From: Pelagibius litoralis
Lineage (GTDB): Bacteria; Pseudomonadota; Alphaproteobacteria; Kiloniellales; DSM-21159
DNA length: 64,000 nt
Assembly: GCA_029287455.1 (NCBI GenBank)
Contig: JARFRB010000025.1
Location: 1 to 64,000, forward strand
Reading direction: 5' to 3'
In this document: piece by piece, positions 1 to 64,000 of the stretch
How positions within the stretch are numbered: the first letter of the stretch is position 1
How the letters are laid out: each line of letters begins with the position of its first letter
The notes under the pieces: model-generated
What the model was told of the DNA's origin: nothing
The model's database searches: none
What the model saw: only the letters and a program-made list of their open reading frames with translations
Program-made: the position numbers and the translations under genes

Positions 1-1
1 G

Positions 2-193
2 CCCGAGACGGTCGAGGCGACCCATGTCAGCTTATTCGACGGTTCCAACGAAGGGCTCCGAGTCGCCGGGCGGCCGGTCTTCTCCGTCCAACATCACCCA
101 GAAGCCTCGCCCGGCCCGCAAGATTCCCATTATCTCTTCGAACGTTTCGTCGGCCTGATGAAGGCGGCGAAAACGCGAGGCGGAGGAGGATAA
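2..193 (+). CDS. carA: Carbamoyl-phosphate synthase small subunit, C-terminal end (partial)
   Basis: This is the last 63 codons of a gene that begins before the window. The reading frame contains [11 protein letters not shown], the C-terminal signature of the CarA class I glutamine amidotransferase domain; the His and Glu of HPE complete the Cys-His-Glu triad. CarA hydrolyses glutamine and passes ammonia to CarB, the first step of arginine and pyrimidine synthesis in the cytoplasm. The protein ends with four glycines and a TAA stop. carB lies 1.5 kb downstream on the same strand, so the two subunits are separated here by a repeat and one opposite-strand gene. The family is certain; the start lies outside the window. 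Confidence 0.93.
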
Positions 194-228
194 GCCCTTA
201 GCCCGTGATTGCGGGGATGCGCCCTCTT

Positions 229-401
229 CGTCATTGCGAGCGGTCCTTTTCTCCGTCATTGCGAGCCGCAGGCGTGGCAATCCTGAGTTTTGGGTTCCGC
301 GCGCCCGCCGCAACCAGAAACCTCTGGATTGCTTCGCTTCGCTCGCAATGACGGAAAAGAGGCGGCTCGCAATGACGGAAAAGAGGCGGCTCGCAATGAC
401 G
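229..401. repeat. Interspersed palindromic repeat, copy A, with tandem half-arms
   Basis: The element begins CGTCATTGCGAG at 229 and again at 254, where it runs on as a long arm. Its inverted partner ends CTCGCAATGACG at 342-353. Two more CTCGCAATGACG copies follow at 366-377 and 390-401, spaced 24 bp, forming a short tandem repeat with unit GGAAAAGAGGCGGCTCGC plus AATGAC. Related elements occur near 40.6 kb and 62.1 kb. It fills the gap between carA (rightward) and the leftward oxygenase gene. Short translations of this stretch are artefacts of the repeat. Confidence 0.9.
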
Positions 402-417
402 AAGAAAAGGCCCCGCT

Positions 418-1506
418 CTAGCGCTTGCCCCAAACGCCAAGCTTGCCCCCATCACCCGCGCCTTCGGGATCGCGCAGGAAGGTCAACAGGGTGAAACGCT
501 GCCCTTCGGTGACCGGCGTGGCTTCGTGGATCAGCGAGCAGGAAAACAGTATGGCCCCACCGGCGGGCGGGGCGTAGAGCTGCGGGCCGTACTCCGGAAA
601 GCGCAGGCCGCCGCCCGTGTAGTCGCCGGTGTTCAGGTTCAGCGTCATGGCGTAGATGCGGTCCTGTGTCCCCTCCGTCGTATTGTCCCGATGGGGCCGG
701 AAATAGTCGCCGCGCTCGGCGTCGTAGCAGGTCACCACGAATCGGTCGAAGGCGAAGCGGTCAAGATGAAAGGCCTTGGCCAACTCCGGTCCGACCCTGC
801 GGCTCAGCACGCGCCCAAGCCAGGCCGCGGCGCGCGGGTCCTCCACTTGATGATCACGACGCTTCTTGTAGGCATAATCGACCTTGACGACGTCCTGGCC
901 ATCCATATCACGGCCCTGGGCAACGCCTTCCTCGTGGCTGCCGTGCCAAAGCGCGATCAAGCTGGCACAGGCCCCGGAATCCAGAACGTCCGGGACGATC
1001 AGAACAGGTGCCGTTCCCGCGCGCAGTTCGGCCGGCCCGGCGGGCGGTCCGCTGGCGAAGGCGGCGAGCGCCCGCGCGGCGAAGCTTTCCTCGGCCGCGT
1101 CCAGCACGGTTCCGACCCGCTGGTTCTCGTCCAGCAGAAGACAAACCGGTCGACTGGGATCGCGCCCGAATCCCTTGGCGTAAGGCACGCGAAACCGCCC
1201 TTCGGGGTCGGCGAAGACCAGGAAAGGCAAGCTCAGGCCCTCGCTCAACCGCGCGGTTTCCTCCACGCCGCCGTCGAACAAGGCAAAGACGTCCACGCCC
1301 AGCTCCTGAAGCCTCGGCCAAGCGTCCGCCAGGGCGGTCAATTCGCCCTCCGCTTCCCGCCAGCCCGCCGGGCAGACCAGCAGGATATTCCGGAAGCCGC
1401 GCACGCGCTCGTAGAACACCCACAACAAGCCGTCGGCCGCGGGAAGCACGAAATTGGGCGCTCGATCCCCTGGCCCAAGAAAGCTTTGCACATCCTCGGA
1501 AAACAT
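418..1506 (-). CDS. Thioredoxin-fold (peroxiredoxin-like) / 2OG-Fe(II) oxygenase fusion protein
   Basis: The 362-residue protein appears to have two parts. Residues 10-150 resemble an AhpC/TSA-type thioredoxin fold (PNFVLPAADG, then LLVCPAGWREAEGEL). Residues 170-350 resemble a prolyl-4-hydroxylase-type 2-oxoglutarate/Fe(II) dioxygenase: HRD (first His and Asp iron ligands) in FRPHRDN, a distal His in CSLIHEATPV, and an Arg in GQRFTLLTFL likely to bind 2-oxoglutarate. The position matching the peroxidatic Cys of peroxiredoxins does not hold a Cys in the expected P-x-x-x-T-x-x-C context, so the N-terminal part may be non-catalytic. No signal peptide is evident. The substrate is unknown. It is convergent with carA and divergent from carB, with 186 bp to the carB start. 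Confidence 0.75.
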   Translation of the reverse strand: MFSEDVQSFLGPGDRAPNFVLPAADGLLWVFYERVRGFRNILLVCPAGWREAEGELTALADAWPRLQELGVDVFALFDGGVEETARLSEGLSLPFLVFADPEGRFRVPYAKGFGRDPSRPVCLLLDENQRVGTVLDAAEESFAARALAAFASGPPAGPAELRAGTAPVLIVPDVLDSGACASLIALWHGSHEEGVAQGRDMDGQDVVKVDYAYKKRRDHQVEDPRAAAWLGRVLSRRVGPELAKAFHLDRFAFDRFVVTCYDAERGDYFRPHRDNTTEGTQDRIYAMTLNLNTGDYTGGGLRFPEYGPQLYAPPAGGAILFSCSLIHEATPVTEGQRFTLLTFLRDPEGAGDGGKLGVWGKR

Positions 1507-1692
1507 GTCCGGAGTCTAGTGAAGGAGACGCGCGCTCCGCAACCCGCCCGCGGTCGCCTCCATGCTCGCGGTTCCCCTTTCCTTCGGCGGCGCGGCGTGG
1601 CATAGCATTGCGCCCGTTTATTTTCCCGCAATCCCCCGAGCGCGCTGGCCGGTTATCGCCCGCGCCGAGGCGGCGCCACGAGATTTTTGGAC

Positions 1693-4600
1693 ATGCCCAA
1701 ACGTAGCGACATTCAGTCGATCCTGATCATCGGAGCCGGCCCGATCATTATCGGTCAAGCCTGCGAGTTCGATTACTCCGGCGCCCAAGCCTGCAAGGCC
1801 CTGCGCCAAGAAGGCTACCGGGTCATCCTGGTCAATTCGAACCCGGCCACGATCATGACCGATCCCGGCCTCGCCGACGCGACCTATGTGGAGCCCATCA
1901 CCCCGGAGTTCGTGGCTCGCGTGATCGAGGCTGAACGGCCGGACGCACTGCTGCCGACCATGGGCGGGCAAACCGCCCTGAACACCGCCCTCGCCCTCTT
2001 CCGGGACGGCACGCTGGACCGCTTCGGCGTGGAGATGATCGGCGCCGACGCCGACGTGATCGACAAGGCGGAGGACCGCCTGCGGTTTCGCGAGGCCATG
2101 GATAAGATCGGGCTGAAGAGCCCGGCTTCGGTCTTGGTTAACAACTACGAGCACGCGCTGGACGCGCTCAAGGTTGTCGGGCTGCCAGCCATTATCCGCC
2201 CCTCCTTCACGCTCGGCGGCACCGGCGGCGGCATCGCCTATAACCGCGAGGAGTTCGAGGAGATCGTGCGCGGCGGCTTGCGGGCGAGCCCGACCGAGGA
2301 AGTTTTGATCGAGCAATCGGTGCTGGGGTGGAAGGAGTACGAGATGGAGGTGGTTCGCGACTCCGCGGACAACTGCATCATCATTTGCTCCATCGAGAAC
2401 GTTGATCCTATGGGGATCCACACTGGCGACTCCGTGACCGTGGCGCCTGCCCTCACCCTGACCGACAAGGAATACCAGATCCTGCGCAACGCCTCGATCG
2501 CCTGCCTGCGCGAGATCGGGGTGGATACGGGCGGTTCCAACGTTCAATTCGCCATTCACCCGGAAACCGGGGAACTGGTGGTGATCGAGATGAATCCCAG
2601 GGTGTCCCGCTCCTCGGCCCTGGCGTCGAAGGCGACCGGCTTCCCGATCGCCAAAATCGCCGCCAAGCTGGCGGTCGGCTACACCTTGGACGAGCTGGAC
2701 AACGATATCACCAAGGTCACCCCCGCCTCCTTCGAGCCGACGATCGACTACGTCGTGACCAAGATGCCCCGCTTCACCTTCGAGAAGTTCAAGGGGACCG
2801 AACCGCTGCTGACAACCTCCATGAAGTCCGTCGGCGAGGCCATGGCCATCGGCCGCTGCTTCCAAGAGTCGCTGCAAAAGGCGCTGCGCTCCATGGAAAC
2901 CGGCTTGAGCGGATTGGACGAGGTTCAGCTTCCAGGCGCGGTGGACAGCAATGGAAACGTGGACCGCGAAGCCGTGCTTACCGCCTTGGCGCGCCCCCTG
3001 CCCGACCGGCTGTTGTCCGTGGCGCAAGCTTTCAGGTATGGCCTGGACGTGGAGGAAATCTACGGCGCCACCCGCATCGACCGCTGGTTCCTGAGGCAGG
3101 TAGAGGATCTGGTCGACCATGAGGAGCGCGTTCGCCGCGACGGCCTGCCCTCCGATAAGCCGGGTTTACTCGCCCTGAAGCGCCGGGGTTTCTCCGACCA
3201 TCGCCTGGCCAGCCTCGCGGAACTTTCGGAAGACGCGGTCGCGCTGAGGCGCCGGGATGTTGGGGTGGAGCCGGTGTTCAAGCGGATCGACACCTGCGGC
3301 GGCGAGTTTCCGTCGCTGACCCCCTACATGTACTCCACCTACGAAGGCGATGGCCAGAACGCCCCGGACTGCGAGTCCGACCCGAGCCACCGTAAAAAGG
3401 TCATGATCCTGGGCGGGGGCCCCAACCGGATCGGCCAGGGGATCGAGTTTGACTATTGCTGCGTTCACGCGGCCTACGCGCTCAAGGAAGCCGGCTTCGA
3501 GACCATCATGGTCAATTGCAATCCGGAAACTGTTTCCACGGATTACGACACCTCGGACCGCTTGTACTTCGAGCCCTTGACCGCCGAGGACACGGTGGAG
3601 ATCGCGCGTGTGGAGCAGCGCCGCGGCACTTTGCTCGGCGTGATCGTCCAGTTCGGCGGGCAGACCCCCCTCAAGCTGGCCCACGCGCTAGAGCACGCCG
3701 GCATTCCCATTCTCGGCACCACGCCGGACGCCATCGACCGCGCGGAGGACCGGGAAAGGTTCCAAGCGCTGCTCGGCGCCCTCGATCTCAAGCAGCCCGC
3801 CAATGGTATCGCCAAGACCCTGGACGACGCGCTAGCGGCGGCGGAAAACATCGGATATCCGGTGCTGCTTCGCCCCTCCTATGTCCTCGGTGGGCGCGCG
3901 ATGGAGATCGTGCATGGCAAAGAAGAGCTTGAGAGCTACATGTCCACGGCCGTGAAGGTCTCCGGCAAGAACCCGGTTCTGATCGACAGTTATCTGCGAG
4001 ATGCCACGGAAGTGGACGTGGATGCCGTGAGCGATGGCGCCGAGGTCTTTATCGCCGGTGTCATGGAGCATATCGAGGAGGCCGGTATCCACTCCGGCGA
4101 CTCCGCCTGTTCCCTACCGCCGCACAGCCTGCCGCCGGAGGTGGTTGCCGAGATCGGGCGGCAAACGGGCCTGCTGGCTAAGGAACTTGGCGTCGTCGGG
4201 CTGATGAACGTTCAGTTCGCCGTCCGCCAGGGCGAGATCTTCATCCTCGAAGTAAATCCTCGCGCCAGCCGCACCGTGCCCTTCGTGGCGAAGGCAACCG
4301 GAGTTCCCATCGCCAAGATAGCGGCGCGCGTGATGGCGGGCGCCAAGCTCGCGGAGTTCGACCTCTCGCAGTCCAAACGGGCCCACGTCGCGGTCAAGGA
4401 GGCTGTCTTCCCCTTCGCGCGCTTCCCCGGGGTGGATGTGGTGCTGGGGCCGGAGATGAAGTCGACCGGCGAGGTCATGGGCCTGGACAACGATTTTTCC
4501 CGCGCTTTCCTGAAGTCGCAGCTTGGCGCGGGGGTGCGCCTGCCGGACAGCGGACGGGTCTTCATCTCCGTCAAGGACCGCGACAAGCCCGCGCTGGCGC

Positions 4601-4953
4601 AACTGGCGGGATTCATCATGGATCTGGGCTTCGAGGTCATCGCCACGCGCGGGACGGCGCGTTTCCTGACCGATCAGGGCCTTGAGGTGGAGCAGGTCCT
4701 GAAGGTGCGCGAGGGTCGCCCGAACGTGGTCGATCGGATGATCTCCGGGGACATCAAGCTGGTGATCAACACCACCGAGGACCGCAAGGCAATCGCCGAT
4801 TCCTTTCCGATCCGCCGCACCGCCCTGACCAACGCCATTCCCTACTACACCACGGTGGCGGGGGCACAGGCGGCGGTACAGGCGATCGCGGCCCTGAAAT
4901 CGGGTCAGCTTGAAGTCGCGCCCTTGCAGTCGTACTTTAAGAGTTCCTTTTAA
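1693..4953 (+). CDS. carB: Carbamoyl-phosphate synthase large subunit
   Basis: CarB makes carbamoyl phosphate from bicarbonate, two ATP and the ammonia delivered by CarA. The 1086-residue length is normal for the family. It shows the duplicated ATP-grasp organisation: the first half opens with [20 protein letters not shown] and the second (about residue 570) with [20 protein letters not shown]-terminal MGS-like allosteric domain follows from about residue 940 (ATRGTARFL). An in-frame TTG lies two codons upstream at 1687, but ATG at 1693 gives the canonical MPKRSDIQ start. The protein is cytoplasmic and serves arginine and pyrimidine synthesis. Confidence 0.97.
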
Positions 4954-5058
4954 GGACCCGTGCTAGGATTCCGGCTCGGAAAGCCGTGTGACGCGGATTT
5001 CCCGGATATCTTCCGCAGATCTTGATGGTGGGATGCCATGTCGATGGTAGGTTCGAAC

Positions 5059-5535
5059 ATGCAAGAAAAGTTTCCAATGACGGCCGAAGGCTACGCGCGG
5101 CTTGACGAGGAGTTGCGGCACCTGAAGAACACGGCCCGCCCGGAGGTCATCAAGGCAATCGCCGAAGCCCGCGAGCACGGCGATCTCTCCGAGAACGCCG
5201 AGTACCACGCGGCCCGTGAACGCCAATCATTCATCGAAGGCCGGGTGGCCGAGCTGGAGGACAAAATCTCGCGCGCGCAGGTCATCGACCCCGCCAAGCT
5301 CACCGGTGACACCGTGAAGTTCGGGGCCACCGTCACCGTGGTCGACGAAGACACCGACGAAGAGACGACCTACCAGATCGTGGGCGAAAGCGAAGCCGAC
5401 GTGAAGCAAGGCCGGATTGCGATCACCAGCCCCATCGCCCGCGCGCTCGTTGGCAAGTCGGTCGGCGATTCCGTTGAGGTCGCGACCCCGAGGGGCGCCA
5501 AGGCCTACGAGATTCTGAAAGTCGCCTTCGTCTGA
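5059..5535 (+). CDS. greA: Transcription elongation factor GreA
   Basis: GreA binds the RNA polymerase secondary channel and stimulates cleavage of backtracked transcripts. The protein has the N-terminal antiparallel coiled coil with the conserved acidic tip ([19 protein letters not shown]), followed by the globular FKBP-like C-terminal domain ([22 protein letters not shown]). I chose ATG at 5059 ([12 protein letters not shown]) because GreA proteins usually start here and GGTAGG lies 7 nt upstream. ATG at 5038 would add seven residues and is also possible. The length of about 158 residues is standard. It lies 105 bp after carB, an order seen in other alphaproteobacteria. Confidence 0.95.
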
Positions 5536-5771
5536 GGCGGCGTGCCCGGAAGCGGGCGCCGGAGTGCCTGTACCAGAGAATCCGGGCCCGGGGATCCGCC
5601 AGCGGGTTTGCCTGAGACACGCGATTTCGTATTCTTCCCCTGGGCGCGCTTTCGCCGCGCTGGCCCTCCTTTGGTCGAGTGCCCTGTGAAAGTGTGCAAC
5701 CTGGCCGCATGGGCTTGGCGCCGTTCCGTTTAAGTGCGCGGGCGAGACACCAGGCCGCTTAGGAGGAGATC

Positions 5772-7052
5772 ATGAGTCGTTTCCCCAGCTTGGCCCTTGC
5801 ATGCCTGGCCGCCCTGATCTTCGCTGGAGGCGGCCGAACCGCCGGCGCGGTTACCTTGTCCATGTCCTGCGGCGCCGTCGGACTGGAACTTGAGCTCTGC
5901 CGCAAAGCGGCCGAGGCTTGGAGCCAAGAAAGCGGTCACGAGGTCAAAATCGTCTCCACGCCAAACTCTTCGACCGAGCGTTTGGCCCTTTATCAGCAGA
6001 TCCTGGCTGCGCAAGCCGGCGACATCGACGTTCTTCAGGTGGACATCGTATGGCCAGGATTGCTGGGCTCGCACTTCGTCGATCTCAATGACTATATCGG
6101 GGCGGAGACCGTTGAGGCGTTCTTTCCGGCGCTGATCGCGGCCAACACGACGGCGGAGGGCGCTTTACTGGCCCTACCGCTCTATACGGACGCTGGCATG
6201 CTCTATGCCCGGCAGGACCTGCTCGAAAAATACGGCCTGAACATGCCCGACACCTGGGAGGCCCTCACCCAGGCCGCCGAAATCATCCAAGCAGGGGAGC
6301 GGGCGGCGGGGAACGCGGATTTCTGGGGCTACGTCTGGCAAGGGCGCGCCTACGAGGGCCTGACTTGCAACATTCTCGAGTGGGTCCACAGCCACGGGGG
6401 CGGCAGCTTCGTGGAAGAGGACGGCACGATCTCCATCGCCAACCCGCAAGCCCAAGAGGCGCTGAGCCTCGCTGCCTCCTGGGTTGACACCATCAGCCCG
6501 ACCGGCGTGCTCAACTACAGCGAAGAGGAGGCGCGCGGGGTCTTTCAATCGGGCAATGCCGCCTTCATGCGAAACTGGCCCTACGCCTGGGCCCTCGGCA
6601 ACGCCGAGGATAGCCTGGTCAAGGGCAAGATCGCGGTCGCCCCACTGCCGCGCGGTCCCGAGGGCGAAAGCACGGCGACGCTTGGCGGCTGGAGCCTGGC
6701 CGTCTCGCGCTATTCCAAGCACCCGGAACTGGCCGCCGACCTGGTCAAGCACATGACAGGGGTGGCGGAGCAGAAGCGCCGCGCCCAGGAAAGCGCCTAC
6801 AATCCTACCCGGCCGGCCCTCTACCAGGACGCGGACATCCTGGCCGCCAACCCGTTCTTCGCCACCCTGCCAGAGATTCTGGATAAGGCGGTGGCACGCC
6901 CCTCCACTGTGACCGGGCGCCACTACAACCGGGTCTCCAATGCGATCTGGAGCACGGTGCACGCGGCACTGTCCGGCGAAGCCCCGCCGGAGTCGCAGAC
7001 CGAAGCGCTGGAGGCGCGCCTGCGGCGGATCGGCCGCGGCGGACGGTGGTAG
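5772..7052 (+). CDS. thuE: ABC transporter sugar-binding protein, ThuE-like (trehalose/maltose type)
   Basis: This is a periplasmic solute-binding protein of the MalE-like extracellular family 1, with an N-terminal signal peptide (hydrophobic residues 5-20, cleavage near AGA). The mature N-terminus, with LSMSCGAVGLELELCRKA and TPNSSTERLALYQQIL, closely resembles ThuE of the rhizobial trehalose/maltose/sucrose transporter. WPGLLGSHFVDLN and the Trp/Tyr-rich central part fit a disaccharide site. A strong Shine-Dalgarno (TAGGAGGAG) precedes the ATG. It is the first gene of a four-gene operon with two permeases and an ATPase, which supports the assignment. The precise sugar is inferred. Confidence 0.85.
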   Translation: MSRFPSLALACLAALIFAGGGRTAGAVTLSMSCGAVGLELELCRKAAEAWSQESGHEVKIVSTPNSSTERLALYQQILAAQAGDIDVLQVDIVWPGLLGSHFVDLNDYIGAETVEAFFPALIAANTTAEGALLALPLYTDAGMLYARQDLLEKYGLNMPDTWEALTQAAEIIQAGERAAGNADFWGYVWQGRAYEGLTCNILEWVHSHGGGSFVEEDGTISIANPQAQEALSLAASWVDTISPTGVLNYSEEEARGVFQSGNAAFMRNWPYAWALGNAEDSLVKGKIAVAPLPRGPEGESTATLGGWSLAVSRYSKHPELAADLVKHMTGVAEQKRRAQESAYNPTRPALYQDADILAANPFFATLPEILDKAVARPSTVTGRHYNRVSNAIWSTVHAALSGEAPPESQTEALEARLRRIGRGGRW

Positions 7053-7065
7053 GGAGGCGGCGCCG

Positions 7066-7998
7066 ATGACGCAGGCGGCGATGACGGGGGCGGTGCGCAA
7101 GACCCCCGCCGCCTCTCGTTTGACCCGACAGCGGGCCCGGGCCGCCTGGCTTTTCCTGGCGCCGTCGCTGCTGGTGCTCATCCTGGTCGCCGCCTGGCCA
7201 TTGCTGCGCACATTCGCCTACGGGTTCACCGACGCCAATCTGGCCGATCCGGGTGCCGCGGCGTTTATCGGCTTCGAGAACTACCGCTTTCTTCTGACCG
7301 ACCCTTTGTGGTGGCGCTCGGTCTGGAACACGGTTTTCTTCACCGTCGTGGCGGTCTCGCTGGAGATGGTGATCGGCACGATCATCGCTCTTGCCCTGAA
7401 CGCCGCCGTTCCCTGGCGAGGGGGCCTGCGAGCGGCGGTCCTCATTCCCTGGGTGATCCCCACCGTGGTGGCGGCGCAAATGTGGGGCTGGATGTATCAC
7501 GACATCCACGGCGTGCTGAACGAGATCCTGGTGGGGCTGGGACTGATCGAAGCCAAGCTCGCCTGGACGGCGGATCCCGACCTTGCCATCTGGGCGGTGA
7601 TCTTCACCGACGTCTGGAAAACCACGCCCTTCGTAGCCTTGCTGGTGCTTGCCGGCCTGCAGATGGTGCCGCGCGACATCCTGGAGGCCGCGAAGATGGA
7701 TGGCGTTTCCGGGTTCAAGCTGTTCTTCGGCGTGATCCTGCCTCTCATCCGCTCGGCTGTCCTGGTGGCCGCTCTCTTCCGGATCCTGGATTCCTTGCGG
7801 ATCTTCGACGTGATCTACGTTCTGACCGGCAACAACGAGCGCACCATGAGCATGTCGGTCTATGCCCGCCAACAACTGGTGGACTTCCAGGACGTGGGCT
7901 TCGGCTCGGCCGCCACCAGCCTGCTCTTTGGCATCGTTGCGCTGGTCTCGGTGGTCTACTTGATGCTGGGGCGCCTCGAACTCATGCGAGAGGACTAG
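7066..7998 (+). CDS. thuF: ABC sugar transporter permease, ThuF/MalF-like
   Basis: This 310-residue inner-membrane permease has about six transmembrane segments, the first at residues 28-48 (AAWLFLAPSLLVLILVAAW). The cytoplasmic EAA loop that docks on the ATPase is EAAKMDGVSGFKLFFGVILP. ATG at 7066 was chosen because AGGGAGG lies 8 nt upstream and 13 nt separate it from the thuE stop; the open frame extends further back into thuE. It should form the channel together with the next gene. The family is secure; the substrate is inferred from the binding protein. Confidence 0.9.
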   Translation: MTQAAMTGAVRKTPAASRLTRQRARAAWLFLAPSLLVLILVAAWPLLRTFAYGFTDANLADPGAAAFIGFENYRFLLTDPLWWRSVWNTVFFTVVAVSLEMVIGTIIALALNAAVPWRGGLRAAVLIPWVIPTVVAAQMWGWMYHDIHGVLNEILVGLGLIEAKLAWTADPDLAIWAVIFTDVWKTTPFVALLVLAGLQMVPRDILEAAKMDGVSGFKLFFGVILPLIRSAVLVAALFRILDSLRIFDVIYVLTGNNERTMSMSVYARQQLVDFQDVGFGSAATSLLFGIVALVSVVYLMLGRLELMRED

Positions 7999-8003
7999 GA
8001 CCC

Positions 8004-8849
<846 letters not shown>

Positions 8850-8854
8850 GCGGC

Positions 8855-9985
8855 ATGGCGCGCATCGGGCTCTCCCAAGTGACAAAGCGGTTCGGCGGCA
8901 CCGAGGCGGTTAGCGGGCTCGATCTGGATATCGCGGATGGCGAATTCGTTGTGGTCGTGGGCCCCTCGGGCTGCGGCAAGTCGACCTTGCTGCGCTTGGT
9001 CGCCGGCCTTGAGGATGTATCGAGCGGAGACGTGCGGATCGACGGGCAAGTGGTGAACGATCTGCCCCCGCCCGAACGCGGCATCGCCATGGTGTTCCAA
9101 AGCTACGCCCTCTATCCGCATATGACGGTCCGCAAGAACATGGCTTTCGGTCTCTCTCAGGCGAAGCTGCGACGAGAGGAGATCGACCGGCGGGTGCGCG
9201 CGTCCGCCACGCGGTTGAGAATCGAGGACTTGCTCGACCGTAAGCCCAAGTCCCTGTCCGGCGGGCAGCGTCAGCGGGTAGCGATCGGACGGGCCATCGT
9301 GCGCGAGCCCAAGCTCTTCCTCTTCGACGAGCCCCTATCGAACCTGGACGCCGCCCTGCGCGTGGAGATGCGCATGGAAATCGCGAAACTGCGGCGCGAC
9401 CTCAATGCCACAGTCCTCTATGTCACTCATGATCAGACCGAAGCCATGACCCTGGCCGACCGGATCGTGATTCTCAACCAAGGCCGGGTCGAGCAAGTCG
9501 GAGAGCCGCTGGAGCTCTACCGTCGGCCTCGGAACATTTTCGTGGCGGGTTTCATCGGCACACCGGCGATCAATCTGCTGCCCTGCACCCTGGGCTCCGG
9601 CGCCGAGGGCACCGTTATCGTTCTGCCCGGCGACCGGACAATGCCGCTGCCGGAGACCCTGAGAGCCTGCTTTGGGGCGGGCGAGGTGCCGTCGCGGATC
9701 ACACTGGGCTGGCGGCCGGAGGCGGTTAACCTGCGCGGCGGCACCGGGGGCCGGAAAGACGCAATCACACTGGGTGTCGAGGTCGAGACGGTGGAACACC
9801 TCGGGGCGGAAACCTTCGTTCACGCAAGACTCGATCAACGCACGATCGTAACAGCGACGGCCGGGGCGAATTTTCAAGCCCAACCGGGGCAGCGCGTCGC
9901 GTTCGAGCTTCCGCTGAACCGCTGTCACGTCTTCGATGGCGAGGGCGCCACCCTGCACCACCCGTCGTCTGGAGAAGAGGGTTAG
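8855..9985 (+). CDS. thuK: ABC sugar transporter ATPase, ThuK/MalK-like
   Basis: This 376-residue nucleotide-binding subunit shows Walker A GPSGCGKST (about residue 37), Q-loop MVFQSYALYPHM, signature LSGGQRQR, Walker B LFLFDEPLSNLD and the switch His in YVTHDQTEAM. A C-terminal TOBE/OB-type regulatory domain starts near residue 235, as in MalK, UgpC and ThuK. The start at 8855 follows the thuG stop by five bases. It energises the importer encoded upstream and ends 3 bp from the convergent Lrp gene. Confidence 0.92.
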   Translation: MARIGLSQVTKRFGGTEAVSGLDLDIADGEFVVVVGPSGCGKSTLLRLVAGLEDVSSGDVRIDGQVVNDLPPPERGIAMVFQSYALYPHMTVRKNMAFGLSQAKLRREEIDRRVRASATRLRIEDLLDRKPKSLSGGQRQRVAIGRAIVREPKLFLFDEPLSNLDAALRVEMRMEIAKLRRDLNATVLYVTHDQTEAMTLADRIVILNQGRVEQVGEPLELYRRPRNIFVAGFIGTPAINLLPCTLGSGAEGTVIVLPGDRTMPLPETLRACFGAGEVPSRITLGWRPEAVNLRGGTGGRKDAITLGVEVETVEHLGAETFVHARLDQRTIVTATAGANFQAQPGQRVAFELPLNRCHVFDGEGATLHHPSSGEEG

Positions 9986-9988
9986 AGC

Positions 9989-10489
9989 TTAATCGCCGCC
10001 CGCCGAGACCTGCCCCTCCGCGGTGCTGATCGGCACGCCCGGGCGGTCGACGGCCGTCCGGATGACCTGAAGGGTCAAGACCGTCGCCACGTGGGGAGCA
10101 CCGGTTAGCCGCTGAGTAAGCTCGTTTTCATGAGGCGTATCGCGCGCGACCAGCTTCAAGAGAAAATCATGTGGGCCGCGCAGCATGCTGCAAAATCGCA
10201 CCTCGGGCCAAGCCCCGACATGCTGCTCGAAAGCCGTCAACACGGTCTCGTTCTGGCTATCCAAGCCAACCAGCGCGAAAAACTGCACTTCGAAGCCCAA
10301 GGCCTCGGCATCCAAGTCCGCGTGATAGCCCTTGATGAAGCCCGCATCTTCAAGCGCGCGGACCCGGCGCAGACACGGCGGCGCCGAAATTCCAGCACGC
10401 CGCGCGAGCTCGACGTTCGTGACCCGTCCGTCGTCTTGTAAGTCGTTTAGAATGCGAAGGTCTATCGTATCCAACTTTTCACGACGCAT
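9989..10489 (-). CDS. Lrp/AsnC family transcriptional regulator
   Basis: This 166-residue regulator has an N-terminal helix-turn-helix (LDTIDLRILNDLQDDGRVTN, then ELARRAGISAPPCLRRVRAL) and a C-terminal RAM/AsnC ligand-binding domain. Such proteins sense amino acids and act as dimers or octamers. The Shine-Dalgarno AAGGAG precedes ATG at 10489. In some alphaproteobacteria an Lrp gene lies near trxB, as here. Its ligand and targets cannot be read from the sequence. Confidence 0.92.
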   Translation of the reverse strand: MRREKLDTIDLRILNDLQDDGRVTNVELARRAGISAPPCLRRVRALEDAGFIKGYHADLDAEALGFEVQFFALVGLDSQNETVLTAFEQHVGAWPEVRFCSMLRGPHDFLLKLVARDTPHENELTQRLTGAPHVATVLTLQVIRTAVDRPGVPISTAEGQVSAGGD

Positions 10490-10928
10490 GTCGGCTCCTT
10501 GATCGCCAAGAACCGCGACTTGGCATTAGCCACCGCTCGCGCCGTCTTGGTTTTGATATAGAACACCCGGATTTCATCTACTTTTGATAATTATATTACT
10601 CAGAATCACCGGGCGACAAGGGACTTCGGGCGCCAAACATTGATATTTGAAAGAGATTCCTGGCCCCACTATAGGACCGCGGCGAAGAATCAGCGGGGGA
10701 GCCGGCAAGCGCCGAGCAAGCAAGGGCCGAAATGCCGCTCCTGGACGGTCATGCCTGGTGTGAATTGAGCCCTCGGCACCATGGTTATTTGCCGCTTCGA
10801 AGACACCGCTTCCGGGACTGGAGAATGCATTAAGCATACTCAAGCATTGACCATTTTTGCCAAATGGGGCATCAAACAACGAAGATATCAAAGTATTGCC
10901 GGTCCATGGCGAGCTGGGGGGCCTAGAG
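10490..10928. other. Divergent intergenic region between Lrp and XRE regulators
   Basis: This 439-base stretch holds no convincing gene. An AT-rich block lies at about 10550-10615. It probably carries the promoters of both divergent regulators. A good sigma-70-like match (see the promoter entry at 10647) would give the XRE gene a leader of about 250 nt, long enough to hold a small RNA or regulatory leader, but I recognise no known motif. Confidence 0.5.
10647..10675 (+). promoter_or_regulatory. Candidate sigma-70 promoter upstream of the XRE regulator
   Basis: TTGAAA (10647-10652) and TATAGG (10670-10675) are separated by 17 nt. The match is good for a GC-rich genome. It lies about 250 nt before the XRE start codon. 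Confidence 0.4.
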
Positions 10929-11294
10929 ATGTATCATCCCACTGACGTGCACATCGGACGTAAAATGCGCGAAAAGCGTGTTGCGCTCGGCATGAGCCAA
11001 GCGGCCTTGGCGGAAAAGCTGGGAATCACCTTCCAGCAGGTCCAGAAATACGAAAGCGGAGCGAACCGCATTGGCGGCAGCCGCTTGTGGGATATCAGTC
11101 AAGTGCTGCGCGAGCCGATCGGGTACTTCTATGAAGGGCTTCGCGAAGGCCAGGCGGGGGGGCAAGCCGAAGAAGACACCCTGCCGCTGAGCAAGCAAAC
11201 CTTGGAGCTTGCCCGGGCCATCAACTCGATCCCCGAGGGCAGCGTCAAGGAAGAGGTCATGCAGCTCGTGAAGGCCTTCGCCAGGATTTCCTGA
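10929..11294 (+). CDS. XRE-family helix-turn-helix regulator
   Basis: This 121-residue protein has a Cro/C1-type DNA-binding domain at residues 10-65 (MREKRVALGMSQAALAEKLG, then ITFQQVQKYESGANRIGGSRLWDI). It belongs to the large alphaproteobacterial group whose N-terminus reads HPxDVHxGxxxR. The C-terminal 50 residues are helical and charged and probably mediate oligomerisation. I chose ATG at 10929 because the conserved N-terminus begins there, although the frame is open upstream. Targets are unknown. Confidence 0.88.
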   Translation: MYHPTDVHIGRKMREKRVALGMSQAALAEKLGITFQQVQKYESGANRIGGSRLWDISQVLREPIGYFYEGLREGQAGGQAEEDTLPLSKQTLELARAINSIPEGSVKEEVMQLVKAFARIS

Positions 11295-11355
11295 GCTCTT
11301 GGACTCGGCCCTCCGGAAGCGGCCCTTCGGAAGCGGTAAGCAGACATCACGTCGC

Positions 11356-11384
11356 TTGTAACAGCGCAAGCGGATACCTATCCT
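11356..11384 (+). promoter_or_regulatory. Candidate sigma-70 promoter of trxB
   Basis: TTGTAA (11356-11361) and TATCCT (11379-11384) are separated by 17 nt in the 161-bp gap before trxB. This would give a leader of about 65 nt. Confidence 0.45.
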
Positions 11385-11455
11385 GTTAGATGTGGCGGCG
11401 GCGCGTCGAGAACGTCCGGCGCTAGGCGCAACGTCCGGGTCCGAGGGTCCTCCCA

Positions 11456-12457
11456 ATGAGCGAGACAAAACACAGTAAGGTCCTGATCCTTGGGTCGGGG
11501 CCGGCGGGCTACACAGCCGCTGTTTACGCGGCGCGGGCGAACCTCAAGCCGGTGCTCGTGCAAGGAATCCAACCCGGCGGACAGCTCTCGATCACGACCG
11601 ACGTGGAGAACTACCCCGGGTTCGCGGAAGCCATTCAGGGCCCTTGGCTGATGGAGCAGATGGCCGAGCAGGCAAGCCGTGTCGGCACGGAGCTGGTGTC
11701 AGACCTGATTGTCGAGGTGGATCTGGAGGCGCCCCCCTTTAAGTGCATCGGCGACTCGGGACTGGTCTACACCAGCGACACTCTGGTGGTTGCCACGGGC
11801 GCCCAAGCGCGTTGGCTGGGCCTCGACTCGGAAAAGGCCTTCATGGGGGCCGGCGTTTCCGCCTGCGCAACCTGTGACGGCTTCTTCTATCGGGATCGGC
11901 AGGTGGCGGTGATCGGCGGCGGCAACACCGCGGTCGAAGAAGCCTCGTTCCTCACCAACTTCGCCACGAAAGTGACGCTCGTCCATCGCCGGGACAAGCT
12001 GCGCGCGGAAAGCATCATGCAAGACCGCTTGTTCCGTAACCCGAAGATCGAGGTCGTTTGGGATAGCGTGCTGGACGAAGTCTTGGGAGACACGAACCCA
12101 CCGGGGGTGACCGGCATCAAACTGCGCAACGTCAAGACCGGCGCGCTCGAGGAGCGGGCCGTTGAAGGGGTGTTCGTGGCCATCGGCCACGATCCGGCCA
12201 CCCAGCTTTTCCGGGGCAAGCTGGAGATGGATTCCGAGGGCTACATCCTCACGCGTCCGGATTCGACGGCGACCGGCATCCCCGGAGTCTTCGCCGCGGG
12301 GGACGTTAAGGACAAGATCTATCGCCAAGCCGTAACGGCGGCCGGTATGGGATGCATGGCCGCCCTTGAGGCCGAGCGCTACCTCGCGGGCCGTGAGGCG
12401 GAGGCACCCGCCGGGGACAGCCAGCCTGAAACACCGGTTGCCGCGGTCGGCGAATGA
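11456..12457 (+). CDS. trxB: Thioredoxin reductase
   Basis: TrxB transfers electrons from NADPH through FAD to thioredoxin in the cytoplasm. The 333-residue protein has the FAD motif [10 protein letters not shown] near residue 13, the redox-active CATC ([10 protein letters not shown]) near residue 140, the NADPH motif [10 protein letters not shown] and the C-terminal FAD motif FAAGDVKD. An acidic tail of about 20 residues follows the core. It sits in a block of regulators and is followed by a LysR gene 104 bp on. Neighbouring reductive-repair genes in the window (msrP, msrB) may depend indirectly on the thioredoxin system. Confidence 0.97.
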
Positions 12458-12560
12458 CGCCGCTCATGCCCCGTAGGCTTTCTCTCGGCTGCGAGCCTTG
12501 CCCTGGCCCCCTCGGGGGCTTGGTGGCCGCGTAGCGGACCGGTCCAGGGGGCGGGAAGAG

Positions 12561-13451
12561 ATGGACTGGGATAAACTGCGGATCTTCCATGCGGTTGCCG
12601 AGGCCGGCAGCTTTACCCATGCCGGCGAAAGCTTGAACGTCAGCCAATCGGCCGTAAGCCGCCAAATCAGCGCGCTCGAAGACAGTCTGCGCGTTGCCTT
12701 GTTTCACCGCCACGCGCGGGGCTTGATCCTGACCGAACAAGGCGAGCTGCTCTATCGCACCGCCCACGAGGTCTTCGGCAAGCTCGCCATGACCGAAGCC
12801 TTGCTGACGGAAAGCAAGGACCGGCCGAGCGGTCGGCTGAAGATCACCACGACCGTGGCCTTCGGCTCCACCTGGCTCGCGCCGCGGATGCGCGAATTCA
12901 TGGAAGTCTATCCGGAGATCGAGGTCCACCTCATCTTGGATGATCGCGAACTCGACCTGTCAATGCGCGAGGCCGATGTGGCGATTCGGATGTCGCCACC
13001 CCGTCAAGCCGACCTCATACAAAGGCATCTTCTGACGATGCATGTTCATGCCTATGCCTCGGTCGGCTATCTGAAGCGCTATGGATTGCCGCAAACGGTC
13101 GATGAACTGAACGATCACCGCATCGTCGTTTACGGAGAGGACACGCGCCCGCCGGTGCCTGACGTCAATTGGCTACTTCGGCTTGGCGCGCCGCAGGGGC
13201 GCATGCGCTCAGCGGCCATGACGGTGAACAATGTCTACGCAATCATGCAGTCGGTGTCCGCAGGCGCGGGCATCGGCGCCCTGCCGGAGTTCATGGTTCG
13301 TGAAGGCGCCGAACTGGTGCACATCCTGCAAGAGTCCGAGGGACCACGGATCGACGCCTACTTCGTCTACCCCGAGGAACTTCGCGGAACTCAGAGGATC
13401 GAGGTCTTCCGCGATTTCCTGCTCCGCCAGGTTGCTCAATCACGATTCTGA
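12561..13451 (+). CDS. LysR family transcriptional regulator
   Basis: This 296-residue protein has an N-terminal winged helix (MDWDKLRIFHAVAEAGSFTH, then AGESLNVSQSAVSRQISALE) and a periplasmic-binding-like effector domain from about residue 90. The start at ATG 12561 is supported by GGGAAGAG just upstream; the frame is open earlier but that part has no LysR similarity. In alphaproteobacteria close relatives often follow trxB. Its effector is unknown. Confidence 0.92.
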   Translation: MDWDKLRIFHAVAEAGSFTHAGESLNVSQSAVSRQISALEDSLRVALFHRHARGLILTEQGELLYRTAHEVFGKLAMTEALLTESKDRPSGRLKITTTVAFGSTWLAPRMREFMEVYPEIEVHLILDDRELDLSMREADVAIRMSPPRQADLIQRHLLTMHVHAYASVGYLKRYGLPQTVDELNDHRIVVYGEDTRPPVPDVNWLLRLGAPQGRMRSAAMTVNNVYAIMQSVSAGAGIGALPEFMVREGAELVHILQESEGPRIDAYFVYPEELRGTQRIEVFRDFLLRQVAQSRF

Positions 13452-13599
13452 CGCGCGACGCCCCAGCGCGACTCGGGCAGTCACGTCAAACTAAAAAGGC
13501 AAACGCAAGAAAAATTATTTCTTGTAAAAATTGTTTTACCGATTTTATATACGATTTTTCCGCGTAATACTGTTGCGATTTCGGTACAGTTGTGTAGCT

Positions 13600-13614
13600 A
13601 TGCAACAGTTGCAT
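13600..13614. promoter_or_regulatory. Palindrome ATGCAACAGTTGCAT, possible operator
   Basis: Perfect 6-bp arms (ATGCAA / TTGCAT) surround CAG. It lies in an AT-rich promoter-like stretch (13490-13620) upstream of the structured RNA candidate, with a further inverted repeat CAAGAAA..TTTCTTG at 13505-13523. A possible -35/-10 pair, TTGCGA at 13573 and TAGCTA at 13595 (16-nt spacing), abuts it. Confidence 0.3.
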
Positions 13615-13689
13615 GGCTCCACTGTGCCATTTGAGATAGACAGGCGCCGTTTCGACGCCCAAATTTGAGCCATGGATGTTGCGTTGCAG

Positions 13690-13857
13690 CATTCTCCGAG
13701 TTTGCTGGCAGCCCATCGCCAGCCTTCGGATCCGGGGTTACCCCCGGATAGAGGGCCCCGAGCGCGCCCCCCGTGCTTTGTGGGTCCTACGTCTCCCAGA
13801 CGTGAAGCCTCCCTGTTCAACTTGCCGGGATCTCTTGATCCCGGCATTTCTTTTTTT
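13690..13857 (+). ncRNA. ssrS: Candidate 6S RNA (alphaproteobacterial type)
   Basis: 6S RNA mimics an open promoter and sequesters sigma-70 RNA polymerase. The region folds into stacked elements. CTGGCAG (13706) can pair with TTGCCGG (13822) as a closing stem with wobble pairs. ATCCGGGG/CCCCGGAT (13730-13749) is a perfect hairpin, GGGCCC pairs with GGGTCC, and ACGTCT/AGACGT (13789-13803) is another perfect hairpin. The string GTGGGTCCTACGTC..GTGAAGCCTCCCTGTTC resembles my recollection of the 3' half of alphaproteobacterial 6S RNAs. A strong terminator follows. No protein-coding signal fits the strand. The 5' end is uncertain (13650-13700). The identity rests on pattern memory, not on a covariance search. 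Confidence 0.6.
13824..13857 (+). terminator. Rho-independent terminator of the RNA candidate
   Basis: The perfect 9-bp stem GCCGGGATC (13824-13832) and GATCCCGGC (13837-13845) encloses a TCTT loop and is followed by ATTTCTTTTTTT. Confidence 0.88.
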
Positions 13858-13981
13858 GGCCTTGGGCGCCGGACTTTCCCGATTAAGAGTGTGGCCCTCC
13901 CCTACCTTCTCGTGGGCTTAACGACAGCAAAGCGTGATACCCTAACGTCAACTTGTCCAAGTGATCGAAAGGATTGTGCGC

Positions 13982-14449
13982 ATGCTTCGCTACGCCCACC
14001 GTCACCTCGCCAAAACTACCGCGCTCTTGGGCTTCCTCGCCGCAGTGGCGTGCGGGTCCATGGCCTACGCGCAGGCGGATGTCATCGCGGAGCGGCAGAA
14101 GCTGATGAAGGAAATCGGCGATGGAATGAAGGCCTTGGCGCCGGTCTTCAAGGGCACCGAAGCCTTGGGTGAAAAGGCCGAAGCATCGGCAAAACTCATC
14201 GAAGCGAATTTCTCCAAAGCGCGCGACCTGTTCCCGGCCGGCAGCACCTCCAAGGACAGCGATGCCTTGGAGACCATCTGGAGCGAGAATGCCGGTTTTC
14301 TGACTGGGTTCGACAAGGCTGAGGAGTCGGCGGCAGCCGTGGTGGAGGCCTCCGCGCGCAAAGAGGACGCCGATTTCAAGGCCGCTCTGGCGAAGCTGGG
14401 ACAAACCTGCAAGTCCTGTCACGAAAAGTACCGGAAGCCCTCAAACTAA
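13982..14449 (+). CDS. Cytochrome c' (c556 type), periplasmic
   Basis: The 155-residue precursor has a signal peptide (about residues 1-32, cleavage after AYA) and a single C-terminal haem-binding CKSCH about 12 residues from the end, the arrangement of the four-helix-bundle cytochrome c' family. Members bind NO or act in periplasmic electron transfer. ATG at 13982 was preferred over GTG at 13961 because AAAGGA lies 9 nt upstream and it leaves a compact signal peptide. The next gene encodes another c-type cytochrome 18 bp downstream, so the two are probably co-transcribed. Confidence 0.92.
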   Translation: MLRYAHRHLAKTTALLGFLAAVACGSMAYAQADVIAERQKLMKEIGDGMKALAPVFKGTEALGEKAEASAKLIEANFSKARDLFPAGSTSKDSDALETIWSENAGFLTGFDKAEESAAAVVEASARKEDADFKAALAKLGQTCKSCHEKYRKPSN

Positions 14450-14467
14450 GGCAGGGCCGATAGCACC

Positions 14468-15388
14468 ATGCCACGGCCATCCTGGCTCCGGATCCTGCTT
14501 GGGGTCTGCGTCCTTGGGGCGTTTGGTCTGGGTGCGGCCCTTTGGGTGACACGCCCCGAGCCGCTAGCCGCGAACAAGCTGCCGGCGGACCATGTTGACG
14601 ATGTGGAGAATGGCCGGGAACTGTTTCTCGTCGGTGGCTGCCTGTCATGCCACGGGCCGGATCCGGCACAGAATCCACAGGCCGACACGGCGCTTCCCTC
14701 GGGCGGCAAGCCCCTGCCGACCCCGGTCGGCACGTTCTTTCCACCCAACTTGACGCCCGATCCGGAAACCGGAATTGGAGACTGGAGCCCCGAGACCTTC
14801 GCGAATGCCATGCTGCGGGGTGTGTCGGCGAACAGCGAACACCTTTTCCCGGCTTTTCCCTACACGTCGTACCAGCATATGACCGTGGAGGACGTTCTCG
14901 ATCTGCGCGCCTATTTGATGAGCCTGCCGGCGGTCCGCCAAGCACCTCGTGGCGACTCGGTTCCCCTCAGCGCCATTGCCCGGCCGTTCATCGGATTGTG
15001 GAACCTCCTGGCCCTTGACGGGAAGAACTTCGAACCCGATCCCACGCGCCCAGCGAGCTGGAACCGGGGCGCATACCTGGTCGAGGCGCCCGGCCACTGC
15101 GGTGAATGCCATACGCCGCGTGATATCTTCTTGGTGCCGGAACGCAGCCGCTACTTGGAAGGCGGCCCTCACCCGAGCGAAGCGGGCAAGGTGCCGAGCC
15201 TCCGCGGATTGGTCGGCGGCCGCGCCTACGCCACCAGCGAAGACCTTTACGACGCGTTCAAGTACGGCGAAATGTTCGGCTATGATGGGCTATCAAGCGG
15301 CGGAATGGGCCAGGTACAAGCCAACCTGGCAAGCATTAACGACAGCGATCTGCGCGCGATCGTCGACTACCTTGCATCGCTGAAATAG
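14468..15388 (+). CDS. Diheme cytochrome c, dehydrogenase-partner type
   Basis: This 306-residue protein has an N-terminal membrane anchor or signal (LLGVCVLGAFGLGAALWV) and two haem motifs, CLSCH (about residue 58) and CGECH (about residue 213). The text between them (FPPNLTPDPETGIGDWSPE, then FPAFPYTSYQHMTVEDVLDL) is characteristic of cytochrome subunits of membrane-bound alcohol, gluconate and related dehydrogenases; those usually carry three haems, this one two. It could accept electrons from a periplasmic dehydrogenase, perhaps the GMC enzyme at 23.1 kb, but that link is only inferred. Confidence 0.88.
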   Translation: MPRPSWLRILLGVCVLGAFGLGAALWVTRPEPLAANKLPADHVDDVENGRELFLVGGCLSCHGPDPAQNPQADTALPSGGKPLPTPVGTFFPPNLTPDPETGIGDWSPETFANAMLRGVSANSEHLFPAFPYTSYQHMTVEDVLDLRAYLMSLPAVRQAPRGDSVPLSAIARPFIGLWNLLALDGKNFEPDPTRPASWNRGAYLVEAPGHCGECHTPRDIFLVPERSRYLEGGPHPSEAGKVPSLRGLVGGRAYATSEDLYDAFKYGEMFGYDGLSSGGMGQVQANLASINDSDLRAIVDYLASLK

Positions 15389-15425
15389 AGGGCGAGGCCA
15401 GCGCAGGGCGGGCGAAATCTCGAGC

Positions 15426-16151
15426 CTAGGCGTCGCGGATATACTCGACCGCCTCGCCATCCTTCTTGAACAAGCCCTTCACCCAGTCGCCCGTTTCGTC
15501 GTACCAGATGTGGCCGGCCATAGTCGGCGTCACGAAGCGGTACTTGCGGGCCTCCTCGACACCCTCGGGCACGTCGACCTTGTCCTTGCCCTCGAATTGG
15601 GTGCTGACGTTCATCACGTCACCGTTTTGCGAATCCAAAACCCGCCGTTCGTCGAGAATCTTGGGCGACCAAAGCGTGTTCGACGTCATCACGTTATGCG
15701 GCGCGATGACGTGGCCGAACTTGCCTTGGGTCTCGAAACCCTCGGCGGTTCGCGTGCCGCTCATCTCCACATCCTCGCCATCGTCGTGAGTCCGGCTGGC
15801 GACGGATTGCAAAAACCCTTCACGCCAAACCTCTTGACCTTCGTGCTCGTAACGATAAGCCGTGATGAAGGCCACCTTCACAAGCATGTCGACGCTCGTC
15901 GTGACCGTGAAGCTGCCATTGCCACCCATCGGCACGATGGTCTGAACGTGACGGCCGATATCGGAACCCTGCCAAAAGATCTTGAAGGACAAGGATTCCT
16001 GCACTGGAGGAGCCAAATCGGATGCCATAACCAGCCCAGGCGTTAAGCCGGCTGCGCAGCCCATCAAGCTGCCACTCAAGAATCCTCTGCGCGACACGTG
16101 CCCAAAAACCGCGCGCCCGTCTCGCGAAGACGCTCCGACCCGCCTCTTCAT
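15426..16151 (-). CDS. Tat-exported protein of unknown function (DUF6134-like)
   Basis: The 241-residue protein begins with a twin-arginine signal (SRRGFLSGSLMGCAAG) ending near VMAS. The mature part is predicted to be beta-rich (FKIFWQGSDIGRH, MAGHIWYDETGDWVKGLFKK) and resembles proteins grouped as DUF6134. I recognise no catalytic motif. It lies downstream of msrP on the same strand with a 184-bp gap, and converges on two cytochrome genes, so it may belong to a periplasmic redox group. The function is unknown. Confidence 0.7.
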   Translation of the reverse strand: MKRRVGASSRDGRAVFGHVSRRGFLSGSLMGCAAGLTPGLVMASDLAPPVQESLSFKIFWQGSDIGRHVQTIVPMGGNGSFTVTTSVDMLVKVAFITAYRYEHEGQEVWREGFLQSVASRTHDDGEDVEMSGTRTAEGFETQGKFGHVIAPHNVMTSNTLWSPKILDERRVLDSQNGDVMNVSTQFEGKDKVDVPEGVEEARKYRFVTPTMAGHIWYDETGDWVKGLFKKDGEAVEYIRDA

Positions 16152-16335
16152 AGCCTTCTTTCGTCCCTAAAGCAGGAATAAAGGTATCTACTAACATATT
16201 TCACCGCTGTTTGCATCCATCAAATGCCAACAGCTGAAAAACAATGTCGCGAAACAAAGGGTTATAGCATGCAGCCCACCCTAGGAGGGAGGGCTGGAAA
16301 CTCTCCATAAAATGGAAATTCCGCGCCTGTGCGGG

Positions 16336-17346
16336 CTACATGAAAAGCCGCTCGTTCTGCTTGTCCGCATAGAGGTCCGCTACGAACTCGCCATAACCGT
16401 TGTAAAGCTGCGTGGGCACGCGTTCGTCGGAACCCAAGACTTGTTCGGTCGCCTGGCTCCAGCGGGGATGCGCAACTTCGGGGTTAACATTCGCCCAAAA
16501 GCCGTACTCGCTGCCCTGCAGCTCCTCCCAAAAGCCGACCGGCCGCTTATCGGTGAACTCGAAGGCAACAACCGATTTGATGCACTTAAAGCCGTATTTC
16601 CAAGGCGTCACCAACCGCAAAGGCGCGCCATTCTGCCGGGGGATCGGCTTGCCATATAGGCCGGTCGCAATGAAGGCGAGCTCATTCGTCGCCTCCTCGA
16701 TTGTCAAACCCTCCACGTAGGGCCAAGGGTACCAGGACGCCCGCTGACCACGCATCACATCCGGGTCGTGGAGGGTGGTCATCTTGAGATACTTCGCCCC
16801 GGAAAGCGGTTTGGCGAATTCCACGAGCTGACGCAGCCCAAAGCCGCTCCACGGCACCGCCATCGACCAAGCCTCGACGCAGCGGTGGCGGTAAAGCCGC
16901 TCTTCCAAGGGCATCTTCGCAAGAAGCTCGTCGACGCCCATCTCGAAGGGCTGTTCCACCAAACCATCGAAGCGCACCATCCAGGGGCGAATAGGCAACT
17001 GCTGCGCTGCGCGATGGATGTTCTTGGACGAGCCGAACTCGTAAAAGTTGTTGTAGGTAGTCGCCAACTCCTCGTCCGTCACCGGGCGGTCGAGCTTATA
17101 GCGCAGGTTGTGCGTCACCGGATAAAGCCCGGCGGAAGGATCGGGCTTCGGATCGGCGGCCGCGACCAGCACCGCATCGCCCGCCTCGGCCACGTTATCG
17201 TCGCAGGCCGACAGGACGGACCCCATACCAAGGATCAACGGCGTCGCCACCATGCCTTGCAGGAGCCGCCGGCGATCACGGTAGACCGCTTCCGGCGTCG
17301 CCTCGCGCTCGCTCATCTCCCAACCGCGCTTGACCCGAATTAACAT
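16336..17346 (-). CDS. msrP: Protein-methionine-sulfoxide reductase catalytic subunit MsrP
   Basis: MsrP (YedY) is a periplasmic molybdopterin enzyme that repairs methionine sulfoxide in exported proteins. A Tat signal is visible (YRDRRRLLQGMVATPLIL). The sulfite-oxidase fold carries the Mo-coordinating Cys in YRHRCVEAWSMAVPWSG and the family motif PWKYGFKCIKSV. The start MLIRVKRGWE at 17346 follows GAGGAGC and matches the family N-terminus; six upstream codons are probably untranslated. The membrane haem partner MsrQ is not adjacent. Molybdenum-cofactor genes occur at 38-40.5 kb. Confidence 0.95.
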   Translation of the reverse strand: MLIRVKRGWEMSEREATPEAVYRDRRRLLQGMVATPLILGMGSVLSACDDNVAEAGDAVLVAAADPKPDPSAGLYPVTHNLRYKLDRPVTDEELATTYNNFYEFGSSKNIHRAAQQLPIRPWMVRFDGLVEQPFEMGVDELLAKMPLEERLYRHRCVEAWSMAVPWSGFGLRQLVEFAKPLSGAKYLKMTTLHDPDVMRGQRASWYPWPYVEGLTIEEATNELAFIATGLYGKPIPRQNGAPLRLVTPWKYGFKCIKSVVAFEFTDKRPVGFWEELQGSEYGFWANVNPEVAHPRWSQATEQVLGSDERVPTQLYNGYGEFVADLYADKQNERLFM

Positions 17347-17463
17347 GGCGTGCTCCTCACACAATCAGCATACTGACCTGTTCGCAGGCAAAATAAGCCA
17401 AACGCCGAGCTATTCCAGTCAACTTGCCGCGAGGTTGGCGTCATCCAGCCTATTCAGGCCGGC

Positions 17464-17754
17464 CTATTCGTGATCGCGGATTTCCCCTTCACTGTAGAGA
17501 AATTCGTCCAAATACTTGGCGAAGGTGGGGTTGTTGCGCCGCATCCACTCCAGCACCATGGCCGCGTGCTCCATCTCCTCGCGCATGTTGTGGAGCAGGA
17601 TTTCCTTGAGAGCAGGATCGTCGCAATCGTCGGCGCGCTGGCGGTACCAATCCACCGCCTCCAGCTCTTCCATCAGCGAAGAGATGGCCTGGTGCATCGC
17701 CAGGGTTTCCTTGGACAAACGCTCGCGTGGGGCGTGGAGACTTTCGCTGGACAC
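17464..17754 (-). CDS. Encapsulated-ferritin-like (EncFtn) protein without targeting tail
   Basis: The core (ISSLMEELEAVDWYRQRADD, then HNMREEMEHAAMVLEWMRRN) matches the two-helix EncFtn family first described in Rhodospirillum rubrum, including the iron-site acidic residues in MEELEAVDWY and the ExxH of EEMEHAAM. EncFtn assembles into decamers with ferroxidase activity inside encapsulin shells. I chose GTG at 17754 (reads VSSESLHAPRERLS) because GGGAG lies 8 nt upstream and family members start near there; the frame extends to ATG at 17844. The protein stops directly after GEIRDHE, with no visible C-terminal encapsulin-targeting peptide, and no encapsulin gene is adjacent. Confidence 0.85.
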   Translation of the reverse strand: MSSESLHAPRERLSKETLAMHQAISSLMEELEAVDWYRQRADDCDDPALKEILLHNMREEMEHAAMVLEWMRRNNPTFAKYLDEFLYSEGEIRDHE

Positions 17755-17949
17755 TTCGCATTCTCCCATGTCGTGATATGCCGAGATCGAAACCCTGGCC
17801 GGGTGCGCTTGAAGCGGGACAGGGACGAGGTACACTCGCGCCATTCATAGCCCCTGGAGATGGCGGTGCAACCCCATATCGGCCCGGAGCGGAAGCGCAG
17901 GGGGCTAGGGCGCTATCGCCAGGCAATGGGCGAAGGGGGGAGGACCCAC

Positions 17950-18375
17950 ATGGCGTTTCGAATTCTCGGTCTCGATCATCTGGTCTTGCGGGTCCGTGAC
18001 GTAGCCTCCATGAGCGCGTTCTATTGCGACGTGCTGGGATGCACACCCGAGAAGACACAGGCTGAAATTGGGCTCTATCAACTGCGCGCCGGCCGGGCTC
18101 TGATCGATCTGGTGGACGTCGACGGCAAGCTCGGGCGGGCGGGCGGCGGACCTCCGGGGCCGGAGAATTTGAATCTCGATCATTTTTGCTTGCGCATCGA
18201 ACCCTTCGAACCCGAGGCAATCCGAGCGCAGCTGGCGACTCATGGCATCGAGATGGGCGAGGTCGTTAGCCGCTACGGCGCCGAGGGGGACGGACCCTCG
18301 ATCTACATACAAGATCCGGAGGGCAACACGGTCGAGCTGAAAGGCCCGCCCGGCGCGGTGACGCTGCTCGCCTAA
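17950..18375 (+). CDS. VOC (glyoxalase/bleomycin resistance) family protein
   Basis: This 141-residue protein has two VOC beta-alpha-beta-beta-beta modules: LDHLVLRVRDVASMSAFYCD at the start and LDHFCLRIEPF in the second half. Candidate metal ligands are His in DHLVL, His in DHFCL and Glu in NTVELK near the C-terminus. ATG at 17950 follows GGGGGGAGGA; the frame is open for 30 codons upstream without similarity. The chemistry cannot be fixed from sequence alone. It ends 5 bp from the convergent ZIP gene. Confidence 0.85.
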   Translation: MAFRILGLDHLVLRVRDVASMSAFYCDVLGCTPEKTQAEIGLYQLRAGRALIDLVDVDGKLGRAGGGPPGPENLNLDHFCLRIEPFEPEAIRAQLATHGIEMGEVVSRYGAEGDGPSIYIQDPEGNTVELKGPPGAVTLLA

Positions 18376-18380
18376 CTTAC

Positions 18381-19160
18381 CTAAAACAACCCCCCAAGAA
18401 GCAGCATCAAGGCGAAACCCGAGAGCAGGCCAAAGGTCGCGCGTGTCTCATGGCCCTTGCGGTGGGTTTCGGGAATCATCTCGCCTCCTACCACGAAAAT
18501 CATCGTTCCCGCCGCGAAGGCCAGCGCCCAGGGCAGGATGGGCTGCACGAAGGCCACGGCCGCGGCACCGATCAGACCCCCCACCGGCTCCACCAATCCC
18601 GTCAACAAAGCAATCATGAAGGCGAAAGCAGCACTATGGCGAAGCGCCACCAAGGCCAAGGCCACGACAAAGCCTTCCGGCATGTTTTGGATCGCGATTC
18701 CGATGGCAAGAGCCATGCCCTTGCCCAAATCCGGCTGGCCGAAACCCGCGCCCACCGACAGCCCTTCCGGGAAGTTGTGCAACGTGATGGCGGCAACGAA
18801 AAGCCAGAGCCGCTTGGTCAGCACCCCGTCGATCCCTTCCCGGCCTTTGAAGAAATGCTCGTGCGGAATGAAGCGATTTGCGATCCAGAAGACCCCGCCT
18901 CCCAGCATCAGCGCTGCCGCAACCGTCACGCTCGCCCCAAATGGGCTGGCGCCCCGTCCTGCCATCACTTCCAAAGCCGGCATGACAAGGGAAAAGACAG
19001 AAGCGGCAAGCATGATTCCGGCCGCCAAGGAGAGCAAGGTTGTCTCCAGGCCCACACCCATCCGCCTGAGAAGAAAAATCGGTAGGGCGCCGAGCCCGGT
19101 GCCAAGCCCCGCGATCAAGCTCGCCAAGGAGCCGAGCAAAAAGACGTCAATGGCCGCCAT
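18381..19160 (-). CDS. ZIP family divalent metal transporter
   Basis: This 259-residue inner-membrane protein has about eight predicted transmembrane segments. The metal-binding motifs in the central helices are HNFPEGLSVG and QNMPEGFVVA, the first being the ZIP signature HNxPEG, and a His/charged loop (PHEHFFKGREG) lies between helices. ZIP proteins import zinc, iron or manganese into the cytoplasm. A palindrome lies about 50-70 bp upstream of the start in an AT-rich segment and could be a metalloregulator site. Which metal is carried is not decided by the sequence. Confidence 0.93.
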   Translation of the reverse strand: MAAIDVFLLGSLASLIAGLGTGLGALPIFLLRRMGVGLETTLLSLAAGIMLAASVFSLVMPALEVMAGRGASPFGASVTVAAALMLGGGVFWIANRFIPHEHFFKGREGIDGVLTKRLWLFVAAITLHNFPEGLSVGAGFGQPDLGKGMALAIGIAIQNMPEGFVVALALVALRHSAAFAFMIALLTGLVEPVGGLIGAAAVAFVQPILPWALAFAAGTMIFVVGGEMIPETHRKGHETRATFGLLSGFALMLLLGGLF

Positions 19161-19210
19161 CCCATCTCACCCGAACCAATGGGACACCTGGCTACGGGAA
19201 AGATGTAACT

Positions 19211-19230
19211 TTGTATATCAGATCATACAA
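19211..19230. promoter_or_regulatory. Inverted repeat upstream of the ZIP transporter, possible operator
   Basis: TTGTAT (19211-19216) and ATACAA (19225-19230) are perfect inverted arms with an 8-nt spacer. They lie in the 94-bp AT-rich gap between the EF-G paralogue end and the ZIP start, where the ZIP promoter must be. On the plus strand the repeat is followed by CCGTTTTTT; a terminator role in that direction has no upstream gene to serve. Confidence 0.35.
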
Positions 19231-19254
19231 CCGTTTTTTATAATGATTCTAAAC

Positions 19255-21291
19255 TCACGAATGGACTAACTGCTCCTCCCGCGCGCCGACAACTTTGTCC
19301 GCGAGCCGGCCCTGCAGCTCTTGCAGATGATCGAAAGCCCAGGTGAAAGTGCCGATCCCCTGCGTGAGGGAGCGTAACTCGACGATCAGGTCCTGGAGTT
19401 CCGACTGCGGCATGTAGGCCTTGACCTCGTCCCAACCGGCCCAACCCTCGCGGGCGTCGAAGCCGAGAATTTGGCCGCGCCGACCGCTAATCAAGCCGTG
19501 GACCTTATTCGTAAATTCGCTAGGGACGTGGATCGCCACCTCGCAAATCGGCTCCAACAGGACGGGGTCGCACTTGGGCAGGCCTTCAGACATGGCCAGG
19601 CGCCCGGCGGTCTTGAACGCCATGTCGGAGCTGTCCACCGCGTGGAATTGCCCGTCATGCAAAGTCACCGCGAAGTCCACCACCGGGAAGCCCAGCGGGC
19701 CACGCACGGCGAAGTCCCGAATACCCGCCTCGACCGCCGGGATGTATTGGCGCGGGACCGCTCCGCCGACGATCTTGTCATGGAAAGCGAAGCCGGAGCC
19801 GCGCGGCATGGGCTCGATCTTCACCTTGATATCGGCGAACTGGCCATGACCGCCCGTTTGCCGCTTGTGACGGGCGTGCTGCTCGATCCCGCGACGGATG
19901 GTCTCGCAATAGGCGGGGTGCGGCCGGTCCGTTGAGACCTCGACATTGTAGCGATTCTTCAGCTTTTCGGCGGCGAGCTGCAGATGGATCTCCCCCTGCC
20001 CCCACAGCCGCATCTCCTGCGCCTGGGCATCGTGCTCAAGGGAAATCGAGGGATCTTCCTCCACGAGCTTCGCCACCGAGGCCGTGAGCTTGACTTCGTC
20101 CTGACGATTGACCGGGCGAATCGACAAGGCATAGACCGGCGAAAGCGGCTCCGGCCAGGCAGGCCCGCCCGGTGCCGAGGCGCCAGCCTCCGTCACAAGC
20201 TGACCGGTGGCGAGATTGTCCATGCGCCCCAGGGCGACCAGGTCCCCTGGGCGCGCAAGCGGAAACTTCTCAAGATGCTGGCCTTGCATGCGCAGCAGTC
20301 CAGAGAGGCGCTCGCCACCGAGGCTCATGCCCTCCTTCACCTCGCCGCTCCAAATCCGCGCCAGATTGATCTTGCCGGTATGAGGCAGGTGGAAGGTCTT
20401 GACGATGCTGGCCGCGAGCGGCCCGCTATCCGAAACGCCCAGGCGCTCGGCGGTCTCGGCCACCCCGGGAGTTTCGTGGCGCAAGGCCTTGAAGAGCCGA
20501 TGGATGCCGTTCCCGTGCTCTGCGGAACCCAGGAACACCGGCACCACCAGGTCGCCCGCCAGGTCCTTTTCCAGTTGCGCGTAGACTTCCTCGCTGGCCG
20601 GGACACGATCCTCCAGCAATTGCTCGAGCAAGCCGTCGTCGAAGTCCGCCAGGGTTTCCAGCATTTCCTGGCGCGCCTCGCTTTCGCGCTCACGCACGGA
20701 ATCCGGCATTTCGATCAAGGCTGATTGCTCGTCTTCGCGGTAGCGCCAGGCCCGCTCGCTCACAAGGTCCACCGCCCCCACGGTCGTCTCGCCCTCACGG
20801 ATCGGGACCTGCCGCAGCGCCAAGGGCCGAGAGGAGACCCCCTGCAGCGCCGACAGGATATCGCGCACCCGCTGAGCCGCCTTATCCATCTTGTTGATGA
20901 AGATCATGTGCGGGATCTTGAAGTCGTCCAGGAACTTCAGAAGCGGCGCCACGGTGACCGCGCGATCGAGTTCGGGCTCCGCCACCACCACGGCCACGTC
21001 CGCGGCCATCAGGCACCCGCGCGTATCCTGCGCCAGCTCCACCGACCCGGGACAATCGATAAATGCCCAGTTCTGGCCCAAATAATCGCAACCGGCGACG
21101 TTGGGCTCCACGCTCATGGTGTGCGCGCGCGCTTCCACCGAGCCGTCACCCAGGGTGGTGCCGTCGTTCACGCTGCCTTTGCGCTGCAAGGCACCGCTTG
21201 CGTGCAAAAGCGCCTCGAGCAGCGTCGTTTTGCCGCTCGTGTAGGGTCCGACAATCACGGCACAGCGTGTCCCGCTCACGGTCTTGGTCAT
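19255..21291 (-). CDS. Elongation factor G-like translational GTPase paralogue
   Basis: This 678-residue protein has EF-G domain order: GTPase (residues 1-260, with NKMD), domain II, III, IV and a C-terminal V (PMRG- and QLAAEKLKNR-type motifs; FADIKVKIEPMPRGSG). The P-loop is GPYTSGKTT instead of the canonical GHIDAGKTT, and the G3 motif is DCPGSVEL instead of DTPGHVDF, so the catalytic His is replaced by Ser. This marks the EF-G-like subgroup rather than housekeeping FusA. ATG at 21291 is supported by GGGAGG; the open frame continues 35 codons upstream. The role is unknown, perhaps ribosome rescue or stress-related. Confidence 0.88.
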   Translation of the reverse strand: MTKTVSGTRCAVIVGPYTSGKTTLLEALLHASGALQRKGSVNDGTTLGDGSVEARAHTMSVEPNVAGCDYLGQNWAFIDCPGSVELAQDTRGCLMAADVAVVVAEPELDRAVTVAPLLKFLDDFKIPHMIFINKMDKAAQRVRDILSALQGVSSRPLALRQVPIREGETTVGAVDLVSERAWRYREDEQSALIEMPDSVRERESEARQEMLETLADFDDGLLEQLLEDRVPASEEVYAQLEKDLAGDLVVPVFLGSAEHGNGIHRLFKALRHETPGVAETAERLGVSDSGPLAASIVKTFHLPHTGKINLARIWSGEVKEGMSLGGERLSGLLRMQGQHLEKFPLARPGDLVALGRMDNLATGQLVTEAGASAPGGPAWPEPLSPVYALSIRPVNRQDEVKLTASVAKLVEEDPSISLEHDAQAQEMRLWGQGEIHLQLAAEKLKNRYNVEVSTDRPHPAYCETIRRGIEQHARHKRQTGGHGQFADIKVKIEPMPRGSGFAFHDKIVGGAVPRQYIPAVEAGIRDFAVRGPLGFPVVDFAVTLHDGQFHAVDSSDMAFKTAGRLAMSEGLPKCDPVLLEPICEVAIHVPSEFTNKVHGLISGRRGQILGFDAREGWAGWDEVKAYMPQSELQDLIVELRSLTQGIGTFTWAFDHLQELQGRLADKVVGAREEQLVHS

Positions 21292-21633
21292 GGCATCCTC
21301 CCGCTCCGGCCCCTCTTCTTCGTTCATTGTTTCGCGGGGTCGCGGATGGACGTTCGGGCCGTGATCCGTCCAATCCCAGTGGCGCGCCGCTCCCACATGT
21401 TTTCAAACTCGGCGCCAAGCTGGCAACAGGAATCGCTCCTGAGGGTCTGGCTTGCAGGACACAAGGATATCTCCGCCGGGCGGCGGCTTTGGAGTTCCTG
21501 TGGGCTTTCCGCCTGCTATACTCCTGGCTCAAGCCTCGATTTTCCCGCCCAGAAAACGGCGCGGGCAATAACAGCGGCGAGAGGGCCGGAAGTCCGAAGA
21601 GCCCAAGCAAAGCGCCGACGACGGGAGGAAGAC
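21292..21633. other. Divergent intergenic region, no gene seen
   Basis: This 342-base gap lies between the leftward EF-G paralogue and the rightward ribbon-helix-helix gene. It should carry both promoters. A TATACT box lies near 21518 reading rightward, with no clear -35. I see no repeat, RNA or credible coding sequence. Confidence 0.4.
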
Positions 21634-21945
21634 ATGTGCAGAATCTTTGCCGGCCAGGAGCGGGAATCCTATGCCAGCCATACCAGGTCGCTGCGCCTTG
21701 CCGGGCACGCCACCTCAATCCGCCTGGAAGCTTGCTTCTGGAGGATCTTGGACGAAATCGCCGAGGCCCAAGGCATTTCGACGCCGCGCTTCCTCTCCAA
21801 GCTGTATGACGAAGTGGTGGATCTGCAAGGCGAAGTGCCAAATTTCACCTCGTTGCTGCGGGTCGCTTGCCTGAAATACCGGGAAAGCCAAGCCCAGGTC
21901 ATCGAAGCGGCGCGCGGCGAACTCGCGGCCCAAGCCGCCGAGTGA
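21634..21945 (+). CDS. Ribbon-helix-helix domain protein
   Basis: The 103-residue protein contains a compact DNA-binding-type RHH_4 domain: a short beta strand (SLRLAGHATSIRLEACFW) followed by helices (LDEIAEAQGISTPRFLSKLY). Such single-domain proteins are common in alphaproteobacteria and usually uncharacterised. ATG at 21634 is preceded by GGGAGGA 6 nt upstream; the longer open frame upstream overlaps the promoter region of the EF-G paralogue. It may be a small transcriptional regulator, but targets are unknown. Confidence 0.75.
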   Translation: MCRIFAGQERESYASHTRSLRLAGHATSIRLEACFWRILDEIAEAQGISTPRFLSKLYDEVVDLQGEVPNFTSLLRVACLKYRESQAQVIEAARGELAAQAAE

Positions 21946-22056
21946 ACGATTCCAGGCGCCCACGGCGCTTGTAGTATTCACGTACCACCACGCCTTCGCG
22001 GGCAGCCTCTAGGCTATCCATAATACCGGATAGCGAAACAGGGAGACTAACCCAAA

Positions 22057-22452
22057 ATGGCGAAGGCCATCCACACCATGATCCGGGTTCTCGACCTGGA
22101 CAAATCCATCGATTTCTACAAGCGCGCCTTCGACCTGGATGTCGCCGAACGCTTCGATTTCGACGACTTCGCGCTTGTCTACCTGCGCAATCCCGAGAAC
22201 GATTTCGAAATCGAGCTGACCTGGAACAAAAGCCAGAGCGAGCCCTACACCCATGGCAGCGGCTACGGGCATGTTGCCGTATGCGTGGACGACGCGCGCG
22301 CCGAGCATGAGCGCTTCGCGAACGAGGGCCTAAGCCCCAACGACGTCAAGGAATTCCACCGGGACGGATCCCTGATGGCGCGGTTCTTCTTCGTGCAGGA
22401 TCCAGACGGCTACAAGATCGAAGTTTTGGAACGGCACGGCCGCTACCAATAA
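22057..22452 (+). CDS. gloA: Lactoylglutathione lyase (glyoxalase I)
   Basis: GloA isomerises the methylglyoxal-glutathione hemithioacetal to lactoylglutathione. The 131-residue protein is the usual size. The four metal ligands of the family are present in order: His in HTMIRVLDL, Glu in FEIELTWN, His in YGHVAVCVDD and Glu in YKIEVLE near the C-terminus. The middle text YTHGSGYGHVAVCVDD is a strong match to the bacterial nickel-type enzyme, though the C-terminal half is more divergent (RFFFVQDPDGYKIEVLE). It is a single-gene unit, 108 bp upstream of the GMC operon. Confidence 0.85.
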   Translation: MAKAIHTMIRVLDLDKSIDFYKRAFDLDVAERFDFDDFALVYLRNPENDFEIELTWNKSQSEPYTHGSGYGHVAVCVDDARAEHERFANEGLSPNDVKEFHRDGSLMARFFFVQDPDGYKIEVLERHGRYQ

Positions 22453-22560
22453 TGGCCGAAGCCCGGCAACCCTGGGAGCGTGGCGAACCCGCGCCCCGCG
22501 CATCAAGCGCCCATCGTTCGAAAGAGGCGCGAAACGTAACGAGGAGGAGACCCTTAAGAG

Positions 22561-23118
22561 ATGTCATCTAAAGGTATGAATCGCCGCCAGTTCCTGCACA
22601 GCAGCGGGTTGGCGGCCGCCGGCGCGGCAGCGGGAGGCGCGGTCGCTTCGGGAACGGGCCAAAAGGCCAACGCGGCGGACATGATCCTGACCACGCTGGA
22701 CCCGGAAACCGCCTCGACCTTGCTGGCGGCAACCCGGACCATCTATCCGCACGAAACCCTGTCGGACATCTACTACGCCGGAGTCGTCGAGGCCCTGGAT
22801 GCTGAAGCCAAAGGCTCGCCCGACACGGCGAAGATGCTGACCGAGGGTGCCAAGGCCATGAACGAGGCCATGAGCGTCAACTTCGTCGAGTTGTCCCCGG
22901 GCAACCGCCTCGAAATTATCGAGAGCATGACCGACACTCCGATCTTCCAGAAGATCCGCGGAACGGCGGTCGTCGCGCTTTATAACAACCCGCTTGTCTG
23001 GCGGCACTTCGGCTTCGAGGGCGCCTCCTACGACTTCGGCGGCTACATAAACCGCGGCTTCAACGATTTGCAGTGGGCTGGAGTTCCGTCGCAGGACGCC
23101 AGCCCGGACGCTGGTTAG
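22561..23118 (+). CDS. Tat-exported small subunit of a GMC dehydrogenase
   Basis: The 185-residue precursor carries a twin-arginine signal (NRRQFLHSSGLAAAGAAAGG) ending near ANAAD. The mature part resembles the gluconate 2-dehydrogenase subunit 3 family, which is exported together with its flavoprotein partner (which lacks its own signal) and stabilises it. The next gene, 12 bp on, encodes such a flavoprotein. The context and fold assign it as an accessory subunit of a periplasmic, membrane-associated polyol/sugar/alcohol dehydrogenase. Confidence 0.85.
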   Translation: MSSKGMNRRQFLHSSGLAAAGAAAGGAVASGTGQKANAADMILTTLDPETASTLLAATRTIYPHETLSDIYYAGVVEALDAEAKGSPDTAKMLTEGAKAMNEAMSVNFVELSPGNRLEIIESMTDTPIFQKIRGTAVVALYNNPLVWRHFGFEGASYDFGGYINRGFNDLQWAGVPSQDASPDAG

Positions 23119-23130
23119 GGGGGCTCGGTC

Positions 23131-24699
23131 ATGGCGAAATACGATCTTGACGATAATTCCGTCGTCGTCGTCATCGGCTCGGGCGCCGGGGGCGGCACCC
23201 TAGCCAACGAGCTTTGCCAGAAAGGCATCTCCGTGGTGCTGCTGGAGGCCGGCAAACGCTACAGCGCGGAGGACTTCGTCAACGACGAATGGGATTCCTT
23301 CGGCCAGCTTTCCTGGCTCGACATGCGCACGACCTCCGGCTCCTGGCGGGTGGCAAAGGATTTCCCCAACCTGCCGGCATGGATCTGCAAGACGGTAGGC
23401 GGGTCAACCACCCACTGGGCCGGCGCCTCTCTTCGCTTCAAGGATTACGAATTCAAGACCTTGAGCACCTACGGGGAAATCCCGGGCGCCACCCTCTTGG
23501 ATTGGCCGCTCAGCCTCGCGGACCTCGAGCCCTATTACGAGAAGGCCGAGGACAAGATGGGCACCACCCGCACCCATGACATTCCCGGCCTGCCGGGCAA
23601 CAACAACTTCAAGGTCATGTACGCGGGCGCCAAGCGCCTAGGCTACAAGCACGTGCACACCGGAAATATGTCGATCAACAGCCGCCCCCGGGATGGCCGT
23701 GCATCTTGCATGCAGATCGGATTCTGCTTCCAGGGCTGCAAATCCAACGCCAAGTGGTCGACCCTGGTCTCCGAGATCCCGAAGGCCGAAGAGACCGGCA
23801 AACTGGATCTTCGCACCGAAAGCCAGGTCCTGCAGATCGAGCACGACAGCGAAGGCAAGGTGACTGGCGTGCTCTACGCCGACGCCGATGGCAATCAGCA
23901 CGTCCAGAAGGCACGTGTGGTGGCGGTCGCGGGCAACTCCATCGAAACGCCGCGCCTGCTGCTGAACTCGGCCGGCGGCAAGCACCCGGACGGGCTCGCG
24001 AACACCTCGGGCCAAGTCGGCAAGAACTACATGCGCCACATGACCGGCTCGGTCTACGCGACGTTTGACCGGCCGGTGAACATGTACCGGGGCACCACCA
24101 TGGCCGGCATCGTGGAGGATGAGTCCTTCCACAATCCGGATCGGGGCTTCGCCGGAGGCTACGAGATGGAAACCTTGTCGCTCGGCTTACCCTTCATGGC
24201 CGCCTTCCTGGATCCGGGCGCATGGGGCGGCAAGTTCACCGCCGCCATGGATCAGTACGATCACATGGCCGGCATGTGGCTGGTCGGCGAGGACATGCCG
24301 CAGGAATCCAACGCGATCACGCTGCATGACAGCATCAAGGATCAGTATGGATTGCCGGTGCCCAACGTCCACTTCGACGACCATCCCAACGATCTCGCCA
24401 TGCGGAACCATGCCTTCAAGCAAGGCTCGGCAATCTATGACGCGGTGGGGGCCAAGGATATCTTCGAAGTGCCGCCTTATCCCTCGACGCACAATCTCGG
24501 CACCTGCCGGATGAGCGAGAATCCAAGGGATGGCGTGTGCAACAGCTTCGGCCAAGCGCACGACGTGGCGAACCTTTTCATCTCCGACGGCAGCCAATTC
24601 ACCACCGGCGGGGCGGAAAACCCAACACTCACGATTGTCACACTCGCGATCCGTCAGGCGGATTATATTGCTGAGCAAATGGGCAAGAAATCGATCTGA
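23131..24699 (+). CDS. GMC family FAD-dependent dehydrogenase, large subunit
   Basis: This 522-residue flavoprotein has the Rossmann FAD motif VVVIGSGAGGGTLANEL, GMC signature text (KTVGGSTTHWAGASLRF), and the C-terminal catalytic region THNLGTCRM...FTTGGAENPTLTIVTLA. A Cys-rich stretch (ASCMQIGFCFQGCKSNAK) near residue 195 is seen in the fructose/gluconate/sorbitol dehydrogenase group. It has no signal peptide and is presumably co-exported with the upstream Tat subunit. The third, cytochrome c subunit is not in this operon. The substrate is not decided by sequence. Confidence 0.9.
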   Translation: MAKYDLDDNSVVVVIGSGAGGGTLANELCQKGISVVLLEAGKRYSAEDFVNDEWDSFGQLSWLDMRTTSGSWRVAKDFPNLPAWICKTVGGSTTHWAGASLRFKDYEFKTLSTYGEIPGATLLDWPLSLADLEPYYEKAEDKMGTTRTHDIPGLPGNNNFKVMYAGAKRLGYKHVHTGNMSINSRPRDGRASCMQIGFCFQGCKSNAKWSTLVSEIPKAEETGKLDLRTESQVLQIEHDSEGKVTGVLYADADGNQHVQKARVVAVAGNSIETPRLLLNSAGGKHPDGLANTSGQVGKNYMRHMTGSVYATFDRPVNMYRGTTMAGIVEDESFHNPDRGFAGGYEMETLSLGLPFMAAFLDPGAWGGKFTAAMDQYDHMAGMWLVGEDMPQESNAITLHDSIKDQYGLPVPNVHFDDHPNDLAMRNHAFKQGSAIYDAVGAKDIFEVPPYPSTHNLGTCRMSENPRDGVCNSFGQAHDVANLFISDGSQFTTGGAENPTLTIVTLAIRQADYIAEQMGKKSI

Positions 24700-24739
24700 T
24701 TTCCGGCCCATAGGCTGTTTTGTTACCCAGCCTTTAGAA

Positions 24740-24775
24740 CCCCCGGGCTATCCCCATCGGCCCGGGGGCTTTTTT
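24740..24775 (+). terminator. Rho-independent terminator of the GMC operon
   Basis: The stem CCCCCGGGC (24740-24748) and GCCCGGGGG (24760-24768), with an 11-nt loop, is followed by CTTTTTT. Confidence 0.9.
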
Positions 24776-24821
24776 GTGCTCGGGGTGTGGCTTCGTGCTA
24801 AGGTAGCCGTCGGTTCCAGAA

Positions 24822-26021
24822 GTGGGCGAAGCGGCCTTGCGCGAAAAATCCGTCGATATCGCCATCGCCGGGGGCGGAGTGATCGGCAGCGCCGTCGCCT
24901 ATTTCCTGGCCGCCGAGCCCGGCTTTCAGGGCAAGATCGCGGTACTTGAGCCCGATCCATCCTATCAATTCGGGTCAACGGGCCGTTCCCTCGGCTCTAT
25001 CCGTCAGCAGTTCTCCACGCCCGAAAACATTCGCATGTCGCTCTTCAGCGCGGCCTTCTTTTCCCAAGGCATGGACCTTCTGGCGGTGGAGGGCGAGACC
25101 CCGGAGATTGGCTTTCGGGAAAACGGATATCTATTTCTCGCGGACGCGCGCGGCCTGCCCACCCTGCAGGCCAATCACCGCCTGCAAATCTCGGAAGGTG
25201 CGGACAACGTTCTGCTTGACCCCTCCCAGCTTAAGGAGCGCTTTGCCTGGCTCGACACCGCCGGGCTGCAGGGCGGCTGTCTTGGCCTATCGATGGAGGG
25301 CTGGCTCGATCCCCACGGATTGCTTCAGGCCTTCCGACGAAAGGCGCGCGCTTTGGGAGTCACCTACATCGACGAGGCAGTCTCGGGCGTGAAAATGACA
25401 AACGGCCATGTCACGGCCCTGCGCTTGAGCTCGGGCCGGCAGATAGCCTGCGACTGGCTCGTCAACGCGGCGGGCGCGGCGGCGGCGAAGGTGGCTGACA
25501 TGATCGGCGTCGAACTCCCGGTGCGGCCACGCAAACGCTCGGTCTTCGGCTTCGATTGCCGTGCCGCGCTTCCGCCTATTCCCTTGGTCATTGATACGAG
25601 CGGAGTCTACCTGCGCCCCGAGGGCCGGGGCTATCTTTGCGGGGTCTCTCCGCGGGCGGGCGAGCCGGACCCCGATAGCCTGGATTTCGCGGTGGACCAC
25701 GCGCTCTTCGAGGAGCGGGTCTGGCCGGCCCTGGCGCGACGGATCCCCGCCTTCGAAGCGATCAAGCCGGCCGGCGCCTGGGCGGGCCACTACGCTTACA
25801 ATACCTTCGACCAGAACGCCATTCTGGGCCCGCACCCAGAGATCCCGAACTTCGTCTTCGCAAACGGCTTTAGCGGCCACGGCCTGCAGCAAAGCCCGGC
25901 TGTCGGCCGCGCCATCATGGAAGTGATCGTCCACGGGGGCTATCGAACCCTCGACCTCTCCCGTTTTGGCTTCGGGCGCATCGCGGCCGGAGAGCGGGTG
26001 GTCGAGGCAAGCGTCGTCTAG
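24822..26021 (+). CDS. FAD-dependent oxidoreductase, FOXRED1-like (DAO family)
   Basis: This 399-residue flavoprotein starts with the FAD motif VDIAIAGGGVIGSAVAYFLA. Its C-terminal half (WAGHYAYNTFDQNAILGPHP, then FANGFSGHGLQQSPAVGRA) closely resembles human FOXRED1, a mitochondrial protein needed for complex I assembly, as well as glycine/sarcosine-type DAO oxidases. No ATG suits the start; GTG at 24822 is used, with a weak ribosome site, and TTG at 24837 is an alternative. It stands alone after a terminator and converges on yciB. Whether it oxidises an amino acid or helps assemble a respiratory complex is open. Confidence 0.82.
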   Translation: MGEAALREKSVDIAIAGGGVIGSAVAYFLAAEPGFQGKIAVLEPDPSYQFGSTGRSLGSIRQQFSTPENIRMSLFSAAFFSQGMDLLAVEGETPEIGFRENGYLFLADARGLPTLQANHRLQISEGADNVLLDPSQLKERFAWLDTAGLQGGCLGLSMEGWLDPHGLLQAFRRKARALGVTYIDEAVSGVKMTNGHVTALRLSSGRQIACDWLVNAAGAAAAKVADMIGVELPVRPRKRSVFGFDCRAALPPIPLVIDTSGVYLRPEGRGYLCGVSPRAGEPDPDSLDFAVDHALFEERVWPALARRIPAFEAIKPAGAWAGHYAYNTFDQNAILGPHPEIPNFVFANGFSGHGLQQSPAVGRAIMEVIVHGGYRTLDLSRFGFGRIAAGERVVEASVV

Positions 26022-26041
26022 ACTGCGCCGATCCGTGACGC

Positions 26042-26632
26042 TCAATCGGCGTTCTGCTCGGCCTCGTCGATACGGTTGGCCATCATAAAGGGGACTTGGC
26101 TCAGGATGAAGGCGAAGGAGATGCCCATTTGCCCGACCGTGTCGAAGGTCACCCAGAAATCCGTGCTTTGGGTGCGCCAGACGACTTCGTTGAGCGCCGC
26201 CATCACGAGGAAGAACAGCGCGTAGCGCAAGCTGAGCGTCGCCCAGGCGGGCTCGCGCATGGGAAAGGCTGAGCCGATCAAGAGCTTTAGGACGGGCTTG
26301 CCCATCTTCAAGGAGCCATAGATTGCCACCGCGAAGAGGATCTGCACGATGGTCGGCTTGATCTTGATGAAGAAGTCGTCCTCGAAAAACAACGTCAATC
26401 CGCCGAAGATCGCCAAGAGCCCCGCGGCCAGCAAGGGCAGCATGGGCACGCGCCGCGCCACCAGATAGGAAACCGCCAAAGCCGCAAGGCTCGCCACGAT
26501 GATCGCCGCCGTCGCGGTCAGGATGTCGGTGGTGAAGTAGACAACAAGAAAGACCACCAAGGGGACGTAATCCGTCGCCGGCTTCAGCCAGGCCGGTTCG
26601 CGCGCCGCGTTCTCCATGTCCTTGCCGCTCAC
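26042..26632 (-). CDS. yciB: YciB/IspZ family inner-membrane protein
   Basis: This 196-residue protein has about five to six transmembrane segments (DYVPLVVFLVVYF; PMLPLLAAGLLAIFGGLTLF; KPTIVQILFAVAIYGSLKMG) and the YciB signature FFEDDFFIKIKPTIV. The family is linked to septation and envelope integrity. I chose GTG at 26632: its GTGA overlaps the panE stop and AGGAGGGG lies 8 nt upstream, which suggests translational coupling. ATG at 26617 is an internal alternative. Confidence 0.92.
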   Translation of the reverse strand: MSGKDMENAAREPAWLKPATDYVPLVVFLVVYFTTDILTATAAIIVASLAALAVSYLVARRVPMLPLLAAGLLAIFGGLTLFFEDDFFIKIKPTIVQILFAVAIYGSLKMGKPVLKLLIGSAFPMREPAWATLSLRYALFFLVMAALNEVVWRTQSTDFWVTFDTVGQMGISFAFILSQVPFMMANRIDEAEQNAD

Positions 26633-27552
26633 GCCGCCCGCCCCTCCTTGACTGGAGCCAAGGCGTTGTAGACCTTCTGGCTCTCGGGCGTGGCAACACC
26701 GGCTTCGGCGCCCAGACGCACCACCGCACCGGTCAGCCAATCCAACTCCAGCCGGCGCCCAGCCTCGAGATCGAGCAGCATGGAAGCGGGCATCTCCGCC
26801 GGCAAGCGGCTCAGGTTCGCGATTATCTCTTCTTCCGTGCCTTCCGGCAGGCCGATGCCCTGTGCCCGCCCCACGGCCGCCGCTTCGTGTACCAAATCCG
26901 CGAAGAGCCGCGCCGAGACAGTATCCTCCCGCAACGCCCCGGCTCGCCGCCGGTAAAAGCAGGTCGCGCCGGCGAGCGGTGCCAGAAAGACGAATTTCCG
27001 CCAGATCTCGACATTAATGTCGGGGGCGATCTCCGCCTCTATTCCGGCCCCAATGCACGCTGAAAGCAGCATCTCCTGGCGCCAAGAACTGGCCCCGTTC
27101 ATCTCCCCGAACGTCAGCTGCGCCAGATTGCCCAGATGACGGATCACTCCCGGGCTTTCGATGGACGCGGAGATCCGGGAGACGCCGCCCATCACGTGCT
27201 TCACCCCTAGTTTCGCGGCCAAGAGCCCCTCCGCCTCCACGCCGTTTTGCAAGGAGATGACGGCGGTGTCGTGAGACAGCAGCGGCCGGATCAAGGACAG
27301 GGCCTCGACACTGTCCCAAAGCTTCACGCATAGCAGAATAACGTCGCAGAGCCCCGTTGTTTCCGGCCCGTCATGGAGCTTGGGCGCCGGGATGGTCACG
27401 TCCCCCAAATCGGAAAGAACCTTGAGGCCGTCTCGCTCCATGGCGGCCCGATGGGCGCCGCGCGCCACGAAGACCACATCGTTGTTGTCAGCGGCCAAAC
27501 GGGCGCCGAAATAGCCCCCGACCCCACCCGTCCCGACAATGCAAATCTTCAT
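26629..27552 (-). CDS. panE: 2-dehydropantoate 2-reductase
   Basis: PanE reduces ketopantoate to pantoate with NADPH in pantothenate and CoA synthesis. The 307-residue protein has the Rossmann motif ICIVGTGGVGGYFGARLA style N-terminus (MKICIVGTGGVGGYFG), the catalytic Lys region (INVEIWRKFVFLAPLAGATC) and the C-terminal all-helical domain. The start at ATG 27552 is the conserved one; the frame is open upstream without similarity. It lies between aatA and yciB, all leftward, and overlaps yciB by four bases. Other ketopantoate-reductase-like reductases share the fold, so the substrate is a family-level inference. Confidence 0.88.
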   Translation of the reverse strand: MKICIVGTGGVGGYFGARLAADNNDVVFVARGAHRAAMERDGLKVLSDLGDVTIPAPKLHDGPETTGLCDVILLCVKLWDSVEALSLIRPLLSHDTAVISLQNGVEAEGLLAAKLGVKHVMGGVSRISASIESPGVIRHLGNLAQLTFGEMNGASSWRQEMLLSACIGAGIEAEIAPDINVEIWRKFVFLAPLAGATCFYRRRAGALREDTVSARLFADLVHEAAAVGRAQGIGLPEGTEEEIIANLSRLPAEMPASMLLDLEAGRRLELDWLTGAVVRLGAEAGVATPESQKVYNALAPVKEGRAA

Positions 27553-27574
27553 GATGGACCCTTTATCGCCACTC

Positions 27575-28936
<1,362 letters not shown>

Positions 28937-28980
28937 CTAGCGAGGTCTTGGAAAAACGGTCTCGGGGGAGCTCGTCAGCC

Positions 28981-29238
28981 ATGCGGCAACTCATACCTTT
29001 TCATGCTCCGGCGGCACCTGCCGGTTTCGCGAGTGATACCACTCTAGGCCGCTTCGGCCGTGGCGGAAGTCTGGCCCAGGCCAATCTGCGCGCCCTGCTG
29101 GTGGTGGCGCGCACCTTGGCCGCCGCGGCGGTCCTGCTGAGCCTCCTGGCCGTCCTCGCACCCGAGGCGATCCGCGAGGCCCGCTCGGAGGTGCCGCAGG
29201 AGCCTGGCGGAGTTGCGAGTAACGTCACCCACCCCTAG
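28981..29238 (+). CDS. Possible small membrane protein (doubtful)
   Basis: An 85-codon frame occupies most of the 494-bp gap between aatA and uvrB. It has one hydrophobic segment (ALLVVARTLAAAAVLLSLLA) and a GGGGGAG about 10 nt upstream of ATG. I recognise no family. The rest of the gap probably holds the divergent promoters of aatA and uvrB. Chance open frames are common at this GC content, so it may not be expressed. Confidence 0.22.
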   Translation: MRQLIPFHAPAAPAGFASDTTLGRFGRGGSLAQANLRALLVVARTLAAAAVLLSLLAVLAPEAIREARSEVPQEPGGVASNVTHP

Positions 29239-29271
29239 CCACACCCGCCCCCCGCGCCCTACATTAGGGCC

Positions 29272-31512
29272 ATGAGCGATACTCAGCCTCTCTACGATCC
29301 GCCGGGGTCCGTGCCTTTGGCGCCGGGGCCGCGCGCGGAGGAATCGCAGCCGCTTCGGATCGTCTCCGAATACCAGCCTGCGGGCGATCAGCCCCAGGCG
29401 ATCGAGGAGCTGGTGGGCGGGCTCGGCAATGGCGAGCGCGATCAGGTTCTGCTGGGGGTCACCGGCTCGGGCAAGACCTTCACCATGGCCCAGGTGATCC
29501 AGCACCTGCAGCGCCCGACCCTGATCCTGGCGCCCAACAAGACCCTGGCGGCCCAGCTCTACGCCGAGATGAGCGGCTTCTTCCCGGACAACGCGGTGGA
29601 GTACTTCGTCTCCTACTACGACTATTACCAGCCCGAGGCCTATGTCCCGCGCACGGACACCTACGTGGAGAAAGAGTCCTCCATCAACGAGCAGATCGAC
29701 CGGATGCGCCACTCCGCCACCCGCGCGCTCTTCGAGCGCAAGGACGTGGTAATCGTCGCGTCGGTGTCCTGCATCTATGGCATCGGCTCGCCGGAAACCT
29801 ACGCCCGCATGGTGCGCATCTTGCGCGAGGGGGAGAGCATCGACCGCAAGGAGCTGCTGAAATCCCTCACGGAGCTCCAGTACAAGCGCAACGACATTGC
29901 CTTCGGGCGAGGCACCTTCCGGGTGCGCGGCGACACCATCGAAATCTTCCCGGCGCACTACGAAGACCGGGCCTGGCGGGTTTCGCTGTTCGGCGACGAG
30001 ATCGAGGCGATCTTCGAATTCGACCCGCTAACCGGTGACAAAACCGGCCGGCTGGAAGCGATCAAGATTTACGCCAACAGCCACTACGTCACACCCCGCC
30101 CGACCCTTGTGCAGGCCTTGCAGCAGATCAAGCGGGACCTGAAGCTGCGCCTCGACGAGTTCACGGCGGCGGGCAAGTATCTCGAGGCCGAGCGCCTGCA
30201 GCAGCGCACCACCTTCGACCTGGAGATGATGGAGGCCACCGGCTCCTGCGCGGGGATCGAGAATTACTCGCGCTATCTCTCGGGCCGCAAGCCCGGAGAA
30301 CCGCCGCCCACCCTCTTCGAGTACCTGCCGGACGACGCTTTGCTGATCGTGGACGAGAGCCACGTCACGGTGCCGCAGGTCGGGGGCATGTACAAGGGCG
30401 ACTACGCGCGCAAATCCACGCTCGCGGAATATGGCTTCCGCCTGCCGTCCTGTATCGATAACCGGCCCCTGAAGTTCGAGGAGTGGGAGATCATGCGCCC
30501 TCAGACGGTGCATGTCTCCGCGACGCCGGGCAAATGGGAACTGGAGCGCACCGGCGGGGTCTTCGTGGAGCAAGTCATCCGCCCCACCGGCCTGATCGAC
30601 CCGGTCTGCCTCATTCGCCCCACGGAAAACCAGGTGGACGACCTTATCGCCGAGTGCCAGGACACCGTGTCCCAAGGCGGGCGGGTGCTGGTCACAACCT
30701 TGACCAAGCGCATGGCCGAGGATTTGACCGAGTACATGCACGAGGCGGGGCTGAAAGTTCGCTACATCCATTCCGACGTGGAAACCTTGGAGCGGATCGA
30801 GATCATCCGCGATCTAAGGCTCGGAGTCTTTGACGTGCTGGTGGGTATCAACCTGCTGCGCGAAGGGCTGGATATCCCGGAATGTGCCCTGGTCGCCATT
30901 CTGGACGCGGACAAGGAGGGCTATCTGCGCTCCACCACATCTTTGATCCAGACCATCGGCCGGGCGGCGCGCAACGTGGAGGGGCGCGTCATCCTCTATG
31001 CCGACCGGCGCACCGACAGCCTGGACCGGGCCCTGAACGAGACCGAGCGGCGGCGCGAAAAGCAGCAGGCCTATAACGACGCGCATGGGATCACGCCCGC
31101 CACCATCAAGAAGCAGATCGCGGATATCCTGCAAAGCGTCTACGAGCGAGATCACGTCACGGTCGGCACCGGCGACGAGGATACGGCGCACCTGGTGGGC
31201 CACAACCTGAAGTCCCACCTGCAGGACCTGGAAACACGAATGCGCGAAGCCGCGGCAAATCTGGAGTTCGAGGAGGCCGCGCGCCTGCGCGACGAAATCC
31301 GCAGGCTAGAGGCCTCGGATCTGGAAATCCCCCATCGCGGCGTTTGGGACGGCACCGGCGACATCGGCGCGGGCGGGAAGTCCGGCGGCAAGGTCAAGCA
31401 CCGGGTCATGAAGACCGACCCCGCCAGCTTCGCGAAAACCCTCGCTAGCGCGGACGCGGCCAGCAAGAGCCGCAAGGGCGCCCGCAAGCGCCGCCAGCGC
31501 AAGGGCCCATGA
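29272..31512 (+). CDS. uvrB: Excinuclease ABC subunit B
   Basis: UvrB verifies DNA lesions after loading by UvrA and recruits UvrC. The 746-residue protein has Walker [14 protein letters not shown] (about residue 62), the beta-hairpin region ([20 protein letters not shown]), helicase motifs ([13 protein letters not shown]) and a C-terminal UVR coiled coil ([20 protein letters not shown]). A 25-residue N-terminal extension and a Lys/Arg-rich C-terminal tail ([15 protein letters not shown]) flank the normal core. uvrC lies 3.7 kb downstream. Confidence 0.97.
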
Positions 31513-31601
31513 AGCGATCAGGCGATGCGGCCTACACGCGGGATGACCGGCCGCCTATATCATGAAAGCGAGTTTGATTTCCCGAGGAGCCTTGGAAGCC
31601 C

Positions 31602-32009
31602 ATGAGCGAGCCAAAGAAGGTGGACCGTGACCTCTCACACCTCACGCCCGAGCAGTACCGTGTGACCCAGAAGGAGGGGACGGAGCCCGCCTTCACCGGC
31701 GCCTATTGGAACGATAAGCGCGAGGGCGCCTACCACTGCGTCGTCTGCGACGAGCCGCTTTTCGCCTCCGGGCATAAGTACGACAGCGGCACCGGTTGGC
31801 CGTCATTCTGGCAGCCGGTCACGGACTCGGCCCTCGAATCCAAGGAAGACCGCAAGCTTTGGATGCGCCGGACCGAAGTGCATTGCGCCGCCTGCGGAGC
31901 CCACCAAGGACACGTCTTCCCGGATGGGCCGGAGCCTACGGGTTTGCGCTACTGCATCAATTCGGCCGCTCTGGTGCTAAAGCCCGAGGATTCCGGCAAA
32001 ACGGAGTGA
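31602..32009 (+). CDS. msrB: Peptide-methionine (R)-S-oxide reductase MsrB
   Basis: MsrB reduces the R epimer of methionine sulfoxide in cytoplasmic proteins, using thioredoxin. The 135-residue protein has two zinc CxxC pairs (CVVC and CAAC), the substrate motif GTGWPSFW and the catalytic Cys in RYCINSAAL. It follows uvrB by about 90 bp and may be a separate unit. It is the second methionine sulfoxide reductase in the window, complementing periplasmic MsrP. Confidence 0.97.
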
Positions 32010-32314
32010 GTTTGGCGCCTCGTACGAGCAAGCTTCGAACTTCTCGACGAGAATTCGGCCGCCGTTCCGCACCGAATGGCGGCCCCGCCACGGAATTTGT
32101 TGAAAATCTTCCCGCCGAGGTGCATGTAGCGGGGGACGGAAGCGCCCGGACATGGGGACCCGGGCGTTGCATCCTCGACGCAGTCTTGTTTCGGGGTCGG
32201 AAAGGACTGCCTCTCCCCGAGGCGTCCAAGAACGAGGTGTCCGTGATCGCCGCCATCGCAGCCTTCTTCCGGCCGGGCCTTGCGTGCCCGAGCGCTCCCC
32301 AGGCAACCTGACTC
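32010..32314. other. Intergenic region before the cation exchanger, nothing recognised
   Basis: This 305-base gap has no convincing gene. It is GC-rich with short self-complementary stretches (for example GGGACCCGGGC near 32158 and GGCCGGGCC near 32270). I could not match it to a known riboswitch or leader; a manganese/calcium-responsive leader ahead of an exchanger would be an attractive idea but is not supported by visible motifs. Confidence 0.3.
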
Positions 32315-33295
32315 GTGTTGTTCTTCTCCAGTTTGCAGGTGGTTGGGGGGCTGCTCCTCTTGATTATCGGGGGAGAGCTCTTGCTGCGCGGGGCGGTGGG
32401 GATCGCCAAGCACTTCGGCGTGTCTCCCTTGCTGATTGGCCTCACTGTCGTCTCTTGCGCCACCTCGATGCCGGAACTTGTGGTGACGGTCGCCGCGGGC
32501 TTGGCGAACCGCCCGGATTTGGGCGTGGGAAACGTCGTCGGTTCCAACATCGCGAACATTCTTCTGATCCTGGGCGTCACGGCGATGGTGTCGCGCATCC
32601 AGCCGCCGGACGGTATGGCGACCCGCGATGGGGGAGCAATGCTGCTCGCCTCCTTAGCTTTCGTCGTCATGGCTTTCATGGGGCCCCTGACTTGGCCCAA
32701 CGGAGCAATCCTGCTGACCCTCCTCGGCGCCTACCTCGTCTACAGCTACCGCTCCGAGATCAAGCGCGGAGACGTCGCTCTCGACCCCGAGGCTCAAGAG
32801 GCCTTGGAAACAGCGCCAAAGTCGATCAAGACCGCGGCCGTTCTCGTGGCCCTCGGGGCCATCAGTCTTATCGTGGGTTCGGAACTCCTGGTTGACGGCG
32901 CGGTCACGATCGCACGGGGCCTTGGGGTGTCGGACGCGGCCATCGGGCTGACATTGGTGGCCTTCGGCACCTCGCTGCCCGAGCTTGCGACCTCGGTGGT
33001 GGCCGCCCTTCGAAAGCACGCGGATGTTGCGATCGGCAACGTGGTGGGCTCGAATATCTTCAACGTCCTGGGGATCCTTGGCGTCCTGCCCATAGTGGTG
33101 GTGACGCCGGTGGGAGCGGAGATCTTGAGGTTCGACATCTGGGTCATGCTGGCGGCCTCGTTGGTCCTCGTGCTCATTCTCTCGACCGGCGTCAGAATTG
33201 GGCGGATAATGGGCTGTGCATTCTTGCTGCTTTATCTGGGCTTCGTTGCGGAGCAATTCGTGCCGATCGAAGCCCTTCTCTCCTCCGCTCGCTAG
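32315..33295 (+). CDS. Cation/Ca2+ exchanger (CaCA, YrbG-like)
   Basis: This 326-residue inner-membrane protein has about ten transmembrane helices and the two inverted alpha-repeats of the CaCA superfamily: GLTVVSCATSMPELVVTVAA with GNVVGSNIANILLILG in the first half, and GLTLVAFGTSLPELATSVVA with GNVVGSNIFNVLGILG in the second. It exchanges Na+ or K+ (or protons) for Ca2+. GTG at 32315 is used as start since no nearby ATG fits; the ribosome site is weak. An acidic loop (DVALDPEAQEALE) separates the halves. Confidence 0.93.
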   Translation: MLFFSSLQVVGGLLLLIIGGELLLRGAVGIAKHFGVSPLLIGLTVVSCATSMPELVVTVAAGLANRPDLGVGNVVGSNIANILLILGVTAMVSRIQPPDGMATRDGGAMLLASLAFVVMAFMGPLTWPNGAILLTLLGAYLVYSYRSEIKRGDVALDPEAQEALETAPKSIKTAAVLVALGAISLIVGSELLVDGAVTIARGLGVSDAAIGLTLVAFGTSLPELATSVVAALRKHADVAIGNVVGSNIFNVLGILGVLPIVVVTPVGAEILRFDIWVMLAASLVLVLILSTGVRIGRIMGCAFLLLYLGFVAEQFVPIEALLSSAR

Positions 33296-33305
33296 AGGAC
33301 AGGTC

Positions 33306-34091
33306 ATGCCGGTCACGCGCCATCCCGAAAGCTATCCCATGGCCGCGTTGGTGACCGGTGCCGGCCAGAGGATCGGGCGGGCCATCGCCCTCGAGCTGGC
33401 GGATCAAGGCTATGCCGTCGCCGTGCACTACAATTCCTCCGCCGCGAAGGTCGAGGAGGTCGTCGACCAAATACGCGGTGCCGGCGGCCATGCCGTCGCC
33501 CTGGGGGCGGATTTGGCGCGCGAAAGCGATGTGGCCCAGCTAGTGCCCCGCGCCGTCGAGGCCCTGGGCCCTTTGGGGGTGTTGGTCAACAACGCCTCGG
33601 TCTTTGAGCAGGACCTTTGGGACAGCGCGGACCGGGCGAGTTGGGACTTTCATATCGAGCCGAACCTGAGGTCACCCTTCGTACTAACCCAAGCCTTCGC
33701 CAAGGCGCTTCCGGAGGAGGCCGGCGGAGCGGTCGTCAACATGCTCGACGAAAGGGTCTGGAGCTTGACCCCGTACTTCGTAAGCTACACCGTCAGCAAG
33801 TCTGGCCTGTGGACCTTGACGCGCAGCCTGGCGCTTGCTTTGGCGCCGCGGATCCGCGTGAACGGAATCGGGCCCGGCCCCGCCTTGCCGAGCAGCCGTC
33901 AGACCCAGGCGCAATTCGATGCCCAAGCCGCTTCCATGCCCTTGGGCCGCGGCACGGATCCGCAGGAAATTTGCCTGACGGTTCGCTTCCTGCTTGCGGC
34001 GAAGGGCATGACCGGGCAAATGATCGCCTTGGACGGCGGGCAGCACCTCGGCTGGGCGCAGCCCGGCAGCACCGGGCCGCTGGTCGAATAG
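33306..34091 (+). CDS. folM: Pteridine reductase-like SDR (FolM type)
   Basis: This 261-residue short-chain dehydrogenase has the variant nucleotide motif TGAGQRIGRAIA, with Arg in the place of the third Gly, which is the hallmark of pteridine reductases such as PTR1 and FolM. NNAS, the catalytic Tyr/Lys in YTVSKSGLWTL, and an Asp in place of the usual Ser region (NMLDERVWSLTPY) also fit FolM. It would reduce dihydropterins with NADPH. A dihydroneopterin aldolase gene follows 83 bp on, supporting a pterin role. The start is ATG at 33306; upstream frame is inside the exchanger gene. Confidence 0.82.
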   Translation: MPVTRHPESYPMAALVTGAGQRIGRAIALELADQGYAVAVHYNSSAAKVEEVVDQIRGAGGHAVALGADLARESDVAQLVPRAVEALGPLGVLVNNASVFEQDLWDSADRASWDFHIEPNLRSPFVLTQAFAKALPEEAGGAVVNMLDERVWSLTPYFVSYTVSKSGLWTLTRSLALALAPRIRVNGIGPGPALPSSRQTQAQFDAQAASMPLGRGTDPQEICLTVRFLLAAKGMTGQMIALDGGQHLGWAQPGSTGPLVE

Positions 34092-34174
34092 GGCTGGCCT
34101 TGGAGCTGCGGCCCTGTCCATATCCGAGGGCTCGGGCGCCCAAGCGTGATGAGAGAATTGGGCAGCGTGACTGA

Positions 34175-34621
34175 ATGAACACCATTCGTGACATTAATAC
34201 CACGGCGAAAAACACCCCCGAGGGGCCCGCGAGAAGGGCCGGTTCCGACGGGGCCTTCGAGGACCGTTTGCGCTTGGTGGTGCGTGACCTAACGGTGAGT
34301 TGCCACATCGGCGTCCACGAAGGAGAGAAGGACAAAGCGCAGAGGCTGCGTATCAACCTCGAGCTCGAGGTGGTGCCACCAAGTGCCTATGACGACGACT
34401 TCAGCCAAGTGGTGGACTACGGGGGAGCGGTCCGTGACATCCGCGCCGCCGTCGAGGAGAACAACAGCCGGCTTCTGGAAACCTTGGCGGATCGAATTCT
34501 TAACCGCTGCATGGGATCCGACATGGTTCTTCGGGCGCGGGTGCGGATCGAGAAGCTCGATCGCTACGCCGACCTGGGGGGTCTCGGTGTGGAATTGGAG
34601 CGGAGCAGACGCGCCGAGTAG
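34175..34621 (+). CDS. folB: Dihydroneopterin aldolase
   Basis: FolB cleaves (or epimerises) dihydroneopterin in folate synthesis. The 148-residue protein has the family core (LVVRDLTVSCHIGVHEGEKD, then VVDYGGAVRDI and LLETLADRIL) with conserved Glu in the substrate pocket, and ends normally. About 28 N-terminal residues are an unmatched, probably flexible extension; the real start may be later. It is paired with folM upstream. Confidence 0.9.
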   Translation: MNTIRDINTTAKNTPEGPARRAGSDGAFEDRLRLVVRDLTVSCHIGVHEGEKDKAQRLRINLELEVVPPSAYDDDFSQVVDYGGAVRDIRAAVEENNSRLLETLADRILNRCMGSDMVLRARVRIEKLDRYADLGGLGVELERSRRAE

Positions 34622-34843
34622 TTTCCGAGACCCGTCCATGGGGCAAGGCCGCGCCGAGAGAGCCTAGGGGTATTCTCGGGGGCCTATCGTGTGCGTTCTG
34701 TTGCCGGATCGAGAACCGGCCCGCGGCAAATTTCAACGGTTTTGCGCGCCCCCTCCGAAAGCATAGGGTGCCTCGGAGTTGGAGCGTTGAAATCACTTAG
34801 TTTTTTTCTCCAAGCTCGCCAGACAGCGTTAGTAGCCAAACAG

Positions 34844-35051
34844 TTTTGCACAGCGGTGCGGCTTTAAGGAGACAACAAGCAACACATCGGGAATTTCCAT
34901 AGAATGACGAATTCTTTACAATTGACAAATGAAAAGCTCATGTTAATCAATAAGTTATTGTTTTGCCTAAAATTTAATCAAACCGTTGAAACTCTTGATT
35001 TGCCTGACCTGGAGAGGCCGACCCGGTAGGATAGCCACAGGGTTATCCACA
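34844..35051. promoter_or_regulatory. AT-rich region with DnaA-box and IHF-like sites upstream of uvrC
   Basis: Within the 558-base folB-uvrC gap, DnaA boxes match TTTTGCACA (34844-34852) and perfect TTATCCACA (35043-35051), the latter preceded by a weaker ATAGCCACA. Two exact matches to the IHF consensus WATCAANNNNTTR lie at 34945-34957 and 34976-34988. A perfect -35 TTGACA (34922-34927) is followed after 16 nt by an extended -10-like TGTTAATCA. The stretch 34890-35000 is much richer in A+T than its surroundings. It could be a replication or partition-related site or a complex promoter for uvrC. The remaining parts of the gap hold no gene. Confidence 0.4.
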
Positions 35052-35179
35052 GAAACAGTGAACATCTTCACCATGTCCGTCGGATCAATACAATACGCTA
35101 TACGAAAGTATTATGGGCACTCCCTAATACCCGCGGCATAGGCCCGGATCGTATCGCGTCGGAAATCGAAGCCAAGGTT

Positions 35180-37306
35180 ATGCAGAAACGAGCGATCGGG
35201 AAGCGAAGGGCCAAGGATCCCTCCGCCGGCGGCAAGCGAGCCCCGCAAGAGGCGGCGGACCTGACGGCGCTCTATGAATCACCGGAGCCGCGCCTGACTG
35301 GCTGGCAAGAGGAGCGAGAGGGCTTCTCGGTCAGCGATCCAGCAGACACCGATTCACAGGGCCCCGACTCGCCGAGCGCGGACCCCCGGCACGAGGACAC
35401 ACCTGCCCCGCAAGCGTCATCGGGCCCGTCCGGGCTCGCGGGTGGCGTTGAAGTTCTCAAGCAAGCTTTGAGCACACTCCCAAACGGGCCAGGTGTGTAT
35501 CGCATGCTTAACGTGAAGGGCGAGGCGCTTTACGTCGGCAAAGCAAGGAACATACAAAAACGGGTTACGAGCTATACGCAGGTATCGCGCCTTCCGCGCC
35601 GTCTCCAACGAATGATCGCCGAGACAACCGATCTTGAGGTCATCTCCACCCGGAGCGAGGTGGAAGCGCTGTTGCTGGAAAGCAACATGATCAAGCGCTA
35701 CCTGCCGCGCTTCAATGTGCTGCTGCGAGACGACAAGTCCTTCCCTTACATCCTGATCACTGGCGATCACGCCTTCGCTCAAATTACAAAGCACAGAGGC
35801 GTTCAAGACCGCGGCGGCGCCTACTACGGACCCTTCGCGTCGGCCGGCGCGGTGAACCGGACAGTCACCGCCTTGGAAAAGGCGTTTCTGCTCCGCTCCT
35901 GCTCGGACGCTGTCTTTTCCGCCCGAACCCGGCCCTGCCTGATGTATCAGATCAAACGCTGCTCGGCCCCTTGCGTAGGGCGGATCGCCGCGGAGGATTA
36001 CGCCGGTTTGGTCGAGGCAGCGCGCGATTTCCTTTCGGGCCGCACCAGCGGGGTGCAGGAGGATTTGGGCCGCGCCATGCAGGACGCTTCCGAGCGGCTG
36101 GATTTCGAGGCGGCGGCCCGCTATCGCGACCGCCTTCGCGCGCTGGCTCACATTCAGTCCAACCAGGCGATCAACGTCGAAGGCGTGGACGACGCGGACG
36201 TTGTCGCCGCCCATCAAGAAGGCGGCCAGACTTGCGTTCAGGTTTTCTTCTTCCGCGGCGGGCGCAACTACGGGAACCGCGCCTACTTCCCGAGCCACGA
36301 CCGCCAGCTTGGGCCGGACGAGGTTCTGGCGGCCTTTGTCGCGCAGTTTTACGACAACAAGCCCCCTCCGAAGCTGGTTCTACTCAGTCACCTGGTAACG
36401 GAACGCGCGCTGATCGCGGAGGCTCTGGCGGTCCGGGCCGGGCGAAAGATCACGCTTGCCTGCCCCAGGCGCGGCCCCAAGCGGGCGCTGGTCGAATCCG
36501 CGGCTCAGAATGCCCGCGAAGCTTTGGGCCGCCGTCTGGCCGAAAGCGCCGCGCAGCGGCATCTTCTGGAGGGGCTGGGGACCTTGCTTGGCCTCGAACG
36601 CACGCCCGAGCGGATCGAGGTATATGACAACAGCCACATTCAGGGCGCGAACGCCTATGGCGCGATGATCGTCGCCGGGCCGGAGGGCTTTCGCAAGAAT
36701 GCTTACCGAAAGTTCGCGATTCGGGGCGAAGCGGCCGGCAAGGATGCTTCCGGCGGCCCCAGCCGCGGGGGCGACGACTACGCGATGATGCGCGAAGTCC
36801 TGACCCGGCGCTTCTCCCGAGCCTTGAAGGAGGACCCGGACCGGGAGCAGGGAACCTGGCCCGATCTCGTCCTGATCGACGGGGGCCGTGGCCAGCTTGG
36901 CGTCGCTTTGGAGGTCTTCGCGGAATTGGGCGTCAACGACGTCGGCTTGGCGGGGGTGGCGAAGGGACCCGACCGCGACGCCGGGCGTGAGCGCATCTTC
37001 CTGCCAGGGCGCCCTCCCCTTTTGCTGGAGCCGCGAAACCCCGTGCTCTACTTCATCCAGCGATTGCGCAACGAAGCCCATCGTTTTGCCATCGGCGCCC
37101 ATCGGGCCGGCCGGGGCAAATCGCGCCTTCGCTCCAGCCTGGACGAAATTCCGGGGATCGGCGCCAAGCGCAAAAAAGCCTTGTTGCTGCATTTCGGATC
37201 GGCTCGGGCGGTCGAGCGGGCGGGCTTGAGCGATCTTGAGGCGGTGGAAGGGATCAGCACCGCCGTGGCCCGCAAAATTCATGGCCATTTCCACGAAGAG
37301 ACCTAA
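35180..37306 (+). CDS. uvrC: Excinuclease ABC subunit C
   Basis: UvrC makes both incisions in nucleotide excision repair. After an unusual 90-residue low-complexity N-terminal extension, the GIY-YIG nuclease begins ([20 protein letters not shown]). It is followed by the Cys-rich CSAPCVGRI region, a UVR motif ([19 protein letters not shown]), the RNase H-like nuclease ([34 protein letters not shown]) and tandem HhH motifs ([18 protein letters not shown]). No better start than ATG at 35180 is visible, though the Shine-Dalgarno spacing is short. pgsA follows. Confidence 0.96.
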
Positions 37307-37411
37307 ACCTCTCCGCCGGAGACCCCTTGGCCGGCGCGCGTTTTAACTCTGTCTTGCGCCGATGGCGGATGCTACACCAACCAAGCCGTCACTGCAGAAG
37401 TTTTGGGGAAT

Positions 37412-37969
37412 ATGTACACCCTACCGAACCTCCTCACCATGGGCCGCATCGTCATGATTCCCCTAATCGTGGCGCTACTGTTCTTTCCCTCGGATCTCTT
37501 CCGCTGGATCGCGCTTTTGCTCTACACGGTAGCCTGCGTCACCGACTACTACGATGGCAAGCTCGCCCGGGAGATGAAGCTCGTCTCGCCCTTCGGACGC
37601 TTCCTCGACCCGATCGCCGATAAACTGCTGGTCGCCGCCGTGATCGTGATGCTGGTCGCCAACCGGGACATCAGCGACCTTGCTCTCTTGCCCGCGATGG
37701 TCATCCTTTGCCGGGAGATCCTGGTATCGGGACTCAGGGAATACCTGGCGGAGCTCAGGGTGCCCATGCCCGTCAGCCACCTTGCCAAATGGAAAACCAC
37801 CGTCCAAATGATAGCTTTCGGCGTGCTGATCGTGGGTCCGGCGCTCCCGCAGCTGTTCCTTTCCGAGATCGGGATTGCATTGCTCTGGGTCGCGGCGATC
37901 CTCACGCTGGTGACCGGGTACGATTACTTGTTGCGGGGCCTGAGGCACATGCGGGCGGAAGAGAAATAG
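37412..37969 (+). CDS. pgsA: CDP-diacylglycerol-glycerol-3-phosphate 3-phosphatidyltransferase
   Basis: PgsA makes phosphatidylglycerol phosphate, the precursor of phosphatidylglycerol and cardiolipin, in the inner membrane. The 185-residue protein has the CDP-alcohol phosphotransferase motif DYYDGKLAR followed by GRFLDPIADK, fitting DxxDGxxAR(x8)GxxxDxxxD. Several transmembrane segments are clear. ATG at 37412 gives the canonical MYTLPNLLTMGR start; a TTG nine bases earlier is in frame. Confidence 0.95.
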   Translation: MYTLPNLLTMGRIVMIPLIVALLFFPSDLFRWIALLLYTVACVTDYYDGKLAREMKLVSPFGRFLDPIADKLLVAAVIVMLVANRDISDLALLPAMVILCREILVSGLREYLAELRVPMPVSHLAKWKTTVQMIAFGVLIVGPALPQLFLSEIGIALLWVAAILTLVTGYDYLLRGLRHMRAEEK

Positions 37970-37992
37970 ACGGCGGAGACTCTGGCGAAGGC

Positions 37993-38511
37993 ATGAAGGT
38001 TCTTGGCATCACGGGCTGGAGCGGAAGCGGCAAGACCACCTTGCTCAGCGGCCTGATTCCCGCGCTGGTCAAGCGTGGCCACCGCGTCTCCACGATAAAG
38101 CATGCCCACCACGCCTTCGACGTGGATACTCCCGGCAAGGATTCTTACGAGCACCGTAAGGCAGGCGCCACCGAGGTCCTGGTCTCCTCGGCCAAGCGCT
38201 GGGCCTTGATGCATGAGCATCGGGGCGCGCCGGAGCCCGGCCTCGAAGACCTCATCGCGCAGATGTCCCCGGTCGATCTGCTGATCGTCGAGGGCTTCAA
38301 GCGGGACTCTCACGAAAAGATCGAGGTCTTCCGCCGCGCGGTTGGCAAATCCCTCCTCGCGCGAGAGGACCCCCGGATCGTCGGGATTGCCAGCGACGGG
38401 CCCGTGCCGGAAGTCGACCGCCCCTTGCTGGACCTAAACGATATCGAGGCGATCGCGGATTTCGTCGTGGCGCATTGCGGATTGGCCCAAGCGCCGCGCA
38501 AGGAGGGCTGA
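37993..38511 (+). CDS. mobB: Molybdopterin-guanine dinucleotide biosynthesis protein MobB
   Basis: MobB is a small GTP-binding accessory protein for attaching GMP to molybdopterin. The 172-residue protein has the P-loop GWSGSGKTTLLSGLIPAL and the family motif STIKHAHHAFDVDTPGKDSY, then LLIVEGFKRD. It starts 23 bp after pgsA and shares a base with the moeA start (TGATG), indicating coupling. It may serve bis-MGD enzymes elsewhere; MsrP in this window uses plain Mo-MPT. Confidence 0.95.
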   Translation: MKVLGITGWSGSGKTTLLSGLIPALVKRGHRVSTIKHAHHAFDVDTPGKDSYEHRKAGATEVLVSSAKRWALMHEHRGAPEPGLEDLIAQMSPVDLLIVEGFKRDSHEKIEVFRRAVGKSLLAREDPRIVGIASDGPVPEVDRPLLDLNDIEAIADFVVAHCGLAQAPRKEG

Positions 38512-39767
38512 TGGCGCAGCTCTCCGACGACTGTTTCGCCCACGGCGGCAAGCTGCTTCGAACGGACGAAGCGCTCGCGCTAATCGAAGCGCGCGTCACC
38601 GCGGTGGCGGAATCGCAGGAAGTGCCCTTGGCCGAGAGCTTCGGCCGGATCTTAGCCGAGGACCTCGTCGCTCCAGCCAACGTGCCCCCGCATGCGAACT
38701 CGGCGGTTGACGGCTATGCCGTATTCTTCGACGATCTTTCCGCGGAGGAAGAAACGCGCCTTCAAATTACCGGCCGGTCAGCTGCGGGCCACCCCAGCGC
38801 CCAGCCGGCGCGGAGAGGATCTGCGGTCCGGATTTTCACAGGCGCCATGCTGCCCGATGGGCCCGATACCGTAATGATGCAAGAGGACTGCCGGGTCGAA
38901 GGCGGCACGGTGATTATCGCGCCGGGAATCAAGCGCGGCGCGAACCTCCGCCAAGCGGGGGAGGATATCCGGGCGGGGAGCGTGGTGCTGAGGCGGGGGC
39001 AAAGGCTGCGCGCCCAGGACGTTGGCCAAGCCGCCGCCATAGGACGCTCCCAGGTATGGGTATCAATACCCTTGAAGGCGGCCATCTTTTCCACCGGCGA
39101 TGAGCTGCGCGAACCGGGCAAACCGCTGGATCCGGGCTCCATCTACGACTCCAATCGCTACACGGTCGGCGCCCTGCTGCGCGGCCTGGGCTGCCAAGTC
39201 GCCGATCTGGGTATTCTGCCGGATCGTGAGTCCGAGGTGCGCGCCGCGCTTTCTGAAGCTATGAGAGAGCACGATCTCGTCTTAACCAGCGGCGGGGTTT
39301 CCGTTGGCGAGGAAGATCACGTCAAGCAAGCGGTCGAGGCCCTGGGGCGGATCCACGCTTGGCGTCTGGCGATCAAGCCGGGCCGCCCTGTCGCCTTGGG
39401 TCAGCTCGGCAGGATTCCCTTTGTGGGGCTTCCGGGTAATCCGGTAGCGGTCATGGTAACCTTCCTGACGCTGGTGCGGCCCTTGGTGCTGCGCATGATG
39501 GGTGGAACCGTCGAGCCGCCGCGCCGCTTCCCGGTGCGCGCGGACTTTCCGCACCGCAAAAAAAAGGACCGCCGCGAGTGGCTGCGCGCGACCTTGACCG
39601 AAGCGGCGGACGGAACGCCTCTTGCCCACAAGTTTCCACGTGACGGGGCGGGCATCCTGTCGTCCATGGTGGAATCCGACGGGCTGATCGAACTGCCGGA
39701 GGACTTGACCCAGCTTGAACCCGGCAGCATGGTCGCGTTTCTTCCGTTCAGCGAGATGATGCCCTGA
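38511..39767 (+). CDS. moeA: Molybdopterin molybdenumtransferase MoeA
   Basis: MoeA inserts molybdate into adenylylated molybdopterin. The 418-residue protein has the N-terminal domain (PPHANSAVDGYAV) and the MoeA/MogA domain (IFSTGDEL; YDSNRYTV; VLTSGGVSVGEEDHVKQAVE; GLPGNPVAVMVTF). ATG at 38511 overlaps the mobB TGA by one base and is preceded by AAGGAGGG, so the open frame upstream is not used. It is part of a four-gene cofactor cluster. Confidence 0.96.
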   Translation: MAQLSDDCFAHGGKLLRTDEALALIEARVTAVAESQEVPLAESFGRILAEDLVAPANVPPHANSAVDGYAVFFDDLSAEEETRLQITGRSAAGHPSAQPARRGSAVRIFTGAMLPDGPDTVMMQEDCRVEGGTVIIAPGIKRGANLRQAGEDIRAGSVVLRRGQRLRAQDVGQAAAIGRSQVWVSIPLKAAIFSTGDELREPGKPLDPGSIYDSNRYTVGALLRGLGCQVADLGILPDRESEVRAALSEAMREHDLVLTSGGVSVGEEDHVKQAVEALGRIHAWRLAIKPGRPVALGQLGRIPFVGLPGNPVAVMVTFLTLVRPLVLRMMGGTVEPPRRFPVRADFPHRKKKDRREWLRATLTEAADGTPLAHKFPRDGAGILSSMVESDGLIELPEDLTQLEPGSMVAFLPFSEMMP

Positions 39768-39801
39768 CGCGTGCAAACGCCCCAGGGCTGGGAGACCTTA
39801 G

Positions 39802-40053
39802 GTGAAGCTGTTGTATTTTGCCTGGCTGCGCACCCGGATCGGCATCGGCGAGGAAACCGTCGAGCCGCCGCCCGAAGTTCGCACCGTGGCGGACCTTCTG
39901 AATTGGCTGCCGACTCGCGGGGCCAACTTCGCCCAGGCCCTCGCGGACCCCAACGCCATCCGGGTCGCCGTCAACCAAGACTACGCGAAACCCGCCGACC
40001 CAATTTTACCGGGCGACGAAGTGGCCCTCTTTCCGCCGGTGACCGGAGGCTGA
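39802..40053 (+). CDS. moaD: Molybdopterin synthase sulfur carrier subunit MoaD
   Basis: MoaD carries the thiocarboxylate that supplies sulfur for molybdopterin. The 83-residue ubiquitin-like protein ends in the required Gly-Gly (VALFPPVTGG). The start is GTG at 39802, with GGGAG upstream. It lies 4 bp before moaE. Confidence 0.95.
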   Translation: MKLLYFAWLRTRIGIGEETVEPPPEVRTVADLLNWLPTRGANFAQALADPNAIRVAVNQDYAKPADPILPGDEVALFPPVTGG

Positions 40054-40057
40054 AGCC

Positions 40058-40513
40058 ATGGCCGTGCGGGTGCAGCGAGAAGATTTCGACCTCGGTAAGG
40101 AGCTGGCGGGCCTGACGCGAGGCAACACCGCCATCGGCGGGGTCACAAGCTTTGTCGGCCTGGTGCGCGATCTGACCGACGACAAGGGTTTGTCCGCCAT
40201 GACCTTGGAGCATTATCCCGGCATGACCGAGCGCATGCTCGAGCGGATCGACTCCGAGGCTCACGACCGCTGGCCCTTGGAGGCCACGCTGATCGTGCAC
40301 CGCTATGGCCGCATGGAGCCAGGCGAGCAGATTGTGCTGGTGATCGCCGCCAGCGCCCACCGCCAGGCGGCTTTCGAGGCCTGCCATTTCCTGATCGACT
40401 GGCTAAAAACCCAAGCCCCCTTCTGGAAGGTCGAGGAAGCGCGCGACGGCACGGCCGAATGGGTCGAAGCCCGCGATAGCGACGACGACGCGGCCGCGCG
40501 CTGGGAAAAGTAA
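40058..40513 (+). CDS. moaE: Molybdopterin synthase catalytic subunit MoaE
   Basis: MoaE converts cyclic pyranopterin monophosphate to molybdopterin using MoaD. The 151-residue protein has family motifs GAVTSFVGLVR-like text (GGVTSFVGLVRD), LEHYPGM, HRYGRMEPGEQIVLV and SAHRQAAFEACHFLIDWLK, with catalytic Lys in PFWKVEE. It ends the pgsA-mobB-moeA-moaD-moaE run; a repeat element follows. Confidence 0.96.
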   Translation: MAVRVQREDFDLGKELAGLTRGNTAIGGVTSFVGLVRDLTDDKGLSAMTLEHYPGMTERMLERIDSEAHDRWPLEATLIVHRYGRMEPGEQIVLVIAASAHRQAAFEACHFLIDWLKTQAPFWKVEEARDGTAEWVEARDSDDDAAARWEK

Positions 40514-40570
40514 CGCGGGCGCGGCGTGGCAACCGCCCCTCGCCCGCCATTGCGAGCCGCCTCCTTCTTC

Positions 40571-40690
40571 GTCATTGCGAGCCGAAGGCGTGGCAATCCA
40601 GAGTTTGTGGTTTCTGACCGCCGCCGGAAACAAACACCTCTGGATCGCCACGCCTTCGGCTCGCAATGACGGCAAGAGGGGGGCAGGCCT
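40571..40690. repeat. Interspersed palindromic repeat, copy B
   Basis: The left arm (40571-40602) starts GTCATTGCGAGCCGAAGGCG and the right arm (40639-40670) is its inverse, ending CGGCTCGCAATGAC; they match almost perfectly. The 36-bp spacer has a second internal inverted segment (GTTT.GTTTC / GAAACAAAC). A degenerate extra right half-arm follows (CCTTCGGCTCGCGATGAC). It lies between moaE and the leftward acetyltransferase remnant. A degenerate half-arm also precedes it at about 40546-40560. Confidence 0.9.
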
Positions 40691-40742
40691 TCGGCTCGCG
40701 ATGACGGAGGCCGGAAAATGCCGCTATTTCGGGCCTTCCGAA

Positions 40743-41217
40743 CTAAGCGGACTCAGCCAGATCGCAGGTCATGAAGAGGCTGTGCGGATCCGGCGCGTAG
40801 TCGGCGAATGGGGGGCACTCAACGAAACCGTGACGCCGGTAAAGTGCCACGGCCGGCTTGAAATAGTCCGACACGCCGGTTTCCAAACTTAGCCGAGCCA
40901 CGCCCTTGGCCTTCGCATCCGCCATGATGTGCCGGAGTATGGCGGCACCGACACCCCCGCCCCGCCTGAACGACGTGCATCGATTTAACCTCCCCATGGT
41001 CCGGGGAGATTCGCTTCCACGCCCCGACACCCTCAAGGGTCTCCCCCCGCCAGATCGACCAGAAAGAGATCTCGGGGGACTTCAGGCCGCCGACGTCAAG
41101 CGCATGGGCACTGCACGGCGGCGCCTCGGCCCGCGCCGTCACCACATGATGGCGCAGCAGCTCGACGACCCGGGGGTCGTCGAGCCCGCCTGGCTGTATT
41201 CGTATCGAAGGACTCAC
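40743..41217 (-). pseudogene. GNAT acetyltransferase, frameshifted
   Basis: Two overlapping frames together make one GNAT protein. The first (from ATG at 41217) gives SPSIRIQPGGLDDPRVVELL through GVGAWKRISPDHGEVKSMHV; the second continues RRGGGVGAAILRHIMADAKA (the acetyl-CoA motif) through LYRRHGFVECPPFADYAPDP to a TAG at 40743. The switch occurs in a G-rich run at about 40954-40966 and is explained by one extra base (or two missing). It is either a recent pseudogene or a sequencing error. When intact it would be about 158 residues and acetylate an unknown amine. Confidence 0.85.
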
Positions 41218-41246
41218 GTCAGCCGGGCCAAATCCGCTTTGCCCCG

Positions 41247-42152
41247 TTAAGCGGCGCTCGCCGAAGCCGCAGCGGCCTTATCGTTGGGGCGCTGAACCAA
41301 CGCGTCGTAGGCTTCCAGCAATTCTCGGGTGATCTTGCCCGGCGTGAAGTGGTACTGGTCGATCTCGCTGACGGGCGTCACCTCGACCGCCGTGCCGGTC
41401 AGAAACACCTCCTGAGTGTTCGCCAACTCCTCCGGCATGATCGCGCGTTCGACGACCTCGTAGCCGCGCTCACGGGCCAGATCGATAACCGTACGGCGGG
41501 TGATCCCGTCCAGAAAGCAATCGGGTGTGGGCGTATGGAGCTTGCCATCCTGCACCAGGAAAATGTTCGCGCCCGTCGCCTCGGCGATGCGCCCGCGCCA
41601 ATCCAGCATCAGGGCATCGTTATAGCCGCGCTGCTCGGCGTCGTGCTTGGACAAAGTGCAGATCATGTAGAGACCGGCCGCCTTCGACACGACCGGGGCC
41701 GTGGCCGGGTCCGGGCGGCGGTACTTTGCGAAGGTCATGCGGATGCCCTTCAGCCGAGCCTCCGGAGAGAAGTAAGCAGGCCATTCCCAAGCGGCCACCG
41801 CTAGATGAATCTTATTCTGCTGGGCCGAAACCCCCATCATCTCGCTGCCGCGCCACGCGATCGGCCGGACATAGCCGTCCACGATCCCGTTTGCCTTGAG
41901 CACCGCCTCGGTCGCGGCATCGATTTCCGCAACGCTGTAGGGGATCTCGAAGCCCATCAACTCGGCGGACTTATGCAAACGCTCGTGGTGCTCGGTCATT
42001 TTGAAGACCTGGCCGCCGTAGCATCGCTCACCCTCGAAAACGGCACTCGCGTAGTGCAGCCCGTGACTGAGGATGTGCAGCTTGGCCTCGCGCCAAGGCA
42101 CCAGCTCGCCGTCAAACCAAATAACGCCGTCGCGATCGTCGAAGGGAAGCAT
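41247..42152 (-). CDS. ilvE: Branched-chain amino acid aminotransferase
   Basis: IlvE performs the last step of valine, leucine and isoleucine synthesis. The 301-residue protein is PLP fold type IV: GVIWFDGELVPWREAKLHIL at the start, PLP Lys in VVSKAAGLYM, and motifs EATGANIFLV, TPTPDCFLDGITRRTVIDLA and EVFLTGTAVEVTPV. The length is normal. It is transcribed away from a MarR gene, with a 226-bp gap containing an inverted repeat. Confidence 0.95.
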   Translation of the reverse strand: MLPFDDRDGVIWFDGELVPWREAKLHILSHGLHYASAVFEGERCYGGQVFKMTEHHERLHKSAELMGFEIPYSVAEIDAATEAVLKANGIVDGYVRPIAWRGSEMMGVSAQQNKIHLAVAAWEWPAYFSPEARLKGIRMTFAKYRRPDPATAPVVSKAAGLYMICTLSKHDAEQRGYNDALMLDWRGRIAEATGANIFLVQDGKLHTPTPDCFLDGITRRTVIDLARERGYEVVERAIMPEELANTQEVFLTGTAVEVTPVSEIDQYHFTPGKITRELLEAYDALVQRPNDKAAAASASAA

Positions 42153-42299
42153 GAAAATCTGGGTCCTCCGGCCCTATAACATTGATTTCGTTGCTGGCGT
42201 CCGCTCTATTCCTCTACCGAGAACGGGGCGCCGGTGATCCGCCTGACGAGACTGGCATCAATCGCGAATCGTTCGTTCGTTTCAACAGGCGACTCGTTA

Positions 42300-42339
42300 T
42301 TGTTACTTTGTGTCTCGTTTGCTGAAACATAAGTAACAA
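42300..42339. promoter_or_regulatory. Inverted repeat in the ilvE-MarR gap, possible operator
   Basis: TTGTTACTT (42300-42308) and AAGTAACAA (42331-42339) are perfect 9-bp inverted arms spaced by 22 nt. A second nested pair, GTTTCA (42279) and TGAAAC (42323), is partly interleaved. The segment is AT-rich. MarR proteins often repress their own divergent promoter, so this is a candidate site. Confidence 0.4.
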
Positions 42340-42378
42340 GCTTGTGGAAATATGTCAACATGGCTGACGTAAAAAATT

Positions 42379-42909
42379 ATGCCCGACTCTAAAACACCAA
42401 GCGCCAACCCGCTTTTCCTGCGCGAGGAGGAACTGCGGCAAGGCATCGAGTTGCTGTTCTTCGCCTACCGCGACTTCACGGCGGAACCCGACGAGATGCT
42501 TGCGCAGTATGGCTTTGGCCGGGCGCACCACCGTGTGATCTATTTCGTCGGGCGCAATCCGCGCCTGCCCGTGAGCGACCTGCTCGCCATCCTCAAGATC
42601 ACCAAGCAAAGCCTGTCGCGTGTCCTCAGCCAGCTTGTGCAGGAGGGCTTTGTGGTCCAGCGCCCGGGCACCCGGGACCGCCGCCAGCGCCTGCTCGAGC
42701 TCACGGAGAAAGGCGAGGAGCTGGAGCGGCGGCTCACGGAGAACCAGAGAGCGCGCTTCGCGCGGGCCTATCGCGCGGCGGGAGCCGACGCGGTTGAGGG
42801 GTTCCGCAAGGTGATGCTGGGTCTGATCAACGCCGAGGACAGGCGGCGCTTCGGCAGCTTTGAAGGCCCGAGGGCACCTGAGCCCGCGCGCGGGCAGCAG
42901 GAAGTCTAG
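42379..42909 (+). CDS. petP: MarR family regulator, PetP-like
   Basis: This 176-residue winged-helix protein has LPVSDLLAILKITKQSLSRV (recognition helix region) and the wing RPGTRDRRQRLLELTEKG. In Rhodobacter capsulatus the MarR-type PetP is encoded next to the response regulator PetR and together they are required for cytochrome bc1 and c2 gene expression; this protein and the next gene fit that pair. There is no clear Shine-Dalgarno at ATG 42379. Symbol by context and family; function inferred. Confidence 0.78.
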   Translation: MPDSKTPSANPLFLREEELRQGIELLFFAYRDFTAEPDEMLAQYGFGRAHHRVIYFVGRNPRLPVSDLLAILKITKQSLSRVLSQLVQEGFVVQRPGTRDRRQRLLELTEKGEELERRLTENQRARFARAYRAAGADAVEGFRKVMLGLINAEDRRRFGSFEGPRAPEPARGQQEV

Positions 42910-43010
42910 CCCGCCGGGCCTTCCGCGAGGCAAGGAAGCGGCGCTCACGGGTGACGCGGCGAGCGGGGCTACTTCGAACCCGCTCTAGGCGTTCGTGACC
43001 AGAACGACGT

Positions 43011-43712
43011 ATGATGGAAAGCATGGACACGCAAACCAACCATATCCTTGTGGTCGATGACGACGAGCGGCTTCGCGACCTGCTGCGGCGCTTCCTGTCC
43101 GAACAGGGGTTTCGCGTCACGACGGTCGCCGACGCGGCGGAAGCCCGGCGCCAGCTCGCGGTGCTCGATTTCGACCTTATCGTCCTGGATATCATGATGC
43201 CCGGCGAGGATGGCTTGGAGTTGACCCAGTCCTTGCGTGAGGAAAGCCAGGTTCCCATCCTGCTTCTCACCGCCATGGAGGAAACCGAGAGTCGCATCAC
43301 GGGTTTGGAAAGTGGGGCCGACGACTACCTGCCCAAACCCTTTGAGCCCCGCGAACTGGTGTTGCGCATCCAAGCGATCCTGCGCCGCGTCAACCGGCAA
43401 AACGAAGCGCCAGGCGGCAACAAGGTCTACTTCGGCGGTTTCGTATTCGATCGGGACCGTGACGAGCTACGCAAGGGCGATGCCTACGTGCGCCTGACGG
43501 CGGCCGAGACGCTCTTGCTGAAGGCCTTGGCGCGCAGTCCGGGAACGCCGGTGGACCGGGACGACCTCACGGCCGAGAGCGAGCTGATCGGCAATCAGCG
43601 GACCATCGACGTCCAGGTCACGCGGTTGAGGCGCAAGATCGAAAGTGACCCGAAGTACCCGCGTTATCTCCAGACAGTCCGCGGGACCGGCTACGTGTTG
43701 ATCACGGACTGA
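43011..43712 (+). CDS. petR: OmpR-family response regulator, PetR-like
   Basis: The receiver domain (residues 10-125) has the acidic pair in LVVDDDERL, phosphoacceptor Asp in LIVLDIMMPG and Lys in DYLPKPFEP. The C-terminal winged helix (residues 140-230) ends RTIDVQVTRLRRKIESDPK...RGTGYVLI. The start may be 43011, 43014 or 43023; MDTQTNHIL (43023) looks most family-like, but the spacing of any ribosome site is poor. A histidine kinase follows 7 bp on, forming a two-component system. Confidence 0.9.
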   Translation: MMESMDTQTNHILVVDDDERLRDLLRRFLSEQGFRVTTVADAAEARRQLAVLDFDLIVLDIMMPGEDGLELTQSLREESQVPILLLTAMEETESRITGLESGADDYLPKPFEPRELVLRIQAILRRVNRQNEAPGGNKVYFGGFVFDRDRDELRKGDAYVRLTAAETLLLKALARSPGTPVDRDDLTAESELIGNQRTIDVQVTRLRRKIESDPKYPRYLQTVRGTGYVLITD

Positions 43713-43719
43713 CCCGGCC

Positions 43720-45123
43720 ATGGCGACGCAAGACTTAGACCTCAGGCAAGCCCCACGGCCAGCGAAGCCCGCCGCCGACCCGGTGTTGACCGCCGCAGTG
43801 CGGCCGCCGCGAGAGTCCCTGCTGGCCCGTTTGGCGCCCCGCAGCTTCCTCGGCCGGTCCTTGCTCATCATCTTCGTGCCGGTGGTCTTGCTCCAGGTAA
43901 TCTCGACCTGGGCTTTCTACGAGCGCCACTACGACACGATCACCCGGCGCTTGAGCCAGGCGGTCGCCGGCGAAATCCTGGGCCTCGTGGACGTGCTGGA
44001 CAACCAGTTCGACCCCGGCACCATCGAACGGGTGATCGAGTTGGCCGGCCGCGCCTTCTCCTTGCAGGTTTCCCTCGACGAGGCGACGGAGCTGCCGCCC
44101 CAAAAAACCTATATCTGGCCCTCCATTCTTGAGGAAAAGCTCACGCAAGCCCTGCGGGAACGGCTCAATTACCCCTATATCATCGATACCCGCTCCCTGC
44201 CCGATCAGGTTTTGATCCAAGTGGATCTCGGCGAAACCTTGATGACGGTTCTGGTGCCGCGCGAGCGCCTGTTCAGCTCCACGAGCTATATTTTCATCAG
44301 CTGGATGATCGGCTCCTCGATCGTGCTGTTTCTGATCGCGACGGTTTTCATGCGCAATCAGGTGCGCCCCATCGGCCGACTGGCCCATGCGGCGGACTGT
44401 TTCGGGCGCGGATTGGACGTGGCCGACTTCCGCCCGGAAGGCGCCACGGAAGTGCGCCAGGCGGCCGCGGCCTTCATCAAGATGCGCGAGCGCCTGAAAC
44501 GCCAAATCCAGCAGCGCACCACCATGCTCGCCGGCGTTAGCCACGACCTGCGCACGCCCCTGACCCGCATGAAGCTCGAACTGGCGATGCTCCACAGCCC
44601 GGAGGCCGAAAGTCTCCGCCTCGACGTGGCTCAGATGGAGAAGATGATCGAGGGCTATCTGGCCTTCGCCAGGGGCGAAGGGACAGAGCAGCCCAAGAAG
44701 GTCGACCTTTCAGAACTTATCAGGCAAACCGTAAACGAAGCCCGCCGCGAAGGCGCGGAAGTCGATCTTCATATCGAACAGCAAATGACCGCGACCCTGC
44801 GCCCCGAGGCCATGCGCCGCTGTCTCGCCAACTTGATCGGCAATGCCCACCGCTACGGCGGCCAGGTCTCGGTGCAGGCCGGGCGCCGCAAGCGCGGCTT
44901 CGAGATCCTGATCGACGATACCGGCGAAGGCATCCCCCAGGAGGTCCGGGAAGACGTCTTCAAGCCCTTTATCCGCCTGGAGGAGTCGCGAAACCCAACG
45001 ACCGGCGGCACCGGCCTTGGCCTGACCATCGCCCGCGACGTCGTGCGCGGCCACGGCGGCGACCTCACCCTCGGCGACGCGCCCGGGGGCGGGCTGCGGG
45101 CCAGAATCTGGATCCCGCGATAG
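43720..45123 (+). CDS. EnvZ-type sensor histidine kinase
   Basis: This 467-residue inner-membrane kinase has a transmembrane segment near residue 43 (FLGRSLLIIFVPVVLLQVIS), a periplasmic loop of about 125 residues, a second segment near residue 195 (SYIFISWMIGSSIVLFLIA), a HAMP domain, the H-box SHDLRTPLTRMKLEL, and ATP-binding boxes ANLIGNAHRYG, DDTGEGIPQE and GGTGLGLTIARD. It should phosphorylate the upstream PetR-like regulator. The stimulus is unknown. It ends before a strong hairpin shared with the opposing pyrimidine operon. Confidence 0.93.
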   Translation: MATQDLDLRQAPRPAKPAADPVLTAAVRPPRESLLARLAPRSFLGRSLLIIFVPVVLLQVISTWAFYERHYDTITRRLSQAVAGEILGLVDVLDNQFDPGTIERVIELAGRAFSLQVSLDEATELPPQKTYIWPSILEEKLTQALRERLNYPYIIDTRSLPDQVLIQVDLGETLMTVLVPRERLFSSTSYIFISWMIGSSIVLFLIATVFMRNQVRPIGRLAHAADCFGRGLDVADFRPEGATEVRQAAAAFIKMRERLKRQIQQRTTMLAGVSHDLRTPLTRMKLELAMLHSPEAESLRLDVAQMEKMIEGYLAFARGEGTEQPKKVDLSELIRQTVNEARREGAEVDLHIEQQMTATLRPEAMRRCLANLIGNAHRYGGQVSVQAGRRKRGFEILIDDTGEGIPQEVREDVFKPFIRLEESRNPTTGGTGLGLTIARDVVRGHGGDLTLGDAPGGGLRARIWIPR

Positions 45124-45138
45124 GGCCTGGACACCGAA

Positions 45139-45173
45139 GGGGCGGTGGCGCGGTTCTCCCCCGCCATCGCCCC
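45139..45173. terminator. Strong hairpin between convergent operons, candidate bidirectional terminator
   Basis: GGGGCGGTGGCG (45139-45150) pairs with CGCCATCGCCCC (45162-45173) over 12 bp with one G-T wobble and an 11-nt loop. No clear U-tract follows in either direction, so it may act with Rho or simply block read-through between the kinase gene and pydB. Confidence 0.45.
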
Positions 45174-45219
45174 TCGATCATCTGACCCAACTCATTGGCC
45201 CCAAATCGATGGGCCGAGA

Positions 45220-46689
<1,470 letters not shown>

Positions 46690-46754
46690 CTATTCTTCTA
46701 ATCCGGGACCCCGCCAGGGCCGCGCCGACGGCCCTGGGCAAGAGGTTCCCTGTC

Positions 46755-47741
46755 TTACATTGCCTTGTCGATGACCTCGTGCGTCCAGGCACCCTCCGGG
46801 GCCTGGGTGATCACTGGGTCCGAGCCGCCCGAAAGCAGGGTCTCCACGGTCCGCTCGTAATCGGCCGGATCGAGCTTGCCGTCACTACCGGCGGTCAGCT
46901 TGTTGATCTCGCCCATCATGCGGACCTGATGGTTTTCAGTCTGCGCGCCGGTCGCGTCGTTGTCGAGCACGATCATCGCGGCTTCCTTCGGGTTCTCGCG
47001 CGCCCAGGCCCAGCCCTTCATGCTGGCCTTGACGAAGCGAGCCATCTTGTCGACGAAGGCCGGGTCCTTCAGATCGTCCTCCAGCACGTAGAGGCCGTCT
47101 TCCAGGGTGGCGACGCCCTGGTCCTCGTATTTGAAGACCAACAGCTCCTCCGGCGCGATGCCGGCGTCGATGACCTGCCAGTACTCGTTGTAGGTCATCG
47201 TGGAGATGCAGTCGGCCTGCTTCTGCAACAGGGGATCGACGTTAAAGCCCTGCTTCAGAACGGTGACGCCGTCCGATCCGCCCTCGGTGGGGATGCCGAG
47301 CTTCGACATCCAGCTGAGGAAGGGATACTCGTTGCCGAAGAACCAGACCCCCAGGGTGCGGCCCTTGAAGTCCTCCGGACCCGCGATCCCGGACTCCTTC
47401 AGGCAGGTCAGCATCATGCCCGAGCTCTTGAAGGGCTGCGCGATGTTCACCAAGGGCACGCCCTTTTCGCGCGAAGCGAGCGCGGACGGCATCCAATCGA
47501 TGATGACGTCGGCACCGCCACCGGCGATCACCTGCGGCGGCGCGATATCCGGCCCGCCGGGATTGATGGTGACGTCGAGGCCCTCCTCCTCGTACAAACC
47601 CTTGTCCTTCGCCACGTAGTAGCCGGCGAACTGCGCTTGGGTCACCCACTTGAGTTGCAGCGTCAACTCGTCGGCCGCAAGGGCGGAAGCCGCCGAGGCA
47701 CCAAATGCCACGGCCGCGATCGTACCAATTACCCGTTTCAT
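46755..47741 (-). CDS. ABC transporter substrate-binding protein, NMT1/ThiY-like
   Basis: This 328-residue periplasmic protein has a signal peptide (VIGTIAAVAFGASAASALAA) and the NMT1/Thi5-like fold that binds pyrimidine-type or nitrate-type ligands: LQLKWVTQAQFAGYYVAKDK and GLYEEEGLDVTINPGGPD. ThiY-type relatives bind formylaminopyrimidine. Its place between two permeases/ATPase and dihydropyrimidinase suggests a pyrimidine or related N-heterocycle as ligand, but this is inferred. A good ribosome site (GGGAGA) precedes ATG at 47741. Confidence 0.88.
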   Translation of the reverse strand: MKRVIGTIAAVAFGASAASALAADELTLQLKWVTQAQFAGYYVAKDKGLYEEEGLDVTINPGGPDIAPPQVIAGGGADVIIDWMPSALASREKGVPLVNIAQPFKSSGMMLTCLKESGIAGPEDFKGRTLGVWFFGNEYPFLSWMSKLGIPTEGGSDGVTVLKQGFNVDPLLQKQADCISTMTYNEYWQVIDAGIAPEELLVFKYEDQGVATLEDGLYVLEDDLKDPAFVDKMARFVKASMKGWAWARENPKEAAMIVLDNDATGAQTENHQVRMMGEINKLTAGSDGKLDPADYERTVETLLSGGSDPVITQAPEGAWTHEVIDKAM

Positions 47742-47787
47742 TGCTTCATTCTCCCGTTCAGACTCCCCATGTTCCCCATCCCCGCCG

Positions 47788-48939
47788 TCATTTTCGCTGA
47801 CGGTATGAAGGATGCCAGAAAGTGAAGGCGCGCTCCAAGGCGGCCACCACTCCATAAAACGCCGACCCGGCGAACGCGGCCATCAAAATCTCCGCCCAAA
47901 CCATATCGACGTTCATCCGCCCCACCTCGGTGGATATGCGGAACCCCATGCCGACGATCGGCGTGCCGAAGAACTCCGCGACAATGGCGCCGATCAGGGC
48001 CAGGGTCGAGTTGATCTTCAAGGCATTGAAGATAAATGGCAATGCCGCCGGCAACCTGAGTTTCCAAAGGGTCTGCCAGTAGGACGCGCCGTAGGACTGC
48101 ATCAGTTCCCGCTCCAAGCGGCCTGAGCCCGCCAAGCCGGCGACGGAATTCACCAGCATCGGGAAGAAGGTCATGATCACGACGACGGCGGCTTTCGAAT
48201 GCCAGTCGAAGCCGAACCACATCACCATGATCGGCGCCACCCCGACGATGGGCAGAGCGCTTACCAAGTTTCCCAGCGGCAAGAGTCCGCGCTGCAGGAA
48301 GGGCACCCGGTCCACCAGCACGGCAACCGCCAAGCCGGCCCCGCAGCCCAGGGCGTATCCCGAGAGCACGGCCTTCAGGAAGGTCTGCTCGAAATCCGCC
48401 GCCAGGATGTCCAGAGACGAAGCAAAACGCTCGCCGATCGCGCTCGGTGCTGGAAGGAGAACTTGCGGCACACCGAAGCCCACCACCGCCGCCTCCCACA
48501 AGAAGAGGATCCAAAGCCCGAAGGCGGTCGGCACGGCAAGATCGGCGATGCGCTGATAGATGGGATTGAGGCTGGTGAAGGCGGCCAGGCCATCGTTCGC
48601 CCGCCAGGCCAAGGCCCAAAGCCCCACCACGTAAGCCCAGAAGCCCGGTCCAGTCTGGCCCCGCAGCGGCTCCGCGTGAACCGCCGAGAGAGCGGCAACC
48701 GCGCCCGCCACCACCGCCGCCATGAGAACCATCGCCGCCGCAACATTGGGCACGCCCCGCCAGGCGGTCCAGCCGGAGAGCAGCACGAGCAGTGGAACGA
48801 TCACCATGCCGCCGGGCAAGCTTGTCAGGCTGGCGAATCCGGCGGCTCCGCCCTTGCCGATCACCGTAGAGAGCGTGAAGGCCAGCAAGGCGGCCATGCC
48901 AAAGTTGTCATAGTGCCGCCGCGGCAAGGCCCGGATCAT
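47788..48939 (-). CDS. ABC transporter permease (NitT/TauT type) with extended N-terminus
   Basis: This 383-residue permease has the BPD core in its C-terminal 250 residues, with the EAA-like loop LMQSYGASYWQTLWKLRLPA. The first 130 residues add about three hydrophobic segments (MAALLAFTLSTVIG; MVIVPLLVLLSGW; AAAMVLMAAVVAGAVAAL), absent from typical SsuC/TauC proteins of about 260 residues. Its start overlaps the stop of the preceding permease (ATGA). It forms the channel of the leftward-operon importer. Confidence 0.88.
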   Translation of the reverse strand: MIRALPRRHYDNFGMAALLAFTLSTVIGKGGAAGFASLTSLPGGMVIVPLLVLLSGWTAWRGVPNVAAAMVLMAAVVAGAVAALSAVHAEPLRGQTGPGFWAYVVGLWALAWRANDGLAAFTSLNPIYQRIADLAVPTAFGLWILFLWEAAVVGFGVPQVLLPAPSAIGERFASSLDILAADFEQTFLKAVLSGYALGCGAGLAVAVLVDRVPFLQRGLLPLGNLVSALPIVGVAPIMVMWFGFDWHSKAAVVVIMTFFPMLVNSVAGLAGSGRLERELMQSYGASYWQTLWKLRLPAALPFIFNALKINSTLALIGAIVAEFFGTPIVGMGFRISTEVGRMNVDMVWAEILMAAFAGSAFYGVVAALERAFTFWHPSYRQRK

Positions 48940-49859
48940 TCGCGCATCCCCATGGCCCGCAGGACGATGCGTTCGACCAGACCGACAAGCGCGACAAGGC
49001 AGGCCGCCAGGATCGAGGCCGTGATCAAGGCCGACCAGATCTGGATCGTCTGTCCGTAGTAGGAGCCGGCCAACAGCCGCGCCCCAAGCCCCGCTTGGGC
49101 GCCAGTGGGCAGTTCGCCGACGATGGCCCCGACCAGGCTAATGGCAATGGCGATCTTCAGGCTGGCAAAGAGGAAGGGCACCGCCGAGGGCCATCGCAAC
49201 ATGCGGAAAAGCTGCCAGCGCGTGGCACTGTAGGTGCGCATCAGGTCCATCTGCAGCAAGTCCGGCGAGCGCAAGCCCTTCACCATGCCGATGGCCACCG
49301 GAAAGAAGCAGAGATAGGTCGAGATGATCGACTTGGGGACCAGGCCCTTCAGCCCAATCGACCCGAGCACCACGATGATCATCGGTGCGATGGCCAGGAT
49401 CGGAATGGTCTGCGACGAGATAATCCAGGGCAGCAGACTCTTGTCGAGAGTGCGCGCCTCCACGATCCCGACCGCCAGCAGGATCCCAAGCAAGGACCCG
49501 ATGGCGAAGCCCAGCAGAGTGGAAGAAAGAGTGACGGAGCTATGATAAATCAGGCTACGCTTGGAAGTCGGGCGCACTTCGAAGATTGTCTTCCACATCT
49601 CGGCCAGGATTTGGTGGGGCGCCGGCAACAGGGGGCGCTCTTGAGACAGCGTGCCCCGCACCAAGTCGGCCGTGGTCCACTCGACCTTCTGCCGCTCGAA
49701 CTGGTCAATCTGCAAATCGGCGTTCATGTAGACGGCGCCGAGATACCAGAGAATCAGAATTGCCAAGGACACCATGAGGACCGGCACCGCCCGCCCCTCG
49801 ACAAGACGCGTCAGAAACGCCGGCTTGCGCGCCGGGGCGGAAAGCGCCTCAGTCGTCAT
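48936..49859 (-). CDS. ABC transporter permease (NitT/TauT type)
   Basis: This 307-residue permease has an N-terminal helix (VPVLMVSLAILILWYLGAVY), a periplasmic loop, and the BPD core with the EAA loop LMRTYSATRWQLFRMLRWPS. ATG at 49859 overlaps the end of the upstream ATPase gene by 11 bases; the longer frame upstream lies inside that gene. It pairs with the next permease. Confidence 0.9.
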   Translation of the reverse strand: MTTEALSAPARKPAFLTRLVEGRAVPVLMVSLAILILWYLGAVYMNADLQIDQFERQKVEWTTADLVRGTLSQERPLLPAPHQILAEMWKTIFEVRPTSKRSLIYHSSVTLSSTLLGFAIGSLLGILLAVGIVEARTLDKSLLPWIISSQTIPILAIAPMIIVVLGSIGLKGLVPKSIISTYLCFFPVAIGMVKGLRSPDLLQMDLMRTYSATRWQLFRMLRWPSAVPFLFASLKIAIAISLVGAIVGELPTGAQAGLGARLLAGSYYGQTIQIWSALITASILAACLVALVGLVERIVLRAMGMRE

Positions 49860-50685
49860 AGCTGTGTCCAGCGCGCAGGCCCTCGCGCACCCGGTGGGCA
49901 ATTTCCAGAAAGGCCGGGGTTTCACGGATATCCAGGGTGCGGTCGCGGGGAAAGTCGCAAGATATGACGTCGATGATCCGCCCCGGACGCGGCGACATCA
50001 CCACGATCCGCGAGGAAAGGAAAACCGCCTCGGGGATGGAATGGGTGACGAAAACCACCGTCTTCTCGGTCTTGTTCCAAAGGCCCAGAAGCTGCTCGTT
50101 GAGGTGATCGCGCACGATCTCGTCCAGGGCGCCGAACGGCTCGTCCATCAACAGAAGCGCCGGGTCGAAGGATAGCGCCCGCGCAATGGAAGCACGCTGC
50201 TGCATGCCGCCCGACAGCTGCCAGGGGTACTTGCGCTCGAAGCCCGCGAGATTGACCAGGTCCAGATAGCGGCGCGCCCGCTCCGCCCGCTCGGCGGCCG
50301 GCAAGCCCATAATCTCCAGAGGCAACGTCACATTGCGCTCGATGGTGCGCCAGGGATAAAGCGCCGCCGCCTGAAAGATATAGCCGTAGGCGCGTGCCAG
50401 CCGGGCCTCTTGGGGAGAAACGCCGTTCACCAAGATGGACCCGCCGGTTGGCTGCTCCAGGTCCGCGATGGTGCGCAGCAAGGTGGTTTTGCCGCAGCCC
50501 GACGGCCCGATCAGCGAAACGAAATCACCCGCCTCGATCTCAAGATCGATGTCCTTCAGCGCGTGAACCGGACCGTCGCGCGTGGAGAAGGTAAGGGAAA
50601 GGTTGCGGATCTCGACGACGGGCCGCCGACCGGCCCCCTCTCGTTCCAAGCCTTGCGTTACTTCCGCTGGCGCGGTGTCTTCCAT
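49849..50685 (-). CDS. ABC transporter ATPase (NitT/TauT type)
   Basis: This 278-residue nucleotide-binding subunit shows Walker A GPSGCGKTTLL, Q-loop YIFQAAALYPW, signature LSGGMQQR, Walker B LLLMDEPFGALDE and the switch His in FVTHSIPEA. ATG at 50685 gives a normal N-terminus; the frame is open 34 codons upstream within the end of the hydrolase gene. It powers the importer encoded by the next three genes. Confidence 0.92.
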   Translation of the reverse strand: MEDTAPAEVTQGLEREGAGRRPVVEIRNLSLTFSTRDGPVHALKDIDLEIEAGDFVSLIGPSGCGKTTLLRTIADLEQPTGGSILVNGVSPQEARLARAYGYIFQAAALYPWRTIERNVTLPLEIMGLPAAERAERARRYLDLVNLAGFERKYPWQLSGGMQQRASIARALSFDPALLLMDEPFGALDEIVRDHLNEQLLGLWNKTEKTVVFVTHSIPEAVFLSSRIVVMSPRPGRIIDVISCDFPRDRTLDIRETPAFLEIAHRVREGLRAGHSYDD

Positions 50686-50720
50686 AAGCGCGCTTGCCCC
50701 CGCCTTCGCTCCGGCCGCGC

Positions 50721-51968
50721 CTAGGCGGCCTGTCCCGCTTTGGTAAGCATGGCCCGCAGCAGCACATTCGCGCCGGCCGTGATCCACTCCGGCTTGGCGT
50801 CCTCCACCTCGTTATGGCTGATACCGTCGATGCAGGGCACGAAGATCATCGAGGTGGGTGCCACCCGGGACATGTAGCAGGCATCATGCCCGGCGCCGGA
50901 GACCATGTCGCGCATGGTGTAGCCGCAGCCCTTCGTGCCCTCGTGCACCGCCTCGATGCAACCGTCGTCGAAGTGGATCGGAGCGTAGTAGAAGATTTGC
51001 TCGATCGCCTGCTCAAGGCCGATCTCACCGGCGATTCTGTCGATGCCCTGGCGCAGCGCCTTGTCCATTCCGGCCAGCACGTCGTCGTTCGGGTGGCGGA
51101 AATCGATGGTCATGAAGACGCGGCCGGGAATGACGTTGCGAGAGTTCGGATGCACGTTAAGCATGCCGACGGTCGAGCAAGCCAAGGGCGCGTTGTCCAG
51201 ACCGATCTTGTTGACCAGGTCCACCACCCGCGCGGCCCCCAGCAAGGCATCCTTGCGCCGGCTCATGGGCGTCGGCCCGGCATGGGACTCCACGCCCGTC
51301 AAAGTCAGCTCGTACCAGCGCTGGCCCTGGGCGTCGGTCACCACGCCGATCGTCTTTTCGTCCGCTTCGAGGATCGGGCCTTGCTCGATATGAGTCTCGA
51401 AGAAGGCGTGGATGTCCCGGCCGCCAACCTCTTCCGTGCCCGCGTAGCCGATACGCTCCAGCTCCTCGCCCATGGTCTTGCCGTCGGCATCCGCCCGGCT
51501 GAGGCCGTATTCCAGATCGAAAGCGCCGGCGAAGACGCCGGAAGCCACCATGGCCGGCGCGAAGCGCGAGCCTTCCTCATTCGTCCAAACCGCCACCTCG
51601 ACGGGCCGCTCGGTCTCCAGGTTCAGGTCATTGAGGGTGCGCACCACCTCAAGCCCGGCCAGAACACCGTAAACCCCGTCGAAGCGGCCGCCGGTCGGCT
51701 GCGTGTCCAAGTGACTGCCGGTCATCACAGGGTCCAAATCGTTGTTCTTGCCGGGCCTCCGGGCGAAGATGTTCCCCATCTTATCGACCTTGATGTCGCA
51801 GCCCGCTTCCCGGCACCAGGAGACGAAAAGATCGCGGCCTTCCTTGTCGAGATCCGTCAGCGCCAGACGGCAGCACCCGCCCTTTTCGGTCGCGCCGATC
51901 TTTGCCATCTCCATTAGGCTGTCCCACAGGCGGCTGCCGTCGATTTGCAAGTTCCGGGAATCTGTCAT
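50721..51968 (-). CDS. Zn-dependent N-carbamoyl-amino-acid hydrolase (M20; HyuC/AllC-like)
   Basis: This 415-residue M20-family amidohydrolase has two metal sites: His/Asp in GSHLDTQPTGGRFDGVYG, Glu pair in WTNEEGSRF, His in HIEQGPILE and SHAGPTPM, and a C-terminal His in ISHNEVED. Relatives hydrolyse N-carbamoyl-L-amino acids, N-carbamoyl-beta-alanine or allantoate. In this operon N-carbamoyl-beta-alanine (or its methyl derivative) is the expected substrate. ATG at 51968 is preceded by GGAAG. It sits beside a second, unrelated enzyme for the same bond. Confidence 0.9.
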   Translation of the reverse strand: MTDSRNLQIDGSRLWDSLMEMAKIGATEKGGCCRLALTDLDKEGRDLFVSWCREAGCDIKVDKMGNIFARRPGKNNDLDPVMTGSHLDTQPTGGRFDGVYGVLAGLEVVRTLNDLNLETERPVEVAVWTNEEGSRFAPAMVASGVFAGAFDLEYGLSRADADGKTMGEELERIGYAGTEEVGGRDIHAFFETHIEQGPILEADEKTIGVVTDAQGQRWYELTLTGVESHAGPTPMSRRKDALLGAARVVDLVNKIGLDNAPLACSTVGMLNVHPNSRNVIPGRVFMTIDFRHPNDDVLAGMDKALRQGIDRIAGEIGLEQAIEQIFYYAPIHFDDGCIEAVHEGTKGCGYTMRDMVSGAGHDACYMSRVAPTSMIFVPCIDGISHNEVEDAKPEWITAGANVLLRAMLTKAGQAA

Positions 51969-51993
51969 CGCGCGATCTTCCTTCGAATCTGGG

Positions 51994-52860
51994 TCAGTTG
52001 AGCTCGACAAGCGGCGTGTAGGCATCCGGCCGGCGGTCGCGGAAGAATTGCCAGGTGTTGCGCACTTCCCGGACCATGTCCATTTCGACTTCGTGCACCA
52101 GAAGCTCGTCCTTGTCGCGGCTGGCGATCGCCTCGATCTGGCCACGCGGATTGACGATGTAGCTCTGGCCGTAGAACTCGCCGATGTTCCACGGCGCTTC
52201 CGTGCCCACGCGGTTGATGGCGCCGATGTAGACGCCATTGGCCACCGCCGCCGCCGGCTGCTCCAGCTTCCAAAGATACTCCGACAAGCCGGCCACGGTG
52301 GCCGAGGGGTTGACGATGTACTCCGCGCCCCGCAGCGACAAGGCCCGCCAGCCCTCCGGGAAATGCCGGTCGTAGCAGATGTAGACACCCAGCTTGCAAT
52401 AGGCCGTGTCGAAAACCGGCCAATTGGAGGCGCCGGGCTTGAAGAAGAATTTCTCCCAGAAGCCGGCGACCTGGGGGATGTGACTCTTGCGGTACTTGCC
52501 AAGATAGGTCCCGTCCGCGTCGATCACCGCGGCAGCGTTGTAGTAGACGCCGGTGATCTCTTCCTCGTAGATCGGAACCACGATCACCATGTTGTGCTTC
52601 TTCGCGTATTCCTGCATCAGACGTGTGGTGTGGCCGTCGGGGATCGCTTCGGCGGCGGCGTACCAGCGCGCGTCTTGGCTGGGGCAGAAGTAAGGCTGGG
52701 TGAAGACCTCCTGAAAGCAGAGAACCTGCACGCCTTGCGATCCGGCCTCGTCGATCAGGGGGATGTGCGCCGCGAGCATGGCGTCCCGGATTTGCTCTGG
52801 CGTTTCGGAGGTTGGCGCCTTCAACGCCATTTGTATGAGCCCGGTCTTCAGTTTCGTCAC
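51994..52860 (-). CDS. pydC: Beta-ureidopropionase, nitrilase superfamily
   Basis: This enzyme hydrolyses N-carbamoyl-beta-alanine to beta-alanine, CO2 and ammonia. The 288-residue nitrilase-fold protein has the catalytic triad Glu (CFQEVFTQPYF), Lys (GKYRKSHIPQ) and Cys (VYICYDRHFPEG); the text FTQPYFCPSQDARWYAAAE is typical of beta-ureidopropionases. I chose GTG at 52860 (VTKLKTGLIQMALKAPTSE) with GGGAGA upstream; the frame extends 65 codons further without similarity. It is the first gene of the leftward operon. Confidence 0.92.
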   Translation of the reverse strand: MTKLKTGLIQMALKAPTSETPEQIRDAMLAAHIPLIDEAGSQGVQVLCFQEVFTQPYFCPSQDARWYAAAEAIPDGHTTRLMQEYAKKHNMVIVVPIYEEEITGVYYNAAAVIDADGTYLGKYRKSHIPQVAGFWEKFFFKPGASNWPVFDTAYCKLGVYICYDRHFPEGWRALSLRGAEYIVNPSATVAGLSEYLWKLEQPAAAVANGVYIGAINRVGTEAPWNIGEFYGQSYIVNPRGQIEAIASRDKDELLVHEVEMDMVREVRNTWQFFRDRRPDAYTPLVELN

Positions 52861-53378
52861 CTTCGCAGTCTCCCTATCGCTGATATCGCCATTGAGCGGG
52901 AAGGCAACCGTCTGGCGGGCCTCCGCGCCCAAAGGCTGGAAACAGCCGTTTCTATAGGATCCTCCCAACACCGCCGAGGTGGAACGGTTTGCCCGGTCCC
53001 TTGTTCCGGCTTTTCGCATCCCTTCACTGGGCGCTGGCACTTGCCGCGCCGCCATCGCTCATCATGGCGTAGCTCGGACCGCCGCGCCATGCGATTTCTC
53101 GGAAAGCGGCGAAGCGCGCCTCGACCGACTTCGAGCATTAAAGCCTCCCTCAACCGCCGGTCAAGAGGCGGGTTCGCTTATTGGTGGAAACGCATGAAAA
53201 GCCGGAGCCGCAGCGGAGAACTTCGGGGTGCCCCACCTCAAGGACGCTTGCGTGCCATGCGTCCACGGGGCTAGCGTCGTAGGACGCTAAAGAAACCGTC
53301 GCTTAAGACGGCGGCGGAGGGAGAGCGGCCAGGACGGTCGGACTTTTCAAAACTGGGAAAGATAGGGGGTTTCAAGCC
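52861..53378. promoter_or_regulatory. Divergent control region of the pyrimidine island
   Basis: This 518-base gap separates the two divergent operons and must hold both promoters. Close to the rightward operon are the perfect hairpin TAGCGTC/GACGCTA (53272-53289, loop GTAG) and CCGTC/GACGG (53297-53312). No recognisable regulator gene lies within or beside the island, and I found no RutR-type palindrome that I could name with confidence. Open frames here look like chance. Confidence 0.45.
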
Positions 53379-54392
53379 ATGTTCGCACCATTCGTCCGCC
53401 TTCGCCGCATTGGCCGAAGGGCCTTCGTCGCCGGCGCGCTCGCCGCGCTCGGCCTTTCGACCGCCTTCGTGCCGGGCGCCCAGGCGCAGAAGATCGACGT
53501 CGCGGCGATCTACACCGTGCCGGTCGAGCAGCAGTGGGTGAGCCGTATCCACATCGCCCTGCAAGCCGCGGAAGAGCGCGGCGACATCACCTACGACTGG
53601 TCCGAGAACGTCGCCAACACCGACTACGAGCGGGTGATGCGCGAATACGCCGAGCAGGGCAAGACTCTGATCGTCGGCGAAGCCTTCGCGGTCGAGCGCG
53701 CGGCAAGATCAGTGGCGGCCGACTATCCGGATGTCGCCTTCCTGATGGGCTCGTCCTTCGGGCCGGCACAGCCGAACTTCTCGGTCTTCGACAACTGGAT
53801 CCACGAACCCTCTTATCTAACCGGCATGGTCGCGGGCAAGCTGACCGAAAGCAACCTGATCGGCATGGTCGGCGGATACCCGATCCCCGAGGTCAACCGC
53901 TTGATGCACGCCTTCATGGACGGCGCGCGCGAGGTCAACCCAGACGTCAAGTTCCTGGTGAGCTTCATCGGCAGCTGGTACGACCCGCCCGCTGCCAAGG
54001 AAGCAGCCTTCGCTATGGTGGATTCCGGCGCCGACCTGCTTTACGCTGAGCGCTTCGGCGTGTCGGACGCCGCCGCCGAGCGCGGCATCAAGGCCATCGG
54101 AAACGTCATCGACACTCAGGCCGACTATCCCGGCACGGTGGTGGCGAGCGCGCTGTGGCACATGGAGCCGACCATCGACCGCGCCATCGCCGCGGTGCAG
54201 AACGGCGCCTTCGAGCCCGCCGACTACGGGCCCTATAGCTTCATGTCCTACGGCGGCGGCTCACTGGCGCCCATGGACCCCGCGCTGATCGGCCAGGAGA
54301 CCCTGGACATGGTCAACGCCAGGCAACAGGAAATCCTTTCGGGCCTGTTCCGGGTCAACGTGAACGACTCGGAGCCGAAGTCCACTCAGTGA
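53379..54392 (+). CDS. BMP-family nucleoside-type substrate-binding protein
   Basis: This 337-residue protein belongs to the BMP/PnrA/Med family that binds nucleosides for ABC import. It has a signal region with paired arginines (RRIGRRAFVAGALAALGLST) ending AQAQ, and family text VGEAFAVERAARSVAADYPD, HEPSYLTGMVAGKLTES and VGGYPIPEVNRLMHAF. No lipobox Cys is present, so it is soluble periplasmic rather than a lipoprotein. ATP-binding and permease genes follow, matching NupABC/YufNOPQ systems. Confidence 0.9.
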   Translation: MFAPFVRLRRIGRRAFVAGALAALGLSTAFVPGAQAQKIDVAAIYTVPVEQQWVSRIHIALQAAEERGDITYDWSENVANTDYERVMREYAEQGKTLIVGEAFAVERAARSVAADYPDVAFLMGSSFGPAQPNFSVFDNWIHEPSYLTGMVAGKLTESNLIGMVGGYPIPEVNRLMHAFMDGAREVNPDVKFLVSFIGSWYDPPAAKEAAFAMVDSGADLLYAERFGVSDAAAERGIKAIGNVIDTQADYPGTVVASALWHMEPTIDRAIAAVQNGAFEPADYGPYSFMSYGGGSLAPMDPALIGQETLDMVNARQQEILSGLFRVNVNDSEPKSTQ

Positions 54393-54412
54393 CACGCTGA
54401 GGCAAGGGCTCC

Positions 54413-56023
54413 ATGTCCGCTCATGCGCCGCCGGGCTCGACCCCGGCGGCGGCCCCGGAGGTTCTGAGGCTCACCGGCATCACCAAGCGCTTCGGCGATC
54501 TCGTCGCAAACGAGGAGATCGGGCTTAGCCTGCGCCGTGGCGAGATCGTCGCGCTGCTGGGTGAGAACGGCGCCGGCAAGACGACCTTGATGAACATCCT
54601 CTTCGGCCACTACGTCGCCGACTCCGGGGACATCCAGGTGGCCGCTCACGCCGGACAGACAGGGAAGCCCTCCACGCTTCGCGCCCTGCCGCCCGGTTCG
54701 CCGCAAGCGGCGCTGGAGGCGGGAATCGGCATGGTGCATCAGCATTTCACCCTGGCCGATAACATGACCGCCCTCGATAACATCGTCCTGGGCACCCAAC
54801 CCCTCTGGCGCCCTTGGCAAGCCCGCGCCGCCGCGCGCCGCAAGCTGGACGCCCTGATGCGCCGCTCGGGGCTGACCGTCGATCTCGATGCGCGGGTGGT
54901 CGCCTTGACCGTCGGCGAGCGCCAGCGCGTGGAGATTTTGAAAGCGCTTTTCCGCGACGCGCGTATCCTGATCCTGGACGAGCCCACCGCCGTCTTGACG
55001 CCCCAGGAAGTTGACGGGCTGTTCGAGGTCTTGCGCGCCTTGGCCGCCGAGGGATTGGCGGTGGTGTTCATCTCCCACAAGCTGAACGAAGTCTTGGCGG
55101 TGAGCGAGCGCGTCGTGGTGCTGCGGCAAGGGCGCAAGGTGGCGGAGATGCCGACCGCTGGGGCCAATCGCCGCTCTCTCGCGGAAGCCATGGTCGGCCG
55201 CGAACTCCCGGAGAATCAGCGACCGCCGCACAATCCTGGCGCGCCGGTGGTGCGGCTGGAAGGCATCGAGGCGCCAGGTGAGCTGGGTCGTGCCGGCCTG
55301 CACAATGCGAGCTTGACCCTGCATTCGGGCGAGATCGTCGGAATCGCCGGTGTGTCCGGTAACGGCCAAGCCGCCCTCTCAGCCTTGCTGTCGGGATTGG
55401 CACGGCCGACGGCAGGCCACCTCTTCCTGCTTGGCGAAGAGATAAGCCACCCCTCCGTGCGCGGCTTCGTGGATGCGGGCGTGGGGCGCATACCCGAGGA
55501 CCGGCACCGCGACGGGGTGGTCGACGACATGGAGGTTTGGGAGAACCTGATCATCGAGGATCTCCGCGACCCCGACCTACAGTCGGCTGGCTTCATCCGG
55601 AAGGACAAGGTGATGGCGCGGGCCGACGCTCTGATCGCCGAAAACGACATCCGCTGCCCGGGGCCGGAGACGCGCACCCGGCTGCTTTCCGGCGGGAACA
55701 TGCAAAAGCTGATCCTCGCACGGGTTCTGGAGCGGCACCCCAGGTTCATCCTGGCGAACCAGCCCACGCGCGGCCTGGATATCGGCGCGGTCACCTATGT
55801 TCACGGGCGGCTTTTGCAAGCCTGCGCCGAAGGGGCGGGGATTCTGTTGATCTCCGAGGACTTGGACGAGCTCTTGACCCTGTCCGATCGCGTCGCCGTA
55901 CTCTATCGCGGACAACTGTCGCAGGCCATGGCCACGGCCGAGCTCGACATTCGCGGCCTCGGCCTGATGATGGCCGGTCATTCGGCCGCCGAGCAAGACG
56001 CGGGAGGGCCACATGCGTCTTGA
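54413..56023 (+). CDS. Nucleoside ABC transporter ATPase (two-domain)
   Basis: This 536-residue protein has tandem ABC domains. The first has Walker A GENGAGKTTLM, signature-like LTVGERQR and Walker B ILILDEPTAVLT. The second has a degenerate Walker A (GVSGNGQAALSALL), signature LLSGGNMQK and FILANQPTRGLD, with Gln in place of the catalytic Glu, as usual in the sugar/nucleoside (RbsA-like) group. It overlaps the next permease by 11 bases. Confidence 0.93.
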   Translation: MSAHAPPGSTPAAAPEVLRLTGITKRFGDLVANEEIGLSLRRGEIVALLGENGAGKTTLMNILFGHYVADSGDIQVAAHAGQTGKPSTLRALPPGSPQAALEAGIGMVHQHFTLADNMTALDNIVLGTQPLWRPWQARAAARRKLDALMRRSGLTVDLDARVVALTVGERQRVEILKALFRDARILILDEPTAVLTPQEVDGLFEVLRALAAEGLAVVFISHKLNEVLAVSERVVVLRQGRKVAEMPTAGANRRSLAEAMVGRELPENQRPPHNPGAPVVRLEGIEAPGELGRAGLHNASLTLHSGEIVGIAGVSGNGQAALSALLSGLARPTAGHLFLLGEEISHPSVRGFVDAGVGRIPEDRHRDGVVDDMEVWENLIIEDLRDPDLQSAGFIRKDKVMARADALIAENDIRCPGPETRTRLLSGGNMQKLILARVLERHPRFILANQPTRGLDIGAVTYVHGRLLQACAEGAGILLISEDLDELLTLSDRVAVLYRGQLSQAMATAELDIRGLGLMMAGHSAAEQDAGGPHAS

Positions 56024-57068
56024 GCCCCGCGATCACCCGCCTTTATGGCTCAGCATCGGCGCCCCCATTGCCGCCGCCTTGCTGGCCCTGGTGCTCTCCG
56101 CGATTCCCCTCACCTGGGCCGGCGCGGCGGTGGGCGAAGCCTACCGCTTGATCTTCGAGGGCGCGGCGGGATCGCTCTTCGCGCTTACGGAGACCCTCGC
56201 CCGCGTCACGCCCTTGATCCTGACCGGCCTCGCGGCAGCCGTCGCCTTTCGCGCCAAGCTTTGGAACATCGGCGCGGAGGGGCAGTTGTACATGGGGGCG
56301 CTGGCGGCGGTGGCCCTAGGCGCGGGAGCCCTGAACCTGCCGGGCATAGTGCTGGCACCGCTGATCTTGCTGGCCGGCGCGCTGGCCGGGGCGATGATGA
56401 TGCTGGGGCCGACCTGGCTCAAGCTGCGGCTCGGCGTCGACGAGGTGGTCACGACCCTGCTGCTGAACTTTATCGTGCTGCTCTTCGTGCAGATGATGCT
56501 GGAAGGGCCGATGCAAGACCCCATGAGCATGGGCTGGCCGCAATCGGCCCCGGTGCTCGACCAAGCCGCCCTTCCCAAGCTTGTGGAGAAGACACGCCTG
56601 CATGCCGGACTTCTGATCGCCTTGGCGGCGGTCGGCCTGGTCTGGCTGATGGAGAACCGCACAATTTTCGGGTTCGAGGCGCGCGCCGTGGGCGCCAACG
56701 CTGCCGCGGCCCGTTTCGCCGGCATGTCGGTGCCCTCGGTCATGCTGCGTGTCGGACTGATCTCCGGCGCCTTGGCAGGGCTCGCGGGAGTTTGCGAAGT
56801 GGCAGGCCTCAAGGGCTACGTCACCCAAGACCTTTCGCCCGGCTACGGCTACGGCGGCATCGTCGTGGCCATGCTGGCGCGCCTCAATCCTCTGGGCGTG
56901 GTGCCCGCGGCGATCTTCGTGGCGGGGGTTTTCGTCGGCGCGGACTCCATGAGCCGAGCCATCGGCGTGTCGAGCTATATCGCCGACCTTATTGTCGCCA
57001 CGTCTCTTCTCGTCATGCTGCTGGCTTCCCTCGTGGTCCAGTTTCACATCCGGTTCAGGGCGGGCTGA
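56013..57068 (+). CDS. Nucleoside ABC transporter permease (first)
   Basis: This 351-residue membrane protein of the BPD_transp_2 (RbsC/YufP) class has about ten transmembrane segments. AKLWNIGAEGQLYMGALAAV and LRLGVDEVVTTLLLNFIVLL are characteristic. Its stop shares one base with the start of the second permease. Confidence 0.92.
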   Translation: MRLEPRDHPPLWLSIGAPIAAALLALVLSAIPLTWAGAAVGEAYRLIFEGAAGSLFALTETLARVTPLILTGLAAAVAFRAKLWNIGAEGQLYMGALAAVALGAGALNLPGIVLAPLILLAGALAGAMMMLGPTWLKLRLGVDEVVTTLLLNFIVLLFVQMMLEGPMQDPMSMGWPQSAPVLDQAALPKLVEKTRLHAGLLIALAAVGLVWLMENRTIFGFEARAVGANAAAARFAGMSVPSVMLRVGLISGALAGLAGVCEVAGLKGYVTQDLSPGYGYGGIVVAMLARLNPLGVVPAAIFVAGVFVGADSMSRAIGVSSYIADLIVATSLLVMLLASLVVQFHIRFRAG

Positions 57069-58012
57069 TGGCGGAGATTCTCGACATCCTTATCAGTGCC
57101 AGCTTCTGGGCGGCGGCCTTGCGGATCGCGACACCGCTGATCTTCGGGGTCCTGGGCGAGTTGATCTGCGAGCGCGCGGGCGTCCTCAACCTCGGCATCG
57201 AAGGCATCTTCACCGCGGGCGCCATGAGTGGCTGGATGGCGGTCTATCTGGGCGCCGACCTCTGGACGGGGCTGCTCATCGCGGCATTGGTGGGTGCGGC
57301 TTTCGGCCTGCTGCACGGCAGCCTGACGGTGCCGCTTGGATTGTCCCAGCACGTCACGGGCATCGGGATCACCTTGTTGGCCACCAGCCTGGCTTATTTC
57401 ACCTATCGCATGACCTTGCCCGACGTCACCAGCCCGCCGCGTATCGAGCCCTTTCAGCCGGTCGATCTCGGTTTCCTCTCGGAACTGCCCTTCCTGGGCC
57501 CGGCGCTGTTCCAGCACACACCGCTGACCTACCTCGCCCTCGCGCTGGTGGCAGTTACGGCCTACGTATTCTACCGCACGCCCCTCGGCCTGGCGCTGCG
57601 CACGGTCGGTGAGAACCCGGCCGCGGTGGAGGCGCAAGGTATCAGCGTCTACGGCCTGCGGATCGGCGCTGTCATGGCGGGCTCGGCGCTGATGGCCATG
57701 GGCGGCGCCTTCCTGACCATGTCCGCTTTCAATGCTTTCTTCTTCGAGATGGTGAACGGGCGCGGCTGGATCTGCATCGCCCTGGTGGTTTTCGCGTCCT
57801 GGCGGCCCGGCAAGGCTCTGCTGGGCGCCATTTTGTTCGGGGCTTTCGACGCCTTCCAGCTGCGCCTGCAGCAAGAGATCGCCGTGGACATCCCCTATCA
57901 GATCTTCCTGATGATGCCCTATGTGCTCTCGATCCTGGCGCTGGTGGTCATGTCCCGCCGCGCCGCCTACCCCAAGGCCCTGATGATCCCGTACCGCAAG
58001 GGAGAGCGCTGA
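57068..58012 (+). CDS. Nucleoside ABC transporter permease (second)
   Basis: This 314-residue YufQ-like permease has about eight to ten membrane segments with family text CERAGVLNLGIEGIFTAGAM and GLSQHVTGIGITLLATSLAY. The ATG at 57068 overlaps the preceding TGA (TGATG); the longer open frame upstream is a shadow of the first permease. It completes the BMP-type importer. Its stop is one base before the codA start codon. Confidence 0.92.
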   Translation: MAEILDILISASFWAAALRIATPLIFGVLGELICERAGVLNLGIEGIFTAGAMSGWMAVYLGADLWTGLLIAALVGAAFGLLHGSLTVPLGLSQHVTGIGITLLATSLAYFTYRMTLPDVTSPPRIEPFQPVDLGFLSELPFLGPALFQHTPLTYLALALVAVTAYVFYRTPLGLALRTVGENPAAVEAQGISVYGLRIGAVMAGSALMAMGGAFLTMSAFNAFFFEMVNGRGWICIALVVFASWRPGKALLGAILFGAFDAFQLRLQQEIAVDIPYQIFLMMPYVLSILALVVMSRRAAYPKALMIPYRKGER

Positions 58013-58013
58013 G

Positions 58014-59312
58014 GTGAGCTTGGAACTGATTCTGCGCAACGCCAATCTGCCGGACGGACGGCGCGGCTTTGATATCGCGATCGCAGGCGGGCGTATCGCC
58101 GCTGTAGGCTCCAACCTGGATGCACAGGCCGGGGAAGAGATCGATGCCAGCGGGCGCCTGGTTTCCCCACCCTTCGTGGACGCGCACTTTCACATGGACG
58201 CGACCCTGTCGCTTGGGCTGCCGAGGCTGAACCGCTCGGGCACCTTGTTGGAAGGGATCGCGCTTTGGGGTGAGCTAAAGCCCCACCTCACCCAAGAGAC
58301 CATCGTCGAGCGGGCCTTGCGATACTGCGACCTGGCTATCTCCCAAGGCGTCATGGCGATCCGCAGCCATGTGGACATCTGCGACGAGCGGCTGCTGGCG
58401 GTGGAAGCCTTGCTGGAGGTCAAGCGCCGCGTGCAGCCCTACCTTGATCTCCAGCTCGTCGCCTTTCCACAGGACGGCTATTTGCGCTGGCCCGGCGCGG
58501 CGGAGACGCTGGCGCGCGCCCTTGACATGGGTGTGGAAGTGGTGGGCGGCATCCCCCATTTCGAGCGCACCATGGCCGAGGGTGCCAAATCCGTGAAGCT
58601 GCTCTGCGAGGTGGCGGCCGCGCGCGGCCTGAGGGTGGACATGCACTGCGACGAAACCGACGATCCCCTCTCGCGGCACATCGAAACCTTGGCAGCCGAG
58701 ACCAAGCGGCTCGGCCTCGAAGGCCGGGTCACCGGCTCACACCTCACCTCCATGCATTCCATGGACAACTACTACGTCTCAAAGCTGTTGCCCCTGATAG
58801 CGGAGTCAGGGGTCAGCGCCGTCGCCAACCCACTGATCAACATCGGCATCCAGGGCCGCCACGACAGCTACCCCAAGCGCCGGGGCATGACCCGGGTGCC
58901 CGAATTGATGGATGCCGGCGTCACCGTGGCTTTCGGGCACGACTGCGTGATGGACCCCTGGTACTCCCTGGGCTCGGCCGACATGCTGGACGTCGCGCAC
59001 ATGGGCCTGCACGTGGCGCATATGACCGGGCGCGCCGACATGACGCGGTGCTTCGAGGCAGTCACCACCGCGCCGGCGCGCATCCTGGGCTTGGAGAACT
59101 ACGGCCTGGAGCCTGGGTGTCATGCCGACCTGGTCATGCTGCAGGCCCGCGATCCGATCGAGGCGCTGCGCCTCAAGCCGCCGCGCCTCTTGGTGCTGCG
59201 GCGCGGTAAGATGGTGGCAAGGCGCGACCCGTTGATCGCACGGCTCGACCTGCCCGGGCGCCCGGCGAGCCTGGACCTCTCCGAAACAGCGCCCCTTGAG
59301 AAGGAATCTTGA
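58014..59312 (+). CDS. codA: Cytosine deaminase
   Basis: CodA deaminates cytosine to uracil. The 432-residue amidohydrolase follows the Escherichia coli enzyme closely: metal His pair in FVDAHFHMDATLS, SGTLLEGIALWGELKP, substrate Gln in VAFPQDGYL, HCDETDDPLSRHIETLAAE, His in SHLTSMHS, QGRHDSYPKRRGMTRV, and metal Asp in FGHDCVMDPWY. Some CodA relatives act on isoguanine or creatinine-like ligands, but the motif set fits cytosine. GTG at 58014 is preceded by GGGAGAG. In this operon it would feed uracil to the dehydrogenase. Confidence 0.9.
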   Translation: MSLELILRNANLPDGRRGFDIAIAGGRIAAVGSNLDAQAGEEIDASGRLVSPPFVDAHFHMDATLSLGLPRLNRSGTLLEGIALWGELKPHLTQETIVERALRYCDLAISQGVMAIRSHVDICDERLLAVEALLEVKRRVQPYLDLQLVAFPQDGYLRWPGAAETLARALDMGVEVVGGIPHFERTMAEGAKSVKLLCEVAAARGLRVDMHCDETDDPLSRHIETLAAETKRLGLEGRVTGSHLTSMHSMDNYYVSKLLPLIAESGVSAVANPLINIGIQGRHDSYPKRRGMTRVPELMDAGVTVAFGHDCVMDPWYSLGSADMLDVAHMGLHVAHMTGRADMTRCFEAVTTAPARILGLENYGLEPGCHADLVMLQARDPIEALRLKPPRLLVLRRGKMVARRDPLIARLDLPGRPASLDLSETAPLEKES

Positions 59313-59408
59313 CACCCTTCGCAACCGAGAGCGGTTCTTATTGACCACTCATGCGATAATTTGATGAAATGATTCAGCAAATATCGTCCGTGCGTAGAGG
59401 AGACCGGG

Positions 59409-60776
59409 ATGGCGGATGGCAGCGCGAGAAGCAGAGCGGCCGGCATCGCGACGGCCCGGCTTTCGGAGGAGGACTACAGGCGGAACTTCTCCGATCTGCA
59501 TCCGCCCCTGAGCAAGCACGAAGCGCAGGTGGAATCGGACCGCTGCTACTTCTGCTACGACGCGCCTTGCGTCACGGCCTGCCCCACCAGCATCGATATC
59601 CCCCTGTTTATTCGGCAGATATCGGCGGACAACGCGAACGGTGCCGCGCGCACCATCCTGTCCCAGAACATCTTCGGCGGCATGTGCGCGCGCGACTGCC
59701 CAACCGAAACCCTTTGCGAGGAAGCCTGCGTGCGCAATCTGGCCGAGGACAAGCCAGTCGAGATCGGCCGCTTGCAGCGCTATGCCACCGATAGCCTGCT
59801 GGCGAGCGGGGCGCAGCCTTTCGAGCGCGGGGCGCCCAGCGGAAAGCGGGTCGCGGTGGTCGGCGGCGGTCCGGCGGGCCTGGCCTGCGCCCATCGACTG
59901 GCCCTGCACGGTCACGCGGTCACGGTGTTCGAGGCGCGCGAGAAGCTGGGCGGCCTCAACGAATACGGCATCGCGGCCTACAAGGTCGCGGGCGGCGCTG
60001 CCGAGCGGGAAGTTGACTTCCTGCTTGCGGTTGGCGGCATGGAAACGCGCACGGGCGTTGCCTTGGGGCGCGACGTGACGCTCGCGCAACTGCGCGCCGA
60101 TTTCGACGCGGTCTTCTTGGGTATGGGCTTGGCCGGTGTCAATGCCCTAGGGCAGGAGGGCGAGGACCTTCCGGGTGTGCTTGACGCGGTCGACTATATC
60201 GCCGAACTGCGCCAAGCGCAGAATCTGTCGGAGTTGCCGGTCGGGCGCCGGGTCGTGGTGATCGGCGGCGGCATGACCGCCATCGACGTCGCTGTGCAGT
60301 CGAAGCGCTTGGGCGCGGAGGACGTCACGATCGTCTACCGGCGCGGTCAGGACGCCATGAAAGCCAGCGAATACGAGCAGGACCTCGCCCAAACCAACGG
60401 CGTCAAGATCAAGCACTGGGGCGTCCCCCGTCGCATCCTGACGCAAGACGGCAATGTCAGCGGCATCGAGTTCCGCTACGGCCAGACCGGCGTGGACGGC
60501 CGGCTAGAAGTGACGGAGGAAAGCTTCACACTCGACGCCGACGTGATTTTCAAGGCGATCGGCCAGACCTTCATCCCGGCGGTCCTGGGCGAGAGCCTGG
60601 AGGCGCTGGACCTGTCCGGCGGACGTTTGCGGGTGGACGAGGAACGCCGCACGAGCCTGCCCGATGTCTGGGCCGGCGGCGACTGCGTCGCCGGCGGCTC
60701 CGACCTCACCGTGGCGGCGGTGGAAGACGGCAAGCAGGCGGCCGAGTCGATCCACGCCGCCTTTTCGAATAGCTGA
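59409..60776 (+). CDS. preT: Dihydropyrimidine dehydrogenase, NAD(P)H-oxidising subunit (PydX/PreT)
   Basis: This 455-residue protein resembles the small subunit of glutamate synthase: an N-terminal double [4Fe-4S] module (CYFCYDAPCVTACPTSIDIP; CARDCPTETLCEEACVR), FAD motif VVGGGPAGLACAHRLA, and NAD(P) motif VVIGGGMTAIDVAVQSKRLG. It passes electrons from NAD(P)H to PreA/PydA. In animals both halves are one polypeptide (DPYD). GAGGAGA precedes ATG at 59409; preA follows 17 bp on. Confidence 0.93.
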   Translation: MADGSARSRAAGIATARLSEEDYRRNFSDLHPPLSKHEAQVESDRCYFCYDAPCVTACPTSIDIPLFIRQISADNANGAARTILSQNIFGGMCARDCPTETLCEEACVRNLAEDKPVEIGRLQRYATDSLLASGAQPFERGAPSGKRVAVVGGGPAGLACAHRLALHGHAVTVFEAREKLGGLNEYGIAAYKVAGGAAEREVDFLLAVGGMETRTGVALGRDVTLAQLRADFDAVFLGMGLAGVNALGQEGEDLPGVLDAVDYIAELRQAQNLSELPVGRRVVVIGGGMTAIDVAVQSKRLGAEDVTIVYRRGQDAMKASEYEQDLAQTNGVKIKHWGVPRRILTQDGNVSGIEFRYGQTGVDGRLEVTEESFTLDADVIFKAIGQTFIPAVLGESLEALDLSGGRLRVDEERRTSLPDVWAGGDCVAGGSDLTVAAVEDGKQAAESIHAAFSNS

Positions 60777-60793
60777 CCCAGGGAGACGCGCCC

Positions 60794-62092
60794 ATGGCCG
60801 ACCTTCGCTCCGAATTCCTGGGGATTAAGTCCCCCAATCCCTTCTGGCTCGCTTCGGCGCCACCCACGGACCGAGAGATCAACGTGACTCGCGCGTTCAA
60901 GGCCGGCTGGGGCGGTGTAGTTTGGAAGACCCTGGGCGAGGACCCACCGGTGGTTAACGTGAACGGCCCGCGCTACGGCGCCGTTTATAGCGCCGACCGG
61001 CGCCTGATGGGCTTTAACAACATCGAGCTCATTTCCGACCGGCCGCTCGAAATCAATCTGAGGGAAATCAAGCAGGTGAAGCGCGACTGGCCCGACCGGG
61101 CCATGGTGGTCTCACTGATGGTGCCCTGCGAGGAAGCAGCCTGGAAGAAGATCCTGCCCCTAGTGGAGGAGACCGGGGCCGACGGCGTGGAGCTAAACTT
61201 CGGCTGCCCACACGGCATGTCGGAGCGTGGTATGGGCTCGGCCGTGGGCCAGGTGCCCGAGTACGTCGAAATGGTGGCGCGCTGGTGCAAGCAGCACACC
61301 CGCATGCCGGTGATCGTCAAGCTCACGCCCAACATCACCGACGTGCGCCACCCCGCCCGCGCGGCCAGGGCCGGCGGCGCGGACGCGGTCTCGCTGATCA
61401 ATACGGTGAACTCGATCGTCAGCGTGGATCTGGACCTCATGGCCCCCAATCCGCACACCGATGGCAAGGGCACCCACGGCGGCTACTGCGGGCCGGCGGT
61501 CAAGCCCATGGCGCTCAACATGGTCGCCGAGATCGCCCGCGACCCGGCCACGCAGGGCTTCCCCATTTCCGGTATCGGCGGGGTGACCACCTGGCGCGAC
61601 GCGGCGGAGTTCATGGCCCTGGGTGCGAGCAACGTCCAGGTCTGCACGGCGGCAATGACCTATGGCTTCAAGATCGTCGAGGAATTGACCGACGGCCTGA
61701 AAAGCTGGATGGAAGACAAGGGCTATCAGCGGGTTGACGACATCGTCGGCGCCGCAATCCCCAACGTCACGGACTGGCAGTTCCTCAATCTGAACTACGT
61801 GGTCAAGGCCCGCATCGACCAGGACCTTTGCATTAAGTGCGGACGCTGCCACATCGTCTGCGAAGACACCTCTCACCAGGCCATCACCGCCGAGAAGGAC
61901 GGTCATCGGCACTTCGAGGTGATTGACGCAGAATGCGTCGGCTGCAACCTCTGCGTCAGTGTCTGCCCGGTCGAGAACTGCATTACCATGGAGCGCATGA
62001 CCGAAGGGGTGGACCCGCGCACCGGCACGCCAATCGATCCGGCTTATGCCAACTGGACCACCCACCCGAACAATCCTCAAGCGGCGGAGTGA
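60794..62092 (+). CDS. preA: Dihydropyrimidine dehydrogenase, catalytic subunit (PydA/PreA)
   Basis: The enzyme reduces uracil and thymine to the dihydro forms, step one of the reductive pathway. The 432-residue protein has the FMN-binding TIM barrel of dihydroorotate dehydrogenases, with the active-site Cys in NFGCPHGMSERGMGSAVGQ, and a C-terminal two-[4Fe-4S] ferredoxin module (CIKCGRCHIVCED; CVGCNLCVSVCPVENC). It corresponds to the C-terminal half of mammalian DPYD. It is the last gene of the rightward operon, before a repeat. Confidence 0.95.
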   Translation: MADLRSEFLGIKSPNPFWLASAPPTDREINVTRAFKAGWGGVVWKTLGEDPPVVNVNGPRYGAVYSADRRLMGFNNIELISDRPLEINLREIKQVKRDWPDRAMVVSLMVPCEEAAWKKILPLVEETGADGVELNFGCPHGMSERGMGSAVGQVPEYVEMVARWCKQHTRMPVIVKLTPNITDVRHPARAARAGGADAVSLINTVNSIVSVDLDLMAPNPHTDGKGTHGGYCGPAVKPMALNMVAEIARDPATQGFPISGIGGVTTWRDAAEFMALGASNVQVCTAAMTYGFKIVEELTDGLKSWMEDKGYQRVDDIVGAAIPNVTDWQFLNLNYVVKARIDQDLCIKCGRCHIVCEDTSHQAITAEKDGHRHFEVIDAECVGCNLCVSVCPVENCITMERMTEGVDPRTGTPIDPAYANWTTHPNNPQAAE

Positions 62093-62128
62093 ACCAAGCG
62101 CGCTCCGTAGTCGCCAGGCGCATTATTT

Positions 62129-62265
62129 CGTCATTGCGAGCCGAAGGCGTGGCAATCCAGGGTTTGTTGGTTCCGGCCCGCATGACGAACCAAATACCTC
62201 TGGATTGCCACGCCTTCGGCTCGCAATGACGAAAGGAGGGCGGCTCGCAATGACGAAGAAAGAGA
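62129..62265. repeat. Interspersed palindromic repeat, copy C
   Basis: The arms at 62130-62160 (starting GTCATTGCGAGCCGAAGGCG) and 62200-62230 (ending CGGCTCGCAATGAC) are exactly complementary over 31 bp. The spacer has an inner stem GGTTC/GAACC. An extra half-arm CTCGCAATGAC follows near 62244-62254. It lies between preA and the leftward cupin gene. It is the best-preserved of the three copies. Confidence 0.93.
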
Positions 62266-62322
62266 TCGCCGCGCGATGACGCCAAGAATACGACGCCATC
62301 ACCGCGACAATGGACACCCAGC

Positions 62323-62850
62323 CTAGCGGATGAACTGGTCCACGTAGTCCTCGCCCAGGCCGCAGGCGGTGTAGTGCTTGCGGCAGTTGTCGATCTTGGT
62401 GAATACGTCCTCGTAGCCCGTGGGCTTGCCATAGGGGTCCACGTAGGACATCACCCCATTGACCTGGAAAAGGGTGATCATCTCCTCCACGTCATCCGGC
62501 ACCACGAGCGTGTGTGTCTCGCCCGGCGGCTCGTAAACGTAGCCGCCTTCCTCCGCCACCCAATCGTGCTCCAGATAGAACCAGCGGCCCTTCAGGACGA
62601 AGCCGTGCACTGCGTTGGGATGGCGATGGCGGCTTAACACGCCGGATTTGCGCACCCTGAGCAGGTTCACCCAATAGCCCGTGGAGGCGTTTAGGCAAAG
62701 CGGCCGGAACCAGACGTTTTCCGCCTGGGGCACCCAGACGCGCTCGTCCTCGGGGATCGCGTTGGGCACGACGATGTCGCTCGCCGCTTCCTTGGGCATG
62801 GGAAGCTGATAGGGGGTGCGGGCTTCCTCGTCCTTCGTATGCAAGGCCAT
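62323..62850 (-). CDS. Cupin-domain protein, 2,4'-dihydroxyacetophenone dioxygenase-like
   Basis: The 175-residue protein has a single beta-barrel cupin with candidate metal ligands in SRHRHPNAVHGFVLKG (motif 1) and EPPGETHTLVV (motif 2). The text resembles the 2,4'-dihydroxyacetophenone dioxygenase/ChrR-like cupin family, though many members are not characterised. It lies downstream of an SDR and a PfkB kinase on the same strand. ATG at 62850 is used; the frame is open upstream into the SDR. Substrate unknown. Confidence 0.8.
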   Translation of the reverse strand: MALHTKDEEARTPYQLPMPKEAASDIVVPNAIPEDERVWVPQAENVWFRPLCLNASTGYWVNLLRVRKSGVLSRHRHPNAVHGFVLKGRWFYLEHDWVAEEGGYVYEPPGETHTLVVPDDVEEMITLFQVNGVMSYVDPYGKPTGYEDVFTKIDNCRKHYTACGLGEDYVDQFIR

Positions 62851-62876
62851 CTTGAACGGTCTCCTCGTGAAAAGGG

Positions 62877-63569
62877 TCAAACGGAAGAATAGCCGCCATC
62901 CACTGGCAAGACCACGCCCGTTACGAAAGCGGCGGCCGGGCTCGTCAGGAAAAGCGCCGGTCCCACCAAATCGCCCGGGGTGCCCCAGCGGCCCATGGGG
63001 GTGCGCTCCAGAATCGGGCGGCTGCGGGCCGGATCGTCCTGCAGGGCCTGGGTCAAGGGTGTCGCGATCCAGCCCGGCGCAAGCGCGTTGACCCGGATGC
63101 CCTCCCCGGCCCAAGCCGCCGCGAGGGATTTCGTCAGGGTCACGATGCCGCCTTTCGAAGCGGAGTAGGCAGGCACCAAGGGGCCGCCGAAGAAACTCAG
63201 CATGGAAGCGATATTCACGATGGCCCCGCCCCCCCGCGCCAAGGCCGGCCGGCAGGCCGCGCAGACCCGCATTACGCCATTCAGGTTGATGTCCACCACG
63301 CGCTGAAAGACCTCCGGATCGAACTCTTCCATCCGCCGGATCACCCCAGCCGCGTTGACCACGGCGTCCAGGGATTCGAGCCCCTCACCAAAGCGCGCCA
63401 CGGCATCGGCGTCGGTTACATCCAGCATCACCGGCTCGACGCCCGCCACCGGCTCGCCAACGGCCTGGAGATCGATGCCGAGAACCCGATAGCCGGCTTC
63501 GGCGAAGCCTTCAGCCAAGCCCCGGCCAATGCCGCTCGCCGCACCGGTTACAATCGCCGTCCTTTGCAT
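62877..63569 (-). CDS. Short-chain dehydrogenase/reductase
   Basis: This 230-residue classical SDR has TGAASGIG (cofactor), NAAG, catalytic Ser region NIASMLSFFG and YSASKGGIV (Tyr/Lys). It resembles 2-deoxy-D-gluconate 3-dehydrogenase and related sugar-acid enzymes. A neighbouring PfkB kinase supports a sugar-acid role. The specific substrate is not determinable. Confidence 0.88.
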   Translation of the reverse strand: MQRTAIVTGAASGIGRGLAEGFAEAGYRVLGIDLQAVGEPVAGVEPVMLDVTDADAVARFGEGLESLDAVVNAAGVIRRMEEFDPEVFQRVVDINLNGVMRVCAACRPALARGGGAIVNIASMLSFFGGPLVPAYSASKGGIVTLTKSLAAAWAGEGIRVNALAPGWIATPLTQALQDDPARSRPILERTPMGRWGTPGDLVGPALFLTSPAAAFVTGVVLPVDGGYSSV

Positions 63570-63574
63570 GAGCT

Positions 63575-64000
63575 TCAGCCTTTCAAAAGAGCGAGCACGT
63601 CATCGCGTCGCGGCATGGGGGCAACCGCGCCGTAGCCTTGGGTCGAAAGCGCCGCGGCGGCGTTCGCGTAAGCGGCGGCCGCGAAAGGGTCGCCGGAGTG
63701 CAGGTACTCCGCCAGGAACGCGCCATCGAAGGTATCGCCGGCCGCCGTGGCGTCAACCGGAGTCACGGGATGGGCGGGCACGCGCCGCCGCGTCTCGACC
63801 GTGGCGACCAAGGTCCCAGCCTCCCCAAGGGTCAACGCCACGATGGAGGCGCCGAGTTCCAGATAAAAGTCCGCGATGCCGTCCGGATCCTCACGGCCTG
63901 TGAGCTGCTTCGCGTCGTCGAGCCCCGGCAAGGCGATGTCGCAAAGCGCCATGCCCGCGTGGGTCACCGCCTTCGCCCGCTCCAATGGCCAGAGTTGGAG
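63575..64000 (-). CDS. PfkB-family carbohydrate kinase, KdgK-like (partial, C-terminal part)
   Basis: The gene enters from beyond the window. The visible 141 codons carry the C-terminal PfkB signature DATAAGDTFDGAFLAEYL with the catalytic Asp (GDTFDG), and VALTLGEAGTLVATVE. It may phosphorylate 2-keto-3-deoxygluconate or a similar sugar acid; ribokinase-like substrates are also possible. It lies 5 bp upstream of the SDR gene on the same strand, so they are likely one operon. Confidence 0.85.
   Translation of the reverse strand, partial: LQLWPLERAKAVTHAGMALCDIALPGLDDAKQLTGREDPDGIADFYLELGASIVALTLGEAGTLVATVETRRRVPAHPVTPVDATAAGDTFDGAFLAEYLHSGDPFAAAAYANAAAALSTQGYGAVAPMPRRDDVLALLKG

What the first reader, a model, noticed from the sequence alone, without database searches (positions are those of the whole stretch)
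17464..17754. Orphan encapsulated ferritin lacking a targeting peptide
The ferroxidase core of EncFtn is intact, but the C-terminal extension that directs cargo into encapsulin shells is absent and no encapsulin gene is nearby. A free EncFtn would have ferroxidase activity without a storage compartment, which raises the question of where the iron goes.
Basis: partly seen in the sequence, partly recalled or inferred. Interest (0 to 1): 0.58.

Follow-up and report, generated by a model that had tools for sequence, protein, structure and literature searches.

The report
Shell-less encapsulated-ferritin relative (s-FLP)
This gene encodes a small iron-oxidising protein of the kind usually packed inside a protein shell, but here, as in most of its relatives examined, there is no shell gene and no packing tag, so it very probably works free in the cell to detoxify iron; the type is already known, but why it exists without a shell is still open.

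Summary
Window 17464-17754 (-) encodes a 96-residue EncFtn-like protein (PF22277, 127 bits) with all ten metal-site positions intact, a natural stop and no targeting peptide in any frame. The 96%-complete genome has no family 1 encapsulin.

The interpretation "orphan" is only partly right. Tailless EncFtn is a published class: "Non-EncFtn" in 2016, "s-FLP" in 2024, solved structure 3k6c. It is the commoner form here. Of 77 alphaproteobacterial genomes with a strong match, 60 are tailless with no encapsulin gene anywhere, 16 have an encapsulin plus a tailed copy, and one is undetermined. Locally, 23 of 23 tailed genes have an encapsulin about 0.6-0.7 kb downstream; 0 of 124 tailless genes have one in the flanks held. 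This argues against the published putative C-terminal targeting motif of s-FLPs.

Likely mechanism (inferred): a free decameric ferroxidase that removes Fe2+ under oxidative stress. Relatives link it to Dps plus a ZIP transporter, or to a rubrerythrin / Fe-S oxidoreductase / DUF3501 operon. This genome keeps ZIP and, elsewhere, the rubrerythrin operon, but has no Dps at the syntenic site. Where its ferric iron goes stays unanswered.

The parts
17464..17754 (-). s-FLP / tailless EncFtn-like gene, 96 aa, GTG start (alternative ATG at 17769, 101 aa)
   Evidence: PF22277 127.4 bits; best PDB matches 5n5f, 7oe2, 5da5, 3k6c; predicted fold matches 5da5/5n5f/3k6c; metal residues intact
17464..17499 (-). 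C-terminal end LYSEGEIRDHE plus stop: no targeting peptide; terminal His pattern typical of the tailless class
   Evidence: motif compared with Table 2 of PMC11202242
18381..19160 (-). ZIP-family metal transporter; also found near the s-FLP in two relatives, where a Dps gene stands next to it
   Evidence: PF02535 81 bits; synteny in L115 and L116
17860..18375 (+). Glyoxalase/dioxygenase-superfamily gene, divergent neighbour
   Evidence: PF00903 39 bits; not a conserved neighbour
16336..17364 (-). Molybdopterin-binding (sulfite-oxidase-like) oxidoreductase, conserved neighbour in this group
   Evidence: PF00174 98 bits; near the s-FLP in relatives
19255..21396 (-). EF-G-like GTPase, the other conserved flank of this locus
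   Evidence: PF03764, PF00009, PF00679, PF14492; synteny

Best explanation
It is a member of the shell-free EncFtn class (s-FLP). By homology, two-helix subunits pair to make a four-helix bundle with a di-iron ferroxidase site and assemble into an annular decamer free in the cytosol. It oxidises Fe2+ with O2 or H2O2 to limit Fenton chemistry under oxidative stress and does not itself store mineral. In relatives with Dps or bacterioferritin, these cages are the likely sink for the ferric iron. In this genome, where neither was found, it probably acts as a detoxifying ferroxidase beside the rubrerythrin operon, with small amounts of ferric iron held at its surface sites or re-used. Shown: gene, intact ligands, predicted subunit fold, no tag, no family 1 encapsulin gene or PF00210 gene found, genomic contexts. 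Inferred: decamer, activity, free location, iron fate.
For: Family and ligands. No encapsulin and no ferritin found in the genome. A tag goes with a shell: 23 of 23 tailed and 0 of 124 tailless genes have an encapsulin in the flanks held. 60 of 77 EncFtn-positive genomes are tailless without any family 1 encapsulin. Two genomes, G018 and G428, have a tailless copy besides a tailed copy with an encapsulin. Stress and iron contexts: Dps neighbour in 4 distinct genomes; the gene lies between an Fe-S oxidoreductase and DUF3501 of a rubrerythrin operon in beta/gammaproteobacteria; this genome holds that operon behind a Fur-family gene.
Against: No biochemistry on any tailless EncFtn was found in the papers seen; 3k6c is called unpublished in PMC11202242. 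The rubrerythrin context holds for about 9 of 124 tailless loci and the Dps context for 4 genomes; most loci have neither. In this genome the rubrerythrin operon lies on another contig (C79, window C80). PF00210 absence is not a general partner of tailless EncFtn: in the class sample EncFtn-positive genomes lack it less often (4 of 64 against 77 of 323).
Confidence: 0.6

Rival explanations
1. It is encapsulated after all: a shell gene sits in the unassembled 4% of the genome, or a non-family-1 shell accepts it through the short C-terminus (the putative LFTD.KPIAHE-like tag of PMC11202242).
For: The genome is 96.29% complete; the end LYSEGEIRDHE resembles the putative motif; the family 2 shell model PF19307 gave no hit, but its control rang nowhere, so that test is void.
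Against: The same C-terminal pattern recurs where there is no family 1 encapsulin: 60 of 77 EncFtn-positive genomes are tailless without any encapsulin. Encapsulin genes always go with a 50-66-residue tagged tail in the loci counted.
Confidence: 0.06
2. It is a di-iron enzyme of another kind, for example a peroxide reductase working with rubrerythrin and the Fe-S oxidoreductase, not an iron-handling ferroxidase.
For: Operon with rubrerythrin, RFO and DUF3501 in several beta/gammaproteobacteria; no storage cage is needed then; [quoted passage not shown]
Against: The metal entry, ferroxidase and exit residues named for R. rubrum EncFtn are all kept (residue roles from PMC5012862 passages); a Dps and ZIP neighbourhood in relatives points to iron handling.
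Confidence: 0.22
3. It is a relic: an EncFtn that lost tail and shell and is decaying.
For: Shell, tag, Dps and bacterioferritin are all missing.
Against: Ten of ten metal-site positions are invariant among 124 tailless proteins; open frame with start signal; 88% identity to the relative L116; the same place between EF-G-like and sulfite-oxidase-like genes is kept in relatives.
Confidence: 0.04

Closest known systems
s-FLP class: Nitrosomonas europaea NE0167 (PDB 3k6c); 'Non-EncFtn' of He et al. 2016
   Same: About 95 residues, EncFtn core, no targeting peptide, short C-terminus of the LFTDKPIAHE kind
   Different: This protein belongs to the alphaproteobacterial NMREEMEH branch rather than the group with NRDEEKEH sequences (split 100/99; NE0167 itself was not in that tree); the end is LYSEGEIRDHE
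Encapsulated ferritins: R. rubrum Rru_A0973 (5da5) and H. ochraceum (5n5f)
   Same: Fold and metal residues; 53-57% identity
   Different: No 50-66-residue tagged tail and no encapsulin gene
Rubrerythrin / RFO / DUF3501 oxidative-stress cluster (PMC5114695)
   Same: In several beta/gammaproteobacteria a tailless EncFtn gene lies inside this cluster; this genome has the cluster
   Different: In this genome the cluster and the s-FLP are unlinked

Membership tests
EncFtn-like family (PF22277) | Profile score over the curated cut-off | tested here: met
   127.4 bits against 27
EncFtn-like family (PF22277) | Two long helices plus a short one; ferroxidase residues E32, E62, H65, Y39 and entry site E31, E34 (R. 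rubrum numbers) | tested here: met
   Helices 20-48, 52-79, 81-90; Foldseek TM of query 0.78-0.84 to R. rubrum chains and 0.79-0.80 to 3k6c; residues present
EncFtn-like family (PF22277) | Iron-dependent D5 decamer with ferroxidase activity | not testable with these tools
   Only the monomer was predicted; decamer and activity rest on published homologs
Encapsulated ferritin (encapsulin cargo, TIGR04535) | C-terminal targeting peptide on an extended tail | tested here: not met
   23 residues after EWMRR, no motif, no hidden frame
Encapsulated ferritin (encapsulin cargo, TIGR04535) | Encapsulin shell gene next door or in the genome | tested here: not met
   PF04454 0 matches in the genome; control rings in 3 of 14 genomes
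Encapsulated ferritin (encapsulin cargo, TIGR04535) | Score over NCBIfam cut-off | tested here: not met
   107.4 bits against 125
s-FLP class (PMC11202242) | Short EncFtn core without long disordered tail or apparent targeting peptide | tested here: met
   96 aa
s-FLP class (PMC11202242) | Terminal LFTD(E/N)KPIAHE-like sequence (putative) | tested here: inconclusive
   LYSEGEIRDHE is similar, not identical; 96 of 124 tailless proteins have a His in the last five residues, 0 of 23 tailed
Classical ferritin / bacterioferritin / Dps (PF00210) | Profile match | tested here: not met
   Not among the Pfam matches of this protein

The most novel reading that the evidence does not exclude
Tailless EncFtns are a shell-independent functional class, not cargo with a cryptic tag: free ring ferroxidases or peroxidases tied to peroxide defence, with the conserved terminal His serving metal or partner binding. 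Tail plus shell would be an exchangeable module added to or removed from this ring several times, and in a few bacteria such as this one the ring is the only EncFtn/ferritin/Dps-type protein besides rubrerythrin.
Probability: 0.3. Interest if true: 0.6.

Novelty: new member of a known kind. Interest (0 to 1): 0.38.

Why it matters
A 2024 review leaves open whether tailless EncFtns are packed into shells and offers a putative targeting motif. The survey here gives a direct genomic answer for alphaproteobacteria: most genomes that carry the tailless form have no family 1 shell to be packed into. A genome with this ring, a rubrerythrin and no ferritin, Dps or encapsulin found would be a clean place to ask what a ferroxidase without a store does.

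Tried and rejected
Hidden frameshift or tail: the other two frames past the stop show no targeting motif, and the end matches that of homologs. Encapsulin elsewhere in the genome: none. Family 2 shell (PF19307): none, but the control rang nowhere, so nothing is concluded. Tailless EncFtn as a general substitute for ferritin: rejected as a rule. In the order sample EncFtn-positive genomes lack PF00210 more often (7 of 17 against 7 of 44, Fisher p 0.047, relatedness not corrected), but in the class sample less often (4 of 64 against 77 of 323, p 0.001). Six of the 60 class-sample EncFtn-positive genomes that do have PF00210 have only weak matches (E 2e-5 to 8e-4). Single origin of tails: the tree needs 6 changes by parsimony and at least 2 on starred branches, yet the AU test of one tailed clade gave p 0.065, not a rejection. 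A first tree dropped 17 rows through a strict pattern and was redone. The second PF02915 match on C79 (24.9 bits) was judged by eye and recall to be COQ7-like, not an MbfA exporter. Rows left out of the 124/23 count: 7 duplicates of named records, L123 (broken frame), L186 (runs off its contig), L002 and L121 (stop misread at first; both tailless on re-reading). In the cluster of 10 upstream Fe-S proteins one, L057, looks like a different protein, so I count 9.

Full report
Observation. It matches PF22277 EncFtn-like with 127.4 bits and the solved encapsulated ferritins 5n5f and 5da5 and N. europaea NE0167, 3k6c. An AlphaFold2 model from 41 aligned sequences (mean pLDDT 87.8) overlays R. rubrum Rru_A0973, H. 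ochraceum EncFtn and 3k6c. The positions equal to the R. rubrum ferroxidase, entry and exit residues (roles from passages of PMC5012862) are intact, and invariant in all 124 tailless proteins counted, this one included.

The tail. The protein stops 23 residues after EWMRR. In 147 deduplicated loci, 124 tailless proteins have 22-47 residues there and no targeting-like motif; 23 tailed ones have 50-66 residues, ending in motifs such as LGIGSLR, FTIGSLK, LTIGRMK or LGIRSLK. No such motif appears in the two other frames past this stop. NCBI's encapsulin-associated model TIGR04535 scores 107.4, under its cut-off of 125; it does pass for at least one tailless protein with no encapsulin in its 10-kb flanks (L078, 143 bits), so that name alone is not proof of encapsulation.

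The shell. The window's genome (3.63 Mb, 141 contigs, 96.29% complete) has no PF04454 match (control rings in 3 of 14 genomes). Locally, 23 of 23 tailed genes have an encapsulin gene centred about 0.6-0.7 kb downstream and 0 of 124 tailless genes have one in the DNA held, up to 10 kb a side but much less for short contigs. Across whole genomes, a strong EncFtn match occurs in 17 of 61 genomes of the order and 64 of 387 of the class sample. The union is 77 genomes: 60 tailless with no encapsulin match anywhere, 16 with an encapsulin and a tailed copy (G018 and G428 have a tailless copy too; G018's tailed copy is broken and its encapsulin matches are fragments), and 1 undetermined, G347, whose gene runs off its contig. 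Two weak PF04454 matches (G035, G438) lie in genomes without strong EncFtn.

What is published. He et al. 2016 (PMC5012862, passages) drew a tree with a 'Non-EncFtn' group lacking the encapsulin sequence. A 2024 review (PMC11202242, passages) names s-FLPs, says it is unclear whether their short C-terminus holds a binding sequence, and lists a putative uncharacterised motif LFTD(E/N)KPIAHE. So the class is known. The genome counts above speak against that motif being an encapsulin tag in most of these bacteria. A His within the last five residues occurs in 96 of 124 tailless and 0 of 23 tailed proteins, which suggests another job for it; that is inference.

Where could the iron go. The genome shows no PF00210 match (control 14 of 14), although its own rubrerythrin scores 35.7 bits against PF00210 when scanned as a whole protein, so weak members can be missed by the genome search. 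A relative's bacterioferritin finds a match in 6 of 6 family members tested but none here, and all 11 other genomes of the family have at least two PF00210 matches. In the window ZIP is kept, but only about 95 bases separate it from the EF-G-like gene, so no Dps stands at this site. Incomplete assembly could still hide a copy elsewhere.

Second context. In nine loci of the beta/gammaproteobacterial type the tailless gene directly follows an Fe-S oxidoreductase gene (PF02754), nine have a DUF3501 gene directly downstream (not all the same loci), and six have a rubrerythrin upstream (Pfam names tested on one representative each). The trio rubrerythrin/RFO/DUF3501 is published (PMC5114695, abstract and passages; 'encapsul' occurs 0 times there). 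I found no paper linking tailless EncFtn to it in the searches, which cover only the held library. The window's genome has the trio, behind a Fur-family gene, on contig C79, apart from the s-FLP.

Evolution. In a tree of 101 cores one branch (100/99) separates an NMREE group (52 tailless, 9 tailed) from the rest (26 tailless, 14 tailed); parsimony needs 6 changes of tail state, starred branches force at least 2. The AU test of a single tailed clade gave p 0.065, so repeated exchange is likely but not proven; with 88 columns and no root, gain and loss cannot be told apart.

Verdict. The mechanism, a free ferroxidase for iron and peroxide defence, is inferred from family and context and needs the bench.

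Noticed in passing
G000:C79:97616-100887 (L234:3217-6488): Fur-family regulator, rubrerythrin, Fe-S oxidoreductase and DUF3501 genes in a row: the known aerobic rubrerythrin cluster in the window's genome.
   Followed up: yes
L181 and L220 (G428); L120 and L123 (G018): Two genomes hold both a tailed EncFtn with an encapsulin and a separate tailless copy; in G018 the tailed copy has a broken frame and the encapsulin matches are fragments.
   Followed up: partly
L020, L035-L039, L211, L212, L214: Tailed EncFtns of the NMREE branch (tails ending FTIGSLK, LTIGRMK and the like) stand beside encapsulins that look divergent: those of L211, L212 and L214 score 222-225 bits for PF04454 against 282-335 for the other strong ones. 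Possibly a second encapsulin lineage in this class.
   Followed up: partly
L078:10001-10285: A tailless EncFtn with no encapsulin in its 10-kb flanks scores 143 bits, over the cut-off 125, for NCBIfam TIGR04535 'encapsulin-associated ferritin-like protein': the name can mislead.
   Followed up: partly
window 13961-15388: Two small cytochrome-like genes with CxxCH motifs (seen by eye) near a DUF6134 gene (15426-16151) and the sulfite-oxidase-like gene: perhaps a periplasmic redox group beside the s-FLP.
   Followed up: no
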